A DNA stretch of 64,000 bases from assembly GCF_015326965.1 (NCBI RefSeq), contig NZ_CP017659.1, forward strand, positions 310,001 to 374,000. Reading direction: 5' to 3'. Below the pieces are notes generated by a model that was given only the letters and a program-made list of their open reading frames with translations, was not told where the DNA came from and searched no databases. How positions within the stretch are numbered: position 1 is the stretch's first letter; each line of letters opens with the position of its first letter. The stretch is from Paenibacillus sp. JZ16. GTDB lineage: Bacteria > Bacillota > Bacilli > Paenibacillales > Paenibacillaceae. Position numbers and translations under genes: made by a program. Below, in pieces: positions 1 through 64,000 of the stretch.

Positions 1-533
1 GGTCAGTGAGAGGAGTTTCCTTCTTTCTAACAGCGATGCCTTCATACTGGCTTGCATCGATTTTGATCTGGTATTTTTCCGTGCGTTTGGACCTGCTGCC
101 AACCAGCGGAATGGATTCGTATCAAAGCTATATCCTTCCCGTGACGGTCATATCGGTGAGTTATGTCGGCATTTATTTCAGAAACGTAAGAAGCTCGATG
201 TTGAATCACTTGCATGAAGAATATGTTGTTTACGGGAGAGCCTGCGGTTTGCCCGAGAAGAAGATTACTATGCGCATTCTGAGAAATTCGCTTCAGGTTG
301 CCGTATCCATATTTTGCATGGCGATCCCCATTATTCTGGGCAGCACTGTCGTCATCGAAAATGTGTTTGCATGGCCCGGACTTGGGCGGCTGAGCGTGAA
401 ATCCATTCTAAGCAGGGACTTTCCGGTCATCCAGGCGTATGTTCTTATTCTGGCTGTAGCCTTCGTGTTATTTAACACCTTGTCCGACATGATCAATGCT
501 GCACTGAATCCGAAACTAAGGAAGGAAATCTGA
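1..533 (+). CDS. cntB: ABC transporter permease, CntB/NikB-like (5' end outside window)
   Basis: This is the C-terminal 177 codons of a binding-protein-dependent transport permease; the frame is open to the window edge, so the internal GTG at position 6 is not the real start. Several hydrophobic helices are visible. The cytoplasmic EAA-type loop (EYVVYGRACGLPEKK) that contacts the ATPase is followed by the helix pair typical of the DppB/NikB family. The stop overlaps the start of the next permease in an ATGA arrangement, so the two subunits are translationally coupled. The order permease, permease, ATPase, ATPase, MFS exporter matches cntBCDF-cntE of staphylopine-type metallophore loci. It would then import metal-loaded opine metallophore. 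A nickel or oligopeptide importer is the alternative. Confidence 0.75.
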   Translation, partial: SVRGVSFFLTAMPSYWLASILIWYFSVRLDLLPTSGMDSYQSYILPVTVISVSYVGIYFRNVRSSMLNHLHEEYVVYGRACGLPEKKITMRILRNSLQVAVSIFCMAIPIILGSTVVIENVFAWPGLGRLSVKSILSRDFPVIQAYVLILAVAFVLFNTLSDMINAALNPKLRKEI

Positions 534-1420
534 TGAACGTACTTCGAAGTTTGAGTAGAGACAAGCTGGCCAGCCTGTCACTGGTCGCCATAGCTGCAAT
601 TGTCATCGTGGGCCTGTGTGCCCCTATATTCGCGCCCCACGATCCGAATCAAGTTGATATGAAGCTGCGTTATGCCGGGTCTTCCTGGGCGCATTGGTTC
701 GGTAACGATCATCTGGGGAGATGTATCTTATCCCGGATAATTTATGGCATACGTCCCAGTATTTTATGGGTGTTGGCAGCTCTGTTGGCGTCGGTAGGAG
801 TTGGCGGGATCGTTGGTTTCATTGCAGGTTACTTCAGAGGAAAAACGGACGCGATCCTGATGCGAATTTGCGATATCATGCTATCTTTTCCCGGTTATGT
901 TATGACGTTGGCGGTTGTCGGCATCCTGGGAGCAGGCCTTGAGAACATCCTGATTGCTTTTGTTGCCATGAAATGGGCGTGGTTTGCCCGTGTCATCCGA
1001 ACGTCGGTCCTGCAGTACGCGGAAATGGATTATGTGAAGTTTTCAAAAGCAGCCGGCATCAGCAATCGCAGGATCATATTGAAGCATATCGTTCCCGTGA
1101 CATTTTCGGATATTGCCGTCATTGCCAGCGGTTCAATGTGTTCCATGATTCTGCAGATCTCCGGATTATCATTCTTAGGGCTTGGCATCAAGGCCCCCAA
1201 TGCGGAATGGGGGATGATGCTGAATGAAGCGAGAGAGGTTATGTTCTCACGCCCCGAGCTCATGTTAGCGCCTGGCTTGGCTATTGTGATTGCCGTATCG
1301 GCTTTCAATTTTCTGGCAGATGGGCTTCAAGTCGCGCTTGATCCCAAAAGGATGAATTCCGGTAAGCAGCCGAGATCAACAGAGGTGGAGAAACCGACTT
1401 ATGAATATGCTAGAGGTTAA
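533..1420 (+). CDS. cntC: ABC transporter permease, CntC/NikC-like
   Basis: This 295-residue inner-membrane permease is of the DppC/NikC family. It has an N-terminal membrane helix (about residues 15-35), the OppC-type segment with HWFGNDHLGRC near residue 60, and a five-helix transport domain. The EAA loop (KFSKAAGISNRRII) lies near residues 165-180. The ATG lies inside the stop of the preceding permease (ATGA), so this start is well supported. It should pair with the upstream permease to form the membrane channel of an opine-metallophore or nickel importer. The metallophore reading rests on gene order; sequence alone does not separate CntC from NikC or OppC. Confidence 0.75.
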   Translation: MNVLRSLSRDKLASLSLVAIAAIVIVGLCAPIFAPHDPNQVDMKLRYAGSSWAHWFGNDHLGRCILSRIIYGIRPSILWVLAALLASVGVGGIVGFIAGYFRGKTDAILMRICDIMLSFPGYVMTLAVVGILGAGLENILIAFVAMKWAWFARVIRTSVLQYAEMDYVKFSKAAGISNRRIILKHIVPVTFSDIAVIASGSMCSMILQISGLSFLGLGIKAPNAEWGMMLNEAREVMFSRPELMLAPGLAIVIAVSAFNFLADGLQVALDPKRMNSGKQPRSTEVEKPTYEYARG

Positions 1421-2210
1421 GCATCTAAGGGTATGGGATGCGAACGAGGGAAAAGAGATTATCCATGACAGCTCCTTTCAATTAAAGGAGGGAACCTGTC
1501 TGGCGATTGTAGGGGAAAGCGGGAGCGGAAAATCCCTGACATGCAGGTCGATCATAAGGCTGCATAAACCCTGGATTCGCCAATCCGGGGAAATCATCTT
1601 CCAAGGAGAGCATTTAAATCACCTGTCGGAAAGGGACATGAGAAAAAGAAGGGGAAAGCACATCGGCATGATCATGCAGAACGGGATGGGAGCATTCGAT
1701 CCCTCCAGTGTGGTCGGCGTTCATTTCCAAGAGACGTTGAAGGCGCATTTCGGCTGGAGCAAAGGCGAGGCTGAAGCCAGCATGAAAAAAGCGATGGAAA
1801 GCGTTATGCTTTCCCATCCGATGGAGATCATGAATAAGTTTCCTCACCAGTTATCCGGCGGGATGCTGCAGCGTTTAATGATCGCGCTCACGCTGGTGCT
1901 GGAACCCGCTGTCGTCATCGCCGATGAACCGACAACGGCGCTGGATACGATCTCGCAATTCGAGGTCGTGGAACAATTCATCCAGCTTCGCGAAAGGATG
2001 GGCGGCTCCATGATCTTTGTGTCGCATGACTTGGGTGTCGTGAAGAAGATTGCCGATGAAGTCCTGGTTATGAGAAACGGCGACATCGTGGAGAGCGGGA
2101 GCGTTGAAGAGGTATTTACAGCACCACAGCACCCTTACACGCAATACTTGGTTTCCACGCGCCTTGAGCTCAGCCACCATTTCAATAAGATTATGAACGG
2201 GGGAGTGTAA
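1401..2210 (+). CDS. cntD: ABC transporter ATP-binding protein, CntD/OppD-like
   Basis: This cytoplasmic ATPase subunit of the importer has Walker A GESGSGKS at residues 38-45, the ABC signature LSGGM at 151-155, Walker B VVIADEP at 171-177 and an H-loop in FVSHDLG. The length of 269 residues is short for OppD (about 330) and fits the compact NikD/CntD type. The gene starts 20 bases before the end of the upstream permease, behind a GGTGGAG ribosome binding site. It should form a heterodimer with the next ATPase. Substrate assignment is inferred from the cnt-like order. Confidence 0.75.
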   Translation: MNMLEVKHLRVWDANEGKEIIHDSSFQLKEGTCLAIVGESGSGKSLTCRSIIRLHKPWIRQSGEIIFQGEHLNHLSERDMRKRRGKHIGMIMQNGMGAFDPSSVVGVHFQETLKAHFGWSKGEAEASMKKAMESVMLSHPMEIMNKFPHQLSGGMLQRLMIALTLVLEPAVVIADEPTTALDTISQFEVVEQFIQLRERMGGSMIFVSHDLGVVKKIADEVLVMRNGDIVESGSVEEVFTAPQHPYTQYLVSTRLELSHHFNKIMNGGV

Positions 2211-2211
2211 C

Positions 2212-2958
2212 GTGCTGAAAGTTGAGAACGTTCATAAATCCTACCGGGTCGGCGGCTTGTTTTCAGGGAAAAGGCAACGCATTCTGGAGGGTGTAAGCTT
2301 TGAATGCGGCAGTGGGGAATGCCTCGGCATCATCGGTGAAAGCGGTAGCGGCAAATCAACCCTGGGACGCATGATCTTGGGAATTGAGAAACCGGACCTT
2401 GGGCATGTCTTATTCGAAGGGAACCACGTCATACATCGCCATGTGCGATTTGGCAATATAAGCGCCGTATTTCAGGATTACACTTCGTCAATCAACCCAT
2501 TCTTTACTGTGGAACAAGCGATCATGGAACCCTTAACGGCGCAGAGGTCATTGAATGATGATACGAGGGCCAAAATCGATCTGTTGCTGAATCAGGTCGG
2601 ATTGGATGCTTCCTATAAAACGAAATATGCTCATGAGTTATCCGGTGGTGAGGCGCAGCGAGTATGCATTGCCAGAGCCATTGCCACGGAACCGAAGTGT
2701 ATCGTACTCGACGAGGCGATTAGCTCTTTGGACGTATCCGTACAAATTCAAGTCCTTCGATTATTGAAGGAGCTCAAAGACATTTATAAGATGAGTTACA
2801 TCTTCATCACGCATGATATACAAGCTGCCGCTTATCTTTGCGACAGGGTTCTGATATTCAAAAGCGGCAGGGTGGAGGAAACGGTTCGTGTAGAGGAATT
2901 AAAGCATGTTCAGTCGGATTATGCCAAAAAATTAATGGAGCATTTGATTACGTTCTAA
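2212..2958 (+). CDS. cntF: ABC transporter ATP-binding protein, CntF/OppF-like
   Basis: This second ATPase of the importer is 248 residues long. Walker A GESGSGKST is at residues 42-50, the signature LSGGEAQR at 143-150 and Walker B CIVLDEA at 163-169. The usual DEP(T) after Walker B is DEAIS, a common variant in OppF/NikE proteins. It starts with GTG one base after the stop of the cntD-like gene. It lacks the long C-terminal oligopeptide-type extension. The gene directly upstream of an MFS exporter supports a CntF role. Confidence 0.75.
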   Translation: MLKVENVHKSYRVGGLFSGKRQRILEGVSFECGSGECLGIIGESGSGKSTLGRMILGIEKPDLGHVLFEGNHVIHRHVRFGNISAVFQDYTSSINPFFTVEQAIMEPLTAQRSLNDDTRAKIDLLLNQVGLDASYKTKYAHELSGGEAQRVCIARAIATEPKCIVLDEAISSLDVSVQIQVLRLLKELKDIYKMSYIFITHDIQAAAYLCDRVLIFKSGRVEETVRVEELKHVQSDYAKKLMEHLITF

Positions 2959-2988
2959 GGATCAGTCGCAAGCAGGAGGAGAGAAATA

Positions 2989-4203
2989 GTGAGTGGAGCG
3001 ATGTCTTGGCCATTTTTGCGTTTATATATACTGGCGCTGCTTTATTTCAGCGCGAATGCTTTACTCAATGTATTAATTCCGCTACAAGGAGCTGCTTGGG
3101 GAGCCAGCAGCTCAACCATCGGTCTTGTCATGGGAGCTTACATGTTCACGACGATGTTCTTTCGACCCTGGGCCGGACATTTGATTCAAAAGCACGGTCC
3201 GGTCAAGGTGCTGCGGCTGATCCTTTTGGTCAATGGCGCTGCCTTAATTCTGTATACATGTACAGGATTAGGAGGATATCTGGTTGCTCGAATATTGCAA
3301 GGGGTAGCAACGGCTTTTTTTTCGATGGCACTCCAGATCGGCATCATCGATGCACTGCCCGAGAAGGAACGTTCGCAAGGAATCTCGTTCTATTCATTGT
3401 TTTCCTATATTCCCGGCGTGATCGGCCCCGTTCTCGCATTAGGCCTCTGGCAGACCGGGGGGATGGATTCATTCACCGTCATTTTTGTAGCCATCGCAAT
3501 CTGTACCGGTTTGTTCGGATACAGCGTCAAGATGGATAGAGAAGAGGGACCATCCGGACAATCGGCGAATCGTTCGGGCGTATTTCATTCCTTTGGACAA
3601 ATCGTGAAGAATCCGTCCCTGTTCAAATGCAGCGTGTTAATGCTGTCGGCATCGATCATATTTGGAGCCGTAACAACGTTTATGCCATTATACGGATCGC
3701 AGCTAAGCAGCGGCAGTGCCGGCATTTATTTGATGCTCCAGGCTGCGGTCGTTGTTGCTTCACGATTTCTTCTAAGAAAAAGAATTCCTTCGGATGGCAA
3801 ATGGCATTCGTTTTTTATCATGGGTACTATGCTTCTACTAACCCTCGCTGCAGTTTGCATCAGCATTTCTTCAGAGCAGGGAGCAGCTTTTCTTTATACT
3901 GGCGCTATTCTCATGGGCATTACGCAGGCGCTCTTATACCCAACGTTAACTACTTATTTGTCCTTTGTATTACCTTCATCCAACCGCAATGTGTTAATCG
4001 GGCTGTTTATTGCCATGGCTGACCTTGGCGTATCCATGGGCGGGGTTGTGATGGGGCCCATCGCGGATTATTTCTCATACTCCGTCATGTATATGATATG
4101 CGCTGTATTAAGCATGGCTATGGTAATTGTTGCGTACGAGCGAAGAGGAAGCTTGGTGGCTTCGAGCAACAACCTTGCCAAGGAGAGTGAAGGGGATGTG
4201 TAG
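2989..4203 (+). CDS. cntE: MFS transporter, CntE-like metallophore exporter
   Basis: This major facilitator superfamily protein has 404 residues and about twelve predicted membrane helices. The conserved loop between helices 2 and 3 is present in modified form (RPWAGHLIQKHG near residue 65). GTG at 2989 follows AGGAGGA at 2974-2980 by 8 bases and is preferred over ATG at 3001. It lies 30 bases behind the cntF-like ATPase, so it is probably cotranscribed. In Staphylococcus aureus the staphylopine exporter CntE occupies exactly this place after cntF. The likely role is secretion of a nicotianamine-like opine metallophore that the upstream ABC genes re-import. The biosynthetic genes (cntL, cntM type) would lie outside the window. 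Confidence 0.65.
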   Translation: MSGAMSWPFLRLYILALLYFSANALLNVLIPLQGAAWGASSSTIGLVMGAYMFTTMFFRPWAGHLIQKHGPVKVLRLILLVNGAALILYTCTGLGGYLVARILQGVATAFFSMALQIGIIDALPEKERSQGISFYSLFSYIPGVIGPVLALGLWQTGGMDSFTVIFVAIAICTGLFGYSVKMDREEGPSGQSANRSGVFHSFGQIVKNPSLFKCSVLMLSASIIFGAVTTFMPLYGSQLSSGSAGIYLMLQAAVVVASRFLLRKRIPSDGKWHSFFIMGTMLLLTLAAVCISISSEQGAAFLYTGAILMGITQALLYPTLTTYLSFVLPSSNRNVLIGLFIAMADLGVSMGGVVMGPIADYFSYSVMYMICAVLSMAMVIVAYERRGSLVASSNNLAKESEGDV

Positions 4204-4277
4204 CCGTTTAACAAGGTTCAAGGCGGTGACAGCCTGCTCTTGAAGTGTCAGTCTAGGTCCGTCGGAAGGTTCATATC

Positions 4278-4308
4278 ATCTCTGCTCGTTGGTTGAGCAG
4301 AGATTTTT
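4278..4308 (+). terminator. Rho-independent terminator after cntE-like gene
   Basis: A perfect 10-bp stem (ATCTCTGCTC with GAGCAGAGAT) with a 7-base loop is followed by five T. It closes the metallophore operon and stands between it and the convergent ketopantoate-reductase-like gene. Confidence 0.85.
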
Positions 4309-4359
4309 AATGAACATTGTCTCTTATCTGGCTAAGTGATAGATCGACTGAGCCATCTT

Positions 4360-5304
4360 CTATGATCCCTGTATGGGTGGGGAATAATGTAGAAGCTCAT
4401 CCCAATGAGGCGTAGCTATGTTTGCGCGTATCTTCAAATGATCAAAAGCTTGCTGTAAAGCGGTCATCTCGTCTGCCGACACCGCCTTATCACTTAACAG
4501 GATTCTGCCAATCGGGCTTGAGAGCATCAGCTTCAGCAGGATGTAGAACAGCTTTCTTTTGCCCCGGGCAAATTGCTTCTGACCGGCAGGCGTAACCGTA
4601 AAGCCGTTTTTCTCTAAGACTTGATGCCCCTCATCTACCGCATGGATGACCAGATTAAGAAGCTTCTTGTCTTTTGCGGCTCTGCGCAAATTACCGTTAT
4701 ATGAAGAAGCTATGGAATTCAAAGGCAAGATGATCACAAAATGACTTTTCAGCCACTCATCCATATTTGTAATGTAATTCCATTTATATTTAGTGTTAAC
4801 CAAGGCTTCATCGATCAGTGTGCGCCATGACAGATCCTCTCCTAAACCACCGATCGTTAGGTTGGTTTTTGGGCCGTGCACGCTAATGATCCGGCCATTC
4901 TCCCTCCAGCCGGCAATCGACTGAAAAGCGAACGAAACCTGTTTCGCTACCGGACTATGGGTTTGCAAATACTTCTCCATTTCCCCAGGGCTTGCATTGT
5001 TGCCCATTATAACGATATGGCAGCTATGATTCGCCGCAAGGGCAGGCAGCACAGCCTCGAAATCCGGATATTTCATTACAACAAAAATAAGGTCATAAAC
5101 ATCGTCCGGCTGTAGTTCTCGGATGACCCTTACTTGATTAACCGTAGTTTGAAACTGAAAATAATGCCGAATGACATTGCCGTTCTTCTCCAACTCCTCT
5201 GCTCGTCGTCCTCTTGCCAGCATCGTGACGTTGTGCCCTCCACGCACTAGCTCGTGGGCTAAATAACTGCCCAGAACCCCTGCGCCGTAAACCAATATTC
5301 TCAT
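4360..5304 (-). CDS. Ketopantoate reductase family (PanE/ApbA-like) oxidoreductase
   Basis: This is an NAD(P)-dependent dehydrogenase fold. The N-terminus has the dinucleotide-binding glycine motif GAGVLGSYLA at residues 6-15 and the ApbA-family C-terminal helical domain follows. It reads 314 residues from the ATG at 5304, which is preceded by GGAGGGA with 6 bases between; an upstream in-frame ATG at 5319 overlaps that ribosome binding site and is rejected. The true panE of pantothenate synthesis usually sits elsewhere and is better conserved, so this is a PanE-like paralogue of unknown substrate. It is divergent from a TetR gene with two palindromic operators between them, so it is probably repressed by that regulator until a ligand is present. 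Confidence 0.75.
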   Translation of the reverse strand: MRILVYGAGVLGSYLAHELVRGGHNVTMLARGRRAEELEKNGNVIRHYFQFQTTVNQVRVIRELQPDDVYDLIFVVMKYPDFEAVLPALAANHSCHIVIMGNNASPGEMEKYLQTHSPVAKQVSFAFQSIAGWRENGRIISVHGPKTNLTIGGLGEDLSWRTLIDEALVNTKYKWNYITNMDEWLKSHFVIILPLNSIASSYNGNLRRAAKDKKLLNLVIHAVDEGHQVLEKNGFTVTPAGQKQFARGKRKLFYILLKLMLSSPIGRILLSDKAVSADEMTALQQAFDHLKIRANIATPHWDELLHYSPPIQGS

Positions 5305-5383
5305 CGCGGGTCCCTCCATTTTGGGTTAAAGGATTGAATCAAACCATGTTTGCTCAAGCGTTTATCCCTTGTCTCTTTAACAA

Positions 5384-5417
5384 AGTTTTTAAATATTATC
5401 TTCAAAATTTAAAAATC
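5384..5417. promoter_or_regulatory. Palindromic operator copy 1 (TetR candidate site)
   Basis: Arms AGTTTTTAAAT (5384-5394) and ATTTAAAAATC (5407-5417) are inverted repeats with two mismatches and a 12-base spacer. The same arm and spacer design recurs 74 bases away, between the divergent reductase and TetR genes. Confidence 0.6.
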
Positions 5418-5457
5418 ATAGCTTGATTCTATATGGACATCAACCAGGATGTCAACA

Positions 5458-5491
5458 AGTTTTTAAATATTGAATGTGAAATTTAAAAACT
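5458..5491. promoter_or_regulatory. Palindromic operator copy 2 (TetR candidate site)
   Basis: Perfect 11-bp arms AGTTTTTAAAT (5458-5468) and ATTTAAAAACT (5481-5491) flank a 12-base spacer. The site lies about 55 bases upstream of the tetR start and is a likely autoregulatory site. Confidence 0.65.
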
Positions 5492-5547
5492 ATTCGCATT
5501 ATGTTAAACTACTTGTAGTGATGAACACGGGAAGTGAGTGAAGAGTG

Positions 5548-6120
5548 ATGAATAAATTCGAAATCAGAACGCAGCAAAAGAAGGATGCAATCATTCATGC
5601 GGCATTAAAGCTTTTTAAAGAAAAAGGCTTCGTCCATGTTAGCATTAAGGACATTGCCGATGAATCCGGCGTATCGTCGGTATCGCTGTATAACTACTTC
5701 GGCAGTAAAGAAGGGGTGGTCAAGGAATGTGCGAATGTTCTGATGCAAAATACGATCCAAATGGCTAAGGAGCTTTTGCATCAAAATATCGACTTTAAGG
5801 ATAAGATATCTCGGATTTTGGAGATCTGTGCAGATCAAGACTATCAATTGCTTGGTACACCGGGTGCCGTTGAGGATCAGGTGTTAGCGAGCTTATATAG
5901 TGAAAACACGAATCAAATTAGAATAGAGCTTATTCAGGAATTTATTGAGCTGGGGAACAAGGAAGGGGCGATTCATTCCTCTGTTTCGCTGGAGACCCTA
6001 TTGGAATTATTAAGTGTCGTCGGGACGCTCCAAGCTTCCTGGGCCAGAGCCGGGAATTATAAAAACAAGATGGCGGAACTTATCCAGCTACTCTTATATG
6101 GTTTCGTTGGACGCCGCTAA
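5548..6120 (+). CDS. TetR/AcrR family transcriptional regulator
   Basis: This 190-residue DNA-binding repressor has an N-terminal TetR helix-turn-helix: AALKLFKEKGFVHVSIKDIA followed by SGVSSVSLYNYFGSKE (about residues 12-50). The C-terminal ligand and dimer domain is unassigned. ATG at 5548 is preferred; a GTG directly before it is possible. The gene is divergent from the ketopantoate-reductase-like gene, and two matching palindromes lie between them. The simplest reading is that it controls itself and that gene. The ligand is unknown. Confidence 0.85.
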   Translation: MNKFEIRTQQKKDAIIHAALKLFKEKGFVHVSIKDIADESGVSSVSLYNYFGSKEGVVKECANVLMQNTIQMAKELLHQNIDFKDKISRILEICADQDYQLLGTPGAVEDQVLASLYSENTNQIRIELIQEFIELGNKEGAIHSSVSLETLLELLSVVGTLQASWARAGNYKNKMAELIQLLLYGFVGRR

Positions 6121-6138
6121 ATAGTCAGATGGAAAGTG

Positions 6139-6166
6139 CCTTTCCGATTCCGGAAGGTTCTTTTTT
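6139..6166 (+). terminator. Terminator after tetR
   Basis: CCTTTCCG pairs with CGGAAGG with one bulged base and is followed by a T-rich run (TTCTTTTTT). It sits 19 bases after the TetR stop. Confidence 0.6.
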
Positions 6167-6256
6167 GATTTTTTATTTTTAACTTTACTGAGAAGTTTGA
6201 GGGACAGCTTACGTTTATAGGTTGTACTAAATGAGCAGGGAAATGAGGTGAAACAC

Positions 6257-6829
6257 ATGACAGATGCGTCTTCCGAAACCGAGATCATTCGTCGTATCGT
6301 CGGAGGCGAAAAGCAATTATTTGCCGTTATCGTCGATCGTTACAAAATTAAAGTATACGGAATCATCCGCAGCATGGGGTTAAATCATCAGGATTCTCAG
6401 GACATTGCGCAGGAAGCATTTGTTAAAATCTACCGCAGCTTGGCGAATTATCGGGACGAAGGGCATTTTTCGGCCTGGGTATATAGAATCGTCGTTCATG
6501 CGGTGAAGGATCTTCAGCGCCGAAATCGAATCCGTTCTGCTTCAAATGAAGGGACCCATGAACCAAGCCACCAGCATACGCCTGAACAGTTTGTCCTTCA
6601 AAAAGAAATGCAGAGGGAATTATATCATCAGCTACAGGAATTGCCCTTTAAGTATCGATTGGTGCTCCTTCTCAAGTATACGAATGACCTGACATATGAA
6701 GAAATCTGCGAGATTACCGGATTAAATGCTGACCAAGTTCGAAATGCCATGCACAGAGGCAAAAAGAATCTCAAGAAACAAATCGAGAACAAGGGAGGGA
6801 TATGGTTTGAAACCTATATTAAAGGCTAG
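6257..6829 (+). CDS. ECF RNA polymerase sigma factor (sigma-70 family)
   Basis: This alternative sigma factor reads 190 residues from ATG 6257, which follows GAGGTGA by 6 bases; an in-frame GTG at 6248 is less likely. Region 2 is recognisable (DSQDIAQEAFVKIYRSLANYR and FSAWVYRIVVHAV, about residues 45-90). Region 4 has the helix-turn-helix LTYEEICEITGLNADQVRNAMHRGK near 145-170. The downstream gene, overlapping by 23 bases, encodes a single-pass membrane protein of the expected anti-sigma type. The pair would transduce a surface signal. No autoregulatory promoter was confidently identified. Confidence 0.85.
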   Translation: MTDASSETEIIRRIVGGEKQLFAVIVDRYKIKVYGIIRSMGLNHQDSQDIAQEAFVKIYRSLANYRDEGHFSAWVYRIVVHAVKDLQRRNRIRSASNEGTHEPSHQHTPEQFVLQKEMQRELYHQLQELPFKYRLVLLLKYTNDLTYEEICEITGLNADQVRNAMHRGKKNLKKQIENKGGIWFETYIKG

Positions 6830-8303
6830 TGACGAGGAGTATTGGGGCTCCAAAATATATGAGGAAGGACCGGACCCCGAATTTACTTCAAACGTGATGA
6901 AAGCATTAGAGAACATCGAAATGGACCCGAGGGGGCTTGGCGGAGGCTTGCAAAAGAAAGCCGCTTTCAAGCAGGTATTGCGGCGAATGGTGATGACCGG
7001 AGCTGCTGCCGTAATACTCATGGGCGGAGCGTATATGGTATGGCAGAATTCGCCTGACAGTACCTCTATGATCGGCGAGCATCGGTATCAAGGAAGTGAC
7101 TCTTTATCCACCAACGGATATTGGTTATGGGATGAGGAATATGAAAGAGCTCGACGCTTTGATCTTCTTCAAATGCAGAACGTCAAAGTGGAAGATGGCG
7201 GATACTCGATGGAAATCATGGCCGTGTTGAAGGACCGTTCCCATATTGTTATCATCACGAAGCAATTCGGACCAGATGGCCGTTCACTAAAAGACAGTGT
7301 GCGCGATCCGTTCTTGATTACGGACACGCAGGGACGCCAAGTTGCAATTCCCGGTAGGCATCTTCGCAACACGGATCCGGGAATACAGGATTATGTTTAT
7401 GTATTCAATGGCACGGTTCCGGATCACATTGTTATCCAGGGTAAAGCAGTAGAAGTAGTAGCTGATCCAGAACAACAACCACAAGAACGTGTCCTGGTTA
7501 ATTGGCCGCTGGAGTTGACGATGGATATGACAAATGCCAAATCTTTATCGGTATCTAAACCTTTAGAGGATACATATTCAACGCAGGAAGGGCTCAATAT
7601 GGACATGAAACAGCTTCTAGTTACACCAAACGGTATCCGCTTTGATATGTCGATATCCCTGGCTCCCCAGATGCTCGAACAGGTCCCATCGAACTGGCAT
7701 AACGGCCTGGAGGTTTTGTATCAAGTGAAGATTAAGGAAGGTAACCGGTATAAGACCATCGGATCCTATATTAAAAAAGTGGAATCGCAGCAAATGAATA
7801 CTTCAAGCGGGACCCTGGAATGGTCCAATGAATTCGATTCGACCGTGATTCCTCCGGATTCCAGTCATGTGAGGGTGGTGGTCGACGGATTGACCATGCG
7901 TTTCCTAAACGAAGGCGCCATTCAGCTTAACCCCAGAGAGCTGGATAAGAATCCCGCTGTGATGATGGATGGAGGAGACACCCTTACGTTTACAAAATCT
8001 TCGCTGCTGAAAGATCCTTCTACAGGAGAACAAATTGTTGCCCTGTACGCCAAGGGAAGGTTTATGAATCAGCCATTACTTGATGAATGGGTAGCAGTTG
8101 ATAATAATGGGCAGGAATACAAGGTCCATATCGGTGGAGCTTATACGCAGGGGGAGCCAGTAACATCGGAATATTTGGAATTTGCGATTCCAGGTTTAAC
8201 GAACATCCCGCCATCAATTACATTAAAACGAACCGTTATTGGCAAGAAGCGAGATTTCCAGTGGGCATTCGACTTGCCTGCCGTTTCGAATCTGCCTTGG
8301 TAA
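6807..8303 (+). CDS. Membrane anti-sigma factor-like protein (DUF4179-type)
   Basis: The TTG at 6807 is taken as start because GGGAGGGA ends 6 bases before it; the start lies within the end of the sigma gene, which implies translational coupling. The 498-residue product has a short cytoplasmic part of about 58 residues, one membrane helix (MTGAAAVILMGGAYMVW, about 60-78) and a large extracellular beta-rich domain. This topology and the position after an ECF sigma gene fit an anti-sigma factor. The zinc motif (HxxxCxxC) of ZAS anti-sigma factors is absent. The resemblance to DUF4179 proteins is from memory and not tested. The extracytoplasmic signal is unknown. Confidence 0.7.
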   Translation: MKPILKASDEEYWGSKIYEEGPDPEFTSNVMKALENIEMDPRGLGGGLQKKAAFKQVLRRMVMTGAAAVILMGGAYMVWQNSPDSTSMIGEHRYQGSDSLSTNGYWLWDEEYERARRFDLLQMQNVKVEDGGYSMEIMAVLKDRSHIVIITKQFGPDGRSLKDSVRDPFLITDTQGRQVAIPGRHLRNTDPGIQDYVYVFNGTVPDHIVIQGKAVEVVADPEQQPQERVLVNWPLELTMDMTNAKSLSVSKPLEDTYSTQEGLNMDMKQLLVTPNGIRFDMSISLAPQMLEQVPSNWHNGLEVLYQVKIKEGNRYKTIGSYIKKVESQQMNTSSGTLEWSNEFDSTVIPPDSSHVRVVVDGLTMRFLNEGAIQLNPRELDKNPAVMMDGGDTLTFTKSSLLKDPSTGEQIVALYAKGRFMNQPLLDEWVAVDNNGQEYKVHIGGAYTQGEPVTSEYLEFAIPGLTNIPPSITLKRTVIGKKRDFQWAFDLPAVSNLPW

Positions 8304-8401
8304 AGTTGCTGGGACCTCCGACCATGAGTTAACGAACAAACCCTAAAAAGGAATTTCGCCCCCCAAGGAGAACCATATATTACTTGGAGGAGGATGCATC
8401 T

Positions 8402-9115
8402 ATGCCTAAAACCATACTTGTAGTCGATGATGATCCGGATATCATTGACATGCTTAAACTTTATCTGGACGCAGAGGGATATAAGACGCTCGAAGCTTTC
8501 GACGGGAAAACTGCCCTAGAGCATCTGCGAAGCAGGCACGTGGATCTCGCACTCTTCGATATCATGATGCCGCTCATCGACGGATTCCAGCTGCTCCGTA
8601 TGATGCGGCAGGATTATAAAATCCCGGTTATTCTCATCTCGGCCAAAAATCAGGAGCTTGATAAAATAACCGGACTCAAGCTGGGGGCAGACGATTATGT
8701 GTCCAAGCCGTTCAGCCCGCTCGAAGTGATGGCGAGAATTCAGGCACAGTTAAGACGCTCCTGTGAGTTTAATGAGCCGTTGGAAGCTCCAGCGGTATCC
8801 GAAACCTGCGTCGGGGACTTGCAGCTGGATCACCGGGAATGCATGTTATACATCAAGGGAACGCCGATTTCGCTGAGTGCGATCGAGTACAAATTATTGA
8901 AGCTGTTCATGGGGGAGCCGGGGCGCGTATTTACGAAGAAGCAAATTTTTGAGCATGCCTGGGATGAACTTTATTTGGCTGACGATAATGCCGTGATGGT
9001 CCAAATCAGCAGGCTTCGCGACAAAATCGAGGCTTGTCCCAGGAAGCCTGTCTATATCAAAACCATTCGCGGTCTCGGTTACCGGTTTGCGAAGAAAGAT
9101 GAGTTACAGCCATGA
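8402..9115 (+). CDS. OmpR/PhoB family response regulator
   Basis: This 237-residue cytoplasmic response regulator has acidic residues VVDDDPD near the N-terminus, a phospho-acceptor Asp in LALFDIMMPL near residue 54 and the switch Lys in VSKPFSP near 104. The C-terminal winged helix ends in IKTIRGLGYRF. ATG 8402 follows GGAGGAGG by 8 bases; the open frame extends upstream to a TTG that overlaps this site and is rejected. The stop overlaps the kinase start (ATGA), so the pair is cotranslated. The membrane hydrolase at 10361 is the obvious candidate target. Confidence 0.92.
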   Translation: MPKTILVVDDDPDIIDMLKLYLDAEGYKTLEAFDGKTALEHLRSRHVDLALFDIMMPLIDGFQLLRMMRQDYKIPVILISAKNQELDKITGLKLGADDYVSKPFSPLEVMARIQAQLRRSCEFNEPLEAPAVSETCVGDLQLDHRECMLYIKGTPISLSAIEYKLLKLFMGEPGRVFTKKQIFEHAWDELYLADDNAVMVQISRLRDKIEACPRKPVYIKTIRGLGYRFAKKDELQP

Positions 9116-10263
9116 ATTCACCTAATCGTCTGCAGCGTTCACTGATTCGCCAATATATTTTTTTCTTTGTTACCATTGCGCTTATTGCCGCGTTTTCGCT
9201 ATTTGTATTAAATGCGCTGATCATGGATTATTTTATGGAGGCTTCCGGACCGGTCAAGGCGGAGGCTGGAGTCATAGGCAGTCCAACAGCCGTGCCAGGC
9301 ATGGACAGCGATCAGCATGAGAAGGTGTTTTATGGAATGGCACTGAAAACGCTGCTGCTGTTTCTCGCTTTGTTTGCAATTACCGTATATGTCTTCGGAA
9401 GATGGACGGCATCCCGGCTGACGACCCCGCTCCGATCGATTGCGGATGGTATCCGCAGCATTGCACGTGGACATTACCATGAAAGATTACATTTTCGAGC
9501 GAGCTATGAACTTGCGCAGATTCAGGATGATTTCAATGATATGGCTGCACGGCTCGAACGGATGGAGAGGGAAAAGCGAGAGCTTGCAGAGAGCAAGCAG
9601 CGAATGCTGATTGACATTTCCCATGACCTGAAGACACCGATGACCACCATTCAGGGCTATATCGAAGCGATGGAATTGGGGCTCGTTAATTCGGAAGAGA
9701 GAAGGCAAAAAATCCTGCGTTTGATTTCCGACAAAGCCAGCCTGATGTCGGAGCTGATCGACGGTATCTTCGAGCTGTCCAAGCTGGATAGTCCCGACTA
9801 TCCTTTTGCCGTTGAGGCATCCGACATTACAGAATTCACAAGGGAAATTGCAGCCGAGTATTACGAGGTGTTCGAAGAACAGAAGTTTCATTTCCATTAC
9901 GATATTCCTGACAGTGTAATCATCGTACCATTCAACACGACCTGGTTAAATCGGGCGGTTTCCAATATCCTATCAAACGCTATTCAATACAATCCGCCCG
10001 GTACAGCTGTTGAACTGAAATTGGCAGCAACGGGGAAAGGAGTCGAAATTCACATTACAGACGATGGCATCGGAATTCCGGATGTGTTGAAGGAAAAGGT
10101 CTTCGATGCCTTTGTCCGCGGAGACCAAGCCCGAAAAAGCGATGGGGGGACGGGTCTGGGTCTTGCCATTGCCAAACAAGTGGTTGAAAAACATGGGGGT
10201 AACATCAGGCTGATCACGAACGGGCACACGAAATTCATTCTTTTTCTTCCTAACGAATTGTAA
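9112..10263 (+). CDS. Sensor histidine kinase (HAMP, HisKA, HATPase)
   Basis: This 383-residue membrane kinase is partner to the preceding regulator. Two membrane helices (about residues 13-38 and 78-102) bracket a short extracellular loop of about 40 residues. A HAMP domain follows (about 102-155). The phospho-acceptor His is near residue 171 in DISHDLKTPM. The N box is NRAVSNILSNAIQYN and the G boxes are DDGIGI and GGTGLGLAI. The small extracellular loop argues for sensing within or near the membrane rather than by a large ligand-binding domain. Confidence 0.92.
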   Translation: MNSPNRLQRSLIRQYIFFFVTIALIAAFSLFVLNALIMDYFMEASGPVKAEAGVIGSPTAVPGMDSDQHEKVFYGMALKTLLLFLALFAITVYVFGRWTASRLTTPLRSIADGIRSIARGHYHERLHFRASYELAQIQDDFNDMAARLERMEREKRELAESKQRMLIDISHDLKTPMTTIQGYIEAMELGLVNSEERRQKILRLISDKASLMSELIDGIFELSKLDSPDYPFAVEASDITEFTREIAAEYYEVFEEQKFHFHYDIPDSVIIVPFNTTWLNRAVSNILSNAIQYNPPGTAVELKLAATGKGVEIHITDDGIGIPDVLKEKVFDAFVRGDQARKSDGGTGLGLAIAKQVVEKHGGNIRLITNGHTKFILFLPNEL

Positions 10264-10360
10264 GATTACTGAAAGATTCAGGAAAGCGGAGCGAAAGAGT
10301 TATCCGGTAACCTCAGAAGTAGAACCAACCACTTTAAGGGATACAGGAGGACTGGAGAGA

Positions 10361-12616
10361 TTGGAAATACACAAAGAGAAAGAGAAAGAAAAAGGCGTTA
10401 CTTTTTTTCGAAGAATCATGGCAAACCGGAAGCGTAGGGGGCCGTTATCCCCTGGATGGAAGGGGGCGTCGCTTGGGCTTGGCGCCACCGGCTTTATTCT
10501 AATTTTGATACAGGCCAACTATCTATTGACGGGGCATGGTGTCGGTAAATTCATCGTGGGCACATTCCTGTTTCTCTTTGCGGCTGCCCTTATAAGCGGC
10601 CTAGCATCAATGTTGCTGCACGGGGTCAAGAAACTACCAAGCCGTTATATTTGGATGTTGCTGTATTCCCTGATCATGTTTTTGTTCTGTTTTATTGTGC
10701 AGCCGGGCGTATCGGCAGTCTTCATCGTCTCTTTGGCCATTGTTTTATCTTTATTTGGTGCATTGGCTTATAAATTTGCAGCGGGAAGCTACAAGCAAGT
10801 GTCTAAAACCAGGAAAATCGGCTCGATGGCCTGTTTGTCCTTGATCACCATCGCGATCGGCGCGGGCAGTTTCTGGCTGATTCGTGCCGGAGATGATGCC
10901 GCTCCGGACATCACATTGAAACAGCTGAAAATCTCAACCCGATATGAAGACTCGATGATTAACCCGGCCGAACAAGGCACATATCCCGTCCAAAGTCTGT
11001 TATACGGAAATCCTGACAACTATCGGACAGAATTTAACCAAAGCGGTTCCCTAACCACCCAAACGGTGGATGCGTCCAGGTTTGTTGAGAAATGGTCGTC
11101 TTTGCGCACGAAGTCGCTTGGATTCGGACCCGAGGCCATGCCGTTAAACGGAAGAGTGTGGTATCCCGAAGGGGAGGGCACCTTTCCGCTTGTTTTGATT
11201 GTACATGGTAATCACTTAATGAATGATTATTCCGATCCGGGTTATGAATATCTCGGCAGGCTGCTCGCGAGCAAAGGGTATATATTTGTCTCCGTGGATG
11301 AAAATTTCCTCAATTTCTCCCCATATGAGGATCTATTCCTGATCAATCCGCTGCTAAAGGAAAACCCGGCAAGGGGTCTGCTGCTGCTGGAGCATTTGCA
11401 AACCTGGAAGGGCTGGAACAGCGATCCGGACAACCCGTTTTACCAAAAGGTCAATATGGAACGAATCGCCCTCATCGGTCATTCCCGAGGCGGCGAAGCG
11501 GTCGCGATCGCGGCAGCGTATAACAAGCTTAGCCGTCATCCGGACCATGGGGATATCAAGTTTGATTATAACTTCTCGATCCGCTCGCTCATTTCCATTG
11601 CGGGAACGGACGGGCAATATAAGCCGCAAGGCAAACCTTTGCCGCTGCAAGACGTAAATTATCTGGCTTTGCATGGAGCTCATGATATGGATGTCAACAG
11701 CCTGGACGGTGCGAAGCAATATCACCGGATTCGTTATACCAAGGGCACAAATTACATGAAATCGCTGATCTATATCTATGGAGCCAACCACGGCCAGTTT
11801 AACGGAGGCTGGGGCAGAGGGGATGGGGCAGGGTTGGGGAACCAACTGTTTAACCTACGTCAAATTATGCCACGGGATGAGCAGGAAACCATCGCAAAAG
11901 TGTTCATATCTTCGTTCCTGGATGCCACGCTGAAGGACCAAAGGCAATACAGGGAGGTGTTCAAGGATTTGGGTTATGCCAAGGAATGGATTCCCGACAA
12001 TCTGTATGTGGGCAATTATTACGATTCGCAGATGACTTTGATCGCCAATTTTCATGAAGACATCGATCTGCAGAGCACCACACTTACCGGCGGCAGCTTG
12101 CAGGGCGAGAACCTGCAGCAATGGAAGGAAGAAAAGGTTAAGACAAAATTAGGCGAAGCGGATTACAGCGCGGTTCGCTTAGGCTGGAATTCGAACGGTT
12201 CGTCCGAGCCTGCGTCCTATACGGTTACTTTGCCGGATAACGGGGTGGAAACAGGGAGGGATAGCTCGATCGTATTTTCGCTGGCAGATGCACGCAAAAC
12301 AGAAGAAAGCGGCGACCCGAAAGAGCTTATCAATTTTACGATTACGGTTGAAGATAGGAAGGGCCATCAGGCAAGTCTTCCCCTCAGCCACATATCCAAG
12401 TTGCCGCCTGTTATTGAAGGTAAACTTCTCAAATGGCCATTTTCGAATGCAGGCAATACTTCAGAACCTGTATTTCAAAGCTATGATTTCCAGTTAGACG
12501 ATTATCACAAAATGAATCCGGACTTCAACCCGCTGCAGTTGAGCAAGATTCGCATCGAGTTCAATCTAACCAAGCGGGGAAGCATTCTGCTTAGTGATGT
12601 AGGCATTCGATCATAA
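10361..12616 (+). CDS. Membrane-anchored alpha/beta hydrolase
   Basis: The 751-residue product begins with TTG 10361, 10 bases after AGGAGG. The first 200 residues hold about five to six membrane helices. A serine hydrolase domain follows (about 255-545) with the oxyanion region LVLIVHGNH, the nucleophile elbow GHSRGGE (Ser near 375) and a histidine candidate in IYGANHGQF. The last 190 residues are beta-rich and resemble no family I can name. The hydrolase part looks like the PETase/chlorophyllase-type superfamily. It follows a two-component system by 97 bases without a visible terminator, so it may be cotranscribed and be the output of that system. The substrate is unknown; an ester in the envelope or environment is the inference. 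Confidence 0.7.
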   Translation: MEIHKEKEKEKGVTFFRRIMANRKRRGPLSPGWKGASLGLGATGFILILIQANYLLTGHGVGKFIVGTFLFLFAAALISGLASMLLHGVKKLPSRYIWMLLYSLIMFLFCFIVQPGVSAVFIVSLAIVLSLFGALAYKFAAGSYKQVSKTRKIGSMACLSLITIAIGAGSFWLIRAGDDAAPDITLKQLKISTRYEDSMINPAEQGTYPVQSLLYGNPDNYRTEFNQSGSLTTQTVDASRFVEKWSSLRTKSLGFGPEAMPLNGRVWYPEGEGTFPLVLIVHGNHLMNDYSDPGYEYLGRLLASKGYIFVSVDENFLNFSPYEDLFLINPLLKENPARGLLLLEHLQTWKGWNSDPDNPFYQKVNMERIALIGHSRGGEAVAIAAAYNKLSRHPDHGDIKFDYNFSIRSLISIAGTDGQYKPQGKPLPLQDVNYLALHGAHDMDVNSLDGAKQYHRIRYTKGTNYMKSLIYIYGANHGQFNGGWGRGDGAGLGNQLFNLRQIMPRDEQETIAKVFISSFLDATLKDQRQYREVFKDLGYAKEWIPDNLYVGNYYDSQMTLIANFHEDIDLQSTTLTGGSLQGENLQQWKEEKVKTKLGEADYSAVRLGWNSNGSSEPASYTVTLPDNGVETGRDSSIVFSLADARKTEESGDPKELINFTITVEDRKGHQASLPLSHISKLPPVIEGKLLKWPFSNAGNTSEPVFQSYDFQLDDYHKMNPDFNPLQLSKIRIEFNLTKRGSILLSDVGIRS

Positions 12617-12678
12617 CATGTATGGTCTTATAGGATGACTTTGATGACTGCCAGTCGACAAGAACTCTATACGATGAA

Positions 12679-12701
12679 GAAGCCGCCATACTGGCGGCTT
12701 C
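12679..12701. terminator. Bidirectional terminator hairpin
   Basis: GAAGCCGCCA and TGGCGGCTTC form a perfect 10-bp stem with a 3-base loop. It stands between the convergent hydrolase and BceS-like genes. The T tract is short (CCTTTGATTT), so it could serve both strands weakly. Confidence 0.65.
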
Positions 12702-12734
12702 CTTTGATTTAGGTTGGGTAGCGGGCTCAAACCG

Positions 12735-13763
12735 TTACAGCAAGCTGTGATACGTATCCGTTTTAGGAAAATGGATCGTGACCTTGGTATAAGCTCCCGC
12801 CTCCGATTGGATGGATAAATGATGGCCCAGCTTATGCACTAATTGCTTTGCGAGGTAAAGACCCATGCCGGTCGATTTGGCATGGCTTCTTCCGATGGAA
12901 CCGGTAAATCCTTTATCAAAGACTCGATGAAGATCTTCCGGCTGAATTCCGATGCCCGAATCTATAATATGCATCCTTTTTTCCTGTCGGTCCTCCTCGA
13001 CCGTGAATGTGATGGTTCCGCCTTCATTCGTATATTTCAAAGCATTCGCAACGATTTGATCAAGGATAAATCCGAGCCATTTCCGGTCGGTATGAACCGA
13101 TTGCCGAATGTCCTCCATATGAAAGCGAATCCGCTTGTTGATAAACGTTTTTGCGAATTTTTTCGCACAGGTTTTAATGATCGCGTCTAATGGTTCTTCC
13201 GTGATGAAGTAATCTTTGGAGAAGGAATCAATTCGAGAATAGTATAATGCCTGCTCCACATAATTTTCAATTTTGTCGAGCTCATCCTCAAGTTTATCGG
13301 CTAGGGAATCTGCTGTTTCCCCGGTGCTATTCTCCATTAGCAGACGACTTGCCGCTATCGGAAGTTTCACCTCATGAATCCAGGACAAGATAAATTCCTG
13401 ATGATCGATCTTCTCTTCATTCAGTTTCCGAAGGTCGCGTTCATGTTGGCGATGCAATTTGGTGAAAAGCTCGAGATACAGCCGTTGTTGCAAGTTTTGT
13501 GGTTCAGGGGCAACGACAGTCCAATCATCCCGGTCCAGATGGATCAGTTGCTGAAGCTTCCGGTAATAGGATCTTCGATAATAATAGCCAATTAGCAAGT
13601 AAGCTGCGACCAAGGCAAAGCAAACGATATGAATATACAGCAAGTTGCCTGACACGAGGGCCGGGTTGAAGGATAAAGTCATGATTATTGAAATAAAGCC
13701 CATCATACCCGCGTACAACATCAAAAAATAACGTTTGTCCTTTATGTATTGAATGAAACTCAT
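12735..13763 (-). CDS. BceS-like sensor histidine kinase
   Basis: This 342-residue kinase is of the intramembrane-sensing type. Two membrane helices near the N-terminus (about 12-32 and 40-60) are separated by only a few residues, so there is no extracellular sensor domain. The phospho-acceptor is in SWIHEVKLPIAA near residue 129, the BceS-specific form of the H box. The ATP-binding domain has NALKYTNEGG, DSGIGI and GMGLYLAKQL. Its start overlaps the stop of the regulator (ATGA, minus strand). Such kinases sense flux through a partner BceAB transporter, which here is encoded divergently at 14670. Confidence 0.9.
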   Translation of the reverse strand: MSFIQYIKDKRYFLMLYAGMMGFISIIMTLSFNPALVSGNLLYIHIVCFALVAAYLLIGYYYRRSYYRKLQQLIHLDRDDWTVVAPEPQNLQQRLYLELFTKLHRQHERDLRKLNEEKIDHQEFILSWIHEVKLPIAASRLLMENSTGETADSLADKLEDELDKIENYVEQALYYSRIDSFSKDYFITEEPLDAIIKTCAKKFAKTFINKRIRFHMEDIRQSVHTDRKWLGFILDQIVANALKYTNEGGTITFTVEEDRQEKRMHIIDSGIGIQPEDLHRVFDKGFTGSIGRSHAKSTGMGLYLAKQLVHKLGHHLSIQSEAGAYTKVTIHFPKTDTYHSLL

Positions 13764-14431
13764 GGGACCATATAACCTTGCCCTTTCTTGGTAACAATCC
13801 AGTTTTCCTTTCCGATGCCGGCCAGTTTTTTACGCAAGCGGACGATGTTAACGGTTAACGTGTTTTCGTCCACGAAGCTTTCATCCTGCCAAAGATGACG
13901 CATGATTTTCTTACGGTCAACAACCTTTCCCTTTTGCTGCATGAGGATTTTCAGTATACTGACCTCCGTTTTGGTAAGCTCCGCTTTCCCTCCTTCATAC
14001 GAGAGAATACCTTTCTCCGGATGGAACATGACCCCCTCATGTTCGAGCACATCCGATTGCATGTCCGAATAGGAATAGGTTCGGCGCAGCAGCGCATTAA
14101 CTTTAGCGGTCAACACATCCATATGGAACGGCTTCTGAATATAATCGTCCCCGCCCATATTCACTGACATAACAACATCCATGGGCGAATCGCGGGAAGA
14201 AAGAAAGACCACCGGTACATTGGAAATTTCTCTTATCTTCTGACACCAGTAAAATCCATCATACGAAGGCAGGTTAATATCCATGATGACAAGATGGGGT
14301 TGGTTATGAATAAAGCACTGTACGACATGGTCAAAGTTTTCGACGATTACCGTTTCCAAGCTCCATTTGGTTAATGCTAATTGGATCATCCCCCGAATGG
14401 TCGGGTCATCCTCTACGATCATGATTTTCAT
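13760..14431 (-). CDS. BceR-like response regulator
   Basis: This 223-residue OmpR-family regulator has MIVEDDPTIR at the N-terminus, the phospho-acceptor Asp in VIMDINLPSYDGF and the switch Lys in IQKPFHMDV. The C-terminal winged helix includes DENTLTVNIVRLRKKL, characteristic of Bce-type regulators, and ends with VTKKGQGYMV. It is divergent from the bceA-like gene with 238 bases between. It probably activates that promoter in response to a peptide antibiotic. Confidence 0.9.
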   Translation of the reverse strand: MKIMIVEDDPTIRGMIQLALTKWSLETVIVENFDHVVQCFIHNQPHLVIMDINLPSYDGFYWCQKIREISNVPVVFLSSRDSPMDVVMSVNMGGDDYIQKPFHMDVLTAKVNALLRRTYSYSDMQSDVLEHEGVMFHPEKGILSYEGGKAELTKTEVSILKILMQQKGKVVDRKKIMRHLWQDESFVDENTLTVNIVRLRKKLAGIGKENWIVTKKGQGYMVP

Positions 14432-14530
14432 AAACGATCCTCCCGGGCGTTACGAGCGGCAAATTAAACACATTGTATACGATCTTCCCGCGGCAGACAA
14501 GCAAGTATCCGGGGGTTCTTCCTTTGTCTA

Positions 14531-14548
14531 ATGTGACAGGAATGTAAG
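14531..14548. promoter_or_regulatory. Possible BceR-type binding site
   Basis: A segment TGTGACAGGAATGTAAGG lies in the divergent region between the bceR-like and bceA-like genes. It resembles my recollection of BceR sites with TGAC and TGTAA half-sites, but the match is weak and the consensus was not checked. Confidence 0.3.
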
Positions 14549-14669
14549 GTAGAGGGGGAAGTTGTAAGCTAAAGTAAAGGTGAACTGTATTAAGATCAGG
14601 ATAAGAAATACATGATGTCGAAATCGTGCTGATTGTTTCTATATTGATAACCAGGAAGGATAGATCAAC

Positions 14670-15437
14670 ATGAAAATGGTAGTGAACGCTTCTCAGATTA
14701 GAAAGGTTTATGGCGTAAAAGGAAATGTATATACCGCCTTGGATGATATCGATTTGACCGTGCAGGAGGGAGAGTTCGTGGGGATCATGGGGCCGTCCGG
14801 CGCAGGCAAGTCGACATTGCTCCATGTGCTTGCGACAATTGATCAGCCTACTTCGGGAGAGGTGATGATTGACGGGGTAGACGTACTGAAGATGGATGAG
14901 GAACAATTATCCGCTTTTCGCCGGGATAAACTGGGATTCATTTTTCAAGATTACAATTTGCTGGACACTTTAACGGTGAAGGAGAACATCTTGCTGCCCT
15001 TGGCGCTGGCCAAGATGAATGTCAAAGAACTGGAGCATAGAGTGGAGGAAATCGCGGACAAATTCGGCATCACCCCGATTCTGAACAAATACCCGTATCA
15101 GATTTCCGGAGGGCAAAAACAGCGGACTGCGGCTTCACGCGCCATGATTTCCGGCCCCAGTCTGCTGCTGGCCGATGAGCCGACCGGCGCTCTGGATTCG
15201 AAATCGGCGACCGCGCTGCTGGAGAGCCTGAAAGACCTGAATGAATATGATCAGGCAACGATTTTGATGGTCACTCATGACACGTTTGCGGCAAGCTACT
15301 GCACGCGGGTGCTGTTTATAAAGGATGGTCGCATTTTCACCGAACTGACTAGAGGAGATGCATCCCGCAAACACTTTTTTAAAAAAATATTGGATGTATT
15401 GACCGTTTTGGGAGGGGATGCAAGTGACCTTGTTTGA
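14670..15437 (+). CDS. BceA-like ABC transporter ATP-binding protein
   Basis: This 255-residue ATPase is of the MacB/BceA class. Walker A is GPSGAGKST (about residues 41-49), the signature ISGGQKQR near 150 and Walker B LLLADEPTGALD near 170. The C-terminal tail after residue 225 (HFFKKILDVLTVLGG) is the extension typical of BceA proteins. It overlaps the permease gene by 14 bases. Together they should remove or release cell-wall-active peptide antibiotics from their lipid targets and signal to the BceS-like kinase. Confidence 0.92.
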   Translation: MKMVVNASQIRKVYGVKGNVYTALDDIDLTVQEGEFVGIMGPSGAGKSTLLHVLATIDQPTSGEVMIDGVDVLKMDEEQLSAFRRDKLGFIFQDYNLLDTLTVKENILLPLALAKMNVKELEHRVEEIADKFGITPILNKYPYQISGGQKQRTAASRAMISGPSLLLADEPTGALDSKSATALLESLKDLNEYDQATILMVTHDTFAASYCTRVLFIKDGRIFTELTRGDASRKHFFKKILDVLTVLGGDASDLV

Positions 15438-18400
15438 CATCGTGAAAAAGAACATGAAAGGGAACTTCAAAAACTACACGATCTATTTCATTTCCATCCT
15501 GTTCAGCGTCATTATCTATTATACTTTTCTTTCTTTGCAATACAGCCAAGAAATTACGAGTTCAATCGAATCATCGCAGAGCATGCGATCCGTTTTTATG
15601 ATAGCATCCATCATTTTGATCGTATTTGTTACCGTCTTTATTATGTATTCCAACCGTTTTTTCTCCAGGCAGCGTAAAAAGGAAGTAGGCTTGTACGCGT
15701 TACTTGGTCTACCCAAAAAAAGATCGGAAAAATGCTGTTTTATGAAAACCTGATCATTGGGGTAACTGTTTTAATCATAGGAATCTTGATTGGCACATTG
15801 TTGTCCAAGCTGTTCGCTATGATCTTAATCAAGCTGCTGGGGACGCCGGTACAGGTAGGCATGGCTTTCTCTCTTCGAGCTCTGATTCATACGCTCATCG
15901 TGTTCATGGTGATTATTTTGGCGACGTCGATCCAAGGCTATCGATTGATTTACAGCTTTAAACTCATCGAATTGTTTCGCGCGGAGCAGGAAGGGGAGCA
16001 AGAGCCGAAAGCGTCGTTTCTATCGGCAGTGGGTGCAGTTCTCTTTTTGACTGCGGGATATGGGTTCGCCTTCCGCGATTTTGCCGTCACCGAAGAAATT
16101 CTTGTCAATCTGAGCGTGATGACTGTCGGAATTATCGCTGGAACGCTTCTGCTCTTCTCCTCGCTGGTCATTGTCTTGCTGAGAACCGCCAAGAAGAGAA
16201 AACGAAGTTATTATAAAGGCATGAATTTGGTCATCACCTCTAATTTGGTGTACCGGATTAAAGGAAACGCTCGTTTGTTAAGCGTCATTTCCCTGTTATC
16301 CGCTGCGGCGTTGTGCGCCTTCAGCGTCGGCTTAGGCGCATACTATACGTTTGACAAAACATCGAAGCTTACCGCTCCATTTAGCTACATGTATATTGCC
16401 CAGGACAACGCCTTTAATAAAAAAGTAGACGAAATCATACGTGGAGATGAAGCGCATCCGATTATTGCGCAAATGACGATTCCGGTGCTGGAGACAAAAG
16501 GGGAGGCTTCCAATCCAGAGATCCTTCCGGAGAGAATGATCGAAGCAGACAAAACCCCGCTCAAAGTGGTCTCGATCGATCAATACAACCAGGTGGCAGC
16601 GGCGCTGCGCTTCCCTGTACTTGATCCGATCGAACAGGATGAAGCTATAGCGATCCGGCCCATGTATACGGACTATGAGTGGCCCGATTATGAAGGCGAA
16701 ACGGTCGATATCGAATTGCCGGATCAACGGTTAACTCTTGCTTTTACGGGGATGACCGTAGAACGAATCATGAATTGGAGTTATCCGGATGTGATGATTG
16801 TTGTAAGTAACGGCACCTACGACAAAATGGAGGCGCAAGTTTCTCCGACCCGCTATGTCGGGTATGCGGTGCAGGAACAGAAGACGACGAAGCACACGGC
16901 TGATGCGCTGGCGTCGCTGAAGACACCGGAATCGAATTTATCTTCATATTATTCCGAATACCGTCTTGGAATCGAAGAAGCGGCCTTTAATGTGTTTATC
17001 TTAGGATTTCTTGGGCTCGTTTTTGTCATGGCAACAGGCAGCATGATCTATTTCAAGCAGCTGACTGAAGCAACAGCAGACAAACCACGGTACGATATTC
17101 TTAAAAAAATCGGTGTAAGCGGAAAAGAAGTAAGTGTGGCAATCATTAGGCAGAACGCATTTATTTTTGCTTTGCCGCTCATGATCGGCCTTGCACATTA
17201 CATGGTCATCCTGCAATTGTTAAAAAGATTATTCAGCAATATGGCAGGCGCCAGTCTCATGCTGCCCATCCTGATCTGCGTGGCTGTGTTTTTCCTGATC
17301 TACACGGTTTATTATGTGCTCACGGTCAACTCCATCAACAGGATCGTCAATGGAAGGTCTGCCCCCGTGGTTAGAATTGCGGCTATCGCAATCATGGTCT
17401 GTCTTCTGGTTCTGATTGGAATCTTCTTCAGCACGGAAACCCCTGCAACGCAGGATGAGAGGGGCCAGGCAGAGAAAATCCAATTACAGCTACCAGAACC
17501 TACTGGAGAATATTCTGTGGGGACGATGGAAATGCACTTCAAGGATGACAACCGGGTGGATCCATGGAAACAGGACAGAGACAGGGAACTCATGATCAGC
17601 ATATGGTACCCCGCCACGGGAAAAAGCGAGCAGAAGGCAGTGTACATGCAGCCCGAAGCAGCAAAATATTATGATGAAAACACAATCTCGACGATCGGAT
17701 TGGATCCCGGTCGGGTCGATCTCTCCGGTATCGGCACTCACGCTTGGTTAAATGCACCGCCGGCGAACAACGACGTTGGGTGGCCGCTGCTCATCTACTC
17801 ACCTGGCGGGTCTGTTCCAAGAAACTTCGGGACGGCTGTAGTCGAAGACTTGGCCAGCAGAGGTTATGTGGTCGTTACAGTCGATCATACGTATGAAGCC
17901 TCTGCGGTCCAATTTCCCGATGGACGTGTGGCAACGGAGTCATTACCGCCTTTCAGTGCAGAGACGGTACTGAAGATGCTGGAGGTAAGAGTGGATGATA
18001 TCCAATATGTGTTGGACCAATTCGAACTCATCAAGGAAGGCAGTCATCCAGGCGATCAACCATTGCCCGCTGGACTTCAACAAACATGGGACCTGTCTAA
18101 GATCGGAATATTCGGACATTCCGCCGGCGGGGCTACTGCTGCTCAGGTGATGTACGAGGATGATCGCTTTGACGCTGGCATCGACATGGATGGAACGATG
18201 GGCCACATGCCCGATAATCCATTGCCGGTGGCGCAGCATGGTTTGGATCGCCCTTTCATGCTCATGAATTCAGGCTACAATAAGGATGGCGAGGTTGATT
18301 CCCATCTAACCGCGATGGACCGTCAATCGTTCTGGCAGCATTCGACCGGCTGGAAACTCGATCTAACTATTCCCGAGGGAGCACATTATACGTTTACAGA

Positions 18401-18611
18401 TTATCAGACGCTGCTTCCACAGCTTCAAGATAAGCTGAGCCTATCGCCGCGAGTAGTCCAGCAATTTATCGGAACTGCCGACCCGAAACAGACAATCGCT
18501 GCCCATCGAGATTATGTCGCTGCCTTCTTCGATTTTCATTTAAAGGGTGCTCCACAGCCGCTGCTGACCTCTCCGTCCGCAGACTATCCAATGGTTGATT
18601 TGTTGAAGTAA
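15424..18611 (+). CDS. BceB-like permease fused to PAF-acetylhydrolase-like domain (frameshifted at an A tract)
   Basis: GTG 15424 follows GGAGGGG by about 7 bases. The frame reads a BceB N-terminus (MTLFDIVKKN) for about 97 codons, then breaks at seven A (15715-15721). Adding one A, or a -1 slip, restores the expected KIGKMLFYEN and joins the frame that runs to 18611. The permease part (to about 17360) has FtsX-type helices and the large extracellular loop between helices 7 and 8. Beyond the normal BceB end (INRIV) follow an extra helix (IAIMVCLLVLIGIFF) and a serine hydrolase with YSPGGS, nucleophile GHSAGGA near 18118, Asp in DMDGTMG and His in GAHYTF. With ten BceB helices the eleventh would place the hydrolase outside. 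An in-frame GTG at 17367 behind GGAAGG might allow separate translation of the hydrolase. The frameshift may be a sequencing error. Confidence 0.75.
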
Positions 18612-18635
18612 AGTCATGAAGATAAACCGCGACAC

Positions 18636-18669
18636 AACAAAACAGGGATGATATCATCTCTGTTTTGTT
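18636..18669 (+). terminator. Palindromic hairpin after permease-hydrolase gene
   Basis: AACAAAACAG pairs with CTGTTTTGTT and the inner part GATGATATCATC is also self-complementary. The long A/T-flanked palindrome 25 bases after the stop is probably a terminator; the right arm itself supplies the T run. Confidence 0.6.
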
Positions 18670-18806
18670 CCCGTTCGAGATCACAATCATTACTTACAGT
18701 TATTGTTTTGTTTTTGCCACAATCTTGATCGCTTATCAATAGAAAAAACAGTATAATAAAAACAAACAAAACTAAACAAAGACATTCGGATAAGGCGGTG
18801 GTAGGA

Positions 18807-20096
18807 ATGAATCAGGAGTTTTTGCATCCGGCAGATCTGCTCCTTCAATTTATCAATCGTATTTATAACCATGGCATGACGACCACGTCCGGGGGTAATC
18901 TGTCTATCAGGGACGAGAACGGAGATATTTGGATAACACCCGCCGGGGTGGACAAAGGCTCCCTTACACGGGGAGATATGGTATGCGTGAAGGAGGATGG
19001 TACGGCCCTGGGAAATCATAAACCATCCAGTGAATTTCCCTTCCACAGGCTTATCTATCAAGCCCGTCCGGATTTGAAAGCAATCATTCATGCCCATCCG
19101 CCTGCGCTGGTTTCGTTCAGTATTGTCCGACGCATTCCGGATACCAGGCTGCTTCCGAACGAACGGCAGATCTGCGGCGAGATCGGGATCGCACCTTACG
19201 CCCTGCCTGGAAGCGAGCAGCTCGGGGAGAACATTGCGGCTGTTTTCAAGCGCGGGATTGACACGGTCATGCTGGAGAACCATGGCGTTGTGGTCGGAGC
19301 CGGGGATCTTCCGCAAGCGTTTAACCGGTTTGAAACCCTAGACTTCTGTGCGAGGCTGGAGATCGAGGCGCGGCGACTCGGAAATCCCGTCCTGTTGACG
19401 GATGAGGATTACGACATCGTCCGCAACAAAAGCACGCTGCAGCTGGATACGTATATCCGCGACACCTGCACGTCGGAGGAAAAAGAAATTCGCCGGGACA
19501 TGTGCGCAATTATGCGGCGTGCGTATAAACAAGGTCTGTTTACAAGCACGCAGGGTACTTTTTCCCATCGTTTATTTGGTCATGATTTTATCATTACACC
19601 CTACGGCAAAGACCGCAACCATCTGGAGCCGGGTGACCTCGTTCGTATAGAGAACGGCAAAGCCGAGGCCGGCAAACAGCCGAGCAAATCCGTCTTTCTC
19701 CATGAAGCGATTTATAAAATGCAGCCGCATGTCGATTCGGTGATTATCGCGCACCCGCCTAACATCATGGCATTTGCCGTAACGGATACCGTATTCGATT
19801 CAAGAACGATTCCGGAGAGTTATATCTTGCTTCGCGGAATGCCCAAGCTTCCCTTTAATGCGGTTTACAATGAGCCCGAGCGTACCGCTTCGCTGTTTAG
19901 ACCCGATACGCCGATCGCCATCGTGAACAATAATTGCGTCATCGTTGCGGGCCAGAGCCTGCTCAATGCTTTTGATCGATTGGAAGTTGCAGAGTACAGC
20001 GCCAAGTCCATTCTGTCGGCCAGAACGCTTGGGAATGTCATACACATCGATGACGATCGGATTCGCGAGCTCGAATCAGCATTTAATCTGGAGTAG
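18807..20096 (+). CDS. Tandem class II aldolase/adducin family protein
   Basis: ATG 18807 is chosen because AAGGCGGTG ends 6 bases before it; the product has 429 residues. It contains two class II aldolase/adducin domains (about 1-205 and 222-425). Domain 1 keeps the zinc-type signature: TSGGNLSIR, the HAHPP pair (H95, H97) and a third His in ENHGVVV near 159. In domain 2 the corresponding places read IAHPP and NNNCVIV, so two of the three metal-binding His are gone. Domain 2 is therefore probably structural or regulatory. Family members cleave or isomerise sugar phosphates such as fuculose-1-phosphate or ribulose-5-phosphate, but the substrate here is not apparent. The gene stands alone, with a strong terminator after it. 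Confidence 0.8.
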   Translation: MNQEFLHPADLLLQFINRIYNHGMTTTSGGNLSIRDENGDIWITPAGVDKGSLTRGDMVCVKEDGTALGNHKPSSEFPFHRLIYQARPDLKAIIHAHPPALVSFSIVRRIPDTRLLPNERQICGEIGIAPYALPGSEQLGENIAAVFKRGIDTVMLENHGVVVGAGDLPQAFNRFETLDFCARLEIEARRLGNPVLLTDEDYDIVRNKSTLQLDTYIRDTCTSEEKEIRRDMCAIMRRAYKQGLFTSTQGTFSHRLFGHDFIITPYGKDRNHLEPGDLVRIENGKAEAGKQPSKSVFLHEAIYKMQPHVDSVIIAHPPNIMAFAVTDTVFDSRTIPESYILLRGMPKLPFNAVYNEPERTASLFRPDTPIAIVNNNCVIVAGQSLLNAFDRLEVAEYSAKSILSARTLGNVIHIDDDRIRELESAFNLE

Positions 20097-20125
20097 TATA
20101 TGTATGGAATATCTTCAGCTGTAAC

Positions 20126-20160
20126 AAGGCTGCCGCAGGAATAGTGCGGCAGCCTTTCGT
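20126..20160 (+). terminator. Terminator after class II aldolase gene
   Basis: A perfect 12-bp stem (AAGGCTGCCGCA with TGCGGCAGCCTT) has a 7-base loop and is followed by a short T-rich tail. Confidence 0.8.
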
Positions 20161-20413
20161 TTGTTCCGGCTTAGACAAATCGACATCGGCCTTCACCGTT
20201 TTTTGGGGAATCCAGCCCCTTCTCGGAAACGATTCGATATGCGTGTTTTCAAGCTCCTGTTTACAACAATATTAATATTGTCTATTATATAGATAGATCG
20301 ATCATGTTTATGTTTATTTAACAATTTAAATTAATGTGTTGAAACCTATATTAAATAGGCAGCTATGAGCACAGTTGGATTACGATTTAATTCTTTGGAA
20401 AAGAGGAGACGCA
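20161..20413. other. Gene-free stretch upstream of DUF6530-like gene
   Basis: About 250 bases beyond the terminator carry no supported gene. The second half (20260-20340) is very A/T-rich and probably contains the promoter of the next operon. On the minus strand 20255-20175 is open and encodes a coding-like stretch (FPRRGWIPQKTVKADVDL) without start codon or ribosome binding site. It could be a relic of a lost gene. Confidence 0.4.
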
Positions 20414-20899
20414 ATGAATATACCTGCTTCTACAAATCATAAACCCGTGATTATTTCGGATAACTATGGGAAAGTGGATGGGCGATTCGCATATAAGACA
20501 GATGTAAGTGCACTATCTTTGGGATTGACCAAGCAGAACGGGGACGGTAGGGCGCATATTGCCGCCAAAGTATGGAGAGCTGCTGAGGAACAAGGGGCCG
20601 GTCCATCGGATGAGTTACCTCTTCATCGAATTCTGGATTTATCCATCCTCATTTGCAGTGCCCTGACACATTTTAGCGAAGCCTATAGATTTGAAGATTT
20701 ATATGACCCGCAACATCCTGTGATCGACCGGATCGGATTGCAGGGGAACGCCATGACGGTAGCAGTATGCACGGATAATGAACAGATTCAGGAGGATATC
20801 AAGCTGTTCAACGAGGCATTGAGCGATAATGGTGAGATGATTGGTGAACGTCTGCGCACTTTGACGAGAATGTTAGAAGAATTGGGTTATGTACGGTGA
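20414..20899 (+). CDS. Conserved protein, DUF6530-like
   Basis: The start at ATG 20414 follows GAGGAGA by 5 bases and gives 161 residues; the longer frame from 20375 is not needed. There is no signal peptide or membrane helix, so the product is cytoplasmic. Conserved-looking blocks are NHKPVIISDNYGKVDGRFAY, LPLHRILDLSILIC and DRIGLQGNAMTVAVCTD. I recall this pattern from the family labelled DUF6530, whose function I do not know. It lies 73 bases before the MoxR/VWA gene on the same strand without a terminator, so the two are probably an operon and may work together. Confidence 0.6.
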   Translation: MNIPASTNHKPVIISDNYGKVDGRFAYKTDVSALSLGLTKQNGDGRAHIAAKVWRAAEEQGAGPSDELPLHRILDLSILICSALTHFSEAYRFEDLYDPQHPVIDRIGLQGNAMTVAVCTDNEQIQEDIKLFNEALSDNGEMIGERLRTLTRMLEELGYVR

Positions 20900-20972
20900 G
20901 AAAGCTGCCGGATTGGGAGTGATGAACCCATTCCTGCGTTCAGAGTTAACGAGAGTTTGGAGGTGAGCGGTC

Positions 20973-23192
20973 ATGAAAGACCAGCATGATAATGAATCTT
21001 ACGTGCTGTCTCCTGGGAGAGTATTGACCGAGGAAGAAAAAAGTCTTGTCTGGAAAAAACCATTAACACATACAGCAAGCGAGGAAGAACGGCGAATCAC
21101 GAATGAAATCAAGCGTAATTGGCACCGCGGCGAGATGAAAATCGCCACGATTTTATTGGAAGGGGATGCCGGCTCCGGAAAAACGCAGCTTGCCAAGGCG
21201 TTGTCCGCAAACTTCAGGTTACCCTATACCAAAGTAACTTGTTTTGCCGATATGGATAAATCGGATATCCTCGGAGCCATTTTGCCGGTTATTTCATCTG
21301 ATCGAATGAAGCAGTTGGAATCAGCGGACCGAGCGGCCTTGAAAGCATTATACGAAAGCGACGGCTTTCGAAGCTCGACGGAGATTTTGATGGAGGCGCT
21401 GGAGATTACACAAGAGATGGCTTCCGCAAAAATGAAGCAATTATTGAAGCTGGCCGCGAATATGGCTCAGGATGGAGCTGTAGAATATCGATTTTACGCT
21501 TCCGAGATCGTCCGAGCTTTTCAGAAGGGCTATCTGCTGGAAATCCAGGAACCGAACGTGATTCGGGATGCCGGCGTATTAATGGCATTGAATTCCGCAT
21601 TGGAGCCGGGCGGCAGTCTTAATCTCCCAACGGAGATCGTGCAGCGGCATCCGGATTTCATAGCGGTGATCACGGCAAACCGCAGTTACGCCGGATCCAG
21701 GCCGCTTAACGAGGCATTGCGTGACCGAGTGCAGCATACGGAGAAGATGGACCTGCCGACCAAAGAGATTATGATAGAGCGAGCGATGGCCAAAACCGGC
21801 TATCAAAACGATGAAATGCTGGATGTGCTGGCAAGGGTCATTATCCTATTGGATAAAACAGCCCGAGCTAATGCCATTAAAGGCGTGGCTGGCATGCGCT
21901 CTTATTTCTATTGGGTGGATACCGTTGCGCAAGGTGCTTCTGCGAGGGAATCCCTTTATCATAAAGTGATTTACAAGATAACAACCGATTCGGAAGAGAT
22001 CACACTGCTGGAAGAAGCGCTGAAAGGCGAAGGTTTGCTGGATATGTTGGAGGAAGTCCCGGTTGAAAAGAATAAAAAACGAAGCCCAGAGGCAGTGGAG
22101 ATCGCGACATGGGAGAGCGATATAGAACTGGATTCCATGCCTGACGGGCAAGCTGAGGAAGAAGGGCTCCAGTTAAAGAAGTCCGCTGAAAGCGAAGACA
22201 GCACATCCATCCTCGCGGATGAGTCAGCGGATATGGAAAGCACGGATTCAGGAGAGGACGGATCACCGCAATATCATCAGGCCAATCCCGAACCCATGAC
22301 AGAGGAGGAGAAACAGAAGGAGCGGGACTTCCGCAAAAAGCTGAATCAAGTCTCCAGGGCCATCGTGTCCGATTCGATTCATCAGGCTGTAAAGCTGATC
22401 GTTCACCGTCCTGATGTTGACCCGATCCAGCAGGAGGAATATCGGAGTCTGCGTAAGGACATTATGCCCATCGTGCGGGAAATCGCCAGACAGACGATGC
22501 CGCTGTTGGAGCACGAGATAACCACGGAATATGCCAAGAACCATTACTATGGTTCTAAGTTTCAGGCAGACAGCGTGGCTTACCGTGATTTCAGGTATTT
22601 TGCCAAGAAACGTCCTCCGACGGAATCCCCTGGTCTTGTCGTCGGTTTAAGGGTCGATGAATCAGCATCGATGGCTGCTTTTGGGAGACTCGAGGCGGCT
22701 AAGCGGGCGGTCATCGCGGTCTATGAATTCTGCCAAATTTGCCATATACCTGTTTTAATTTATGGGGATACTGCGGATGTTTCCCGTTTGGAGCAGATGT
22801 CCATCTTCGCTTATGCCGATTACGATCAACCGGATGTCCGCGACCGGTTCAGGCTGATGGGCATCCGGGCCAGAAGTAATAATCGGGATGGTATGGCTTT
22901 AAGAATTATGGCGGAACGGTTAGCAAATTCACCGAAACAAACGAAGCTGTTGATTAGCATCAGCGACGGGCAGCCTAAAGCCATGGATGACTATACCGGT
23001 AGTCTGGCGATTCAAGACATGCGGCAGACTCTATCCGAATACGAAAGAAAAGGAGTCAAATTTCTGGCGGCAGCCATCGGCCAAGACAAAGATGTCATTA
23101 GTCAGATCTATGGTGCCGAGAGATTTTTGGATATGACCAACCTGAATGAGCTGCCAGCCAAGCTGGTGCGGATCATTTCTCGATACTTGTAA
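20973..23192 (+). CDS. Fused MoxR-type AAA+ ATPase and VWA domain protein
   Basis: This 739-residue protein carries a MoxR/dynein-type AAA+ module with Walker A GDAGSGKT at residues 64-71, an acidic linker (about 370-445) and a C-terminal von Willebrand A domain. The MIDAS motif is DESAS near residue 561, with a later Thr/Asp pattern in SDGQPKAMDD. The layout resembles CobS plus CobT, or NorQ plus NorD, joined in one chain; those pairs use ATP to insert metals or remodel partner enzymes. No chelatase catalytic subunit or cobalamin genes are nearby. The partner is therefore unknown; the upstream DUF6530-like protein is the best candidate. Start ATG 20973 has GGAGGTGAG 5 to 13 bases upstream. 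Confidence 0.75.
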   Translation: MKDQHDNESYVLSPGRVLTEEEKSLVWKKPLTHTASEEERRITNEIKRNWHRGEMKIATILLEGDAGSGKTQLAKALSANFRLPYTKVTCFADMDKSDILGAILPVISSDRMKQLESADRAALKALYESDGFRSSTEILMEALEITQEMASAKMKQLLKLAANMAQDGAVEYRFYASEIVRAFQKGYLLEIQEPNVIRDAGVLMALNSALEPGGSLNLPTEIVQRHPDFIAVITANRSYAGSRPLNEALRDRVQHTEKMDLPTKEIMIERAMAKTGYQNDEMLDVLARVIILLDKTARANAIKGVAGMRSYFYWVDTVAQGASARESLYHKVIYKITTDSEEITLLEEALKGEGLLDMLEEVPVEKNKKRSPEAVEIATWESDIELDSMPDGQAEEEGLQLKKSAESEDSTSILADESADMESTDSGEDGSPQYHQANPEPMTEEEKQKERDFRKKLNQVSRAIVSDSIHQAVKLIVHRPDVDPIQQEEYRSLRKDIMPIVREIARQTMPLLEHEITTEYAKNHYYGSKFQADSVAYRDFRYFAKKRPPTESPGLVVGLRVDESASMAAFGRLEAAKRAVIAVYEFCQICHIPVLIYGDTADVSRLEQMSIFAYADYDQPDVRDRFRLMGIRARSNNRDGMALRIMAERLANSPKQTKLLISISDGQPKAMDDYTGSLAIQDMRQTLSEYERKGVKFLAAAIGQDKDVISQIYGAERFLDMTNLNELPAKLVRIISRYL

Positions 23193-23214
23193 CATCATCT
23201 TACCGAATTGCTTC

Positions 23215-23243
23215 AGCCTGCGTGTCATAGTGACATGCGGGCT
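23215..23243 (+). terminator. Terminator after MoxR/VWA gene
   Basis: AGCCTGCGTGTCA pairs with TGACATGCGGGCT over 13 positions with G-T/A-C wobble mismatches and a TAG loop, followed by TGTTTATT. It lies 23 bases after the stop. Confidence 0.65.
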
Positions 23244-23436
23244 TGTTTATTACTGATGTCTGTGAATACATGAACGTATCTCCCCGTTCGTTCTTGGTAA
23301 ACTGGACATGTGCCCCGTTCAAACATTATAGTTAAAAGAATGAAGAGCCCGTCGTTTTGTCGGTTTTTTTCGGTGTCGTGAATCGATGCTCAGCTTTACA
23401 ACTTGAATATGTATACATAAGTAAGGGAGGACATGT

Positions 23437-24591
23437 ATGGAGCAACCCCGTATTTGGCCGGATCGGTTCAAGCGCTTTTTTCTGAACAATAAATTTGTGC
23501 TTCTTTTGCTTGTTCTGTTGCTGGTTGGACTCAATGTGTTGGTTCTAAGCAAAATTTCGTTTGTGCTGCATCCGCTCGCCGTGTTAATCAAGACGATCGT
23601 ATTGCCGATCATTTTATCAGGAATACTCTATTATTTGCTGAATCCTCTGGTGGATGTGATGGAGAAATGGAAAATCAAGCGTGGATGGTCCATCCTGATC
23701 CTCTATCTGGTTATAGCTGGTATTCTAACGATTGTGGTGCTCGCGGTCATTCCGGTGCTGCGCAACCAGATTATGGGGCTGATTGATAACTTTCCGACAT
23801 ATAGCGAAAAGGTTAGACAGCAGTTTGAAGATCTAACGGGCAGCGAGTTGTATAACCAGATTCAAGAAACCATGAACATTAACTCCCAGGAATGGTGGAC
23901 CACCGTCACGCAGAAGGCAACGGAACTTCTAAACCACACGTGGAGTAGAGTTGGCGGGTTTCTGGGTGCATTTACAGAGGTTGTGTTGTCGATCGTGACG
24001 GTACCTTTTGTACTGTTTTATATGCTGAAAGACGGCAAGAAGCTCCCTCTGAAAATATTGTCTTTCCTGCCGACGAAGAGTCGTTCCGGAATTTTGCATG
24101 TGCTTCAGGATATCAACCATCAGATCAGCTCGTTTATCCGCGGGCAGATTATTGTGAGCTTCTGTATTGGTATTCTGCTGTATATCGGTTACATGATCAT
24201 CGGTTTGGATTACGCGTTGATTCTGGCGATTATTGCATCGTTCACCAGCGTGGTGCCTTATCTGGGACCCGCAATCGCGATTACGCCTGCGCTCATTGTA
24301 GCTCTGGTCACTTCTCCGGTGATGCTGCTGAAGATGGTGGCGGTATGGACGATCGTGCAATTAATAGAAGGGAAGTTCATCTCACCCCAAATTATGGGTA
24401 AAACGCTCAAGATTCACCCCATTACGATTATCTTTGTCATACTGACGGCCGGCAATCTGTTCGGTGTGGTTGGCATTTTGTTAGCCGTTCCCGGCTATGC
24501 GGTCCTTAAGGTTTGTGTATCGCATATCTTCGAATGGTTCAAGGACACGTCGGGATTATATGATCCTCGGAATAGCAACACGCCGAAATAG
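23437..24591 (+). CDS. AI-2E family transporter (PerM/YtvI/YueF-like)
   Basis: This 384-residue membrane protein has about eight hydrophobic helices. The order is that of the AI-2E exporter family: two helices at about 20-70, a soluble stretch with [16 protein letters not shown], then helices including [25 protein letters not shown] and the signature [21 protein letters not shown]. Start ATG 23437 is 6 bases after GGGAGG. Members have been proposed to export the AI-2 signal or to act as Na+/H+ antiporters; the substrate here cannot be told. The gene appears monocistronic. Confidence 0.88.
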
Positions 24592-24628
24592 TCTTTTGGC
24601 TTGTGTCAATCCGTATGATTAACTCTTG

Positions 24629-24655
24629 AAGTCGCCATGTTGGCGGCTTTTTTTT
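24629..24655 (+). terminator. Terminator after AI-2E gene
   Basis: AAGTCGCCA and TGGCGGCTT form a 9-bp stem with a 3-base loop followed by a run of T (24648-24655). Confidence 0.85.
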
Positions 24656-24720
24656 CAACCATATTCCTCAATGAATCAGAAGGTGAGTGTAACCATGCTC
24701 CACCAGGAAGCGTGGATTCA

Positions 24721-24749
24721 TTGCAAAAACAAATCCGAATTACTATAAT
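24721..24749 (+). promoter_or_regulatory. Sigma-A-type promoter of rrf2-like gene
   Basis: TTGCAA (24721-24726) and TATAAT (24744-24749) are separated by 17 bases, a near-consensus vegetative promoter. It lies 46 bases upstream of the proposed ATA start. Confidence 0.65.
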
Positions 24750-24794
24750 GGATATCATAGGTCTATATAATTCGAATTTAAGGGGGGAACCGCT

Positions 24795-25280
24795 ATACAG
24801 TTTTCCAAAAGCGTTGATTATGCTCTGCACGCATTAATCCACTTGGCTCATTCGGAGCGTGATCAGAACATCGGGATCAAGGAGTTATCTGCGACGCTGG
24901 GCGTCTCGGAAAGCTACTTATCCAAAATCATGTCCAAGCTGAGGCAGGATGGTATCGTGCGGGCTGTACCGGGAGTGAACGGAGGCTACGAGCTGGCCAA
25001 GCAGGCAGAGAAGATTACATTCCTTGAAGTGATACAGGTCATTGAAGGAAGACAGCAGTTGTTTGAATGCTCCAATCTCAATTCGCAGCAGCATCGCCTG
25101 CTAGCCGAAGAGAAGGCTGCCAAGATGCACGAGGATAATCCCCGTGAGTGCGTATGTCTGGTCAAACAGGTGATGGACGGCGCCGAACGGCAATTGTATC
25201 AATACTTGGAGGAGCAAACGATCCAGTCGGTATTGGATGCGGCATCGAAGCGTGGCAGCTGTGCGGAAAACAAGAAGTGA
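24795..25280 (+). CDS. Rrf2 family transcriptional regulator, apparent ATA start
   Basis: The product (about 161 residues) has an Rrf2 winged helix (IGIKELSATLGVSESYLSKIMSKLRQDGIV) and three Cys in the region of the Fe-S cluster ligands (FEC near residue 94 and CVC near 116), with NGGYELAK after the wing. The family almost always begins MQFSK or similar. Here the frame reads QFSKSVDYALHALIHLAHS, and the codon where Met belongs is ATA at 24795. AGGGGGG (24781-24787) lies 7 bases before it and a good promoter lies upstream. The next in-frame start candidate is TTG 24843, which would delete recognition helix 1. ATA is a rare start, so a mutated ATG or a sequencing error is possible. Confidence 0.7.
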   Translation: MQFSKSVDYALHALIHLAHSERDQNIGIKELSATLGVSESYLSKIMSKLRQDGIVRAVPGVNGGYELAKQAEKITFLEVIQVIEGRQQLFECSNLNSQQHRLLAEEKAAKMHEDNPRECVCLVKQVMDGAERQLYQYLEEQTIQSVLDAASKRGSCAENKK

Positions 25281-25323
25281 TGAACTTCTTGTTTTTTTAT
25301 ATGAATAAGCCGAAAGTTTGGGA

Positions 25324-25640
25324 GGGATCGTAATCGATAAACTCTTTGAGAAATTAGCGGGTTTGGAGAAAGAGAACATTGGCTTTTACTTCGTCAGCTG
25401 CTAAATACTGCAATACACGATTCAACGAATGGTGAGCATGAAGATAGAGTGTTCGGTCAGAGATTGTATAATCTGATGGAAATGCACATAGATGCCGTTA
25501 ACAACCAGCGACTGCAAGAAGAGGAACGTCAAACTCACTTCCATATTGTGTTCAGTCTTTCTGAAGCCGGTTCATTAAATGTTGCGCTCAGTAAAGTTGG
25601 TAAACGGGAGGAATCTCGGGTAGGATTATCGCGCGTTTAA
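25324..25640 (+). pseudogene. Decayed DUF1835-like gene
   Basis: A GGGAGGGA site at 25320-25327 is followed by a frame encoding IDKLFEKLAGLEKENIG but with ATC where a start codon would be expected. The frame shifts near 25383-25390 and continues as LLRQLLNTAIHD through to a stop at 25640. The final part, FHIVFSLSEAGSLNVALSKVGKRE, matches my memory of the start of the DUF1835 domain, which normally continues with a SIGPI block; here it stops. Lost start, frameshift and lost C-terminal half indicate a dead gene. A terminator follows immediately. Confidence 0.6.
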
Positions 25641-25641
25641 G

Positions 25642-25666
25642 AAGTCGCCATTGGCGGCTTTTTTGT
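25642..25666 (+). terminator. Terminator after decayed DUF1835 gene
   Basis: AAGTCGCCA pairs with TGGCGGCTT across a single-base loop region and is followed by six T. It is nearly identical to the hairpin at 24629. Confidence 0.8.
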
Positions 25667-25730
25667 TTTGATTTTGACCGTTCTTATCCCATCCAAGAAA
25701 AACAACTCGGATTTCATGCAATTTTATATT

Positions 25731-25746
25731 GACCGAATGTTCAGTC
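25731..25746. promoter_or_regulatory. Palindromic operator upstream of hydrolase
   Basis: GACCGAATGTTCAGTC is an imperfect 16-bp palindrome (GACYGAA with TTCRGTC) of the kind bound by TetR-family repressors. It lies about 60 bases upstream of the hydrolase start. No regulator gene is adjacent. Confidence 0.45.
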
Positions 25747-25805
25747 TTAAATTATATTAGAATCATAATCTGGATGTATCATCCATTGGAGAGAGGAGTT
25801 TTCAA

Positions 25806-26561
25806 ATGGATTTAGCTTATCAAACTCAAGGCAGTGGGACACCTGTTGTGTTGGTACACAGTCCAGGTGTCGATTCAAGAGAATGGAACTATATTGCCCC
25901 GCATTTAGCCCGGAGCCATCAAGTCATCACGTATGATGGGCGGGGAACGGGAAAATCCCCAGCGCCGCAAAAACCAACCAGCTTGGTTGAAGACCTTCGG
26001 GCATTGCTCGATCATCTGCAAATTGACAGCGCTTCGCTTGTCGGTCATTCCATGGGAGGGCAGGCCGTTACGGATTTTGCCTTGACTTACCCTTCCAGGG
26101 TTGACCATTTAGTATTAATCGCACCATCGCTAACCGGTTTCAAGCACGCCCAGCCATTCATCGATTGGATGGCCCAAGTAAATGCATGCGCACCCGATGT
26201 CGACCGTCTGGTCGAACAATCGTTGAGCGGGCCTAATTATCGTGTGACGATGTCCAGCTCTGAACGGGACTTTTTGCGCGAGATGCACACGTTGTATATG
26301 ACCAGAGTGTTTAGTGAGTGGAAGAGCTTCGAGGTGATATGGCCGATGCCGCCAGCGATCGAGCGGTTGGAGGAGCTTGCTGCAAGGACGCTGTTTATTC
26401 AGGGAACGGTCGAATGGGAGGATATGCAACGAATTGCGGAACAGTTCAAGCGTGTGCAAGGCATCCGTTTCGAGGTAATCGAGGGGGCTGACCATATGGC
26501 TACCCTGACACATGCAGACGAACTTGCCGGTTTGATTGCTGCTTTTTTAGCGAGAGGATAA
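25806..26561 (+). CDS. Alpha/beta hydrolase
   Basis: This 251-residue cytoplasmic alpha/beta hydrolase has the oxyanion segment VVLVHSPGVD, the nucleophile elbow VGHSMGGQ (Ser near 81), an acidic residue after strand 7 and the catalytic His in EGADHMA near 236. There is no signal peptide. ATG 25806 follows GAGAGGAG by 7 bases. The sequence is of the BioH/RsbQ/haloperoxidase-like group, which acts on small esters or lactones; substrate not inferable. A palindromic operator lies upstream, so expression is probably inducible. Confidence 0.85.
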   Translation: MDLAYQTQGSGTPVVLVHSPGVDSREWNYIAPHLARSHQVITYDGRGTGKSPAPQKPTSLVEDLRALLDHLQIDSASLVGHSMGGQAVTDFALTYPSRVDHLVLIAPSLTGFKHAQPFIDWMAQVNACAPDVDRLVEQSLSGPNYRVTMSSSERDFLREMHTLYMTRVFSEWKSFEVIWPMPPAIERLEELAARTLFIQGTVEWEDMQRIAEQFKRVQGIRFEVIEGADHMATLTHADELAGLIAAFLARG

Positions 26562-26635
26562 TGGAACACATCGCGGCATGAATTACAAGGGAATAAATAA
26601 ATTTTTTGCTTGATATAGAGGCAATGCATACACGC

Positions 26636-26663
26636 AAAAAGCCGCACAAATTGCGGCTTTTTT
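26636..26663. terminator. Bidirectional terminator between convergent genes
   Basis: AAAAAGCCGCA and TGCGGCTTTTTT form a symmetric hairpin with A and T tails on both sides. It can end both the hydrolase and the convergent DJ-1/PfpI operon. Confidence 0.85.
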
Positions 26664-26779
26664 GATGATTTTATACAGTTAGAGTAGATGAAACGACATA
26701 AATTCATTGCGACTTGTTTTTCTCTAATAACGGTATGTGGGAGCGACACGGTTCCAAGCTCCCCGATCGCCTCGATTCC

Positions 26780-27604
26780 TCACTTTTTGTCTTTGTTCCC
26801 CGGTGCAGACGGTTGCTCTTTTTTAGGCGTTTCCTGGCTCGTCTCAAAGTTAATCGGCGGTAAGCCGTTTGCTTGCCACACCGTTCCTCTGCGCTCGTAC
26901 TCGAATAACTTCTCTATAGCATTCGCAATCTGTGGTCCGACTTCACGCTCAACCAAATACAAGGCCACATCAAGTCCGGAAGTAACACCTCCGCCAGTTA
27001 CCAAGCGTGGGCCATCTTCCACGATTCTTGCATCGACCGGAATTGCACCGAGAGCCCCTAACGCACCCATGCCTATCTGATTGGTGACAGCATATCTGTC
27101 TTTCAACAATCCATCCATAGCCAGCAGCAATGAACCTCCACACACGGTAGCCACCGTAACGTCCTTATTATTCATAGCTTGTTTCATCATCGTTGTTAAC
27201 CCCGTATCCTTAGCCTGCCTCAATATGTTGGGAATAGCATCTGCGGTATTCCCTGCTGGCTTCCCCGAAGCACCAGGAACTACAATAATCCCGGAACGAT
27301 TAGGGTCTAACATATCTTGCGCTTCGAGGGCAGGTCCATTCAGCCCGCTCGGTACCGAACGCTTACCTTCTGCAGATACTAATTCTACAGTGACTTTTCC
27401 ACCAGTGTACATTCCGGCAGCAGCAAATACTTCATATGGCGCTAAGGCGTCCAGCAGATCAAACCCATCGAATAATACGATTTGTACATGCACGCTTTTA
27501 CCCATGGATGGATCTGGGTTCTTGTTTCTTTCTGCGCTTGCTGCGGGGGCGAATAGACATAGAACGAGTGTTAACGACGTGAGTAAACTAAGTATTTTTT
27601 TCAT
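26780..27604 (-). CDS. Secreted DJ-1/PfpI family protein
   Basis: This 274-residue protein begins with a signal peptide (KKILSLLTSLTLVLCLFAPAASA) and so is predicted to be exported. It then has a DJ-1/PfpI domain with VQIVLFDGFDLLDALAPYEVF and the nucleophile elbow VATVCGGSLLLA (Cys near 157). The family includes isonitrile hydratase-like and AraC-linked amidotransferase-like members; export is unusual for them. The C-terminus is a short charged tail (KKEQPSAPGNKDKK). It overlaps the upstream membrane-protein gene by an ATGA and belongs with the paralogue at 28361 in one minus-strand cluster. Activity is unknown. Confidence 0.82.
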   Translation of the reverse strand: MKKILSLLTSLTLVLCLFAPAASAERNKNPDPSMGKSVHVQIVLFDGFDLLDALAPYEVFAAAGMYTGGKVTVELVSAEGKRSVPSGLNGPALEAQDMLDPNRSGIIVVPGASGKPAGNTADAIPNILRQAKDTGLTTMMKQAMNNKDVTVATVCGGSLLLAMDGLLKDRYAVTNQIGMGALGALGAIPVDARIVEDGPRLVTGGGVTSGLDVALYLVEREVGPQIANAIEKLFEYERRGTVWQANGLPPINFETSQETPKKEQPSAPGNKDKK

Positions 27605-28239
27605 CCTGATACCAATTCCTTTCGATTCGTTCTGATGATGATTTCAGGAATAACTAGCAGCAGCGCTATCGAGCCGTAAACGCCGATGGTGTAGCTAGTA
27701 GGGTAAACGTACCCGAATCCCTGATGAAAAAGGGAAGTAATGAGATGGATCAACATGTTTGTGAAGCAAAAGGCATAACTACGAATCATCCAGTTGCGAT
27801 GTCGAATGATCCTTTTCCTCTTGATTTGCACGAGCGCCGTAATGGTGATAACCAGCCAGATCATATTCAGCAGATTGAATCCCATACTGCTTATTTTGCC
27901 GCCTGTCGCGTAGGGGGCCATATATCCGGAAGTTAACACAACCAGCAGTACGGATACGATATATACATAGCCGTTTATGCGATGCAGCCTGCGGCTTCTT
28001 TCAAATATTCGATTCGAAAAGTTAATCAGTCCCGATGCCATGGCCACACATGCGAAAGCAACATGAACGTACATGACATTAAGCCAAACCGGGAGATTGA
28101 GCTCGCGCTTTAGCCCGGTCTTATGGCTTAAGAATCCCGAAGCACCTGGATCGATCCAATAGTTTTTCACCAAGGCGTGTAGTATAAATAGAATGCTGAC
28201 ACAGGCCAGCAATAGATATAACGATTTTCGTTTCTTCAT
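27601..28239 (-). CDS. DUF2306-like integral membrane protein
   Basis: From ATG 28239, behind GGGAG, the product has 212 residues and about six to seven membrane helices. Histidines are placed near helix ends (MYVHVAF, RLHRINGYVY, IRHRNWMIRS), the pattern of DUF2306 proteins, which resemble cytochrome b561-type or haem-binding membrane proteins. The frame is open to 28275 but no better start lies there. It lies between two DJ-1/PfpI paralogues on the same strand and overlaps the downstream one, so it probably works in the same process. Redox activity is an inference. Confidence 0.7.
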   Translation of the reverse strand: MKKRKSLYLLLACVSILFILHALVKNYWIDPGASGFLSHKTGLKRELNLPVWLNVMYVHVAFACVAMASGLINFSNRIFERSRRLHRINGYVYIVSVLLVVLTSGYMAPYATGGKISSMGFNLLNMIWLVITITALVQIKRKRIIRHRNWMIRSYAFCFTNMLIHLITSLFHQGFGYVYPTSYTIGVYGSIALLLVIPEIIIRTNRKELVSG

Positions 28240-28360
28240 CCGTTCGCAACTCCCGAAGCTCCATATTTGATACACACCATTTCTGAATACGGAAAAACAC
28301 GATCGACATACATACCTGGAAGCCAGAGCGCGTGTATGCCGCGGATTTTCTTTCTTACGA

Positions 28361-29401
28361 TTAGGTAACCCGATTTCCTGTTAACTTGGATGCAGGCAGT
28401 AAGCCAGCTTTGGCTATACCAACCATGTGATCTCCATCGGCGACAACTTCAAACTTGAGATTCAAGCGCATGGGTTTCGTGATTCGTAGTGACCAGGCCA
28501 GCTTGTTATCCTGAAGTACAGGGTTCATAAACTCAATGGTTTCATCCCCCTGCGTTGCCGTGCCCTGGATCAAATCGTCCCTTGTCAATATGGAGAGCTT
28601 GACCTCCATCTTCCCGACGGGCGTAGCGATAGTGGTCTCCCAATCCCCGTCGAAGACCGATGCCTGTATGCTTTTGCTATGCTGGGAGCTTGGCGTGGGT
28701 ATCATTGCTGTTTTGTTCACCGCGGCATTTGGTTCGTCGCTCGGCACTGATTTATTAACGTTAGGCTTTATCCCTGTATCCTTCCAAACCGTGCCTCTTC
28801 GTTCATATTCGAATAACCGCTCTACCGCGTGAGCGATACGAGGTCCAAGTTCACGTTCCACCAGATATAGCGCTACATCGAGTCCTGAAGTTACGCCGCC
28901 ACCGGTAACCAGATTGCCGTCGTCCACGACGCGAGCCGAGACGGGAACTGCCCCAGTTGCACTAAGTAAGGCCATGCCCAGATGGTTCGTTACCGCCGGC
29001 CGGCCTTCTAAGAGGCCTCCCATAGCAAGAATCAGGGAACCGCCACAGACCGTAGCGACTGTAATGTCTTTGTGCTGGAGAGCCTGCTTGATCAACCGGG
29101 TCAATTCGGTACTCATGGCCCGGCCCAGAATAGCCGGAACCGAATCGGGCCCATCTCCCTCGACGTCGCCGGACGCGCCAGGTACGAGAATGATGCCCGC
29201 TCGTTCCGGGTCCAGTCTGCCACTTGCTTCAATCCTCAACCCGTTGATGCCGCTAGGCACGGATCTTGATCCCTCGGCGGTGACCAATTCTACGTTTAAC
29301 GCATTTTCAGCATTCATGGCTGCAGCACAGAAGACCTCGTAAGGCGCTATCGCATCCAGCAGGTCGAAGCCGTCAAACAACACAATTTGAACGTTAAGCA
29401 T
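28361..29401 (-). CDS. DJ-1/PfpI family protein with extra C-terminal beta domain
   Basis: This 346-residue paralogue of the protein at 26780 has the same core (VQIVLFDGFDLLDAIAPYEVF, VATVCGGSLILA with Cys near 118, GGGVTSGLDVALYLVERE) but no signal peptide. After a linker rich in Ser, Pro and Asn (about 210-245) it carries a C-terminal domain of about 100 residues (FDGDWETTIATPVGKME to the end) that looks like a small beta barrel. That extension is absent from the secreted paralogue. ATG 29401 has AGGAGGA upstream. Together the genes suggest a duplicated enzyme with cytoplasmic and exported forms. Confidence 0.8.
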   Translation of the reverse strand: MLNVQIVLFDGFDLLDAIAPYEVFCAAAMNAENALNVELVTAEGSRSVPSGINGLRIEASGRLDPERAGIILVPGASGDVEGDGPDSVPAILGRAMSTELTRLIKQALQHKDITVATVCGGSLILAMGGLLEGRPAVTNHLGMALLSATGAVPVSARVVDDGNLVTGGGVTSGLDVALYLVERELGPRIAHAVERLFEYERRGTVWKDTGIKPNVNKSVPSDEPNAAVNKTAMIPTPSSQHSKSIQASVFDGDWETTIATPVGKMEVKLSILTRDDLIQGTATQGDETIEFMNPVLQDNKLAWSLRITKPMRLNLKFEVVADGDHMVGIAKAGLLPASKLTGNRVT

Positions 29402-29420
29402 CCATAAATCCTCCTAGTCT

Positions 29421-29639
29421 CTATTTAGTCAAAAGATCTTTCAGCTTACGATATTCCTTCTCATCAATTTCACCATTGGCCATTCGGTTCTTCAGAATCA
29501 TAGCGACGTCATTCTTTTGATGACCGTTTTTGTAACGATAACGAATCGCGTATACTCGAACCGCCAGGAAAGAAAACAGCGTGAGACAAAACAAAGCGCC
29601 GAAAGGAAAGAACGAGAAGGCGTTATTTTCCAAACCCAT
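29421..29639 (-). CDS. Small SHOCT-domain membrane peptide
   Basis: ATG 29639 follows AAAGGAGG by 7 bases and gives 72 residues. The N-terminus has one membrane helix (FSFFPFGALFCLTLFSFLAV) and the C-terminus a SHOCT motif (LKNRMANGEIDEKEYRKLKDLL). Such short proteins are common and their role is unclear, perhaps oligomerisation. It lies just upstream of the DJ-1-like gene on the same strand, 19 bases away, so it is probably the first gene of that operon, divergent from a two-component system. Confidence 0.75.
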   Translation of the reverse strand: MGLENNAFSFFPFGALFCLTLFSFLAVRVYAIRYRYKNGHQKNDVAMILKNRMANGEIDEKEYRKLKDLLTK

Positions 29640-29844
29640 ATGTATACCTCCTTTATCATGGTGTGCGGGACGATCACCCGAAGTTGGGGCTGGTCGTGTG
29701 CGCAAATAGAAGCATACCAAACGAATATCTCAAACAAAGATGAAAAAAGATCACAAAAGTATAAAGAAAACATCACAATACATAAGCTCGCGTTAGTTCT
29801 TGTTAAAAAAAATGATAAACTAGGAAAGCAAAGGTGGGATAAAC

Positions 29845-30531
29845 ATGAGCGTATCAAAGACGATTCTGGTTGTAGACGATGACCAAGATATTGTTGAGCT
29901 ATTAAGGGATTTTCTAGAGAATGACCACTTTCAAGTGAAAACCGCTTGCGACACCGCTCAAGCGTGGGACATATTTAAGGAAAACTCCGTTGATTGTATT
30001 GTTCTTGACATTATGATGCCGGGACAAAATGGATTTGAGTTTTGCCGCCGGATTCGCGGGGAGAGCAATGTACCAATCCTGTTCTTGAGCGCTCGCAGCG
30101 ATGATGTGGATAAGATTCGAGGCCTTACCCTCGGAGGCGATGATTACATCGTCAAAACCGCTTCGCCGGGTGAGATCGTTGCCAGAGTAAAAGCCGTATT
30201 GCGGCGGTCCGCTTCCCCACAACAATTGGATAACAGGGTCTTGGATTACGGACGCATTAAATTAAACCTGTCCACAAGAGAAGTACTAGTGGATGGAAAC
30301 AACATCGTGCTCACACCCAGGGAATATGAGCTGCTGCGATTATTTGCCGAACATCCGAGACATGTTTTCTCCTATGAACAATTACTTTCGAAGTTTTGGG
30401 ATGGGGTGGGCGACAGGCATACAATTCGGGTCCATCTTAGTCGGCTTCGCGAGAAAATCGAAGCTGATCCGAATAAACCGATATTCCTGGTCAACGTATG
30501 GGGAGTAGGGTATCGCTTTGAGGGAGGGTAA
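29845..30531 (+). CDS. OmpR/PhoB family response regulator
   Basis: This 228-residue regulator has VVDDDQDIVELL near the N-terminus, the phospho-acceptor in CIVLDIMMPGQNGF near residue 53 and a winged helix ending in VNVWGVGYRFEGG. The normally conserved Lys-Pro of the receiver reads IVKTASPGE, so the Pro is replaced by Thr while the Lys is kept. It starts at ATG 29845 behind AAAGGTGGGAT. The kinase gene follows one base after the stop. The divergent SHOCT/DJ-1 operon is a candidate target. Confidence 0.9.
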   Translation: MSVSKTILVVDDDQDIVELLRDFLENDHFQVKTACDTAQAWDIFKENSVDCIVLDIMMPGQNGFEFCRRIRGESNVPILFLSARSDDVDKIRGLTLGGDDYIVKTASPGEIVARVKAVLRRSASPQQLDNRVLDYGRIKLNLSTREVLVDGNNIVLTPREYELLRLFAEHPRHVFSYEQLLSKFWDGVGDRHTIRVHLSRLREKIEADPNKPIFLVNVWGVGYRFEGG

Positions 30532-30532
30532 T

Positions 30533-31885
30533 ATGAGGTCACTCCGCATTCGTACGTTTACCATGCTTTGCTTCTTCTTTATCCTCTTATTGCCGTGGAT
30601 CTTCTTTGTTACTGCGCACTTTATGGAAACCAAGACACTCAGCTTCGAACTAGGTCGGCTGCAAAACGAGACCCTGCAACGAAATATATCGGAAATGACG
30701 CAGCGAATTGAATCGGACACAGACCAATGGACAGATCCAGTCTGGCAAAACCAATTGTATTCCGCGCTGCGTGAAGCGAAGATGGATGTGCTCATTCAAT
30801 CCGCAGAAGATCAGGAAATTTATCGTTCCAATCCTGACCGACGTGGCACTAATTTATCAACCGAGCGGTTCTCCGTCATCGAGGACGGCTCATTGCTGGG
30901 AAGGGTTATTCTGTACTTACCTCAATCCAACCAATTTCAAGTGATGTCGGCTTTTGTCGGGCTGCTGCTTGCGATCTTTGTTGTCGGAATGGAAATGAGG
31001 CGATTCGTTCTCAAACCACTCGAGAAGATGGGAAATGCAGCAAGACAAATTGCAACAGGGGATTGGGATGTTCGGCTACCCATGTCCAGGGTCACCGAAA
31101 TCGCTGAAGTGCGCGATGGATTCGATGTTATGGTCAAGGGACTTGAGCAATCCTATCGAAAACAGGCTGAACTGGAAGAGGAACGCCGATTCGTCATTGC
31201 GGCTGTTGCGCATGATTTACGGACACCGTTGTTCGCTTTGCGAGGATACTTGGATGGTCTGGAGCAAGGGATCGCTCAATCTCCGGAGAAAATAGCCCAA
31301 TATGTTGCAGTCTGCAAAGACAAATCGGCCCAATTGGATCGTTTGGTAGAGGATCTTTTCACTTTTACAAAAATGGAGTATGTGGAGTCGCAACTGAATA
31401 CTAAAACGGTGGATTTTAACCAGGTCGTCCGGAATTCGATGGATAGTCTGAGTCCGCTGGCTCGGCAAAAAGGAGTTTCCATCTCGTTCCATGTAACGGA
31501 TCGGTGCATCATCCATGGAGATATGCATTTATTAGAACGAGCCATGAACAATCTTCTGGATAATGCCGTAAGACACACATCTGCGGGTGGTGAAATCGAA
31601 GTCCAGTGTAATAAAGTTGGTGATAAGGTTAAGTTTACGATACGCGATACCGGGCCGGGCTTCTCTGGGGAAGAGCTTGAGCGTGTATTTGAACCTCTAT
31701 ATCGCGGGGAAGCATCCAGAAGTCGTTCAACCGGTGGCAGCGGATTAGGCTTAACCATTTCACAAAGAATTGTTAGGCAGCACGGAGGCGAACTTGCCGC
31801 AAGCAACCAACCGGAAGGTGGAGCACTGCTTGAAGGATGGTTACCTGCAGCAGCTTCAGGACAGTTGGAATCAAATGGTCTATAG
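30533..31885 (+). CDS. Sensor histidine kinase
   Basis: ATG 30533 is preferred over the in-frame TTG 30518 because AGGGAGGG lies 5 bases before it. The 450-residue product has a membrane helix at about 8-28, an extracellular domain of about 115 residues, a second helix (VGLLLAIFVVGME), a HAMP domain, the His box VAAVAHDLRTPLFALRGYL (His near 226), NNLLDNAVRHT and the GGSGLGLTI box. It is the partner of the regulator directly upstream. The extracellular domain is long enough to bind a ligand but has no recognisable family. Confidence 0.9.
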   Translation: MRSLRIRTFTMLCFFFILLLPWIFFVTAHFMETKTLSFELGRLQNETLQRNISEMTQRIESDTDQWTDPVWQNQLYSALREAKMDVLIQSAEDQEIYRSNPDRRGTNLSTERFSVIEDGSLLGRVILYLPQSNQFQVMSAFVGLLLAIFVVGMEMRRFVLKPLEKMGNAARQIATGDWDVRLPMSRVTEIAEVRDGFDVMVKGLEQSYRKQAELEEERRFVIAAVAHDLRTPLFALRGYLDGLEQGIAQSPEKIAQYVAVCKDKSAQLDRLVEDLFTFTKMEYVESQLNTKTVDFNQVVRNSMDSLSPLARQKGVSISFHVTDRCIIHGDMHLLERAMNNLLDNAVRHTSAGGEIEVQCNKVGDKVKFTIRDTGPGFSGEELERVFEPLYRGEASRSRSTGGSGLGLTISQRIVRQHGGELAASNQPEGGALLEGWLPAAASGQLESNGL

Positions 31886-31911
31886 TCGTTCATATTACTT
31901 ATTGCACGTTG

Positions 31912-31939
31912 AAAAAGCCGCGAAAATGCGGCTTTTTTT
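31912..31939 (+). terminator. Terminator after two-component system
   Basis: AAAAAGCCGC and GCGGCTTTTTTT form a strong hairpin with a 6-base loop, 27 bases after the kinase stop. Confidence 0.9.
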
Positions 31940-32076
31940 GATTTGAAGGAATCAAATGTATGTTAGATCCGGATAATTCTCCCTTTACAATTGCAGCACC
32001 ATGTTGTACAGTTGATCATACGAGTAATCAACCTAACGACTAAGGGGATGATAACGGTCAGAAAGGAGGCTTCACC

Positions 32077-32448
32077 TTGAAAGCTTTGTTGGATGAATCC
32101 CAGCCCATTTTTCAACAAATTGCTCAAATGATTATCGATGATATTGTGGATGGTGTAGTGAAGGAAGGGGAGCGCGTCCCTTCTGAGAATGAATTGTCCC
32201 GATTTTATAACATTAACCGTGCCACGGCGCGTAGAGGGCTTCAAGCCTTGGTTGACCTGGACATCATTTACAAGCAGAGAGGAATAGGAATGTTTGTAAA
32301 GGAAGGGGCCAGGAAACAGGTGCTGCGTGACAAACAAAAGCATTATCGGGAGTATTATATTCGTCCGATGCTGGAAGAGGCGAGGCGAATTGGCATGACG
32401 GTCGAGGAGGTTATGGAGTGCATAGTGGAAGAGGAGGGGAACTTATGA
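32077..32448 (+). CDS. GntR family transcriptional regulator, YtrA-like
   Basis: The TTG at 32077 follows AAAGGAGG (32060-32067) and is taken as start. The 123-residue product has the GntR winged helix (PIFQQIAQMIIDDIVDGVVKEGERVPSENELSRFYNINRATARRGLQALV, split here by position 10-60) and only a short helical C-terminus. That is the YtrA subfamily, which controls linked ABC transporters. It overlaps the next gene by 4 bases, so it is probably an autoregulated repressor of the transporter operon. Confidence 0.88.
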   Translation: MKALLDESQPIFQQIAQMIIDDIVDGVVKEGERVPSENELSRFYNINRATARRGLQALVDLDIIYKQRGIGMFVKEGARKQVLRDKQKHYREYYIRPMLEEARRIGMTVEEVMECIVEEEGNL

Positions 32449-33320
32449 TTTCTTTAAAGCAGGTATCTTTTTCCTACGAAGATGTTCCTGTGATCAAGGA
32501 ATTGTCATACGTTGAACAAAATCCAGTCATTACGGGATTATGGGGACGGAACGGTGTGGGCAAAACGACGTTGATGAAACTGATTGCGGGGCATCAGATT
32601 CCTAGTCAAGGCAACATTGAGGTTATGGGCCACCGGCCATACAATAACCAGGAAGCCCAACGACATTTGTGTTACATGCAGGAAGATCATCCGTTCAGTG
32701 ATATTTGGACCATACGCGATGCCTTGCGGTTTTATCAATATTTCAAACCGAACTGGAATCAGGAATTGGCAGAAGAGCTGCTGGAAACGTTTAAACTGCC
32801 GCAGCATAAAAAAGCCAAGAAGCTGTCGACCGGGATGAAAACGGCATTACAGGTTGTGATCGGTTTGGCCAGCCAGGCGGATGTTACGATCTTGGATGAA
32901 CCGACCAACGGGCTTGATGCAGGAATGCGAAAAAAGTTCTATGAACGGCTGTTGGATAGCTATGATGCGTTTCCGCGCCTGATCTTGGTGTCGACACATC
33001 AAATCGAGGAATTACAACCATTGCTGGAATCCATCGTGGTTGTTCATGACGGAAAGCTGCTGTTACATGAGCCGATGGAAGAGGTGCGGGAACGGGGGAT
33101 CTGGATAACCGGTGAACACGATCGAGTGAATCAATTAATCAGTAACCAAAAGATCCTAAATGAAAGCACCATCGGTTCCGTAAAGAAAGTTATGATTGAT
33201 GTCCCGTTCTCCGACGAATGGAGAGAGCTAGGCCGCAGTAATGGAATTTCCGTGGAGAAAGCGCATCTTCAGGATTATTTGCTTCATATGACGGATAATG
33301 TGAAGGAGGGGGTACGATGA
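32445..33320 (+). CDS. ABC transporter ATP-binding protein, YtrB-like
   Basis: ATG 32445 follows GAGGGGAA and overlaps the gntR stop; the open frame upstream to 32418 lies within gntR. The 291-residue ATPase has Walker A GRNGVGKTT near residue 36, the signature LSTGMKTAL (LSTGM instead of LSGG) near 128 and Walker B VTILDEPTNGLD near 152. The LSTGM variant is usual in drug-export-like ATPases next to YtrA regulators. It is expected to drive the membrane protein encoded next. Confidence 0.88.
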   Translation: MISLKQVSFSYEDVPVIKELSYVEQNPVITGLWGRNGVGKTTLMKLIAGHQIPSQGNIEVMGHRPYNNQEAQRHLCYMQEDHPFSDIWTIRDALRFYQYFKPNWNQELAEELLETFKLPQHKKAKKLSTGMKTALQVVIGLASQADVTILDEPTNGLDAGMRKKFYERLLDSYDAFPRLILVSTHQIEELQPLLESIVVVHDGKLLLHEPMEEVRERGIWITGEHDRVNQLISNQKILNESTIGSVKKVMIDVPFSDEWRELGRSNGISVEKAHLQDYLLHMTDNVKEGVR

Positions 33321-34033
33321 GCTCGACGCACGGCACGTTTCGTTTAATCTATGAAGATGCAAGCTGGTTCTTGGGGAAGCTGCTTCTGTTGTACATTACG
33401 CTGCCATTAACAGCAGCCTGGATTATTATCGGGACATCCTTTGATATGGATAAGACACTCAGTTCTATTTCAAGCCCCGCATATTTTTTCTTTATCCCGT
33501 TCTATGGGGTCATGGGGTTCAAAAGCCTTCTGCCTATTGCTGTCAGCCTTGGAGGCACACGAACTCAAATGCTGAAAAGCTTTTATGTCATCGGCGTTTC
33601 AAGTGTATTTGTGTATATGCTAGTCTTAAACCTCTTACAATGTTTATTATGGACATTATACGATCGCGGAGTCAGCTCGGTATCCATTACGCATGCGGGG
33701 ATGTTTCATTCCAGTGAGTACCAATTTTTTCCTTACTTATGGATCGATCTCATGGTCGGACTAATCTTGTTCGGCGGCGCTTTTTTTATCTACTGCATAA
33801 CGTATCGTGCGGGCATGACAAGGACATTAATCAGTATCATGATCATTGCCATCGCAGCCATGTTTCTCTACTACTCGGGAGTGCTTGAAGCACCTATAGC
33901 ATGGTTGTCGACATTAAATATAAATGCAATGACCGGTTTCACGATAGCCGGAATCGCAGGTTTAGCAGCGCTGTTAACCACCTATCCGATGATGCGTAAC
34001 GCCTCACTGCAACCGAAACAAAAGAGAGAGTAA
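33317..34033 (+). CDS. ABC transporter membrane subunit (putative)
   Basis: This 238-residue protein has six hydrophobic helices (about 15-40, 50-75, 88-110, 140-165, 175-195 and 208-228) and a basic C-terminus. It starts in an ATGA overlap with the ATPase gene, behind GGAGGGGG. By position it is the permease of the GntR-controlled ABC transporter. The sequence has no family motif that I recognise. YtrABCDEF-like systems protect against cell-wall antibiotics, which is a plausible but unproved role here. Confidence 0.7.
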   Translation: MSSTHGTFRLIYEDASWFLGKLLLLYITLPLTAAWIIIGTSFDMDKTLSSISSPAYFFFIPFYGVMGFKSLLPIAVSLGGTRTQMLKSFYVIGVSSVFVYMLVLNLLQCLLWTLYDRGVSSVSITHAGMFHSSEYQFFPYLWIDLMVGLILFGGAFFIYCITYRAGMTRTLISIMIIAIAAMFLYYSGVLEAPIAWLSTLNINAMTGFTIAGIAGLAALLTTYPMMRNASLQPKQKRE

Positions 34034-34088
34034 CTGCAGCAACCTATCCGTGCACATATCCGGATAATAAGGACGCGAATATGATATG

Positions 34089-34148
34089 CCCCCCTTTAAT
34101 TAGACAGTGTGTGAAAGGCGCATCAAAGTCTATTGGAGGGGGTTTTTT
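34089..34148 (+). terminator. Long imperfect terminator hairpin
   Basis: CCCCCC...AATTAGAC (34089-34105) pairs with GTCTATTGGAGGGGG (34128-34142) and six T follow. It probably ends the ytr-like operon. The right arm mimics a ribosome binding site. Confidence 0.55.
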
Positions 34149-34191
34149 CTATGAGTTCAATACAAATTCTTGTAATGTATTGAGTTCCCAA

Positions 34192-35283
34192 TCAGCCGGA
34201 TTTGGAAGAGCGAGGCCTTTTGATTAAAATAATCAACGCTAGAATCAAAGGGACCCAGATCTGGAAGATAGGAAAATGGTATTTCAAATTTTGAGCAAAC
34301 CCGATCCAGATATGATAAATAAAGTTCGGAGAGACGAACGAAATGGTAAAGATGAAAGCACCCACGATCACGGTTGTTTTTTTATGGCTGACTTTGATCA
34401 GGCTGGAAAGACCGAGTACGGCGCCGAGGTAGAATGCGGTCATTTTAACGAATATGCCAATATAGATCAGCAAGATGATTAACGGGTCCAAACGCTCCAG
34501 AAAATCGGCGATTTCAATGAGACGAACCGACCGAAGCAGCGGAAAAGTCGATATGCTCGTTATGGTGGGATCCAGAATCGCAAGATTTAAAATATTGAAT
34601 ATCAATAAAAAGATACCTACGAATATATAGGAAGACAAGGATGCCTTGGACAGCGTTTTCTTGTCTTCGAGATGACTCCAAAACATGAGAAATACTACGA
34701 CCTGACCGAACGGAAAACTAATCACCTCCGGCAACGATGTTCGCAGCACAGGCAGAATTCCGTTTTCTAATATAGGCATAAGGCGCTCAAGATGAATGAT
34801 ATTCGAACCGATGAACATGAGAACGATCAGGATATACCCGATCAGCGTGAAAGGGAGCAGGAATTCGGTGACGCGAAAGAATACCTCAATGCCTTTCCAT
34901 ACGGCATAACCGGACAGCAACACCATTAAGAGAATCAGGAAGTACAGCGGTGTGCTGGGGAGAAAGGAGATATTAATAATGTCCGCGAACTCGCGGGTAT
35001 TCCTCATGGATTCATACGCAAAATAAACGATATAGGCTGCAGTAATGATGGAACCTAAATATTTGCCGAAGTGCTGATTTAAAATTTGGGGAAGAGCATG
35101 CTCCGAATTTTGGTTCTGGATATATAAATAGATGAACAGCAGTAACATTCCCGTGATCATTGCAACCAGCACGACCAGCCACGCATCTTGTTTAGCTTCA
35201 ATCCCCAGTTCATACAAAGGGGTGCTGCCGATCATAAACAAGATGGTCATGGCAATGATTTGGTATTTACCGATCTTCTCCAT
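34192..35283 (-). CDS. GerAB/GerKB-family spore germination permease
   Basis: This B subunit of a GerA-type germinant receptor is 363 residues from ATG 35283, which follows AAGGAGGT by 6 bases. It has about ten membrane helices of the amino acid-polyamine-organocation fold, with the family start KYQIIAMTILFMIGSTPLY and ELGIEAKQDAW. In spores it sits in the inner membrane and binds the germinant. It is the last gene of the gerA-gerC-gerB operon. Confidence 0.92.
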   Translation of the reverse strand: MEKIGKYQIIAMTILFMIGSTPLYELGIEAKQDAWLVVLVAMITGMLLLFIYLYIQNQNSEHALPQILNQHFGKYLGSIITAAYIVYFAYESMRNTREFADIINISFLPSTPLYFLILLMVLLSGYAVWKGIEVFFRVTEFLLPFTLIGYILIVLMFIGSNIIHLERLMPILENGILPVLRTSLPEVISFPFGQVVVFLMFWSHLEDKKTLSKASLSSYIFVGIFLLIFNILNLAILDPTITSISTFPLLRSVRLIEIADFLERLDPLIILLIYIGIFVKMTAFYLGAVLGLSSLIKVSHKKTTVIVGAFIFTISFVSPNFIYHIWIGFAQNLKYHFPIFQIWVPLILALIILIKRPRSSKSG

Positions 35284-35317
35284 TTGGGACCTCCTTGTTA
35301 TAGGTATCGATAGCGTT

Positions 35318-36535
35318 CTACTTATTGGGTTCAATCAAATTCGAGAAGGGTTTATTGATCATATTCGTGTGTTCAACGGTGACTTTTACATTCAGTTTGA
35401 GTTCCAGTTCCTGGAGCGGTCTCTCCGAATTTGTAAGGTGTTTGCTGGCTGCAGGATATTTTCTGTGAATCATATCCATGAAACCAACCACGTCCACATT
35501 CAAATCCTTCATGCTCTTCCACGCAGCCAGCACTTCATCCTTGATCTGCTCGGCAATCGTATCCTCGAGTTTCGAAATAACGTCCGGGTTCGTCAAATCC
35601 ATCGTACAGCTGGTTTCATCAAGAGCCCCCACTGTTTGAATATGGATCATCATGTTGACCGAACCATTCACCATTTTGGGGTCCACTTGGGTCGATGATT
35701 GGATGACTCGGTAACTCGACAACCGGGAAGCTTCTCGATCGCTGCATGGGGTAACAATGATCAGGTTTTTGACGCTGTTCGAGAGCCAAGCGACGCCTCT
35801 GCTTTCTTTTCGGTTCATCCATCCCACCAGCTTGTCTCCTCGAAATACGCCCAAATCGCCAAGTTTGAGTACCGCTTGATTACGGGTTGACTTTAAGGCA
35901 TCCAAGTTAGATTGTTCCGCTTGATTGCCGGACACCCTTAACTCTGGAGCCATGGCGCTTTTGTACGGATTGGCGACCATGGATGCAAAATCAATCAATT
36001 TAATATTTTTTACTTGGGACAGATTTTCTTGACCTTGGGTAATGACCCGTTGAATCGCGTTTCCTGTTATTTTCTCTAATGGAATGAGCACTTCCAATAG
36101 ATTGGAGGCTTTATCCTTGGTCAGGAGAACCGACATCGTTTCCCGACTTTCCACCGGACGGAGGAAAAAATCAAGGATTTGCCGTACGCCTTCATTCCGA
36201 ACGACTTGTTCATTGATAATCAGCACGGAGTTATGGGCAAAAAACAGCGCACGCGGCGCTTCTAAATTCGCGTTCTGCATAGCTTCGCGAATGGTCTTGC
36301 CCCTGGTGGAGAAGATGGTGATCGGAGATTGGCTTCCCCCGGCTCCGCCGCCGGTCTGGGTGGCGATGGACTGCGGAATGACGACTTGGAAGGAGATGAC
36401 CCATTCATCCTCGCTGCGGTCTATGGACGTCGCCGATACAATACTAAGCGAGTTTAACTCTTGACTATCCCAGCAACCATTGAGCAGCAGCGAGGCAGCC
36501 AACATGAGAATCAGGAGATTCAACTTCCGGATCAT
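35318..36535 (-). CDS. Ger(x)C family germination lipoprotein
   Basis: The 405-residue product has a lipoprotein signal peptide with lipobox LLNGC (Cys near 21) followed by WDSQELN, the family hallmark. The remainder is the GerAC fold, anchored outside the spore inner membrane. It works with the A and B subunits in germinant recognition. It lies 35 bases after gerA and 34 bases before gerB on the minus strand, so the three are one operon. Confidence 0.92.
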   Translation of the reverse strand: MIRKLNLLILMLAASLLLNGCWDSQELNSLSIVSATSIDRSEDEWVISFQVVIPQSIATQTGGGAGGSQSPITIFSTRGKTIREAMQNANLEAPRALFFAHNSVLIINEQVVRNEGVRQILDFFLRPVESRETMSVLLTKDKASNLLEVLIPLEKITGNAIQRVITQGQENLSQVKNIKLIDFASMVANPYKSAMAPELRVSGNQAEQSNLDALKSTRNQAVLKLGDLGVFRGDKLVGWMNRKESRGVAWLSNSVKNLIIVTPCSDREASRLSSYRVIQSSTQVDPKMVNGSVNMMIHIQTVGALDETSCTMDLTNPDVISKLEDTIAEQIKDEVLAAWKSMKDLNVDVVGFMDMIHRKYPAASKHLTNSERPLQELELKLNVKVTVEHTNMINKPFSNLIEPNK

Positions 36536-36569
36536 CTGTTCTTCACCTCCAAGTTATACCGGTTATATA

Positions 36570-38168
36570 TTATTTCTTGCCATTGGAAGGCGATGGACGC
36601 TGGTTCATTTTTTGCCGTTTCGCGTTATTACGGTTGATAAGGGTCGGTCTTGTCAGCATGGCCCACCATGGAACACGGACCAGAACGTCTTTTTGGTCTG
36701 AAGGGATAAACGGAGCGAACGGAGTAAGATATGGCAAACCGAATGATCGCAAACCGCATAGGTGGATCAGCATGGCGATTAATCCTGCCATAATTCCAAA
36801 GAGCCCTAAAGTTGCCGCCAATATCATAAAACAAAAACGGAGCAGTCTGGCGGAGTTGGCTATGCTCACAGAAGGCGCAACAAAGCTTGCGATGGCGGTA
36901 AATGCAACGATGATAACCATGGCAGCAGACACTAGGCCTGCCTGTACAGCAGCTTGACCCAGAACCAACGCGCCTACGATGGAGATCGCGGAGCCCATCG
37001 CTCTAGGCATTCGAACACCGGCTTCCCTTAATACTTCGAACGTAATTTCCATAGCCAAGGCTTCGACAACGGCGGGAAAAGGGATGCCTTCCCGCTGTGC
37101 TGCAAGGCTGATCAGCAAGGTCGTTGGCAGCATTTCTTGATGAAACGTGGAGATGGCAATATATAGTGAAGGGAGAAGCATCGATACCATAAAGGAAATG
37201 ATGCGCAACAGCCGCAAAAAGGTCGCGATATCGAACTTTTGGTAGTAATCCTCGCTCGATTGAAACAGTTTGAAGATGGTGATGGGGGCGATCAACACAA
37301 ACGGTGTCCCATCAACCAAAACGGCAACTTTTCCTTCCAGAATCGCACCAGCGATAGCATCGGGGCGCTCCGTATTAGTCATGGTAGGGAAGGGGGTGAA
37401 CGTTGTATCTTGTATAAACTCTTCGATATACCCGCTCTCCAGGATGCTGTCGGTATCGATCTGGTCTAAACGATTCAATATTTCTTGCACGATCTTATCA
37501 TTGGCGATGCCATTCAAATACATAACGGCAACATCCGTTTGGGTGATGCGGCCAATCTTGCGGTCCACGATCCAGAGGTCTGGGCTTTTAATCTTACGAC
37601 GGATTAAGGCCGTATTCGTACGAATATTCTCGGTGAATCCTTCTTTCGGGCCGCGAACGACGGTCTGAGATTGGGGCTCTTCTACACCGCGTTCCTCTCC
37701 ACCGATAGAGCTGGCGATAATGCCTCGGGATGAACCGTCTATGAGAATGACAGTATTGCCTTCTAGCATGGCGGAGATCAGGGATTCCATATGCTCCAAA
37801 TCGCTAATGCTGCCTATGGATAAGAAACGGTTTTTGATGATGGACAAGATTTCTGCAGGGTTAGAGGCATGCAGTTTTTCTTCGTAATCCTTTGAGGTTA
37901 AGGAATCCATAATCGAGTGATTGATGGTGAGCGTATCAACCAGTCCATCGATATAAATGACGGCCAGGGTGCAATCGCTTCCGAACATATGACTTAGGGT
38001 CCGAATGATGATGTCCCTACTGTGGCCGGTTTGTTCTCTGATTCTATGTAAATTCTGATCCAAGCGGTCGGAGAGACGAGAGGATTCGGCGGTTTGCACC
38101 GTTTGCTCGTTATGATGAAGCAGTGCCGTTTTCGAATGGGTTCGCTTTGTTCGTTTAAAAAAGGGCAT
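36570..38168 (-). CDS. GerA family spore germination protein (A subunit)
   Basis: The A subunit of the germinant receptor reads 532 residues from ATG 38168; a TTG at 38189 is possible, and neither has a strong ribosome binding site. A soluble N-terminal domain (to about 290) contains YIDGLVDTLTIN and GSSRGIIASS, and a C-terminal part has about five helices with PFPAVVEALAMEITFEVLREAG. It probably forms the ion channel of the receptor. Forespore-specific sigma-G control is expected from the family, but I did not identify a promoter with confidence. Confidence 0.92.
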   Translation of the reverse strand: MPFFKRTKRTHSKTALLHHNEQTVQTAESSRLSDRLDQNLHRIREQTGHSRDIIIRTLSHMFGSDCTLAVIYIDGLVDTLTINHSIMDSLTSKDYEEKLHASNPAEILSIIKNRFLSIGSISDLEHMESLISAMLEGNTVILIDGSSRGIIASSIGGEERGVEEPQSQTVVRGPKEGFTENIRTNTALIRRKIKSPDLWIVDRKIGRITQTDVAVMYLNGIANDKIVQEILNRLDQIDTDSILESGYIEEFIQDTTFTPFPTMTNTERPDAIAGAILEGKVAVLVDGTPFVLIAPITIFKLFQSSEDYYQKFDIATFLRLLRIISFMVSMLLPSLYIAISTFHQEMLPTTLLISLAAQREGIPFPAVVEALAMEITFEVLREAGVRMPRAMGSAISIVGALVLGQAAVQAGLVSAAMVIIVAFTAIASFVAPSVSIANSARLLRFCFMILAATLGLFGIMAGLIAMLIHLCGLRSFGLPYLTPFAPFIPSDQKDVLVRVPWWAMLTRPTLINRNNAKRQKMNQRPSPSNGKK

Positions 38169-38381
38169 GGGATCAGCTCGCTTTGACAAGATTCATACGA
38201 TCTAAAGTTCCCTATTTCGGGTTTAATATTCTTTGCATGGTGAGGACTTCATCCATATTTGGAGGGTAGGTTAGTTTAACTATAAATGTTTTGTAGACTG
38301 ACAGATCGGCGAATCGGTGGTACCTTATAATTAGCTGATATCTCGTTAATAAATGGATGAATGGCTTGGAGGCCTAGGGCA

Positions 38382-38933
38382 GTGAAAAATAAGCTTGAAA
38401 CACGGATCGAAGGGGACCGCATTGTGCTCCGTCCCGTAAGGGAAGATGAATTTGATGCCTATTTCGGATTATTGCAGGATGCTGAGTCTAACCGATTAAC
38501 GGGAACGCAGCAGGCGTTTACCAAGGATTCGATTGCGGCCTGGATTCATAAAATCGGATACGCTCATGAGGATCGGCTGGATATGATGATTGCGGAGAAG
38601 GAAACGGACGGTTTAATTGGTGAAGTGGTCCTGAACGAAATCAACCCCAACAACCGCAGCTGCAATATCCGCATATCGATTTCCGGTCAGCACAGCAATA
38701 AAGGATACGGCACGGAGGCCATGAAGCTCATGCTGCGTCATGGTTTCGAAAGTTTACGTCTACACCGAATAGAGTTAGGTGTATATGCGTTTAATCCTCG
38801 GGCCATACATGTCTATGAAAAGCTTGGTTTTAAACGGGAGGGTATCCTGCGGGACTCGATATGTTGGGACGGAAGATTCCATGATATGATTTTGATGTCG
38901 ATTTTGGAGGAAGAATTTCGGCAATTGCCATAG
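38382..38933 (+). CDS. GNAT family N-acetyltransferase (RimJ/RimL-like)
   Basis: GTG 38382, 9 bases after GGAGG, is chosen because it yields the standard start RIEGDRIVLRPVREDEFDAY; the frame is open back to ATG 38361. The 183-residue enzyme has the acetyl-CoA loop region QHSNKGYGTEAMKLML and the tail ALGVYAFNPRAIHVYEKLGFKREG (residues split near 125-155). It transfers acetyl groups from acetyl-CoA to an amine; the acceptor may be a protein N-terminus or a small molecule. Confidence 0.88.
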   Translation: MKNKLETRIEGDRIVLRPVREDEFDAYFGLLQDAESNRLTGTQQAFTKDSIAAWIHKIGYAHEDRLDMMIAEKETDGLIGEVVLNEINPNNRSCNIRISISGQHSNKGYGTEAMKLMLRHGFESLRLHRIELGVYAFNPRAIHVYEKLGFKREGILRDSICWDGRFHDMILMSILEEEFRQLP

Positions 38934-38977
38934 TTATTCGTATATGCTTTATCAACAGAACAAAATTACACAAGCTA

Positions 38978-39009
38978 AAGAAGTCGCCATTATCGGCGAC
39001 TTCTTTTTT
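38978..39009. terminator. Bidirectional terminator after GNAT gene
   Basis: AAGAAGTCGCC pairs with GGCGACTTCTT and is followed by seven T. It also serves the convergent small membrane gene. Confidence 0.85.
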
Positions 39010-39011
39010 TG

Positions 39012-39455
39012 CTATTTTAAAAGGAGTTTCTTTTTCTTAATGAAAGGTGACGAGAAACGAAACTTCATGGGGCTCAGCCCAACCAGCAGAATCAAGCTGT
39101 ATGCCCAGAACAGCCAGGCTGCCAATAGGGGAACGCTCTGCTCAGAGATTAATGGGAAAGCGACATCATGGAAAAGAATCGAAAAAATGTCCATGAACAT
39201 ACCAGGCAGAGCAATCTGGACGGAACGGCGGGTACGATCTGAATACGGAACATCAAGAAATGAGAACAACGGAGCGATGCATCCATAAATTAAAGGGATG
39301 GCGGCAGCAAAACTCAAGACGGTTCTAAACGGGTGCCTGATATCAATCAGCAGGTTCCCCCCATAATGAAAGATGATCGTGGCGATCAGCCAAAGGGCAA
39401 AACCCCATAATAAGAAGAGACCAGCATGCCGGTTTTTGATCCGTTGTGCGTTCAT
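39012..39455 (-). CDS. Small integral membrane protein (DUF5367-like)
   Basis: This 147-residue protein has four hydrophobic helices (about 11-31, 45-65, 78-95 and 108-128) and a very basic C-terminus. Its start overlaps the tetR stop (ATGA), so it is cotranscribed with and probably regulated by that gene. The first helix pair resembles DUF5367, a family of unknown function; this match is from memory. A role in tolerance to a small compound sensed by the TetR protein is only an inference. Confidence 0.55.
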   Translation of the reverse strand: MNAQRIKNRHAGLFLLWGFALWLIATIIFHYGGNLLIDIRHPFRTVLSFAAAIPLIYGCIAPLFSFLDVPYSDRTRRSVQIALPGMFMDIFSILFHDVAFPLISEQSVPLLAAWLFWAYSLILLVGLSPMKFRFSSPFIKKKKLLLK

Positions 39456-40024
39456 CGCTTCACCTCATTGGTCATGAAATCAAAAATCACCTGCAAAGCG
39501 GTAAAAACATCCTCCTTCGGAAACTCCTCGTCCAACAAAGCCTGCACGGCCAGCCCGTCTATTATAGCATTCATTAAAATTCCCCACTGATCCATGGATA
39601 TGTTCTTTATGGGCGATTCCCCCCACCGGGCTGTAAGAATATCAGTCAGATGTTTGTTTTCTTCTTGAATCATGGAACCCATTCGATTGCGGTTCTCTTT
39701 GATCTGAAAGCTAGCAGCTAATGAAGAGAAAAACAATCGATGGTAAACAGAATGATAATCGCATCTTTCCTTGGCTTCTTGTATGGCTTCTTCAACTGAT
39801 CGATTGTTTTGCTCCACTGAAACCCATGAAGCATTACATAGGCTCTCAACGAGTTCAATTATTAATTGCTCTTTGGTTCGAAAATGGTAATAGACCGTTC
39901 CCTGGCTGACATTTGCTTGATCGGCCACTGCTTTCAAAGTTAATTTATCCATACCTTTTTCTGCAACACACTTTTGGGCAGCTTCGAGCAGTTCTTGTTT
40001 GCTGATGACGTTCGGTTTCGCCAT
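39452..40024 (-). CDS. TetR/AcrR family transcriptional regulator
   Basis: This 190-residue repressor has a TetR helix-turn-helix (LLEAAQKCVAEKGMDKLTLKAVADQANVSQGTVYYHFRTKEQL, split by position 10-52). The C-terminal domain is of the TetR_C type. ATG 40024 follows GAAGGTGAA. A palindrome lies 25 bases upstream of the start and is a likely autoregulatory operator. The small membrane protein downstream is the likely regulated gene. Confidence 0.88.
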   Translation of the reverse strand: MAKPNVISKQELLEAAQKCVAEKGMDKLTLKAVADQANVSQGTVYYHFRTKEQLIIELVESLCNASWVSVEQNNRSVEEAIQEAKERCDYHSVYHRLFFSSLAASFQIKENRNRMGSMIQEENKHLTDILTARWGESPIKNISMDQWGILMNAIIDGLAVQALLDEEFPKEDVFTALQVIFDFMTNEVKR

Positions 40025-40048
40025 GACCGTTTCACCTTCCTTGGATGT

Positions 40049-40070
40049 GAGTTATTCAAACAACTAACTC
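40049..40070. promoter_or_regulatory. TetR operator candidate
   Basis: GAGTTA (40049-40054) and TAACTC (40065-40070) are inverted with a 10-base centre, just upstream of the divergently read TetR gene. The site is followed by an A/T-rich segment suited to a promoter. Confidence 0.5.
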
Positions 40071-40372
40071 TAATGTATAAAAAATAAACTCGATTTGTCA
40101 AATGGAGGAATCGGAATTCGCTCTGTCTATTCGGGCGGAGGGTACAACGATCATCACTTGTATATTGTCTGCAATCTTCATTAATTTGCTGTATAATAAC
40201 GTTTCGAGTATCACTCGCATGGCAAAAGAACGAAGCTATCAGCTACCGTGATGACTCCTGCAACTTGGCTGAGCTTAATCTAAGAAGTCCAATACAGGAT
40301 GATAAACTTCATCCTTTACACGATCGAGAATAAATAACATTACAATAAACAGTAGTCAAAGGAGCATTATAT
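40071..40372. other. Gene-free divergent region between tetR and araC genes
   Basis: About 300 bases without a supported gene. It includes a TATAAT-like element at 40192-40197, an immediately following short inverted repeat CGAGT/ACTCG (40208-40220) and, before the AraC start, AAAGGAG. These suggest the araC promoter with a long leader. I see no riboswitch or small open frame with a good start. Confidence 0.4.
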
Positions 40373-41428
40373 ATGAAGCGTTATACTTCTGACCGAATTA
40401 AAATCCCGCCGGGATTATGGGAAGGAATACACCAATTAGGCATTGCCGCCCAAGACGTGGCTCGCAAAGCGGAATTGCCGCTCGCCGTCATTACTGAGCC
40501 GGAAGTCACCACCGCCCAATACTTCGCGATCTGGCAGGCCTATTCCGATCTCATGGGGGACACTGCCCAAGGCATCATCCAGCTTGCGACCGTCTTTGAA
40601 ACGGCGAAGTACCCGCCGACCGTCTTAGCGCCTTACCACGCTCGTGACTATCGGGATGCTTTAAACCGAATGGCTCGGTATAAGCAGCTATGTCCACCCG
40701 AAGGCTTGCTAATCTCCGAGGAGGGCGAACGATGTACCATCGAGCTGGAATGGCTGAACCTAAGCGATCAACCTGGCCCGGCGCTGCTTGTTGGCATTAC
40801 ACTGGCATGTCTTCTGGAGCTTGGACGACGGGGCACAGGTCAACCGCTGACCGCGCAATTGGTTGAATTTTCGCAGCCTATGGGCGATGTACAAGCTCTT
40901 GAAGCTTATTTTGGCTGTCGCATCCGGATGGGTGCAAACCGTAATCGATTAACGCTCTATCGAAGAGATCTGGACCGACCTTTTATCTCGTATAACGAAG
41001 AATTGCTGGAGATTCTGACTCCAGCTCTGGATCGTTCGCTTGATGAACTACAGAGCCACCGCTCCATTACTGACCTGGTCAAATGGATCATGAAACGCAG
41101 TCTCACAGGAGGGCGCCCTGACATTCAGTCAGTGGCGAAGGAGCTTAATATGAGTGATCGTACGTTACAGCGCAGGCTGACGGATGCAAATGCAAGCTTC
41201 AAGCAATTGTTGACACAAGCAAGACATGAGCAGGCCATCGAGTACTTGGCAGACCCCTCGCTCGATATCAAAGAAGTTGCCTTTTTGATTGGATATGAAG
41301 ATCAGAACTCGTTCTACCGAGCATTCCGTCTTTGGGAAGGAGATACTCCATCCCATTGGCGCACTGAACATTTTAATAGTCCTTCGCTGTCCGAACACCG
41401 ACAGGAAATGTTGACCATGGGTTCATAG
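40373..41428 (+). CDS. AraC family transcriptional regulator (arabinose-binding-type N domain)
   Basis: This 351-residue regulator has an N-terminal Arabinose_bd/OruR-like domain (about 20-200) and a C-terminal double helix-turn-helix: SVAKELNMSDRTLQRRL (about 250-266) and EVAFLIGYEDQNSFYRAFRLWEGDTPSHWR (split, about 300-330). ATG 40373 follows AAAGGAG by 9 bases. Proteins of this group often control a neighbouring dehydrogenase; an SDR gene follows 144 bases later on the same strand. Confidence 0.88.
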   Translation: MKRYTSDRIKIPPGLWEGIHQLGIAAQDVARKAELPLAVITEPEVTTAQYFAIWQAYSDLMGDTAQGIIQLATVFETAKYPPTVLAPYHARDYRDALNRMARYKQLCPPEGLLISEEGERCTIELEWLNLSDQPGPALLVGITLACLLELGRRGTGQPLTAQLVEFSQPMGDVQALEAYFGCRIRMGANRNRLTLYRRDLDRPFISYNEELLEILTPALDRSLDELQSHRSITDLVKWIMKRSLTGGRPDIQSVAKELNMSDRTLQRRLTDANASFKQLLTQARHEQAIEYLADPSLDIKEVAFLIGYEDQNSFYRAFRLWEGDTPSHWRTEHFNSPSLSEHRQEMLTMGS

Positions 41429-41572
41429 CGTTTGGACATCAAAACACAGGTTTCTTTGTCAATTACAATTGGCGTGTTAAACAAGTACTTTGGCGCGATA
41501 AACTAGTTACCCAGCTATCTATACAATGTAATATGAACACTATCCAGAGCACAAAGGAGATATGTTTATATT

Positions 41573-42367
41573 ATGGATATGGGATTAAACAATAAAACAG
41601 CATTGGTTACAGGATCTACGAAAGGGATAGGCAAGGCTATTGCCATTGAACTTGCCAGAGAAGGTGTCCATGTTCTTATCAACGGACGAAATGATGAAGA
41701 GGTACAACGAACCGTTAATGAAATCAAGTCGGATTTCCCGAATACAAGTCCTCAGAATGCTACCGCCGATTTGGTGGATATCGGGCAAAGAGAGGCTCTA
41801 TTTGATAAATACCCTCACGTGGATATTCTGGTTAACAATATGGGGATATACGAAATCATGCCGTACGAGGATGTTAACGATGAAGTTTGGGATACCTACT
41901 TCCGTACGAATGTGCTTGCAGCCAACGGATTAACCCAATTTTATTTGCCCGGCATGCTAAAGAACGATTTTGGACGTATTATCTTCATGGCGAGTGAAGA
42001 AGCCATGATGCCTTCTGGACAAATGCCGCAGTATGCCATGACAAAATCCATGCTGCTATCCTTAGCAAAAAGCTTGTCCAAATTAACGAAAGGTACCGAA
42101 GTAACAGTCAATACGATTTTGCCCGGCCCGACTCTCTCCGAGAACGTGCAGGATATTATCGAGGGAATATACGCCAATGAAGATATGACCTTTGCGGAAA
42201 AAGAGAAAGCTTTCATGAGTACAAACCTGCCTCAATCCGAAATTCAACGATTTATTAGGCCGTTCGAAATCGGTAGACTGGCTGCATTCCTATGCAGTCC
42301 TTATGCATCCGCGTTTAAAGGTTCACCAATCCGTATGGATGGGGGAATGGTGCCTACGATTTTCTAA
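41573..42367 (+). CDS. Short-chain dehydrogenase/reductase
   Basis: This 264-residue SDR has the cofactor motif TGSTKGIGKAIA (about 12-23), the NNMG segment near 90, and an active site in which Tyr of QYAMTKS (about 156-162) is present. The usual Ser of the triad falls in IIFMASEEAMMPSGQ. NADP preference is suggested by the basic NGRNDEE loop. The start at ATG 41573 has AAAGGAGA 13 bases upstream, a long gap; ATG 41579 is an alternative. Substrate unknown; the preceding AraC gene is the likely regulator. Confidence 0.88.
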   Translation: MDMGLNNKTALVTGSTKGIGKAIAIELAREGVHVLINGRNDEEVQRTVNEIKSDFPNTSPQNATADLVDIGQREALFDKYPHVDILVNNMGIYEIMPYEDVNDEVWDTYFRTNVLAANGLTQFYLPGMLKNDFGRIIFMASEEAMMPSGQMPQYAMTKSMLLSLAKSLSKLTKGTEVTVNTILPGPTLSENVQDIIEGIYANEDMTFAEKEKAFMSTNLPQSEIQRFIRPFEIGRLAAFLCSPYASAFKGSPIRMDGGMVPTIF

Positions 42368-42395
42368 CCTTATTATATATATCTGCTTATATATT

Positions 42396-42434
42396 AAAAG
42401 CTTGGGATCTAAAAGAGATCTCCAAGCTTTTTTA
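42396..42434. terminator. Bidirectional terminator between SDR and tatC
   Basis: AAAAGCTTGGGATCT pairs with AGATCTCCAAGCTTTT with one mismatch and is followed by T. It separates the convergent SDR and tat genes. Confidence 0.85.
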
Positions 42435-42471
42435 GTATTCATACACAGCGTCCCTGATCCGAAGCTGGTTT

Positions 42472-43209
42472 TTACTCACCTATTAATTCCAGCCTGGTCA
42501 GTCTTTTCTGATATACAATTCGAGACAATCCAACGCTGATCTCATATAGAAGGAACAGGGGCACAATGACGAGGATGTCCGACACGAAATCCGGCGGTGT
42601 AATGGTTACGGCTGCAATCGTCAGCAGCAAATAGGAGATTTTGCGCATTTTAGCTAAGCGGAGCGGATTCAGAATGCCAATCGAGGTCAAGAACATGATA
42701 ACGACGGGCATTTCGAACAGCACACCAAACGGTACGGTCATATGCACCATAAAACGGAAATATCTCTCGGCAGTATAAGCTGTTATGAAATGGTGCGACA
42801 GCGAATCCAGGAAGGACAGGACCATGGGGTATATGACAAAGTAGCCAAAGGCCAAACCCAATAGAAAAAGGGCTCCGATCGCAGGGATGTAAGCCAGGGA
42901 TGCACGCCGCTCAACAGTACTCAACCCGGGTACGACGAACCGCCATACCTGAAATCCGGCAACAGGCATCGTCACCGCAAGAGCTATAACGCCTGCAATC
43001 ATGAAGTATACCCAAATCACGTCCGTTGGTCCCAGTATTTGAAGCTGACCCTCCACGTCGCGAGTCAGCATTTCATACAGCGGTTCAACATATAGAAAAG
43101 CGGCACAAAGGGCTACCAAAAAGGTGCCCAATGTGATGAGAATCCGCTTGCGGAGCTCTGTTAAGTGCTCTATTATATGCAACTCCTGTTCTTGCTCGTG
43201 CTGGGTCAT
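42472..43209 (-). CDS. tatC: Sec-independent protein translocase TatC
   Basis: This 245-residue protein has six membrane helices with the TatC landmarks: [14 protein letters not shown] at the N-terminus, [18 protein letters not shown] near residue 90 and [16 protein letters not shown] near 162. TatC recognises twin-arginine signal peptides in the membrane. It overlaps tatA by 4 bases. A Tat-type substrate (the gluconate-dehydrogenase-like small subunit at 44191) is encoded 1 kb away, which suggests a dedicated TatAC pair. Confidence 0.95.
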
Positions 43210-43391
43210 TTCAATTTATCTCCATCATGGATATCTTCGCTCGAAACCAGTTCACGCGTTGAGTTTTTGAACTCGCTTAGTGTTCGACCGAAGGCACGGC
43301 CCAGTTCAGGCAGCTTCGAAGGACCGAAAATAATCAAGGCGATCAACAGAATGAGGATCAGCCCTGTCACTCCGATGTTTCCCAGAGGCAT
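43206..43391 (-). CDS. tatA: Twin-arginine translocase subunit TatA
   Basis: This 61-residue protein has an N-terminal membrane helix ([27 protein letters not shown]), then the amphipathic helix [12 protein letters not shown] and a charged tail. The [12 protein letters not shown] hinge is diagnostic of TatA. The ATG follows AAAGGAGTT. It forms the pore-like oligomer with the TatC protein encoded next on the minus strand. Bacilli use TatA for both TatA and TatB functions. Confidence 0.95.
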
Positions 43392-43408
43392 ATGATCAAC
43401 TCCTTTAT

Positions 43409-44092
43409 TTATTTTTTATCCGATGCCATATGCAGCAGCTCAGTAATATCTCTGGCGATCGACTTGTCGCGCGGCGCATCATGCAGCTTCGAGGCAATTC
43501 GGTCGATCAGCGCAGGAGCTTGAGGATTCGTTACCGTTAGAATTTGCACTTCTTCATTAAACATGTTCTTCACTTGCTCTTTGGCTTGCGACATATTATC
43601 GTTGTCCACGTTCTTTGCTCCGCTTACTCCTTCATCCGGCTCGCCTTTGCCCGACATTCCTTCCGTCTGACTTAACACCTTTTGCTGCATGTTGTCATAG
43701 TGGTTAGAAGAAACGCGTGATTCTGCACGTGCCAGAATAATCGTGTCATTGAGGACAAAAGCTTTCACTCCATCAATGCCCAGACCTGCAAGTCTTGACT
43801 GAACATGGGAAGAGACGCCGCCTTCATGCAGGCTGGATGAGCCGATCATGCTGTACACGGACATGCCCATCCCGCTTGTGGTATTGCCATGGACATTGGT
43901 TGTTTCGGTTTTCGGTCCATGATAGCTAGGGATCACGTCGGTGCTGTGCAAGTGAACGGCATCGGCATTATGCTGCTCCACGGATTGCGCGTTTTGTTGA
44001 TTGTCGTCGGTTTGATTTAAGCAGGCTGTTAAAGAAAGAAGCAGTGCCGAGCCCATAATCGGGCCTTTCCACCTGCTCCACAATTGATTCAT
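43409..44092 (-). CDS. YhcN/YlaJ-type sporulation lipoprotein
   Basis: ATG 44092 follows GGAGG by 9 bases and gives 227 residues; the frame also opens at 44098. The signal peptide ends at lipobox LTAC (Cys near 24). The mature part has [29 protein letters not shown] in the middle, the conserved core of YhcN/YlaJ proteins, then a Gly/Asp-rich linker and [19 protein letters not shown]. Relatives are found in the spore inner membrane. It lies 18 bases upstream of tatA, so it may share a transcript, but this could be chance. Confidence 0.8.
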
Positions 44093-44190
44093 GAGCATTC
44101 GCCTCCATATCGGTTAGTAATTTTATCATGCCCGGATGGAGAATAATGTATGAATGAAATTTTGATGGGGACAATACCCATTATTCAAAA

Positions 44191-44979
44191 ATGAAGAAGA
44201 GTAGGGGTGCTGAGAGTTTGAGCGAACAAGACGAACAACAAACCAAACCATCGAAGCCTGACGGCTCGCAGACGATGACACGGCGGAAGTTTCTGAGAAA
44301 CTCCGGTTATGCCGTGGGAGGTGTCGTGCTGGGCGGTGTACTCGGATATCTTTTGCCGAAGCGGGAAACCCCGCCTGCAGCACCGGCACCTGAACAGAAT
44401 GATAACAACTACAACCAAGCATTAATGTTCTTTAACCAGGAGCAATACAGGATCACGGAAGCAGCCGTAGAGCGTATTTTTCCTGCGGATGAGAACGGTC
44501 CGGGCGCTAAAGAACTCGGCGCAGCCTTCTTCATCGACCATCAGCTGGCCGGTGATTGGGGGTTCAATGCAAGAGATTATATGCAGCCCCCATTCTATGT
44601 TGGAGAGAAAACGCAAGGTTATCAGGGCCGATTAAGACGACGGGAGATATTCTACATTGGTCTGCGCGAGATTCAGAACTACAGCCAAAAGAAGTATCAG
44701 AAAGATTTCCCTAGCCTGTCACCAGAGGAACAGGATGCCGTGTTAACTGCCTTCCAGAACGATGAGGTCAAATTGACAACGATCTCGGCCAGCGGGTTCT
44801 TTAACCTGCTCCGCAGCAGCACATTGGAAGGGGTCTACAGTGATCCGTTGTATGGCGGGAACAAAAATATGCAGGGCTGGACGATGCGTCAATATCCGGG
44901 TAACCAAATGGCTTACACGAATATTATTGAGAAGAATTTCACCGTCATCCCGCCGAAGAGTTTAAAGGATCACCTATAA
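44191..44979 (+). CDS. Gluconate 2-dehydrogenase subunit 3 family protein with Tat signal
   Basis: This 262-residue protein has a long N-terminus with the twin-arginine motif TRRKFLRNSGYA (RR near 31) and a hydrophobic stretch GGVVLGGVLGYLL, a Tat export signal. The mature part is the small subunit fold of FAD-dependent gluconate or sorbitol dehydrogenases, with AAVERIFPADENGPGAKELG and DPLYGGNKNMQGW. It escorts the FAD subunit, which has no signal of its own, through the Tat system. The next gene encodes the FAD subunit. Proximity to tatAC fits. Confidence 0.88.
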   Translation: MKKSRGAESLSEQDEQQTKPSKPDGSQTMTRRKFLRNSGYAVGGVVLGGVLGYLLPKRETPPAAPAPEQNDNNYNQALMFFNQEQYRITEAAVERIFPADENGPGAKELGAAFFIDHQLAGDWGFNARDYMQPPFYVGEKTQGYQGRLRRREIFYIGLREIQNYSQKKYQKDFPSLSPEEQDAVLTAFQNDEVKLTTISASGFFNLLRSSTLEGVYSDPLYGGNKNMQGWTMRQYPGNQMAYTNIIEKNFTVIPPKSLKDHL

Positions 44980-45009
44980 CAGCTCATCTATAGCGAAAGG
45001 AGTACGCAT

Positions 45010-46721
45010 ATGGCCAAAAAATTACCGAAAACGGATGTTGTCATTATCGGCGTCGGCTGGGCTGGCGGGATTATCGCCTCGGAATTGACCAAGAAGGGTT
45101 TATCTGTCGTCGGTTTGGAAAGAGGTAAAGAAAGGGTAACGGAAGACTACTACATGGCTCACGATGAGCTCCGTTACGCGCTCCGGTACGATTTGATGCA
45201 GGACCTTTCCAAAGAAACGATTACATTCCGGAGCACCGAAAAAATACGTGCACTACCGATGAGGCAGTATGGATCGTTTCTGTTAGGGGAGGGACTTGGG
45301 GGAGCCGGCGTGCACTGGAATGGGCAAACGTTCCGTTTCCTTCCCTACGATTTTAAAATCCGGAGCATGACGGAAGAACGATATGGGAAAGATAAAATAC
45401 CGCCGGAAATGACGATCCAGGACTGGGGTATTACCTACGATCAGCTCGAGCCGTTTTTTGATAAGTTCGAGAAGACGACCGGCATCTCCGGCGAGGAAAA
45501 TCCCTTGGCAGGAAAACGTTCGAATCCTTACCCAACACCGCCTATGCTGCATACGCCATCCATGAAGATGTTTGCGGATGCTGCGAAAAACCTGAAACTC
45601 AATCCGTATACGGTTCCTTCAGCCAATCTGTCGGAAAACTATACGAACCCGGATGGCATTTCTCGAGCGGCTTGCCAGTATTGTGGATACTGCGAGCGGT
45701 TTGGCTGCGAATACGGAGCGAAAGCGGATCCTGTCGTTACCGTGATTCCTGTTGCGAAAAAAACCGGAAAGTTCGAAATCCGCACCCATTCCTATGTTCG
45801 TAGAATTCTGCATAAGGGTGGTAAGGCAACGGGCGTCATGTACACGGACCTAACGACCGGGGAGGAAATCGAACAGCCGGCCGATATCGTCGTCTCGACG
45901 GGATATGTATTTAACAATACCCGTTTGATGCTTCTCTCGAAAATCGGCAAACCATACGACTCGTCCAGCGGGACGGGCGTGATCGGCAAAAACTATGCCT
46001 ATCAGGTGATCAAGGGGAATGCCGCCGGATTTTTTGAGGACAAATTCAATCTGTTTGCAGGTGCAGGAAGCCTAGGGATGAGCGTGGACGATTTTAACGG
46101 CGACAATTTCGATCACTCAGACCTGAAGTTCATTCATGGGGGAATATTGCCCATACGGTAACCGGACAAAGGCCTATTCAAAACAATCCTGTTCCGGAGG
46201 AATCACCGCGTTGGGGCAAAGAATTTAAGGCGAATTCCTTGAAGTATGCCAACAGTGTACTGACCGTAGGGTCTCAAGGTTCTTCGATGCCTTATCGGCA
46301 TCATTACCTGGATTTGGATCCCACCTATAAGGACGCATTCGGAGACCCGTTGATTCGAATCACGTTTGATTTCGAAGAGCAGGATCGCCAGTTGGCCAGG
46401 TATCTTTCCGATCGCTGCGCGGAGATTGTGCAGGAGATGGGGGGCCAGAATATCATGAAATTAAAGGAACTGGGACCTTACGAAATTACGACATACCAAT
46501 CGACTCATAATACCGGCGGGGTGATTATGGGAGAGAACCCTGGCAATTCGGCCGTCAACAACTACATGCAAATGTGGGATATGGAAAACTTGTTTGTGGT
46601 AGGCGCATCCGCTTTCCCGCATAATAGCGGCTATAATCCGACCGGCACGGTCGGGGCTCTTGCATATCGCACAGTGGATGGAATTATGGAATACAGCAAA
46701 AAGGGCGGGCTGTTAGTATAG
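45010..46721 (+). CDS. GMC oxidoreductase, gluconate-dehydrogenase-like FAD subunit (frameshifted)
   Basis: The first frame (45010-46161) begins with the FAD motif VVIIGVGWAGGIIAS and contains GEGLGGAGVHWNG and CQYCGYCERFGCEYGAK. It runs into a stop just after KFIHGGI. A second frame, open from about 46146 to 46721, supplies IAHTVTGQRPIQNN and the conserved C-terminus (THNTGGVIMGENPG, then NSGYNPTGTVGALAYRT). One extra A near 46143-46145 would read GGNIAHTVTG and give about 570 residues, the normal length. The break lies next to GGGGGAA. Either the gene is inactive or the base is missing from the sequence. The enzyme would oxidise a sugar or polyol and pass electrons to the cytochrome encoded next. 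Confidence 0.85.
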
Positions 46722-46753
46722 CTTGCATTTTACAAAAGGAGGCAGTTTCAACC

Positions 46754-47149
46754 ATGTTCAGAAAAGGATTACTGTTAGTATTGCTATTGACTTTTGCTCT
46801 TGCTGTGGTGGCATGTGGTGGTAATGATGCAGCAGATCCGGCTCCGGCTCCTGCAGAAAACGGCGGACAAGCACCAGAGGAAGGAGCAACCGGCGGGGAT
46901 GCCAACAACGATGCAGCTATGACGCTGTACAATGCCAACTGCATGGCTTGCCATGCTACCGACTTAGGCGGAGGCGGAAATTTCCCCAGCCTTCAAAATG
47001 TAGGCTCCAAGCACGACGCTAGCGAAATTGCAGGTATTATTTCAAATGGGCGCAATGGAATGCCGGCATTCCAAGGCAGGCTGACGGAAGACGAAATTAA
47101 TGTGCTGTCTCAATGGTTGGCTGCCAAAAATAAGGTGAACCGGATATGA
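46754..47149 (+). CDS. Cytochrome c lipoprotein
   Basis: This 131-residue protein has a lipoprotein signal with Cys in VVACGG near residue 21, a Pro/Ala/Gly-rich spacer (about 25-55), then one haem c site CMACH near 63-67 and a Met ligand in NGMPAF. It resembles the cytochrome c-551 type of Bacillales. It lies 32 bases behind the GMC gene with AAAGGAGG upstream. It is the likely electron acceptor of the dehydrogenase, linking sugar oxidation to the respiratory chain. Confidence 0.92.
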   Translation: MFRKGLLLVLLLTFALAVVACGGNDAADPAPAPAENGGQAPEEGATGGDANNDAAMTLYNANCMACHATDLGGGGNFPSLQNVGSKHDASEIAGIISNGRNGMPAFQGRLTEDEINVLSQWLAAKNKVNRI

Positions 47150-47264
47150 AATTAAGAGGACCCTCATGCTACAATGCAGATATAAATCGCGTTGTGGTCA
47201 TGGGGGTTTTCTCTCACGGTTACAGCGTAAGAATGGAACACTTTTGGAGGTGGATTGTGAAGTC

Positions 47265-47975
47265 ATGACAGAGACGTTCGTATCCTCCTATAGCACATGC
47301 TCGATAAAGTGCCGGACGGTGGTGTGCTTTTTTGCCGGTGTCCTGACCTATCGAAATAATTTTGAAGATGCTGCAAGCGAGGTTGCCCGAAGATACCCAA
47401 ATGCCAAAATCTTAATGATCTTTCCTTACGGGATGGCAAACGGCATATCGGTTTCCTCGTTAGTCCGTCTACTGGCCCGGCAGCTTACGCAAGTCGGCTA
47501 TGATTTGGTTCGAGAGCAGTCTCAGCGGGTTATGGAAGCAGGACAGATCATCCATGAGCATGCAGCTGGTGCGGAGCAGCTGATCCTGATCGGGCACAGC
47601 GCCGGAGGCGTGATCGCTTATAAGGCAGGGCTTTATTTGGAGGAGAAGTTTAATTATCGGGGAATCCATGTGTTTGCTGTAGGATGTCCAAGGTTTTATT
47701 TGAAGGATATTCCTTACAATGACCGGTTTACATATATCACGGGTCAGAATCCGGACAGGATCACTAGAATTGGCAGTTGGCGCATGCCGGGTTCCAAGGT
47801 GTACCGTGGAAGGCCGGGGCGTGAGATTCAACTGGATTTTAATCCGGATCATCAAGGATGGCGGTTTCATGCCTCTTATTTTCTGAAATCAGCCTGGACG
47901 GATTCAAACGAAGCATTCCATACCAATTCAGTCGATCTTATATCCAAAATCCATGAATTGCACCCCGAAAGATAA
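47265..47975 (+). CDS. Lipase-like alpha/beta hydrolase
   Basis: From ATG 47265 the product has 236 residues; the frame is open back to 47166 but that part has no family character. GGAGGTGG lies 15 bases upstream, so the start is uncertain. The nucleophile elbow IGHSAGGVIAYKAG (Ser near 110) and the later HVFAVGCPRF are of the lipase class 3/PGAP1-like group. The segment YITGQNPDRITRIGSW is also seen in these proteins. No signal peptide is apparent from this start. Substrate unknown. Confidence 0.65.
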   Translation: MTETFVSSYSTCSIKCRTVVCFFAGVLTYRNNFEDAASEVARRYPNAKILMIFPYGMANGISVSSLVRLLARQLTQVGYDLVREQSQRVMEAGQIIHEHAAGAEQLILIGHSAGGVIAYKAGLYLEEKFNYRGIHVFAVGCPRFYLKDIPYNDRFTYITGQNPDRITRIGSWRMPGSKVYRGRPGREIQLDFNPDHQGWRFHASYFLKSAWTDSNEAFHTNSVDLISKIHELHPER

Positions 47976-48058
47976 ACATTACGTAATAAATGTTATGTAA
48001 ACCAAATGTACAAGCATCCACTGGCAGATAGAGTGGGTCCATGGTGTATTGTATGTAC

Positions 48059-48126
48059 AAAAGAAACCGTTCCTCTCGTTAATGGTTTGGGTCGCCCCTC
48101 CATTTTACCAAAGAACGGTTTCTTTG
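48059..48126. repeat. Inverted repeat with 13-bp perfect arms
   Basis: AAAGAAACCGTTC (48060-48072) and GAACGGTTTCTTT (48113-48125) are perfect inverted repeats 40 bases apart, in the 260-base gap between two convergent genes. The right arm lacks a following T tract. It may be a terminator for one strand, a relic of a mobile element or a structured RNA. Confidence 0.5.
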
Positions 48127-48235
48127 CGTCTAGAAGTAAGCGATCTGCACGCGTAGCGGAGAGGACGAATCGATTCCGGACAAGCGTCAGCGCTCGCCTT
48201 TGCGCCAACATTTCATCCTTGCTCAGAACGTTGCT

Positions 48236-49081
48236 TTACAGCTGTATATTCGTCTGATGAATTTTACGGAATTTCAGGGGAGTGAGACCGATTATGGTTT
48301 TAAACGTGCGACCGAAATGGGTTGAATTCTCGAAGCCGACGCTTTCGGCGATATCTGAAACTTGCATATTGGATTCTTTCAACAAATGACACGCTTGCTT
48401 GATCCGTACGTGATTCACATACTCGATCAGGGTAAACCCCGTCGATTCCTTGAAGGTTCGGCTAAGATGGGAGGGACTTACATGGAACCGGCTGGTGAGT
48501 TCCTCTAAAGTGAGGCGCTGGTCGTAGTGGTGATTGATAAAGTGAGCTATATGGGAGATACGCTGATGAACCTGGTTGGTAGAGATAGTTATGTATTGGC
48601 GGCCGCTGTTCAGAATACGGTGGGTGAACACCAAAAGCTCGGATAACAGGATTTTGAGATAGAAATTCGACTCTGGGGATTCGTTAGCCGATTCGGCGGC
48701 CATCCTCGCAAAGAGCCCTTCGACATACCCCTGTTCCTGACCCTTTAACCGGATGGAACCGGAACCTGCTTGGAAAGGGGAGAGGGGATGAAAAGACGGA
48801 TCCTCGGTCAACAACCCGCCTAAAAACTCTTCTTGAAAGAGCAGGGTTACTCTTTCGAATGGGGCACCGTTAGGATTGATCAGACGGTGTCCGTCGTTCT
48901 TGCGAATGAGCAGCATAGAACCGCCCACGAGCTGAAACGGCTGGCTTCCAATACAATAATGCAGCTCGCCTGAGACAATGTACAGAATTTCATAAGCGTC
49001 GTGATAGTGGAATGAAGGAATACTCGATCGGGATTTGCTCTCTCGACTGATATAAAAGGGATCGGAACAAAAAAGTTGATG
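48236..49081 (-). CDS. AraC family regulator with cupin domain, 5' end damaged or mis-sequenced
   Basis: The C-terminal AraC domain is clear: LTLEELTSRFHVSPSHLSRTF and SDIAESVGFENSTHFGRTF (about the last 100 codons). The cupin part is encoded upstream of the first ATG (48928): the same frame reads FYISRESKSRSSIPSFHYHDAYEI and LYIVSGELHYCIG. This frame reaches a stop at 49082 without ATG, GTG or TTG at the expected place. A TTG at 49085 with GAGAGGTGA beside it is one base out of frame. A one-base indel near 49079-49085 or a non-canonical start is therefore likely. It is divergent from the big secreted protein at 49309, its probable target. Confidence 0.75.
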   Translation of the reverse strand, partial: HQLFCSDPFYISRESKSRSSIPSFHYHDAYEILYIVSGELHYCIGSQPFQLVGGSMLLIRKNDGHRLINPNGAPFERVTLLFQEEFLGGLLTEDPSFHPLSPFQAGSGSIRLKGQEQGYVEGLFARMAAESANESPESNFYLKILLSELLVFTHRILNSGRQYITISTNQVHQRISHIAHFINHHYDQRLTLEELTSRFHVSPSHLSRTFKESTGFTLIEYVNHVRIKQACHLLKESNMQVSDIAESVGFENSTHFGRTFKTIIGLTPLKFRKIHQTNIQL

Positions 49082-49177
49082 TCAAATCACCTCTCACGAA
49101 ATCCGGTTAGGTCATGATGTCCTCATTGTACCCGAAGCCTCCTGAATTGTTAATCAAAATAACAGCAGGATATGTTG

Positions 49178-49191
49178 AAAATGGCCATTTT
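49178..49191. promoter_or_regulatory. Perfect palindrome upstream of secreted phosphoesterase-GH8 gene
   Basis: AAAATGGCCATTTT is a perfect 14-bp palindrome in the divergent region between the AraC/cupin gene and the gene at 49309. It may be a regulator binding site. Confidence 0.35.
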
Positions 49192-49272
49192 TAAATAAGA
49201 TCCCGCGAGAATCCCGAGAAAACATGGGATATATTCAAGAAGGCGGGGTTCATATCGAATCCCCAAGCCAAA

Positions 49273-49290
49273 CCGTTCATATTTGAACGG
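49273..49290. promoter_or_regulatory. Inverted repeat adjacent to ribosome binding site
   Basis: CCGTTCA and TGAACGG are perfect 7-bp arms with a 4-base centre, directly before the GAAAGGGG ribosome binding site of the gene at 49309. It could be an operator or a leader hairpin that affects translation. Confidence 0.45.
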
Positions 49291-49308
49291 GAAAGGGGTT
49301 GCAAAGTC

Positions 49309-52300
49309 ATGCGAATCAAGAAGAAAAGAGGACGGAATGCAAAGCGAATGTTCTTATTGTTTTTAGCATTATTGTTGATCCCCTGGACACTGCCGGCAAA
49401 TTCTCATGCCGACTCCGTGACGTCCAAGCCCGAGCTAGCCTCTGATGGACCGGGGAAAGCGGCAGAAGCCATAATCGCCGAATGGGTCTTCAAGAACAAG
49501 GGAGAAGGAGGCATCCATCCTGCAACCGGAGGACTCAACAAGTCTTCCTCCATCCTCCAACAGGTCGGAGGATATTTTGAATACTACGACAGTAAAGCCC
49601 AAGACATCAGCTATCAGGGCTGGGACAATGGCCAGGGCAAGAAATATTGGTTGGCCATGGTTCCTACGTCAGCCTACAAGAATGTCAAACTATCCTCGGA
49701 GCAAAGCTCTTCGGGTTCTGCGCCTAACGATTTCAAAGTACAGGTAAGCACCGACCGAACGGTATGGACTGATGTTCCGGGAGGCACTGTACAGATGAAT
49801 ATCGTTTCGAGTTACAATTGTCCGAATCAAGCCTGCTTACTCCGCAACCTCCCCCTGCCGAATGCAGAGGATAAGCAAATGCTGTATATCCGCTGGGTGG
49901 TTAACTCCAATAAGCCAACCAACCCCAAAGATAATCCGAATGGCATTGGATCGGGAGGTTCCAGTAAAATTCGGAACATTCGCGTAACCGGGGAACCGAT
50001 ATCCGGAACAACGCCTGAACAGCCTACCATCGACGTATCCTATGTGCCGGAACAAGGTGCCGAAAAGGTAGCCGTGACAACGCCGATTGAGGTTAAGTTC
50101 AACAAACCGATCACGGTAACGGCCAAACAGGACATCACGGTACGGGATGGCCAGAATCAGCCTGTTTCAAGCATTGCCGTCGAAGTCATAAACGAGACGA
50201 CATTGCGTATTAGGCATAGCGGATTAGGTCAAGGGAAGAGCTACAGGGTAACAATACTCCAAACCGCGGTCCAAGGAAAAGACGGCTCCCCTCTGCTTCG
50301 AAATATCGAGTGGAGCTTTACGACTGTAGGAGCCGTCTCTCAGCCGAAACTTATTAACATGACCCTGAACGGAGATCCAAAAACGAGCATGGCTTTCGCC
50401 TGGTACACGGATACGTCGGCCGCAACGAAAGTCCAGGTTGCCGAATCAACGGGAACCGGAAACCTGTTTCCGAAAGAGGGATTTCTTGAATTCACCGGCT
50501 CCTCGGAGGAAATTTCGACGTATATGACCAAGAGCGACAGAACGACCGGAAAGAAGAAAAAGTTTTTCAGCCATAAAGCAAGCGCGAATGGATTAAATCC
50601 GGGAACGGATTATGTATTCCGGGTAGGCGATGGTTCAATATGGAGCTCCGTTGGATCGTTCACAACCGATACGACAACACCGAAGCCATATCGGTTTATC
50701 GTGGGAGCCGACTCTCAAGCCTCAAGCAAATCAGGCTTTGAACCATGGGCGGATACCTTCAAGAAAGCCTACGAACATATGGGCAACCCCAAATTTCTGA
50801 TCAATGCCGGCGATCTGGTCGATAATGGCGACTTGGAGGAGCAGTGGCAGTGGATGCTCGGACTCGCGCAGGAGCATCTGATGAAAGTGCCATTTGTACC
50901 CGTACTGGGCGGACACGAAGTATCGGATTGGGACGGGGATGCCACGACGCCGAATAATAACTTTTACAACCATTTCAATCTGCCGCGGAAAGTGGTGGAT
51001 GCGACTCATGACGGGTCGGTTTATTCTTTTGAATACGGCGACGCGCTTTACATGGTGTACAACTCGCAGTTTGACGGCAAGCTGAATGAAGACGGCTCCG
51101 TCGATTGGGACGACGATCAGCATGAACAATTTTGGAACCAGATTGATTGGATGAGGAACACGGTGGCGAAGACCGACAAGAAGTGGAAATTCGTCACGCT
51201 TCACAAAGCGCCTTATGCAGCTGGCGATAATTCCGCGCAATGGGAAGGAGATCGCGTTGAATTTTACCGGAAAAATCTGATTCCTGTTTTTGACGAGCTT
51301 GGCATCGATATGGTGTTCGAGGCTCACGATCATATGTACATGCGTTCCTTCCAAATGTATGGGGACAAGGTCATCGATCCGAAAAAACTGGAAAAAGACG
51401 AAGCAGGCAATGTCGTCAATCCTCAAGGAACGGTGTATCTGATGCCCAACGCGTTTGGAAACAAATTCTATTATAAAAACGAGCCGTATGACGACTACTT
51501 CGCAGCGATTAACAATCAGCCGAAGAAAAAAATGTTTACGGATGTGTCGGTTTCGGATCAAATTTTGAAATTCGATGCCTACACGGCTGCTATTGAAGAT
51601 GAAGGAAAGAGCGGATCTGGGAAAAATGGGCTGAAGGTGTACGATCATTACGGTATCAAACGAACAGACACCAAACCGAATCCGGTAGAGGGAGCACAGG
51701 TTAAGCTCCAAGGTGCCAAGGCTACGTTGACCTGGAAGACACCAACTTCCAGCAATGAGCAGGTAAGAGGATTCCGCATTTATGAACAGGATGACAAGAT
51801 CAGCAAACATTGGAGCCTTTATGTGCCAGTGAAGTCGGGAACGTCCCAGTACAGCGTCGTTATCGACAAATTGAATCCGGATATCCAATATAATCTGGTG
51901 ATCAAGTCCGTTGGCAGAAGAGACAATTCAAGCCCAGTCACCGTAAGCACTTCGGATCATGCCGAGGGGAATGAACCTCCATCTGCTGTGGATGGTTTGG
52001 CGGGCAAAGGCGTGTCTCCTTTTCAAATCGACCTGACCTGGAGAGCACCTTCCGGCAAAGCGCCGTATCGGTATCATATATACCGCAACGATCGTCACGT
52101 TGGAACAACCAAGGAAATAACATATGCCGATACCGGGCTGACGCCCGAAACGGAATATCGGTACAAGGTAACTGCCGTCACTATGGGAGGCGTTGAATCA
52201 CTGCCGACTGCAGAAATTCGCTTGAAAACGATGACTTCTTCGCAAGGCACCGGGCCTTACAAACCGTTCCCGCAGCATACAGCCTACAGCTCCGGCTCGA

Positions 52301-53763
52301 TCAAGCCGAATCATGTGCAACAAGCGCAGCTGGATGCGACCGTTGCCCGGCTGTATGATGAATGGAAGCAGAAATACTTGAAAAAGAAGCCGTATCTCCA
52401 ATCTTCGGAGCCGGATCAGTACTACGTCTGGTATGCCGACGGGGACTGGTTTCAAGAGGAGTATGACGAGGAGCTGAAGGTCAATTATCAACCCATGACC
52501 GTTTCGGAAGCGCACGGATACGGGATGCTGATCACCGCACACATGGCGGGTCATGATCCTAAGGCCAAGGCTTATTTTGACGGACTATATCGATATTTCA
52601 GAGCACATCCGAGCAAGATCAACCCGGAGCTGATGGCTTGGAAGCAGGGCGATACAGGTCAGGCCGTCGTAAATGTCGGCGGTGTTGATTCGGCCACAGA
52701 TGGTGATATGGATATCGCGTACGCTTTGCTCCTTGCGGATCGCCAGTGGGGAAGCGACGGTGAGATCAATTACCTGTCCGAAGCCAAAAAAGTAATCGAT
52801 GCGATCATGAAGAGCGATGTCAATCACGCCGAGTGGACGTTGAAGCTTGCTGATTGGGTGAGCGACAACGATGCTAAGTATGGCAGCGCTACGCGTCCTT
52901 CCGATTTTATGCTTCAGCATTTGAAAGACTTCAAAAATGCGAGCGGTGATGCCAATTGGGATCGGGTCATCGACAAGACCTATTCCATCAGCGAAGGAGT
53001 ATACAAAAAGTACAGTCCGAATGCGGGGCTGCTGCCCGACTTTGTGGAGAAGAAAAACGGCAGCTATGCACCGGCAGATCCGGAATTCCTGGAGTCTGAA
53101 ACAGACGGGGATTTCAGTTATAACTCTTCGCGCATTCCTTGGCGGCTCGGCACGGACGCTCTTATGACCGGGGAAACCCGTGCGAAAGAGCAGCTAAATA
53201 AAATGACGTCATGGATTCGCCAAGTGACCGGGGATGATCCGGGAAAAATATATGGCGGCTACAAGCTGGACGGGTCAAAAGCACTCGTGAATTATACGGA
53301 TACCTCATTTTCTGCGCCAATGATGGTCAGCGCCATGATTAATCCGGCGAATCAGCAGTGGCTCAACCGATTATGGGACCACAACGCCTCCATTTCTACG
53401 AACGATGACGTTTATTTTGGAAACACGCTGCGTCTTCTAAGCATGATTGTCGTTTCGGGTAACTGGTGGTCACCGACCATCGCGGATACCGAAGCGCCGA
53501 TCCAGCCAACCATCGAAGAAGCGGTAGTCGTATCCGATTCATCCGTGGAACTGAAGTGGACGCCTTCATTCGATAATGCGGGAATTGCAGAGTATAAGGT
53601 TTATCGGAATAATACCGTCATTGGAACGTCGAATACGACGGATTATAAGGATAGCGGCTTGACGCCGAATACAACGTATCAATATTTTATCGTTGCGTAC
53701 GATACCTCAGGTAACATGTCCAAAATCAGCAATGTCAGAATCGTCTCGACGGGGAAGCCATGA
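49309..53763 (+). CDS. Secreted multidomain protein: metallophosphoesterase plus GH8 glycosidase
   Basis: This 1484-residue exported protein has a basic N-terminus and signal peptide (to about 33). Next come a beta-sandwich (about 50-230), a Big_5/SbsA-like Ig domain (about 238-337), a purple-acid-phosphatase-type FN3 (about 340-450) and a calcineurin-like phosphoesterase (about 462-760) with GADSQ, NAGDLVDNGD, HKAPY and EAHDHMYMRS. The third metal motif is GGHE where GNHE is usual. Two FN3 domains follow (about 800-980), then a GH8 domain (about 984-1385) with the general acid Glu in VSEAHGYGML near 1067 and ATDGDMDIA near 1130, and a last FN3 (about 1395-1484). GH8 enzymes cut beta-1,4 glucans, chitosan or xylan. 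No cell-wall anchor is seen. ATG 49309 follows AAAGGGG. Confidence 0.85.
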   Translation: MRIKKKRGRNAKRMFLLFLALLLIPWTLPANSHADSVTSKPELASDGPGKAAEAIIAEWVFKNKGEGGIHPATGGLNKSSSILQQVGGYFEYYDSKAQDISYQGWDNGQGKKYWLAMVPTSAYKNVKLSSEQSSSGSAPNDFKVQVSTDRTVWTDVPGGTVQMNIVSSYNCPNQACLLRNLPLPNAEDKQMLYIRWVVNSNKPTNPKDNPNGIGSGGSSKIRNIRVTGEPISGTTPEQPTIDVSYVPEQGAEKVAVTTPIEVKFNKPITVTAKQDITVRDGQNQPVSSIAVEVINETTLRIRHSGLGQGKSYRVTILQTAVQGKDGSPLLRNIEWSFTTVGAVSQPKLINMTLNGDPKTSMAFAWYTDTSAATKVQVAESTGTGNLFPKEGFLEFTGSSEEISTYMTKSDRTTGKKKKFFSHKASANGLNPGTDYVFRVGDGSIWSSVGSFTTDTTTPKPYRFIVGADSQASSKSGFEPWADTFKKAYEHMGNPKFLINAGDLVDNGDLEEQWQWMLGLAQEHLMKVPFVPVLGGHEVSDWDGDATTPNNNFYNHFNLPRKVVDATHDGSVYSFEYGDALYMVYNSQFDGKLNEDGSVDWDDDQHEQFWNQIDWMRNTVAKTDKKWKFVTLHKAPYAAGDNSAQWEGDRVEFYRKNLIPVFDELGIDMVFEAHDHMYMRSFQMYGDKVIDPKKLEKDEAGNVVNPQGTVYLMPNAFGNKFYYKNEPYDDYFAAINNQPKKKMFTDVSVSDQILKFDAYTAAIEDEGKSGSGKNGLKVYDHYGIKRTDTKPNPVEGAQVKLQGAKATLTWKTPTSSNEQVRGFRIYEQDDKISKHWSLYVPVKSGTSQYSVVIDKLNPDIQYNLVIKSVGRRDNSSPVTVSTSDHAEGNEPPSAVDGLAGKGVSPFQIDLTWRAPSGKAPYRYHIYRNDRHVGTTKEITYADTGLTPETEYRYKVTAVTMGGVESLPTAEIRLKTMTSSQGTGPYKPFPQHTAYSSGSIKPNHVQQAQLDATVARLYDEWKQKYLKKKPYLQSSEPDQYYVWYADGDWFQEEYDEELKVNYQPMTVSEAHGYGMLITAHMAGHDPKAKAYFDGLYRYFRAHPSKINPELMAWKQGDTGQAVVNVGGVDSATDGDMDIAYALLLADRQWGSDGEINYLSEAKKVIDAIMKSDVNHAEWTLKLADWVSDNDAKYGSATRPSDFMLQHLKDFKNASGDANWDRVIDKTYSISEGVYKKYSPNAGLLPDFVEKKNGSYAPADPEFLESETDGDFSYNSSRIPWRLGTDALMTGETRAKEQLNKMTSWIRQVTGDDPGKIYGGYKLDGSKALVNYTDTSFSAPMMVSAMINPANQQWLNRLWDHNASISTNDDVYFGNTLRLLSMIVVSGNWWSPTIADTEAPIQPTIEEAVVVSDSSVELKWTPSFDNAGIAEYKVYRNNTVIGTSNTTDYKDSGLTPNTTYQYFIVAYDTSGNMSKISNVRIVSTGKP

Positions 53764-53845
53764 ATGTAATGCGATGATGACCATCCCAAAAGCACTGTAC
53801 TCATATTAATCGCAAAAGCTGGCGGCAATCATATCGAGATGAATA

Positions 53846-53874
53846 AAGAGCCTGGGGCCACCCGGGCTCTTTTT
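53846..53874 (+). terminator. Terminator after phosphoesterase-GH8 gene
   Basis: AGAGCCTGGG pairs with CCCGGGCTCT (one mismatch) around GCCA, followed by five T. Confidence 0.85.
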
Positions 53875-53969
53875 GTCCGTTCTCGAAAACAATCTGTTAA
53901 CCGTTGTTAAGGAATAAGAGGCATTAGAACGATCATGCTTCCTTCTTAACTTTGCGAATTTCTTAAGTT

Positions 53970-53997
53970 GTTTCCTTAGCAGAAAAGGTTATACTTA
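53970..53997 (+). promoter_or_regulatory. Sigma-A-type promoter of amino-acid permease gene
   Basis: TTGTTT (53970-53975) and TATACT (53992-53997) are separated by 16 bases, about 40 bases upstream of the permease start. Confidence 0.5.
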
Positions 53998-54036
53998 TCA
54001 ATAGGTTAATTTGAAAGTCATCAGGGGGATATGTTA

Positions 54037-55389
54037 ATGGCAAAACAAGATGAAGTTTCATTACAGAAGAAATTGAGGCCAAGGCATATCAGCTTTATGG
54101 CAATGGGCGGTGTAATCGGCACCGGGATATTTAAAGGAAGTTCCGAGACGATCAGTCTCGCCGGTCCGGGCGTAATTTTCTCTTATATCTTTGCAGGACT
54201 GCTGCTTCTGGTGGTAATGGGAGCAATGACAGAAATGGCTACGGTGTATCCGGGCCGGAACATGAAAGATTTTGTACGGGAAGCCTTTGGAAAACGGGTT
54301 TCTTTTGTCATGGGCTGGATGTATTGTTTCATGTGGCTCTCGGTATGCGTGATTGAAGTGATTGCGGCAGGCAGCTTTCTGCAATACTGGTTTCCTGAGG
54401 TTCCGCTGTGGCTGCTCAGCCTAGCAAGTGCTGCGCTCATTATTTTAATTAATATGATGAGTGTTGGAAGCTTTGGCGAAGTGGAATTTTGGCTTGCCGG
54501 GATCAAAATCGCCATGATTATTAGTTTTATTGTGCTGGGAAGTTTTCTGATGTTTGGCATTATTCCGAGTTCAGACACCCCATACCTTCAAAATTTCACC
54601 GCTCATGGCGGTTTTTTACCAAACGGATGGTTCGCCATATTCTCGGCTCTGCTTGTCGTTACCTTTTCGTATGGCGGCTCCGAGCTGATCGGTCTCACAT
54701 TAACCGAGACTGAGAATGCGGAGAAAATCCTACCGAAAGTCGTGCGCAATTTTATTTTGCGGGTAATTTTGTTCTTTACGCTGCCGATTCTGATCATATG
54801 CGGATTGATTCCGTGGAATCAGCTCGGGGGAGAGGCAAGTCCCTTCGTTCAAGTGTTGTCCGCTACGGGATTGCAGGGAACAGCTCACATTATGAATTTT
54901 ATTTTGGTGACGGCTGTGCTGTCGGCAGCCAACTCCGGTATCTATGGTGCGACGCGCATGATTTATTCCATGGCAGCTGCCGGGGAGGCTCCACGAAGCC
55001 TGGCCAAGACCACGAGCAAAGGCATTCCGCTTAATACGCTGAAACTCTGCGCGATCATACTATTAGCGGGTTCCTTGCTTGGATTGATTGCGCAAGACCA
55101 GCTGTTTCGGGTTCTGATGGCGGTGCCGGGGTTTGTCGTTGTGCTCGTGTGGATCTGCATTTGCTTCTCGCAGCTGAAGCTGCGCAAAGCTTATCCGATG
55201 CAGCCCAGCTTTAAGGTATGGGGGTTCCCCTATATAACCGGCGTAACTGCGCTCTGCCTGTCGGTGATCGCTGTCCTGTTTCTGATAGACGGACAGAACC
55301 GGGTCAGCATCAGCGTATGTCTGTCCGTCCTGCTGCTATTGGTTGTCTGGTCCCTCATGAAATTCAAAAAAGGGAACAGAAGCGGATAA
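54037..55389 (+). CDS. Amino acid permease (APC superfamily, AAT family)
   Basis: ATG 54037 is 8 bases after AGGGGG and gives 450 residues; ATG 54031 is too close to that site. Twelve membrane helices are expected. Family markers are the first-helix block FMAMGGVIGTGIFKGSS, the helix 3 region and FSYGGSELIGLTLTETENAEK near 210. It resembles GABA/aromatic amino acid permeases of Bacilli. It takes up an amino acid by proton symport; the substrate cannot be read from the sequence. It appears to be a single-gene unit. Confidence 0.9.
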   Translation: MAKQDEVSLQKKLRPRHISFMAMGGVIGTGIFKGSSETISLAGPGVIFSYIFAGLLLLVVMGAMTEMATVYPGRNMKDFVREAFGKRVSFVMGWMYCFMWLSVCVIEVIAAGSFLQYWFPEVPLWLLSLASAALIILINMMSVGSFGEVEFWLAGIKIAMIISFIVLGSFLMFGIIPSSDTPYLQNFTAHGGFLPNGWFAIFSALLVVTFSYGGSELIGLTLTETENAEKILPKVVRNFILRVILFFTLPILIICGLIPWNQLGGEASPFVQVLSATGLQGTAHIMNFILVTAVLSAANSGIYGATRMIYSMAAAGEAPRSLAKTTSKGIPLNTLKLCAIILLAGSLLGLIAQDQLFRVLMAVPGFVVVLVWICICFSQLKLRKAYPMQPSFKVWGFPYITGVTALCLSVIAVLFLIDGQNRVSISVCLSVLLLLVVWSLMKFKKGNRSG

Positions 55390-55501
55390 CGGAGCAGATG
55401 TCGGGCTTCAATTTCACGGTCATCGGACAAGCATAAAAAGGTGTCATGATTCGGTTGGAAGCCGTATTGCAGCAATCAAGAAAACGGAATATACAAAGAG
55501 A

Positions 55502-55537
55502 AGGCGGCAGAGGAATCAATCCTCTGTCGTCTTTTTA
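55502..55537 (+). terminator. Terminator after permease
   Basis: AGGCGGCAGAGGA pairs with TCCTCTGTCGTCT through two G-T pairs around a 6-base loop and is followed by T. It lies 110 bases after the permease stop. Confidence 0.7.
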
Positions 55538-55587
55538 TATGCTTGAGAACAAGTAAAGAAAGTGAAAGGAATGTAAAAAAGGAACAA

Positions 55588-55617
55588 TTGATAGCGTTTT
55601 CTTCTGGAAATTATAAT
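55588..55617 (+). promoter_or_regulatory. Sigma-A-type promoter of foldase gene
   Basis: TTGATA (55588-55593) and TATAAT (55612-55617) have an 18-base spacer, about 60 bases upstream of the foldase start. It probably drives the foldase and the beta-helix gene behind it. Confidence 0.65.
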
Positions 55618-55674
55618 GAATTATACATAAATTGGAGTCGCCTAGGTAGGGAGCGTGTTCATTAAATAAAGCTA

Positions 55675-56778
55675 ATGATGAGGGTGCTGATGGGTATGAT
55701 GGTACAGAAATTTTGCAGTCTGAAATGGCTGTACATAGCCGGAATCTTAATTTTGATCATCGTGACGGTCTTTTTAATCGCAAAGCCTGAATTTTCACAG
55801 ACACATCCAGAGGACACTTATATCGCAACAGTTGACGGAGAAGTGATTCATGTGAGCGAATTTCAAAGAGCTATTCATGCCAATCGAGCTGAAATGATCA
55901 AGTATTTCCATGAAAAATATGATGCAGCGCAGTCGACCGAATTTTGGTCCACGCCATACGGAAATGAAACTCCGCTTGAGTTGATCAAAAAGAAGGCGCT
56001 CGAAGACAGCATCCATCTTAAAATTCGACAGATCCTTGCCAAAGAGCAGGGCGTGCTCTCCGATATCAGTTACGACGGTTTTGTACAAAACCTCTTGCTT
56101 GAAAATGAGAGAAGGCAGCAAGCAATCAAGAACAATCATGTTGTTTTCGGACCCGCTCAATATACGGAGGAAACCTATTTAGAATATGTGATGGGAAACA
56201 CGGACTTAGCGGTCAAAAACCATCTGATGGAGCAAGACTGGAAGCCGAATGAACAACAGCTGCTCACGTTTTATGAGGCGAATAAGAGACGGTTGTATCA
56301 TGCGCCCGCAACCGTGAAGGTACGACAATTATCATTATCTTTTCTTGATGCCAATCGGAATGTCGATACCCTTCTCAAAACTCGGGAGAAAAGAAGATTG
56401 GAGACTGCTAGGCAGAAAATTTTATCCGGAATTTCATTTGAGCAAGCAGCAAAGGACATCAAGCATGATAGCCAGGTTACGGAGCAGTTATATAACTTGG
56501 ATAGTCACAGGCACAACGCCAGAAGTCCGGTAGCTCAAGTTTCTGTCGACCTTCATCCAGGAGAGGTTAGCGAAATTATTGAAGAGAACGGCCGCTTCTA
56601 TCTCATCCAATGCGTGGAGAATAATCAGAGGGGAGCCAAGTTTCTGGCATTTGACGGAATAAGAGAACAAGTGTTAAAGGACTACATCGATAACAAATAT
56701 GAAGAGTACATACGTGAGCGAATAACCGATGCGCACGTTGTATTGAATGAGGAGTTGTACGGTAAATTTCAAATGTAA
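55675..56778 (+). CDS. SurA/PrsA-like peptidyl-prolyl isomerase or foldase
   Basis: This 367-residue protein has an N-terminal membrane anchor (LYIAGILILIIVTVFLIA, about 20-37), a SurA-like N-terminal helical region beginning at DTYIATVDGEVIHVSEF, and a PpiC-like region near 215-320 with APATVKVRQLSLSF, ISFEQAAKD and LHPGEVSEIIEENGRFYLI. There is no lipobox Cys, unlike PrsA. Several in-frame Met stand close together (55675 to 55702), so the start is uncertain. It lies 48 bases upstream of a secreted beta-helix protein and may help fold it outside the membrane. Confidence 0.7.
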   Translation: MMRVLMGMMVQKFCSLKWLYIAGILILIIVTVFLIAKPEFSQTHPEDTYIATVDGEVIHVSEFQRAIHANRAEMIKYFHEKYDAAQSTEFWSTPYGNETPLELIKKKALEDSIHLKIRQILAKEQGVLSDISYDGFVQNLLLENERRQQAIKNNHVVFGPAQYTEETYLEYVMGNTDLAVKNHLMEQDWKPNEQQLLTFYEANKRRLYHAPATVKVRQLSLSFLDANRNVDTLLKTREKRRLETARQKILSGISFEQAAKDIKHDSQVTEQLYNLDSHRHNARSPVAQVSVDLHPGEVSEIIEENGRFYLIQCVENNQRGAKFLAFDGIREQVLKDYIDNKYEEYIRERITDAHVVLNEELYGKFQM

Positions 56779-56825
56779 CTGCCCATTTGGCATTACATAA
56801 ATAAAAATGAAAGGAATGAAGATGA

Positions 56826-59800
56826 TTGAGGCAATCGTTTATCAAAAAGTTGATCTGCATGGTTTCTATCTTTTCCTTGGTTTGCAATTGGGTTACCGCT
56901 TCACCGTCGGACGCTTTAGCTGCCGGAACCACTTATTATGTGGACAGTACAGGGGGCGATGACAGGAATAACGGCACAAGTCAAGACTCTGCGTGGAGAT
57001 CGTTAGACAAAGTTAACGCGACTACCTTTGCCCCAGGCGACAAAATCTTGTTCAAAGCTGGGGAAATCTGGAATGGCAGGCTGTGGCCTAAAGGTTCCGG
57101 TTCAAGCGGAAATCCGATCATTATCGATATGTACGGTTCCGGAAGCAAACCATTAATCGCCGGGATTACGTCCGAACTGGAAGCCGTCTTTTTGAAAAAC
57201 CAGGAGTATTGGGAAATCAACAACCTGGAGGTGACAAACAGCTCGCCGCTGCCTTTTGATCGAGATTGGGAGAATCCGCGGGGCCAAAGACGGGGTGTCT
57301 ATATCTTGAATGAGGAAGCTGGTCTATTGAATCACATCTATATCCAAAACATGAACATCCATGATGTCGATGGATCATATACCACACGCTCCGGAGGCAT
57401 TATTTTCGATTCGGTTGGTTCGACTACACCCAGCGCATTTAACGATATTCTCATTGACGGTAATATACTGACGGATGTGGATGCCTATGGCATTTACATT
57501 GGCTCTAATTGTATCTTGCGCTACGGAATGGGCGATTTATGGCCATGGGTACCTAAACCTTACGGGCCATGGACGCCGTCCACCCAAGTGAAAATATCCA
57601 ATAATACCGTCATCAGAGCCGCAACCGGCGGGATCGCGTGGAATGTCACCGATGGAGCGGTGGTCGAGCGCAACACCGTCCAACAAGCTACCTATCTGGC
57701 AACCAATGCTTCCATTTGGTGGGCGTATGCGGACAATAACCTCGTTCAATTCAACGAATCGTTTGCCAGTGTGAACGGCGCGGAAGACGGGCATGGCTTC
57801 GACGTTGATGCAGGAAACATCAATTCGTTGGTTCAGTACAATTACAGTCATGATAACGCTGGCGGCTTCATGCTGTTCGTAAACGACACTTACAACACAA
57901 TCAATACCATCGTCAGATACAACATCAGCCAAAACGACAGAAAAAGCATATTCCGATACAGCGGATCCATTGATAACGTCTACAACTACAATAATACGAT
58001 ATACGTAGGAAAATCATCAGGGAACCCGGTGATGAGCGATTACTTCACCAAGGCTTCGGGAGCCCCGCGCAACATTCATAATTATAATAATGTGTACTAC
58101 AGCGTCGGCGATAAGGGATGGGACTTGACGGGTCAGACATTTGACTACAACGCATATTACGGAGGAAACACATTAGTGCAGGCTGATGCCCATAAGATAA
58201 CGGACGATCCGAAATTGGTTGATCCCGGAAGCGGCGGCAATGGCATGGATACAGTGAACGGGTACCAATTGCAAGCGACTTCACCACTAATAGGCGCAGG
58301 CATACGCATAAACGATAACGGAGGAAGGGATTATTTCGGCAACCCGTTATATAATGGCGCTCCCGATATCGGTGCCCACGAATACGAGGGCAGTGTTCCA
58401 CCAGCCGGGAACATGCCTGATCCGATCGTCATCGTTCCGAAACGGCCTGCCAGCACACCTGTCGACAATCTAGCTACGCAGGCAGCTGCAAGTACGACAT
58501 TTCAAACGTCGTCTTCAGGACCGATTGAAAATATCATTGATAATGATTACGACACGGCATGGGAAACCGATACTTCGCCTTCCTTTCCGAACGATATCAC
58601 GCTCGATTTTGGCGAGCAAACGCTTATGGCCAATCAATTGAAGCTTAATACAAGATACGGAAAGGATTTGGGTATTACGAACTTTGATCTTGAATACCGT
58701 AATGGTTCGGCATGGATTCCCTTACGCACCAATATCAATCTGACTTGGGATTTGAACACGGGCGCAAATGAGATCAAATCCGTGGAATTTCCACTTACTC
58801 GATTCTCTCAAATCAGATTGAAGGTCCATGACGGTGTTAACCCATCGGGGCGAATCGCACTGAACGAGCTTGAATTGTATAACAATCCTGAACTATCCAA
58901 AGATATGGTCACCACGACCTTTGCGACGGGGGCAGGCACCATTACTAACATCATCGACAACAATTTGAACTCTGCATGGGGAAGTACCGGAGATGTAACC
59001 TTTCCAGGTTATATTACTCTTGACTACGGCAATCATAGGGTACCGGTCAACAAGGTTACGTTAGTCACGTTTTTTGGGATCGGTCAGGGTATTACCAATT
59101 TTGATGTGGAGTATTTTGACGGTAGCCGTTGGGTGACGGCATTATCTGGCGCATCGGTGGAATGGAATCTGAACGACAGCACCAAAGAACGCCAGAGCGT
59201 TTCTTTCCCAACGGTAAACGCCTATAAACTTCGGTTAAAGGTGAATGACGGGAATCGGATATGGGGGAACATCGCGTTAAATGAACTCGTCGTTGAGCAT
59301 ATCGTTGATAACGTACCCGTTACTGGAATAATAGTGGATACACCGGAGCTTGTGTTTAATTCCTCTTCCGGCCGGAGTAGAGAGCTCCACGCAACGGTTA
59401 TGCCGGATCATGCAACCAATAAAAATATTACATGGAGCACGAATCAAGGGCAGGTGGCAACGGTAGACGATCATGGCATCGTGACAGCCGTAGAGGAAGG
59501 AAGGGCTGTTATCACGGCAACGACGGAAGACGGCAATTTTCAGGCCTCCAGCCATATTACGGTGGACTGGACAGCTCCGGAGATCACGATATATCAAGTT
59601 GTAACATCAGAATATAACACGGGCGTGTTTCAACCCAAATTTGAAGTAGCGGACATTCTGTCAGGTGTCAACCATGCAAAAACCGAAGTCATCTTGGATG
59701 GAAACGTATTAACGGATTTAACTGATATTCCGTTATACAAACTTGAGCAGGGTACACATACGTTTACGATAAAAGCAATTGATTTAACAGGGAATTCATC

Positions 59801-60044
59801 TATACAATCAATAGACTTTCAGGTGAAAACAAGTTATGCCGCTCTTGAGGAGCTGGTTCAACGTTTCGCAGACGAGGGAACCATTGATAACAAAGGGATT
59901 GCTAACAGTCTGCTGAAAAAATTGCAAAAACAAAACCTAAGCAGTTTCATTTCTGAAGTCCATGCACAAAAAGGGAATCATATCTCCGCCGAGGTTGCGG
60001 AATATTTGTTACGCGATGCAGCGACGCTCCTTAACCCATTGTAG
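56826..60044 (+). CDS. Secreted parallel beta-helix protein with discoidin, Big_2 and FIMAH-like domains
   Basis: TTG 56826 is 9 bases after AAAGGAA and gives 1072 residues. A signal peptide (about 1-33) is followed by a right-handed parallel beta-helix (about 37-520; asparagine-rich turns such as IDGNIL, VKISNNTVI and NNLVQFN), typical of polysaccharide lyases and glycosidases. Two discoidin-like modules (about 555-690 and 690-820) share FDLEYRNGSAW/FDVEYFDGSRW and IALNEL. A Big_2 Ig domain (about 830-915), an Ig-like segment and a C-terminal FIMAH-like helical domain (about 1005-1072) complete it. The substrate is probably a plant or microbial polysaccharide. Catalytic residues could not be identified. 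Confidence 0.8.
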   Translation: MRQSFIKKLICMVSIFSLVCNWVTASPSDALAAGTTYYVDSTGGDDRNNGTSQDSAWRSLDKVNATTFAPGDKILFKAGEIWNGRLWPKGSGSSGNPIIIDMYGSGSKPLIAGITSELEAVFLKNQEYWEINNLEVTNSSPLPFDRDWENPRGQRRGVYILNEEAGLLNHIYIQNMNIHDVDGSYTTRSGGIIFDSVGSTTPSAFNDILIDGNILTDVDAYGIYIGSNCILRYGMGDLWPWVPKPYGPWTPSTQVKISNNTVIRAATGGIAWNVTDGAVVERNTVQQATYLATNASIWWAYADNNLVQFNESFASVNGAEDGHGFDVDAGNINSLVQYNYSHDNAGGFMLFVNDTYNTINTIVRYNISQNDRKSIFRYSGSIDNVYNYNNTIYVGKSSGNPVMSDYFTKASGAPRNIHNYNNVYYSVGDKGWDLTGQTFDYNAYYGGNTLVQADAHKITDDPKLVDPGSGGNGMDTVNGYQLQATSPLIGAGIRINDNGGRDYFGNPLYNGAPDIGAHEYEGSVPPAGNMPDPIVIVPKRPASTPVDNLATQAAASTTFQTSSSGPIENIIDNDYDTAWETDTSPSFPNDITLDFGEQTLMANQLKLNTRYGKDLGITNFDLEYRNGSAWIPLRTNINLTWDLNTGANEIKSVEFPLTRFSQIRLKVHDGVNPSGRIALNELELYNNPELSKDMVTTTFATGAGTITNIIDNNLNSAWGSTGDVTFPGYITLDYGNHRVPVNKVTLVTFFGIGQGITNFDVEYFDGSRWVTALSGASVEWNLNDSTKERQSVSFPTVNAYKLRLKVNDGNRIWGNIALNELVVEHIVDNVPVTGIIVDTPELVFNSSSGRSRELHATVMPDHATNKNITWSTNQGQVATVDDHGIVTAVEEGRAVITATTEDGNFQASSHITVDWTAPEITIYQVVTSEYNTGVFQPKFEVADILSGVNHAKTEVILDGNVLTDLTDIPLYKLEQGTHTFTIKAIDLTGNSSIQSIDFQVKTSYAALEELVQRFADEGTIDNKGIANSLLKKLQKQNLSSFISEVHAQKGNHISAEVAEYLLRDAATLLNPL

Positions 60045-60069
60045 ATTGTTTATTAACTGAAACGAAATG

Positions 60070-60107
60070 AAGTCAGCGCCTGTTTCCGCAGAAACAGGCG
60101 CTGACTT
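60070..60107 (+). terminator. Long perfect hairpin after beta-helix gene
   Basis: AAGTCAGCGCCTGTTTC and GAAACAGGCGCTGACTT form a 17-bp perfect stem with a CGCA loop, 25 bases after the stop. The T tract is only two bases, so it may stabilise the mRNA end as well as end transcription. Confidence 0.75.
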
Positions 60108-60248
60108 GCGTGTACGGATGAAAGGAGACGAGGGTGCATTCATTGAATATCCCGGGTATGATGATTAGGTAGTATGGGAGTATATCATTATATTTATAGT
60201 ATAATGGTTACTTTAATATGAGATGGATAACTGGAAAAGAGGGAACGG

Positions 60249-60923
60249 ATGCCTACTATACTGGTTGCTGACGACGATGCGAATATTCGCGAACTCGTCT
60301 GTTTATTTCTAAGAAACGAAGGTTTTATAACGGTCGAAGCCGCGGATGGCAAGGAAGCACTAACCGTCTACGCCGAAACCCATATCGATCTTGTCGTGCT
60401 TGATATTATGATGCCGATTATGGATGGCTGGATATTGTGCTCGGAGCTGCGAAGAACCAATCCTGATCTTCCGTTACTTATGCTGACAGCAAGAGGCGAA
60501 ACATGGGAGAAGGTGAAAGGGTTCGAACTGGGGACGGATGATTATTTGACGAAACCATTCGATCCGTTGGAGTTGACGGTTCGCGTTAAGGCATTATTGA
60601 AACGATATCGGATTGGCTCCACGCAGATGATTCAGTTCGGAAACGTCATTCTTGACAGGCAGACCTATAAGGTGATGAGAGGGACGGAGTCGCTCACGCT
60701 GCCGCTCAAGGAGTTCGAATTGCTGTATAAGCTCGCGGGAACACCCGGGCAAGTCTATACTCGCGAGCAGTTGATTGACCAGATATGGGGGATCAATTAC
60801 GCAGGAGATGATCGAACGGTAGATGTACATATAAAGCGCCTGCGTGAACGGTTTGCGACTACACCCGATTTTCGGATCGAAACGGTTCGCGGGCTTGGGT
60901 ATCGGCTTGAGGTTTATGAATGA
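60249..60923 (+). CDS. OmpR/PhoB family response regulator
   Basis: This 224-residue regulator has LVADDDANIRELV at the N-terminus, the phospho-acceptor in LVVLDIMMPIMDGW near residue 52, LTKPFDPLEL at the switch Lys and a winged helix with DDRTVDVHIKRLRERF and TVRGLGYRLE. The stop overlaps the kinase start. The promoter region is A/T-rich with TATAAT at 60199-60204. The long hairpin upstream separates it from the beta-helix gene, so it is its own operon. Confidence 0.92.
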   Translation: MPTILVADDDANIRELVCLFLRNEGFITVEAADGKEALTVYAETHIDLVVLDIMMPIMDGWILCSELRRTNPDLPLLMLTARGETWEKVKGFELGTDDYLTKPFDPLELTVRVKALLKRYRIGSTQMIQFGNVILDRQTYKVMRGTESLTLPLKEFELLYKLAGTPGQVYTREQLIDQIWGINYAGDDRTVDVHIKRLRERFATTPDFRIETVRGLGYRLEVYE

Positions 60924-62287
60924 TCAGATCCTTATATATTCGTGTGGTCCTGACATTTCTGGTCTCCGTCATCGCAGGAACGATCATTGCTTTTTTTATG
61001 TCCTCTTGGATATTCAAAGAAAAATTGAACGAGTACGCTCAAATCAACTTACGTAACTTTGGCGAAGACATCGTCCGGATATACAAGACCATTCCGTTAC
61101 GTGAAGCGGACTTGTTCGTAAGTGAAATGAAGCAGCTCGAACTCTATCATATTCGAATTTATGAAGCAACGGGTCAATTCCAGTCTTACGGAAAGCTTAA
61201 CGGACACAAACCTGCTACTGTGAGGATGGAGCAAGTAAAAAAAGTATTAAATGGAAGCGTTGTTCAAGACACTTCAAATGGTATTGCCTCAATTTTCTTA
61301 GGTTTGCCGTTAAAAACGGAAGTGGGAACGAAGGCGATGTTTTTGGAAATGCTCGCCCCTCCTTCCGCCTCATTTGTCATTAACTGGGCATTGATATTTG
61401 GAACCTATTTGTTGATTGCAGGAAGCTTATTGATTCTGGTTGCTTCTGTATTTCTGGTAAGACCGATCAAAAAGCTGACAAAAGCAACCAAACGTATAGC
61501 GACTGGAGATTTCAACGTCAAGCTGAATATTAAGCAAACGAGTGAGCTGGGGACGTTGGCTCGCAGCTTCGAAGAAATGACGAATGATCTGCAGCAGCTG
61601 GAGCAGATGCGCAGGGAATTTGTAACGAACGTGTCGCACGAGGTTCAGTCCCCGCTCACCTCAATATCCGGTTATGCTCAAGCGCTCAAGCAAGTGGACC
61701 TCTCAGATCAAGAACGAAGCCGGTATCTTGATATTATCATCGCTGAAGCGAAGCGGATGTCCAAAATGAGTGATAGCCTGCTCAAGCTGAGTATGCTTGA
61801 GTCGCAGTCACAGCAACTGCGGTTTGTCACACTCGGCCTTGATGAACAGATCCGGCGAGTCATCGTGGCGCTGCAGCCGCAGTGGTCTGCTCACAACATT
61901 CATTTTGAGCTTGATCTGCAGACCGTTAAAGTAACGGCTGATCACGATCAGTTAAATCAGGTATGGACGAACATCCTTGGCAATAGCATCAAATTTTCCA
62001 AGGACGGCGGCGTGATTAGCGTCAGCATCAAACAAGATATCAAATACGTCTCTGTTCGAATATCCGATACTGGCATTGGTATCTCTCTCGAAGACCAGAA
62101 GCGAATATTCGAACGTTTTTTCAAGGCCGATCGTTCCCACAGTCGCAAGTATGACGGCAGCGGTATGGGACTTGCCATCGTTAAACAAATCGTATCCCTG
62201 CATCAAGGCGACGTCCGAGTGGAAAGTGAACCTGGTCAAGGAGCTACCTTCATTGTTACCTTGCCAATCACTCCCCCACCAGATTAG
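60920..62287 (+). CDS. Sensor histidine kinase
   Basis: This 455-residue kinase starts in an ATGA overlap. Helices are at about 6-30 and 160-182, enclosing a 130-residue extracellular domain. HAMP follows at about 183-235. The phospho-acceptor is in TNVSHEVQSPLTSISGYAQAL; the H box reads HEVQSP where HELRTP or HDLKTP is usual. The ATP-binding lobe has NILGNSIKFS, DTGIGI and GSGMGLAIVKQIV. It phosphorylates the regulator encoded just upstream. Its ligand is unknown. Confidence 0.92.
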   Translation: MIRSLYIRVVLTFLVSVIAGTIIAFFMSSWIFKEKLNEYAQINLRNFGEDIVRIYKTIPLREADLFVSEMKQLELYHIRIYEATGQFQSYGKLNGHKPATVRMEQVKKVLNGSVVQDTSNGIASIFLGLPLKTEVGTKAMFLEMLAPPSASFVINWALIFGTYLLIAGSLLILVASVFLVRPIKKLTKATKRIATGDFNVKLNIKQTSELGTLARSFEEMTNDLQQLEQMRREFVTNVSHEVQSPLTSISGYAQALKQVDLSDQERSRYLDIIIAEAKRMSKMSDSLLKLSMLESQSQQLRFVTLGLDEQIRRVIVALQPQWSAHNIHFELDLQTVKVTADHDQLNQVWTNILGNSIKFSKDGGVISVSIKQDIKYVSVRISDTGIGISLEDQKRIFERFFKADRSHSRKYDGSGMGLAIVKQIVSLHQGDVRVESEPGQGATFIVTLPITPPPD

Positions 62288-62339
62288 TTAGATTCCTGGA
62301 GTATCCATCCATTGGATCGACTAGCCCTCGTTCTTCTGC

Positions 62340-62388
62340 TGCTCACATGTAAACTTCCTTGTAAGTGAGCCGGAGCTTTTTTTTGTCT
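62340..62388 (+). terminator. Terminator after two-component system
   Basis: GCTCAC (with TGTAA inner pairing) and GTGAGC form an imperfect stem near 62340-62372, with eight T at 62377-62384. A short GGAGC/GCTCC-like pairing may extend it. Confidence 0.5.
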
Positions 62389-62496
62389 GTTCATACTCCG
62401 TTCATATTGCCGTCATGAGGAGTACATCTTGGTTGATTACACTTTCATTAGTCGCCGATTTAAGGCAGCCTAATAAACAGATCAGGACAGGAGAAG

Positions 62497-63501
62497 ATGA
62501 GAGTGACACAGATAGTGGAAAAGAAAACGGGGAATAGCACAAAAACAAAGAAAGTGCGAAACCTAGTACTTAAAATCATGGGAGCAATCGTGATAGCCAT
62601 TGTTCTTTTTCTAGGTATTGTTTATATCACGAATGTGATCAGTAATAATTCGGAGGCGAAACGAATAGAGGCTTACGGCCAGCACGTATCTGTAGATGGG
62701 AAAAATATGAATGTGTTCATTCAGGGAGAAGGGGAAGAAACAGTCGTACTCCTGCCTGGTTATGGAACAGCAGCACCAGCTCTTGATTTTAAGCTGCTTA
62801 TCGATGAATTATCTCCATTTTACAAAGTTGTCGCCGTTGAGCCTTTCGGTTATGGATTAAGTGATGCAACTGAAAAAGAGCGAACCACGGCGAATATCGT
62901 AAGTGAAGTTCATGAAGCTCTACAGGAGCTTAATATTGATCGATACACACTCATGGGCCACTCGATTGCAGGCATTTACGGTATTGATTATGTGAACAAA
63001 TATCCGGACGAGGTGTCTGCATTTGTCGGAATCGATAGCAGTGTTCCAACGCAACCCGGCATGGATGCCAAATTACCTATAAATACGTTTGCATTCCTCA
63101 AAAAATCAGGTCTTTTAAGATTGGGAATGAAAATAAGTGCTGACCCCTATACTGGACTCGCATTTGAAAATCAAACGGTAGAGCAAATGAAATTGATTTC
63201 GAATAAAAACATGTATACTCCCACGACTTTGAACGAGATGGAACATATTTCTTCTAATTTTAAAGGGGCTCAAGATTTAACCTTCCCTAAAGACCTTCCA
63301 CTTCTTCTCTTTGTACAAGCGAATAATGAAGGTGTAGAAGGTTGGATCCCTCTGCATGAAGGGCAGATCAAAGATTCGGTACATGGAAAAGTAATAACCA
63401 TGAATGGATCCCATTATTTACACCATACCCACTTCAAAGAAATCGCTGAGAACTTTAGAGCATTTATGAAAGAGGTAGACGGAGTACCACCAACAAATTA
63501 A
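62497..63501 (+). CDS. Membrane-anchored alpha/beta hydrolase
   Basis: This 334-residue protein has a basic N-terminus and one membrane helix (IMGAIVIAIVLFLGIVYIT, about 28-47). The hydrolase outside has VVLLPGYGTA, the nucleophile elbow MGHSIAGIYGIDY (Ser near 156) and His in NGSHYLHHTH near 308. It resembles bacterial alpha/beta hydrolases often found beside two-component genes. ATG 62497 follows ACAGGAGAAG. It is the first gene after a terminator 200 bases behind the kinase, so it has its own promoter. Substrate unknown. Confidence 0.85.
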   Translation: MRVTQIVEKKTGNSTKTKKVRNLVLKIMGAIVIAIVLFLGIVYITNVISNNSEAKRIEAYGQHVSVDGKNMNVFIQGEGEETVVLLPGYGTAAPALDFKLLIDELSPFYKVVAVEPFGYGLSDATEKERTTANIVSEVHEALQELNIDRYTLMGHSIAGIYGIDYVNKYPDEVSAFVGIDSSVPTQPGMDAKLPINTFAFLKKSGLLRLGMKISADPYTGLAFENQTVEQMKLISNKNMYTPTTLNEMEHISSNFKGAQDLTFPKDLPLLLFVQANNEGVEGWIPLHEGQIKDSVHGKVITMNGSHYLHHTHFKEIAENFRAFMKEVDGVPPTN

Positions 63502-63533
63502 CGAAATATACGATTAGAACTGATTAATAGTGA

Positions 63534-63572
63534 AAAAGCCGGGTTTTCCTACTTTAAGGAATCCGGCTTTTG
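63534..63572. terminator. Bidirectional terminator
   Basis: AAAAGCCGG and CCGGCTTTT, with inner pairing TTCCT/AGGAA, form a symmetric hairpin between the convergent hydrolase and the partial gene at the window end. Confidence 0.85.
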
Positions 63573-63589
63573 TTTGTTTGATTAATGAG

Positions 63590-64000
63590 TTATTTTTTTT
63601 CTGGTGTGTCAGTTTTGTATTCAATTACTTGTAATACTTTTGGTTCAATTGCTTTTAACTGTTGTTCATAGGAACGATTGTTTTTAGGAACTTCGCCATT
63701 ATTCTCACTTTGAATTTGTGCTTCAACCTGAGTTTTTGCGATGACATCCATCACTTGTTGTTTGGAGACATTCTTAGATGCTGCAATCTCCACTACAGAT
63801 CTACCTTTTGCTAATTCTTGTTTGAGTTCAATTGGGCTCATGTTTAGTAAAGAAAAGAGTTTGTCGTCATTCAAATAGGCATCTGCAAAATAATCTGGCT
63901 TGCCATTGATAGTGAAGAAACCTTCTACTTTATGGTTTGCAGATTTCGTTTCACCTCCAATTAGAGAAACACTGATTGAATTGCCCTGAACGAATACCTG
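63590..64000 (-). CDS. Protein of unknown function, C-terminal part (5' end outside window)
   Basis: The frame is open from the window edge to the stop at 63590, giving the last 136 residues; the ATG or TTG candidates within it are not the real start. The visible part begins with a beta-rich segment (VQGNSISVSLIGG then GFFTINGKPDYFADAYLNDD) and ends in a charged helical tail. The middle, LAKGRSVVEIAASKNVSKQQVMDVIAKT, looks like short helical repeats seen in secreted Bacillales proteins. I do not recognise a named family. Confidence 0.6.
   Translation of the reverse strand, partial: QVFVQGNSISVSLIGGETKSANHKVEGFFTINGKPDYFADAYLNDDKLFSLLNMSPIELKQELAKGRSVVEIAASKNVSKQQVMDVIAKTQVEAQIQSENNGEVPKNNRSYEQQLKAIEPKVLQVIEYKTDTPEKK

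What the first reader, a model, noticed from the sequence alone, without database searches (positions are those of the whole stretch)
15424..18611. Bce-type permease fused in frame to an extracellular hydrolase
A BceB-like permease normally ends after its tenth helix. Here the frame continues through an extra hydrophobic helix into a complete serine hydrolase of the PAF-acetylhydrolase type with GHSAGGA, DMDG and GAHYTF motifs. If BceB has its termini inside, helix eleven would place the hydrolase outside, next to where antimicrobial peptides act. This suggests a transporter that couples peptide removal or signalling to hydrolysis of a lipid, ester or lipopeptide. I do not know of a described example.
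Basis: partly seen in the sequence, partly recalled or inferred. Interest (0 to 1): 0.75.

Follow-up and report, generated by a model that had tools for sequence, protein, structure and literature searches.

The report
Bce permease carrying a tethered esterase
A bacterial antibiotic-resistance transporter has an ester-cutting enzyme fused to its outer end, which suggests a machine that pulls a drug off the membrane and may also cut it; related bacteria keep the fusion intact, but the copy in this genome is split between two reading frames.

Summary

Correction: the first ~100 residues (from 15424) lie in another frame. The window copy is split; its roughly 92%-identical P. lautus homologue is intact.

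Best reading: a detoxification module whose permease carries a drug-cleaving esterase, probably against ester-closed lipopeptides. P. lautus opens daptomycin at its ester by an inducible activity with no known gene, and the NBRC 15380 genome holds the intact fusion. Against this, that activity was EDTA-sensitive and not blocked by serine inhibitors. Substrate untested.

The parts
12735..13763 (-). BceS-type sensor histidine kinase (342 aa), divergent from the transporter genes
   Evidence: HATPase_c E 1.8e-22; best NCBIfam SapS sensor kinase, 290 bits, below its cut-off of 550; present divergent in 17 of 20 fusion loci
13760..14431 (-). BceR-type response regulator (223 aa)
   Evidence: Response_reg and Trans_reg_C; 17 of 20 fusion loci
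14534..14547 (+). BceR-type operator TNACA-N4-TGTAA upstream of the ATPase gene
   Evidence: the 15-base pattern with a trailing G: 1 match, 0.05 expected in 64 kb; 18 of 21 fusion loci at -100 to -137; consensus stated in PMC9020739
14670..15437 (+). BceA-type ATPase; overlaps the permease start by 14 bp
   Evidence: ABC_tran E 2.8e-34; 20 of 20 fusion loci
15424..15753 (+). N-terminal piece of the permease (about 109 codons), in a different frame from the rest
   Evidence: FtsX E 3.4e-5, below Pfam's cut-off
15732..18611 (+). Remainder of the permease fused in frame to the hydrolase (959 aa)
16374..16946 (+). Large domain between TM7 and TM8 (extracellular domain of BceB), position transferred from the P0001 model
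   Evidence: P0001 residues 318-508, offset 103
17364..17432 (+). Extra transmembrane helix 11
   Evidence: P0001 helix 648-670, offset 103; hydropathy maximum over 1.6 in 32 of 32 relatives
17490..18608 (+). PAF-AH II / ferulic-acid-esterase-like serine hydrolase domain
18120..18122 (+). Catalytic serine codon (GHSAGG)
   Evidence: aligned to GHSIGG of 5yae
18189..18191 (+). Catalytic aspartate codon (second D of DMDG)
   Evidence: invariant column
18384..18386 (+). Catalytic histidine codon (GAHYTF)
   Evidence: aligned to GGHMTFTD of 5yae

Best explanation
This is a Bce-type peptide-antibiotic sensing and detoxification module whose permease (BceB part) carries, after an added eleventh helix, an extracellular serine esterase. 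Shown by sequence or model: the fusion, its grouping as one permease clade, the intact catalytic triad, the Bce gene set, the BceR-type operator, and a natural unfused version with hydrolase and transporter genes side by side. Inferred: the divergent histidine kinase senses flux through the transporter, the response regulator induces the operon, the ABC transporter frees the antibiotic from its membrane-bound lipid target, and the tethered esterase at once cuts an ester (macrolactone) bond of the released drug, so that it cannot rebind. Most likely substrates are ester-closed cyclic lipopeptides, the daptomycin class or similar soil depsipeptides. In the window genome the gene is split between two frames, so its working state there is unknown; intact copies exist in relatives.
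Against: No substrate, activity or coupling was tested. The P. lautus daptomycin activity was EDTA-sensitive and not significantly blocked by serine esterase/protease inhibitors, which does not suit a serine hydrolase; daptomycin's own need for Ca2+ may explain the EDTA effect, but that is inference. DrcAB inactivates daptomycin, and its authors credit it with transferase and hydrolase activity, although the DrcB-like clade seen here has no such domain; so that chemistry seems not to require this domain. The nearest solved esterase is a ferulic-acid esterase, a plant-phenolic activity. The window copy is split, and one of the 20 other fusion loci (L026) also has a stop near the N-terminus of the match. 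The non-fused relatives manage without: 59 of 60 non-fusion loci show no such hydrolase within 7 kb of the permease, some of them on short contigs.
Confidence: 0.5

Rival explanations
1. The tethered hydrolase works on a membrane lipid (phospholipase / PAF-AH-like: oxidised or lyso-phospholipids, or a lipid displaced by the peptide) and repairs or remodels the envelope next to the transporter.
Against: Sequence is far closer to a ferulic-acid esterase (5yae E 2e-55) than to Lp-PLA2 (E about 7e-11); the listed stand-alone relatives that bear names are mostly called lipase, alpha/beta hydrolase or dienelactone hydrolase, which leaves a lipid substrate possible; nothing else in the locus points to lipids.
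Confidence: 0.2
2. The hydrolase destroys or modifies another class of drug or signal (amide, lactam, phenolic ester), or makes the module's inducer, with the Bce part serving mainly as sensor.
For: BahA of Paenibacillus LC231 is a membrane alpha/beta hydrolase that cuts a side-chain amide of bacitracin (PMC5155152 passages); 5yae is a ferulic-acid esterase.
Against: The family and triad are those of ester hydrolases; no inducer gene was looked for beyond the neighbours shown.
Confidence: 0.15
3. In the window genome the gene is dead: the frame break has inactivated the permease and the remainder is decaying.
For: Two frames; the 5 other full-length fusions in a genus sample of 99 further genomes are each one open frame.
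Against: dN/dS of the three pieces (0.10, 0.10, 0.115) equals that of the neighbours (0.09-0.13); the break lies in an A-rich stretch, where assembly error or slippage is also possible; 16 other L018 ORFs each have their main match in the window in one frame.
Confidence: 0.35
4. The fusion is an assembly or annotation artefact.
For: The window copy itself is irregular, and L026 has a stop near its N-terminus.
Against: 19 of 20 loci from separate records are one open frame; 5 copies in 4 of 99 genus genomes (at least three of these copies, in G031 and G032, are L020, L023 and L018 again by their coordinates); one clade; conserved linker helix.
Confidence: 0.01

Closest known systems
BceAB-RS / PsdAB of Bacillus subtilis (Bce-type modules)
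   Different: No enzyme on the permease; the solved BceB and PsdB chains are 646 aa; only about 25% identity to BceB
DrcAB-RS, mobile daptomycin-inactivating Bce-like system (PMC12033364; abstract, introduction, results, discussion and methods read; figures and supplements not seen)
   Same: Divergent RS, A/B genes overlapping by 14 bp, Bce-like, drug inactivation (dehydroalanine transfer, then ester hydrolysis) rather than target protection alone
   Different: The held text mentions no hydrolase domain of DrcB (0 hits for esterase, acetylhydrolase, FtsX). The clade that fits its published identities is permease-only, 641 aa, about 46-47% to two fusions compared. The TS92 sequence itself was not available
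Ferulic-acid esterase R18 of Streptomyces cinnamoneus (5YAE/5YAL)
   Same: Hydrolase fold, triad motifs and 38% identity over 338 structurally aligned residues
   Different: A single-domain esterase of 342 residues in the solved chains, no transporter; named for phenolic-ester activity
Plasma PAF acetylhydrolase / Lp-PLA2 (PF03403)
   Different: About 20% identity; human lipid enzyme
Secreted cyclic-lipopeptide hydrolases such as SfhA of Streptomyces Mg1
   Same: Extracellular ester opening of a lipopeptide ring, the activity proposed here (passages)
   Different: Free secreted enzyme; its family was not tested here
BahA, membrane-bound bacitracin amidohydrolase of Paenibacillus LC231
   Same: Membrane helices plus an alpha/beta hydrolase acting on a peptide antibiotic (passages)
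   Different: No ABC permease; cuts an amide

Membership tests
Bce-type (BceAB) transporter permease | BceB fold: 10 helices, large domain between TM7 and TM8 | tested here: met
Bce-type (BceAB) transporter permease | Cognate BceA ATPase gene adjacent | tested here: met
   14670-15437; 20 of 20 fusion loci
Bce-type (BceAB) transporter permease | Cognate two-component system adjacent | tested here: met
   12735-14431; 17 of 20 fusion loci; L013 contig too short, L023 and L027 lack it nearby
Bce-type (BceAB) transporter permease | TNACA-N4-TGTAA operator upstream | tested here: met
   14534-14547; 18 of 21 fusion loci, not in L015, L016, L025
Bce-type (BceAB) transporter permease | Peptide-antibiotic resistance or sensing | not testable with these tools
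   needs experiments
PAF-AH II (PF03403) | Score above Pfam gathering threshold | tested here: met
   60.8 bits against 20
PAF-AH II (PF03403) | Ser-Asp-His triad | tested here: met
   window Ser 18120, Asp 18189, His 18384; 31 of 32 relatives; by alignment, not by activity
PAF-AH II (PF03403) | Hydrolysis of PAF or oxidised phospholipid | not testable with these tools
   no assay
DrcB (published daptomycin-inactivating permease) | Orthology to DrcB of M. sciuri TS92 | tested here: inconclusive
   TS92 sequence not held; fusions fall outside the clade whose identities fit the paper
DrcB (published daptomycin-inactivating permease) | Daptomycin inactivation | not tested
   only circumstantial: P. 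lautus phenotype plus intact fusion in NBRC 15380

The most novel reading that the evidence does not exclude
The fused permease-esterase is the long-unidentified, daptomycin-inducible ring-opening activity of Paenibacillus lautus: a membrane machine that extracts a Ca2+-bound lipodepsipeptide from its target and destroys it with a covalently attached esterase. It would be the first antibiotic-resistance ABC permease with a built-in drug-cleaving enzyme that I know of. EDTA sensitivity would then reflect the need for Ca2+-daptomycin at the membrane rather than a metallo-enzyme.
Probability: 0.27. Interest if true: 0.88.

Novelty: new variant of a known kind. Interest (0 to 1): 0.68.

Why it matters
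Bce-type modules are thought to protect by freeing the target, not by destroying the drug. A permease that carries its own esterase would join target protection and drug inactivation in one induced protein. It gives a concrete candidate gene for the unexplained daptomycin ring-opening in Paenibacillus. The unit also seems to move between distant Bacillota: 99.86% identity over 7.1 kb between records named [Clostridium] ultunense and Pseudobutyrivibrio ruminis (a MAG), and 99.1% over 4.1 kb between the latter and Aminicella, of another family; contamination of a record is not excluded.

Tried and rejected
I first took the window gene for an orthologue of published DrcB (notes). I rejected this after the tree and pairwise identities: a permease-only clade of 13 loci, 96.4-97.2% identical to L043 at the DNA level, with a Melghirimyces locus at 84.2%, fits the paper's figures (97.20-99.64%, and 83.26% for N. 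thermophilus) far better. The related idea that the frame loss before the catalytic His of P0003 explains the failed N. thermophilus experiment was dropped for the same reason.

Plasmid searches: none of 72,556 plasmid records holds a match over at least 80% of the fusion, and there was no near DNA match of the P. lautus module or of the L043 permease. Papers: no paper holds BceAB, permease and hydrolase domain together; the 3 listings and the 2 show no such fusion by title and start of abstract (not opened). Kirchner 2024 (PMC11650644) and the SfhA PNAS paper are not held. That P. lautus NBRC 15380 and ATCC 43898 are one type strain is recalled (PMC5155152 calls ATCC 43898 a type strain); that SfhA is PAF-AH-like is recalled and not used as evidence. 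PMC10846014 (daptomycin avoids BceAB of S. pneumoniae) was seen as a listing only. PMC12641126 (a review, passages) and PMC7034887 added nothing. PMC11203913 (passages) reports ester opening of orfamide by Rhodococcus and was used only as background. The hydrolase tree puts the fusions on one side but with support of only 67, so single origin rests on the permease tree. There I left out P0003, whose end is frame-shifted, and used 27 non-Bce proteins listed (one of them the DedA fusion) plus one from this genome. The permease tree used the 80 loci, four fusions out of P0001-P0032, one paralogue of this genome and the window. For the model alignment I used 87 of the listed proteins; 29 of the 32 fusions were included, P0003, P0007 and P0022 being left out. 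Structure neighbours not listed for other parts of the model were not pursued.

Full report
The observation. ORF 15732-18611 (959 aa) is open throughout. Its first 540 or so residues are a BceB-type permease lacking the N-terminus, then comes a hydrophobic helix, then a PAF-AH II-type hydrolase (PF03403 residues 584-902, E 1.1e-16). The permease start at 15424 overlaps the ATPase gene by 14 bp, but this start is in another frame: the intact P. lautus ORF (L018) matches the window as 15418-15741 in frame 1 (90.7% identity) and 15714-18608 in frame 3 (91.8%). The stretch named in the finding is therefore one gene split between two frames in this assembly. Of the 17 L018 ORFs that matched the window, 16 have their main match in one frame. 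dN/dS against L018 is 0.10 for the permease part, 0.115 for the hydrolase and 0.10 for the N-terminal piece, much like the neighbouring genes (0.09-0.13). So the break is either recent, an assembly error, or bypassed in some way; I cannot tell which.

The fusion is not a local accident. A search of 5.8 billion proteins (7995 candidates scored) listed 32 proteins, of 120 shown and 420 with E <= 0.001, with both Pfam domains and 995-1082 residues, at 56-91% identity. In genome contigs, 432 stretches encode a relative, 80 were kept, and the 20 best (L009-L028) span essentially the whole protein. They come from Paenibacillus, Shimazuella, Schnuerera, Clostridium, Alkaliphilus, Aminicella, Epulonipiscium and Pseudobutyrivibrio records. 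In 19 of the 20 the matched stretch has no stop (1056-1066 codons); L026 has one near its N-terminus. In a genus sample of 99 other genomes there are 5 intact copies in 4 genomes (at least three copies are L018, L020 and L023 again, by coordinates), so it is uncommon. On a tree of 86 permease rows the 25 fusion rows form one group with SH-aLRT 100 and one change of state (short search, no bootstrap).

Context. The ATPase gene is present in 20 of 20 fusion loci and the divergent response regulator and kinase in 17 of 20. The BceR-type operator TNACA-N4-TGTAA (consensus quoted in PMC9020739) is at 14534-14547 and upstream of the ATPase gene in 18 of 21 fusion loci (window included), against 21 of 60 non-fusion loci and about 0.009 expected per 300 bp. 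In P. mendelii (L030) the hydrolase (P0122, 439 aa; it looks to have a signal peptide, not tested) is a separate gene directly before the ATPase gene, the response regulator is shortened, no kinase was found nearby, and the permease is not fused. It is the only one of 60 non-fusion loci with this hydrolase within 7 kb of the permease. Its permease lies outside the fusion group. Fusion and neighbourhood thus both link the two functions.

Function. Established knowledge: Bce systems free lipid-bound targets from peptide antibiotics. Marciniak et al. (PMC12033364; abstract to methods read) describe DrcAB, a mobile Bce-like system that inactivates daptomycin; they report transfer of dehydroalanine to kynurenine followed by hydrolysis of the kynurenine-threonine ester, and call an inactivating Bce transporter surprising. 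The published DrcB is probably not a fusion: the clade fitting its identities is permease-only, and the held text names no hydrolase domain. Bhullar et al. (PMC3324550, passages) found that P. lautus LC231 opens daptomycin at that ester and that ATCC 43898 gave similar inducible inactivation; the protein was not purified, and a later genome study of LC231 mentions daptomycin only once in its main text (PMC5155152, passages). The P. lautus NBRC 15380 genome contains the intact fusion (L018), and it is that genome's best match to the DrcB-like permease (47%, E 7.9e-182). From this I infer, without proof, that the tethered esterase opens ester-closed lipopeptides. The reported EDTA sensitivity and lack of serine-inhibitor effect speak against it, as does the fact that DrcAB works apparently without such a domain.

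Conclusion. A real, conserved and apparently undescribed variant of a Bce-type module (no description in the searches), with a clear anatomy, an unproved substrate, and a split copy in this particular genome.

Noticed in passing
window 10589-12613 (+), with a two-component system at 8402-10071 (+): A 675-aa protein with N-terminal hydrophobic stretches (18-102) and an alpha/beta hydrolase domain (Chlorophyllase E 1.3e-8), resembling in layout the bacitracin amidohydrolase BahA described for Paenibacillus LC231; it lies next to the Bce module.
   Followed up: partly
L010 6297-13428 and L012 6297-13428: The whole module is 99.86% identical over 7.1 kb between records named [Clostridium] ultunense and Pseudobutyrivibrio ruminis (MAG), and 99.2% over 4.1 kb between L010 and Aminicella L013: recent transfer, or contamination of a record.
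   Followed up: partly
P0133: A DedA-family membrane protein fused to the same hydrolase family (669 aa): a second kind of membrane protein carrying this enzyme.
   Followed up: no
P0003 (Novibacillus thermophilus): Its fusion protein loses the reading frame just before the catalytic histidine, so its hydrolase is probably dead.
   Followed up: partly
L043, L048, L050, L051, L054-L056, L058-L062, L077: A permease-only Bce-like gene of 641 codons, 96-97% identical at DNA level across many genera; probably the mobile drc locus of PMC12033364.
   Followed up: partly
L020 and L023 (Paenibacillus lactis, the same copies as in G031): Two different fusion modules in one genome.
   Followed up: no
L026 10001-13171 (Paenibacillus sp. 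TCA20): This fusion locus has a stop six codons into the match, so its N-terminus is irregular too.
   Followed up: no
G000:C1:216911-218014 (L003), L004, L005, L008: The window genome also has four stand-alone hydrolases of this family in open frames of about 500 codons; the one inspected, L003, has N-terminal hydrophobic helices by eye.
   Followed up: no
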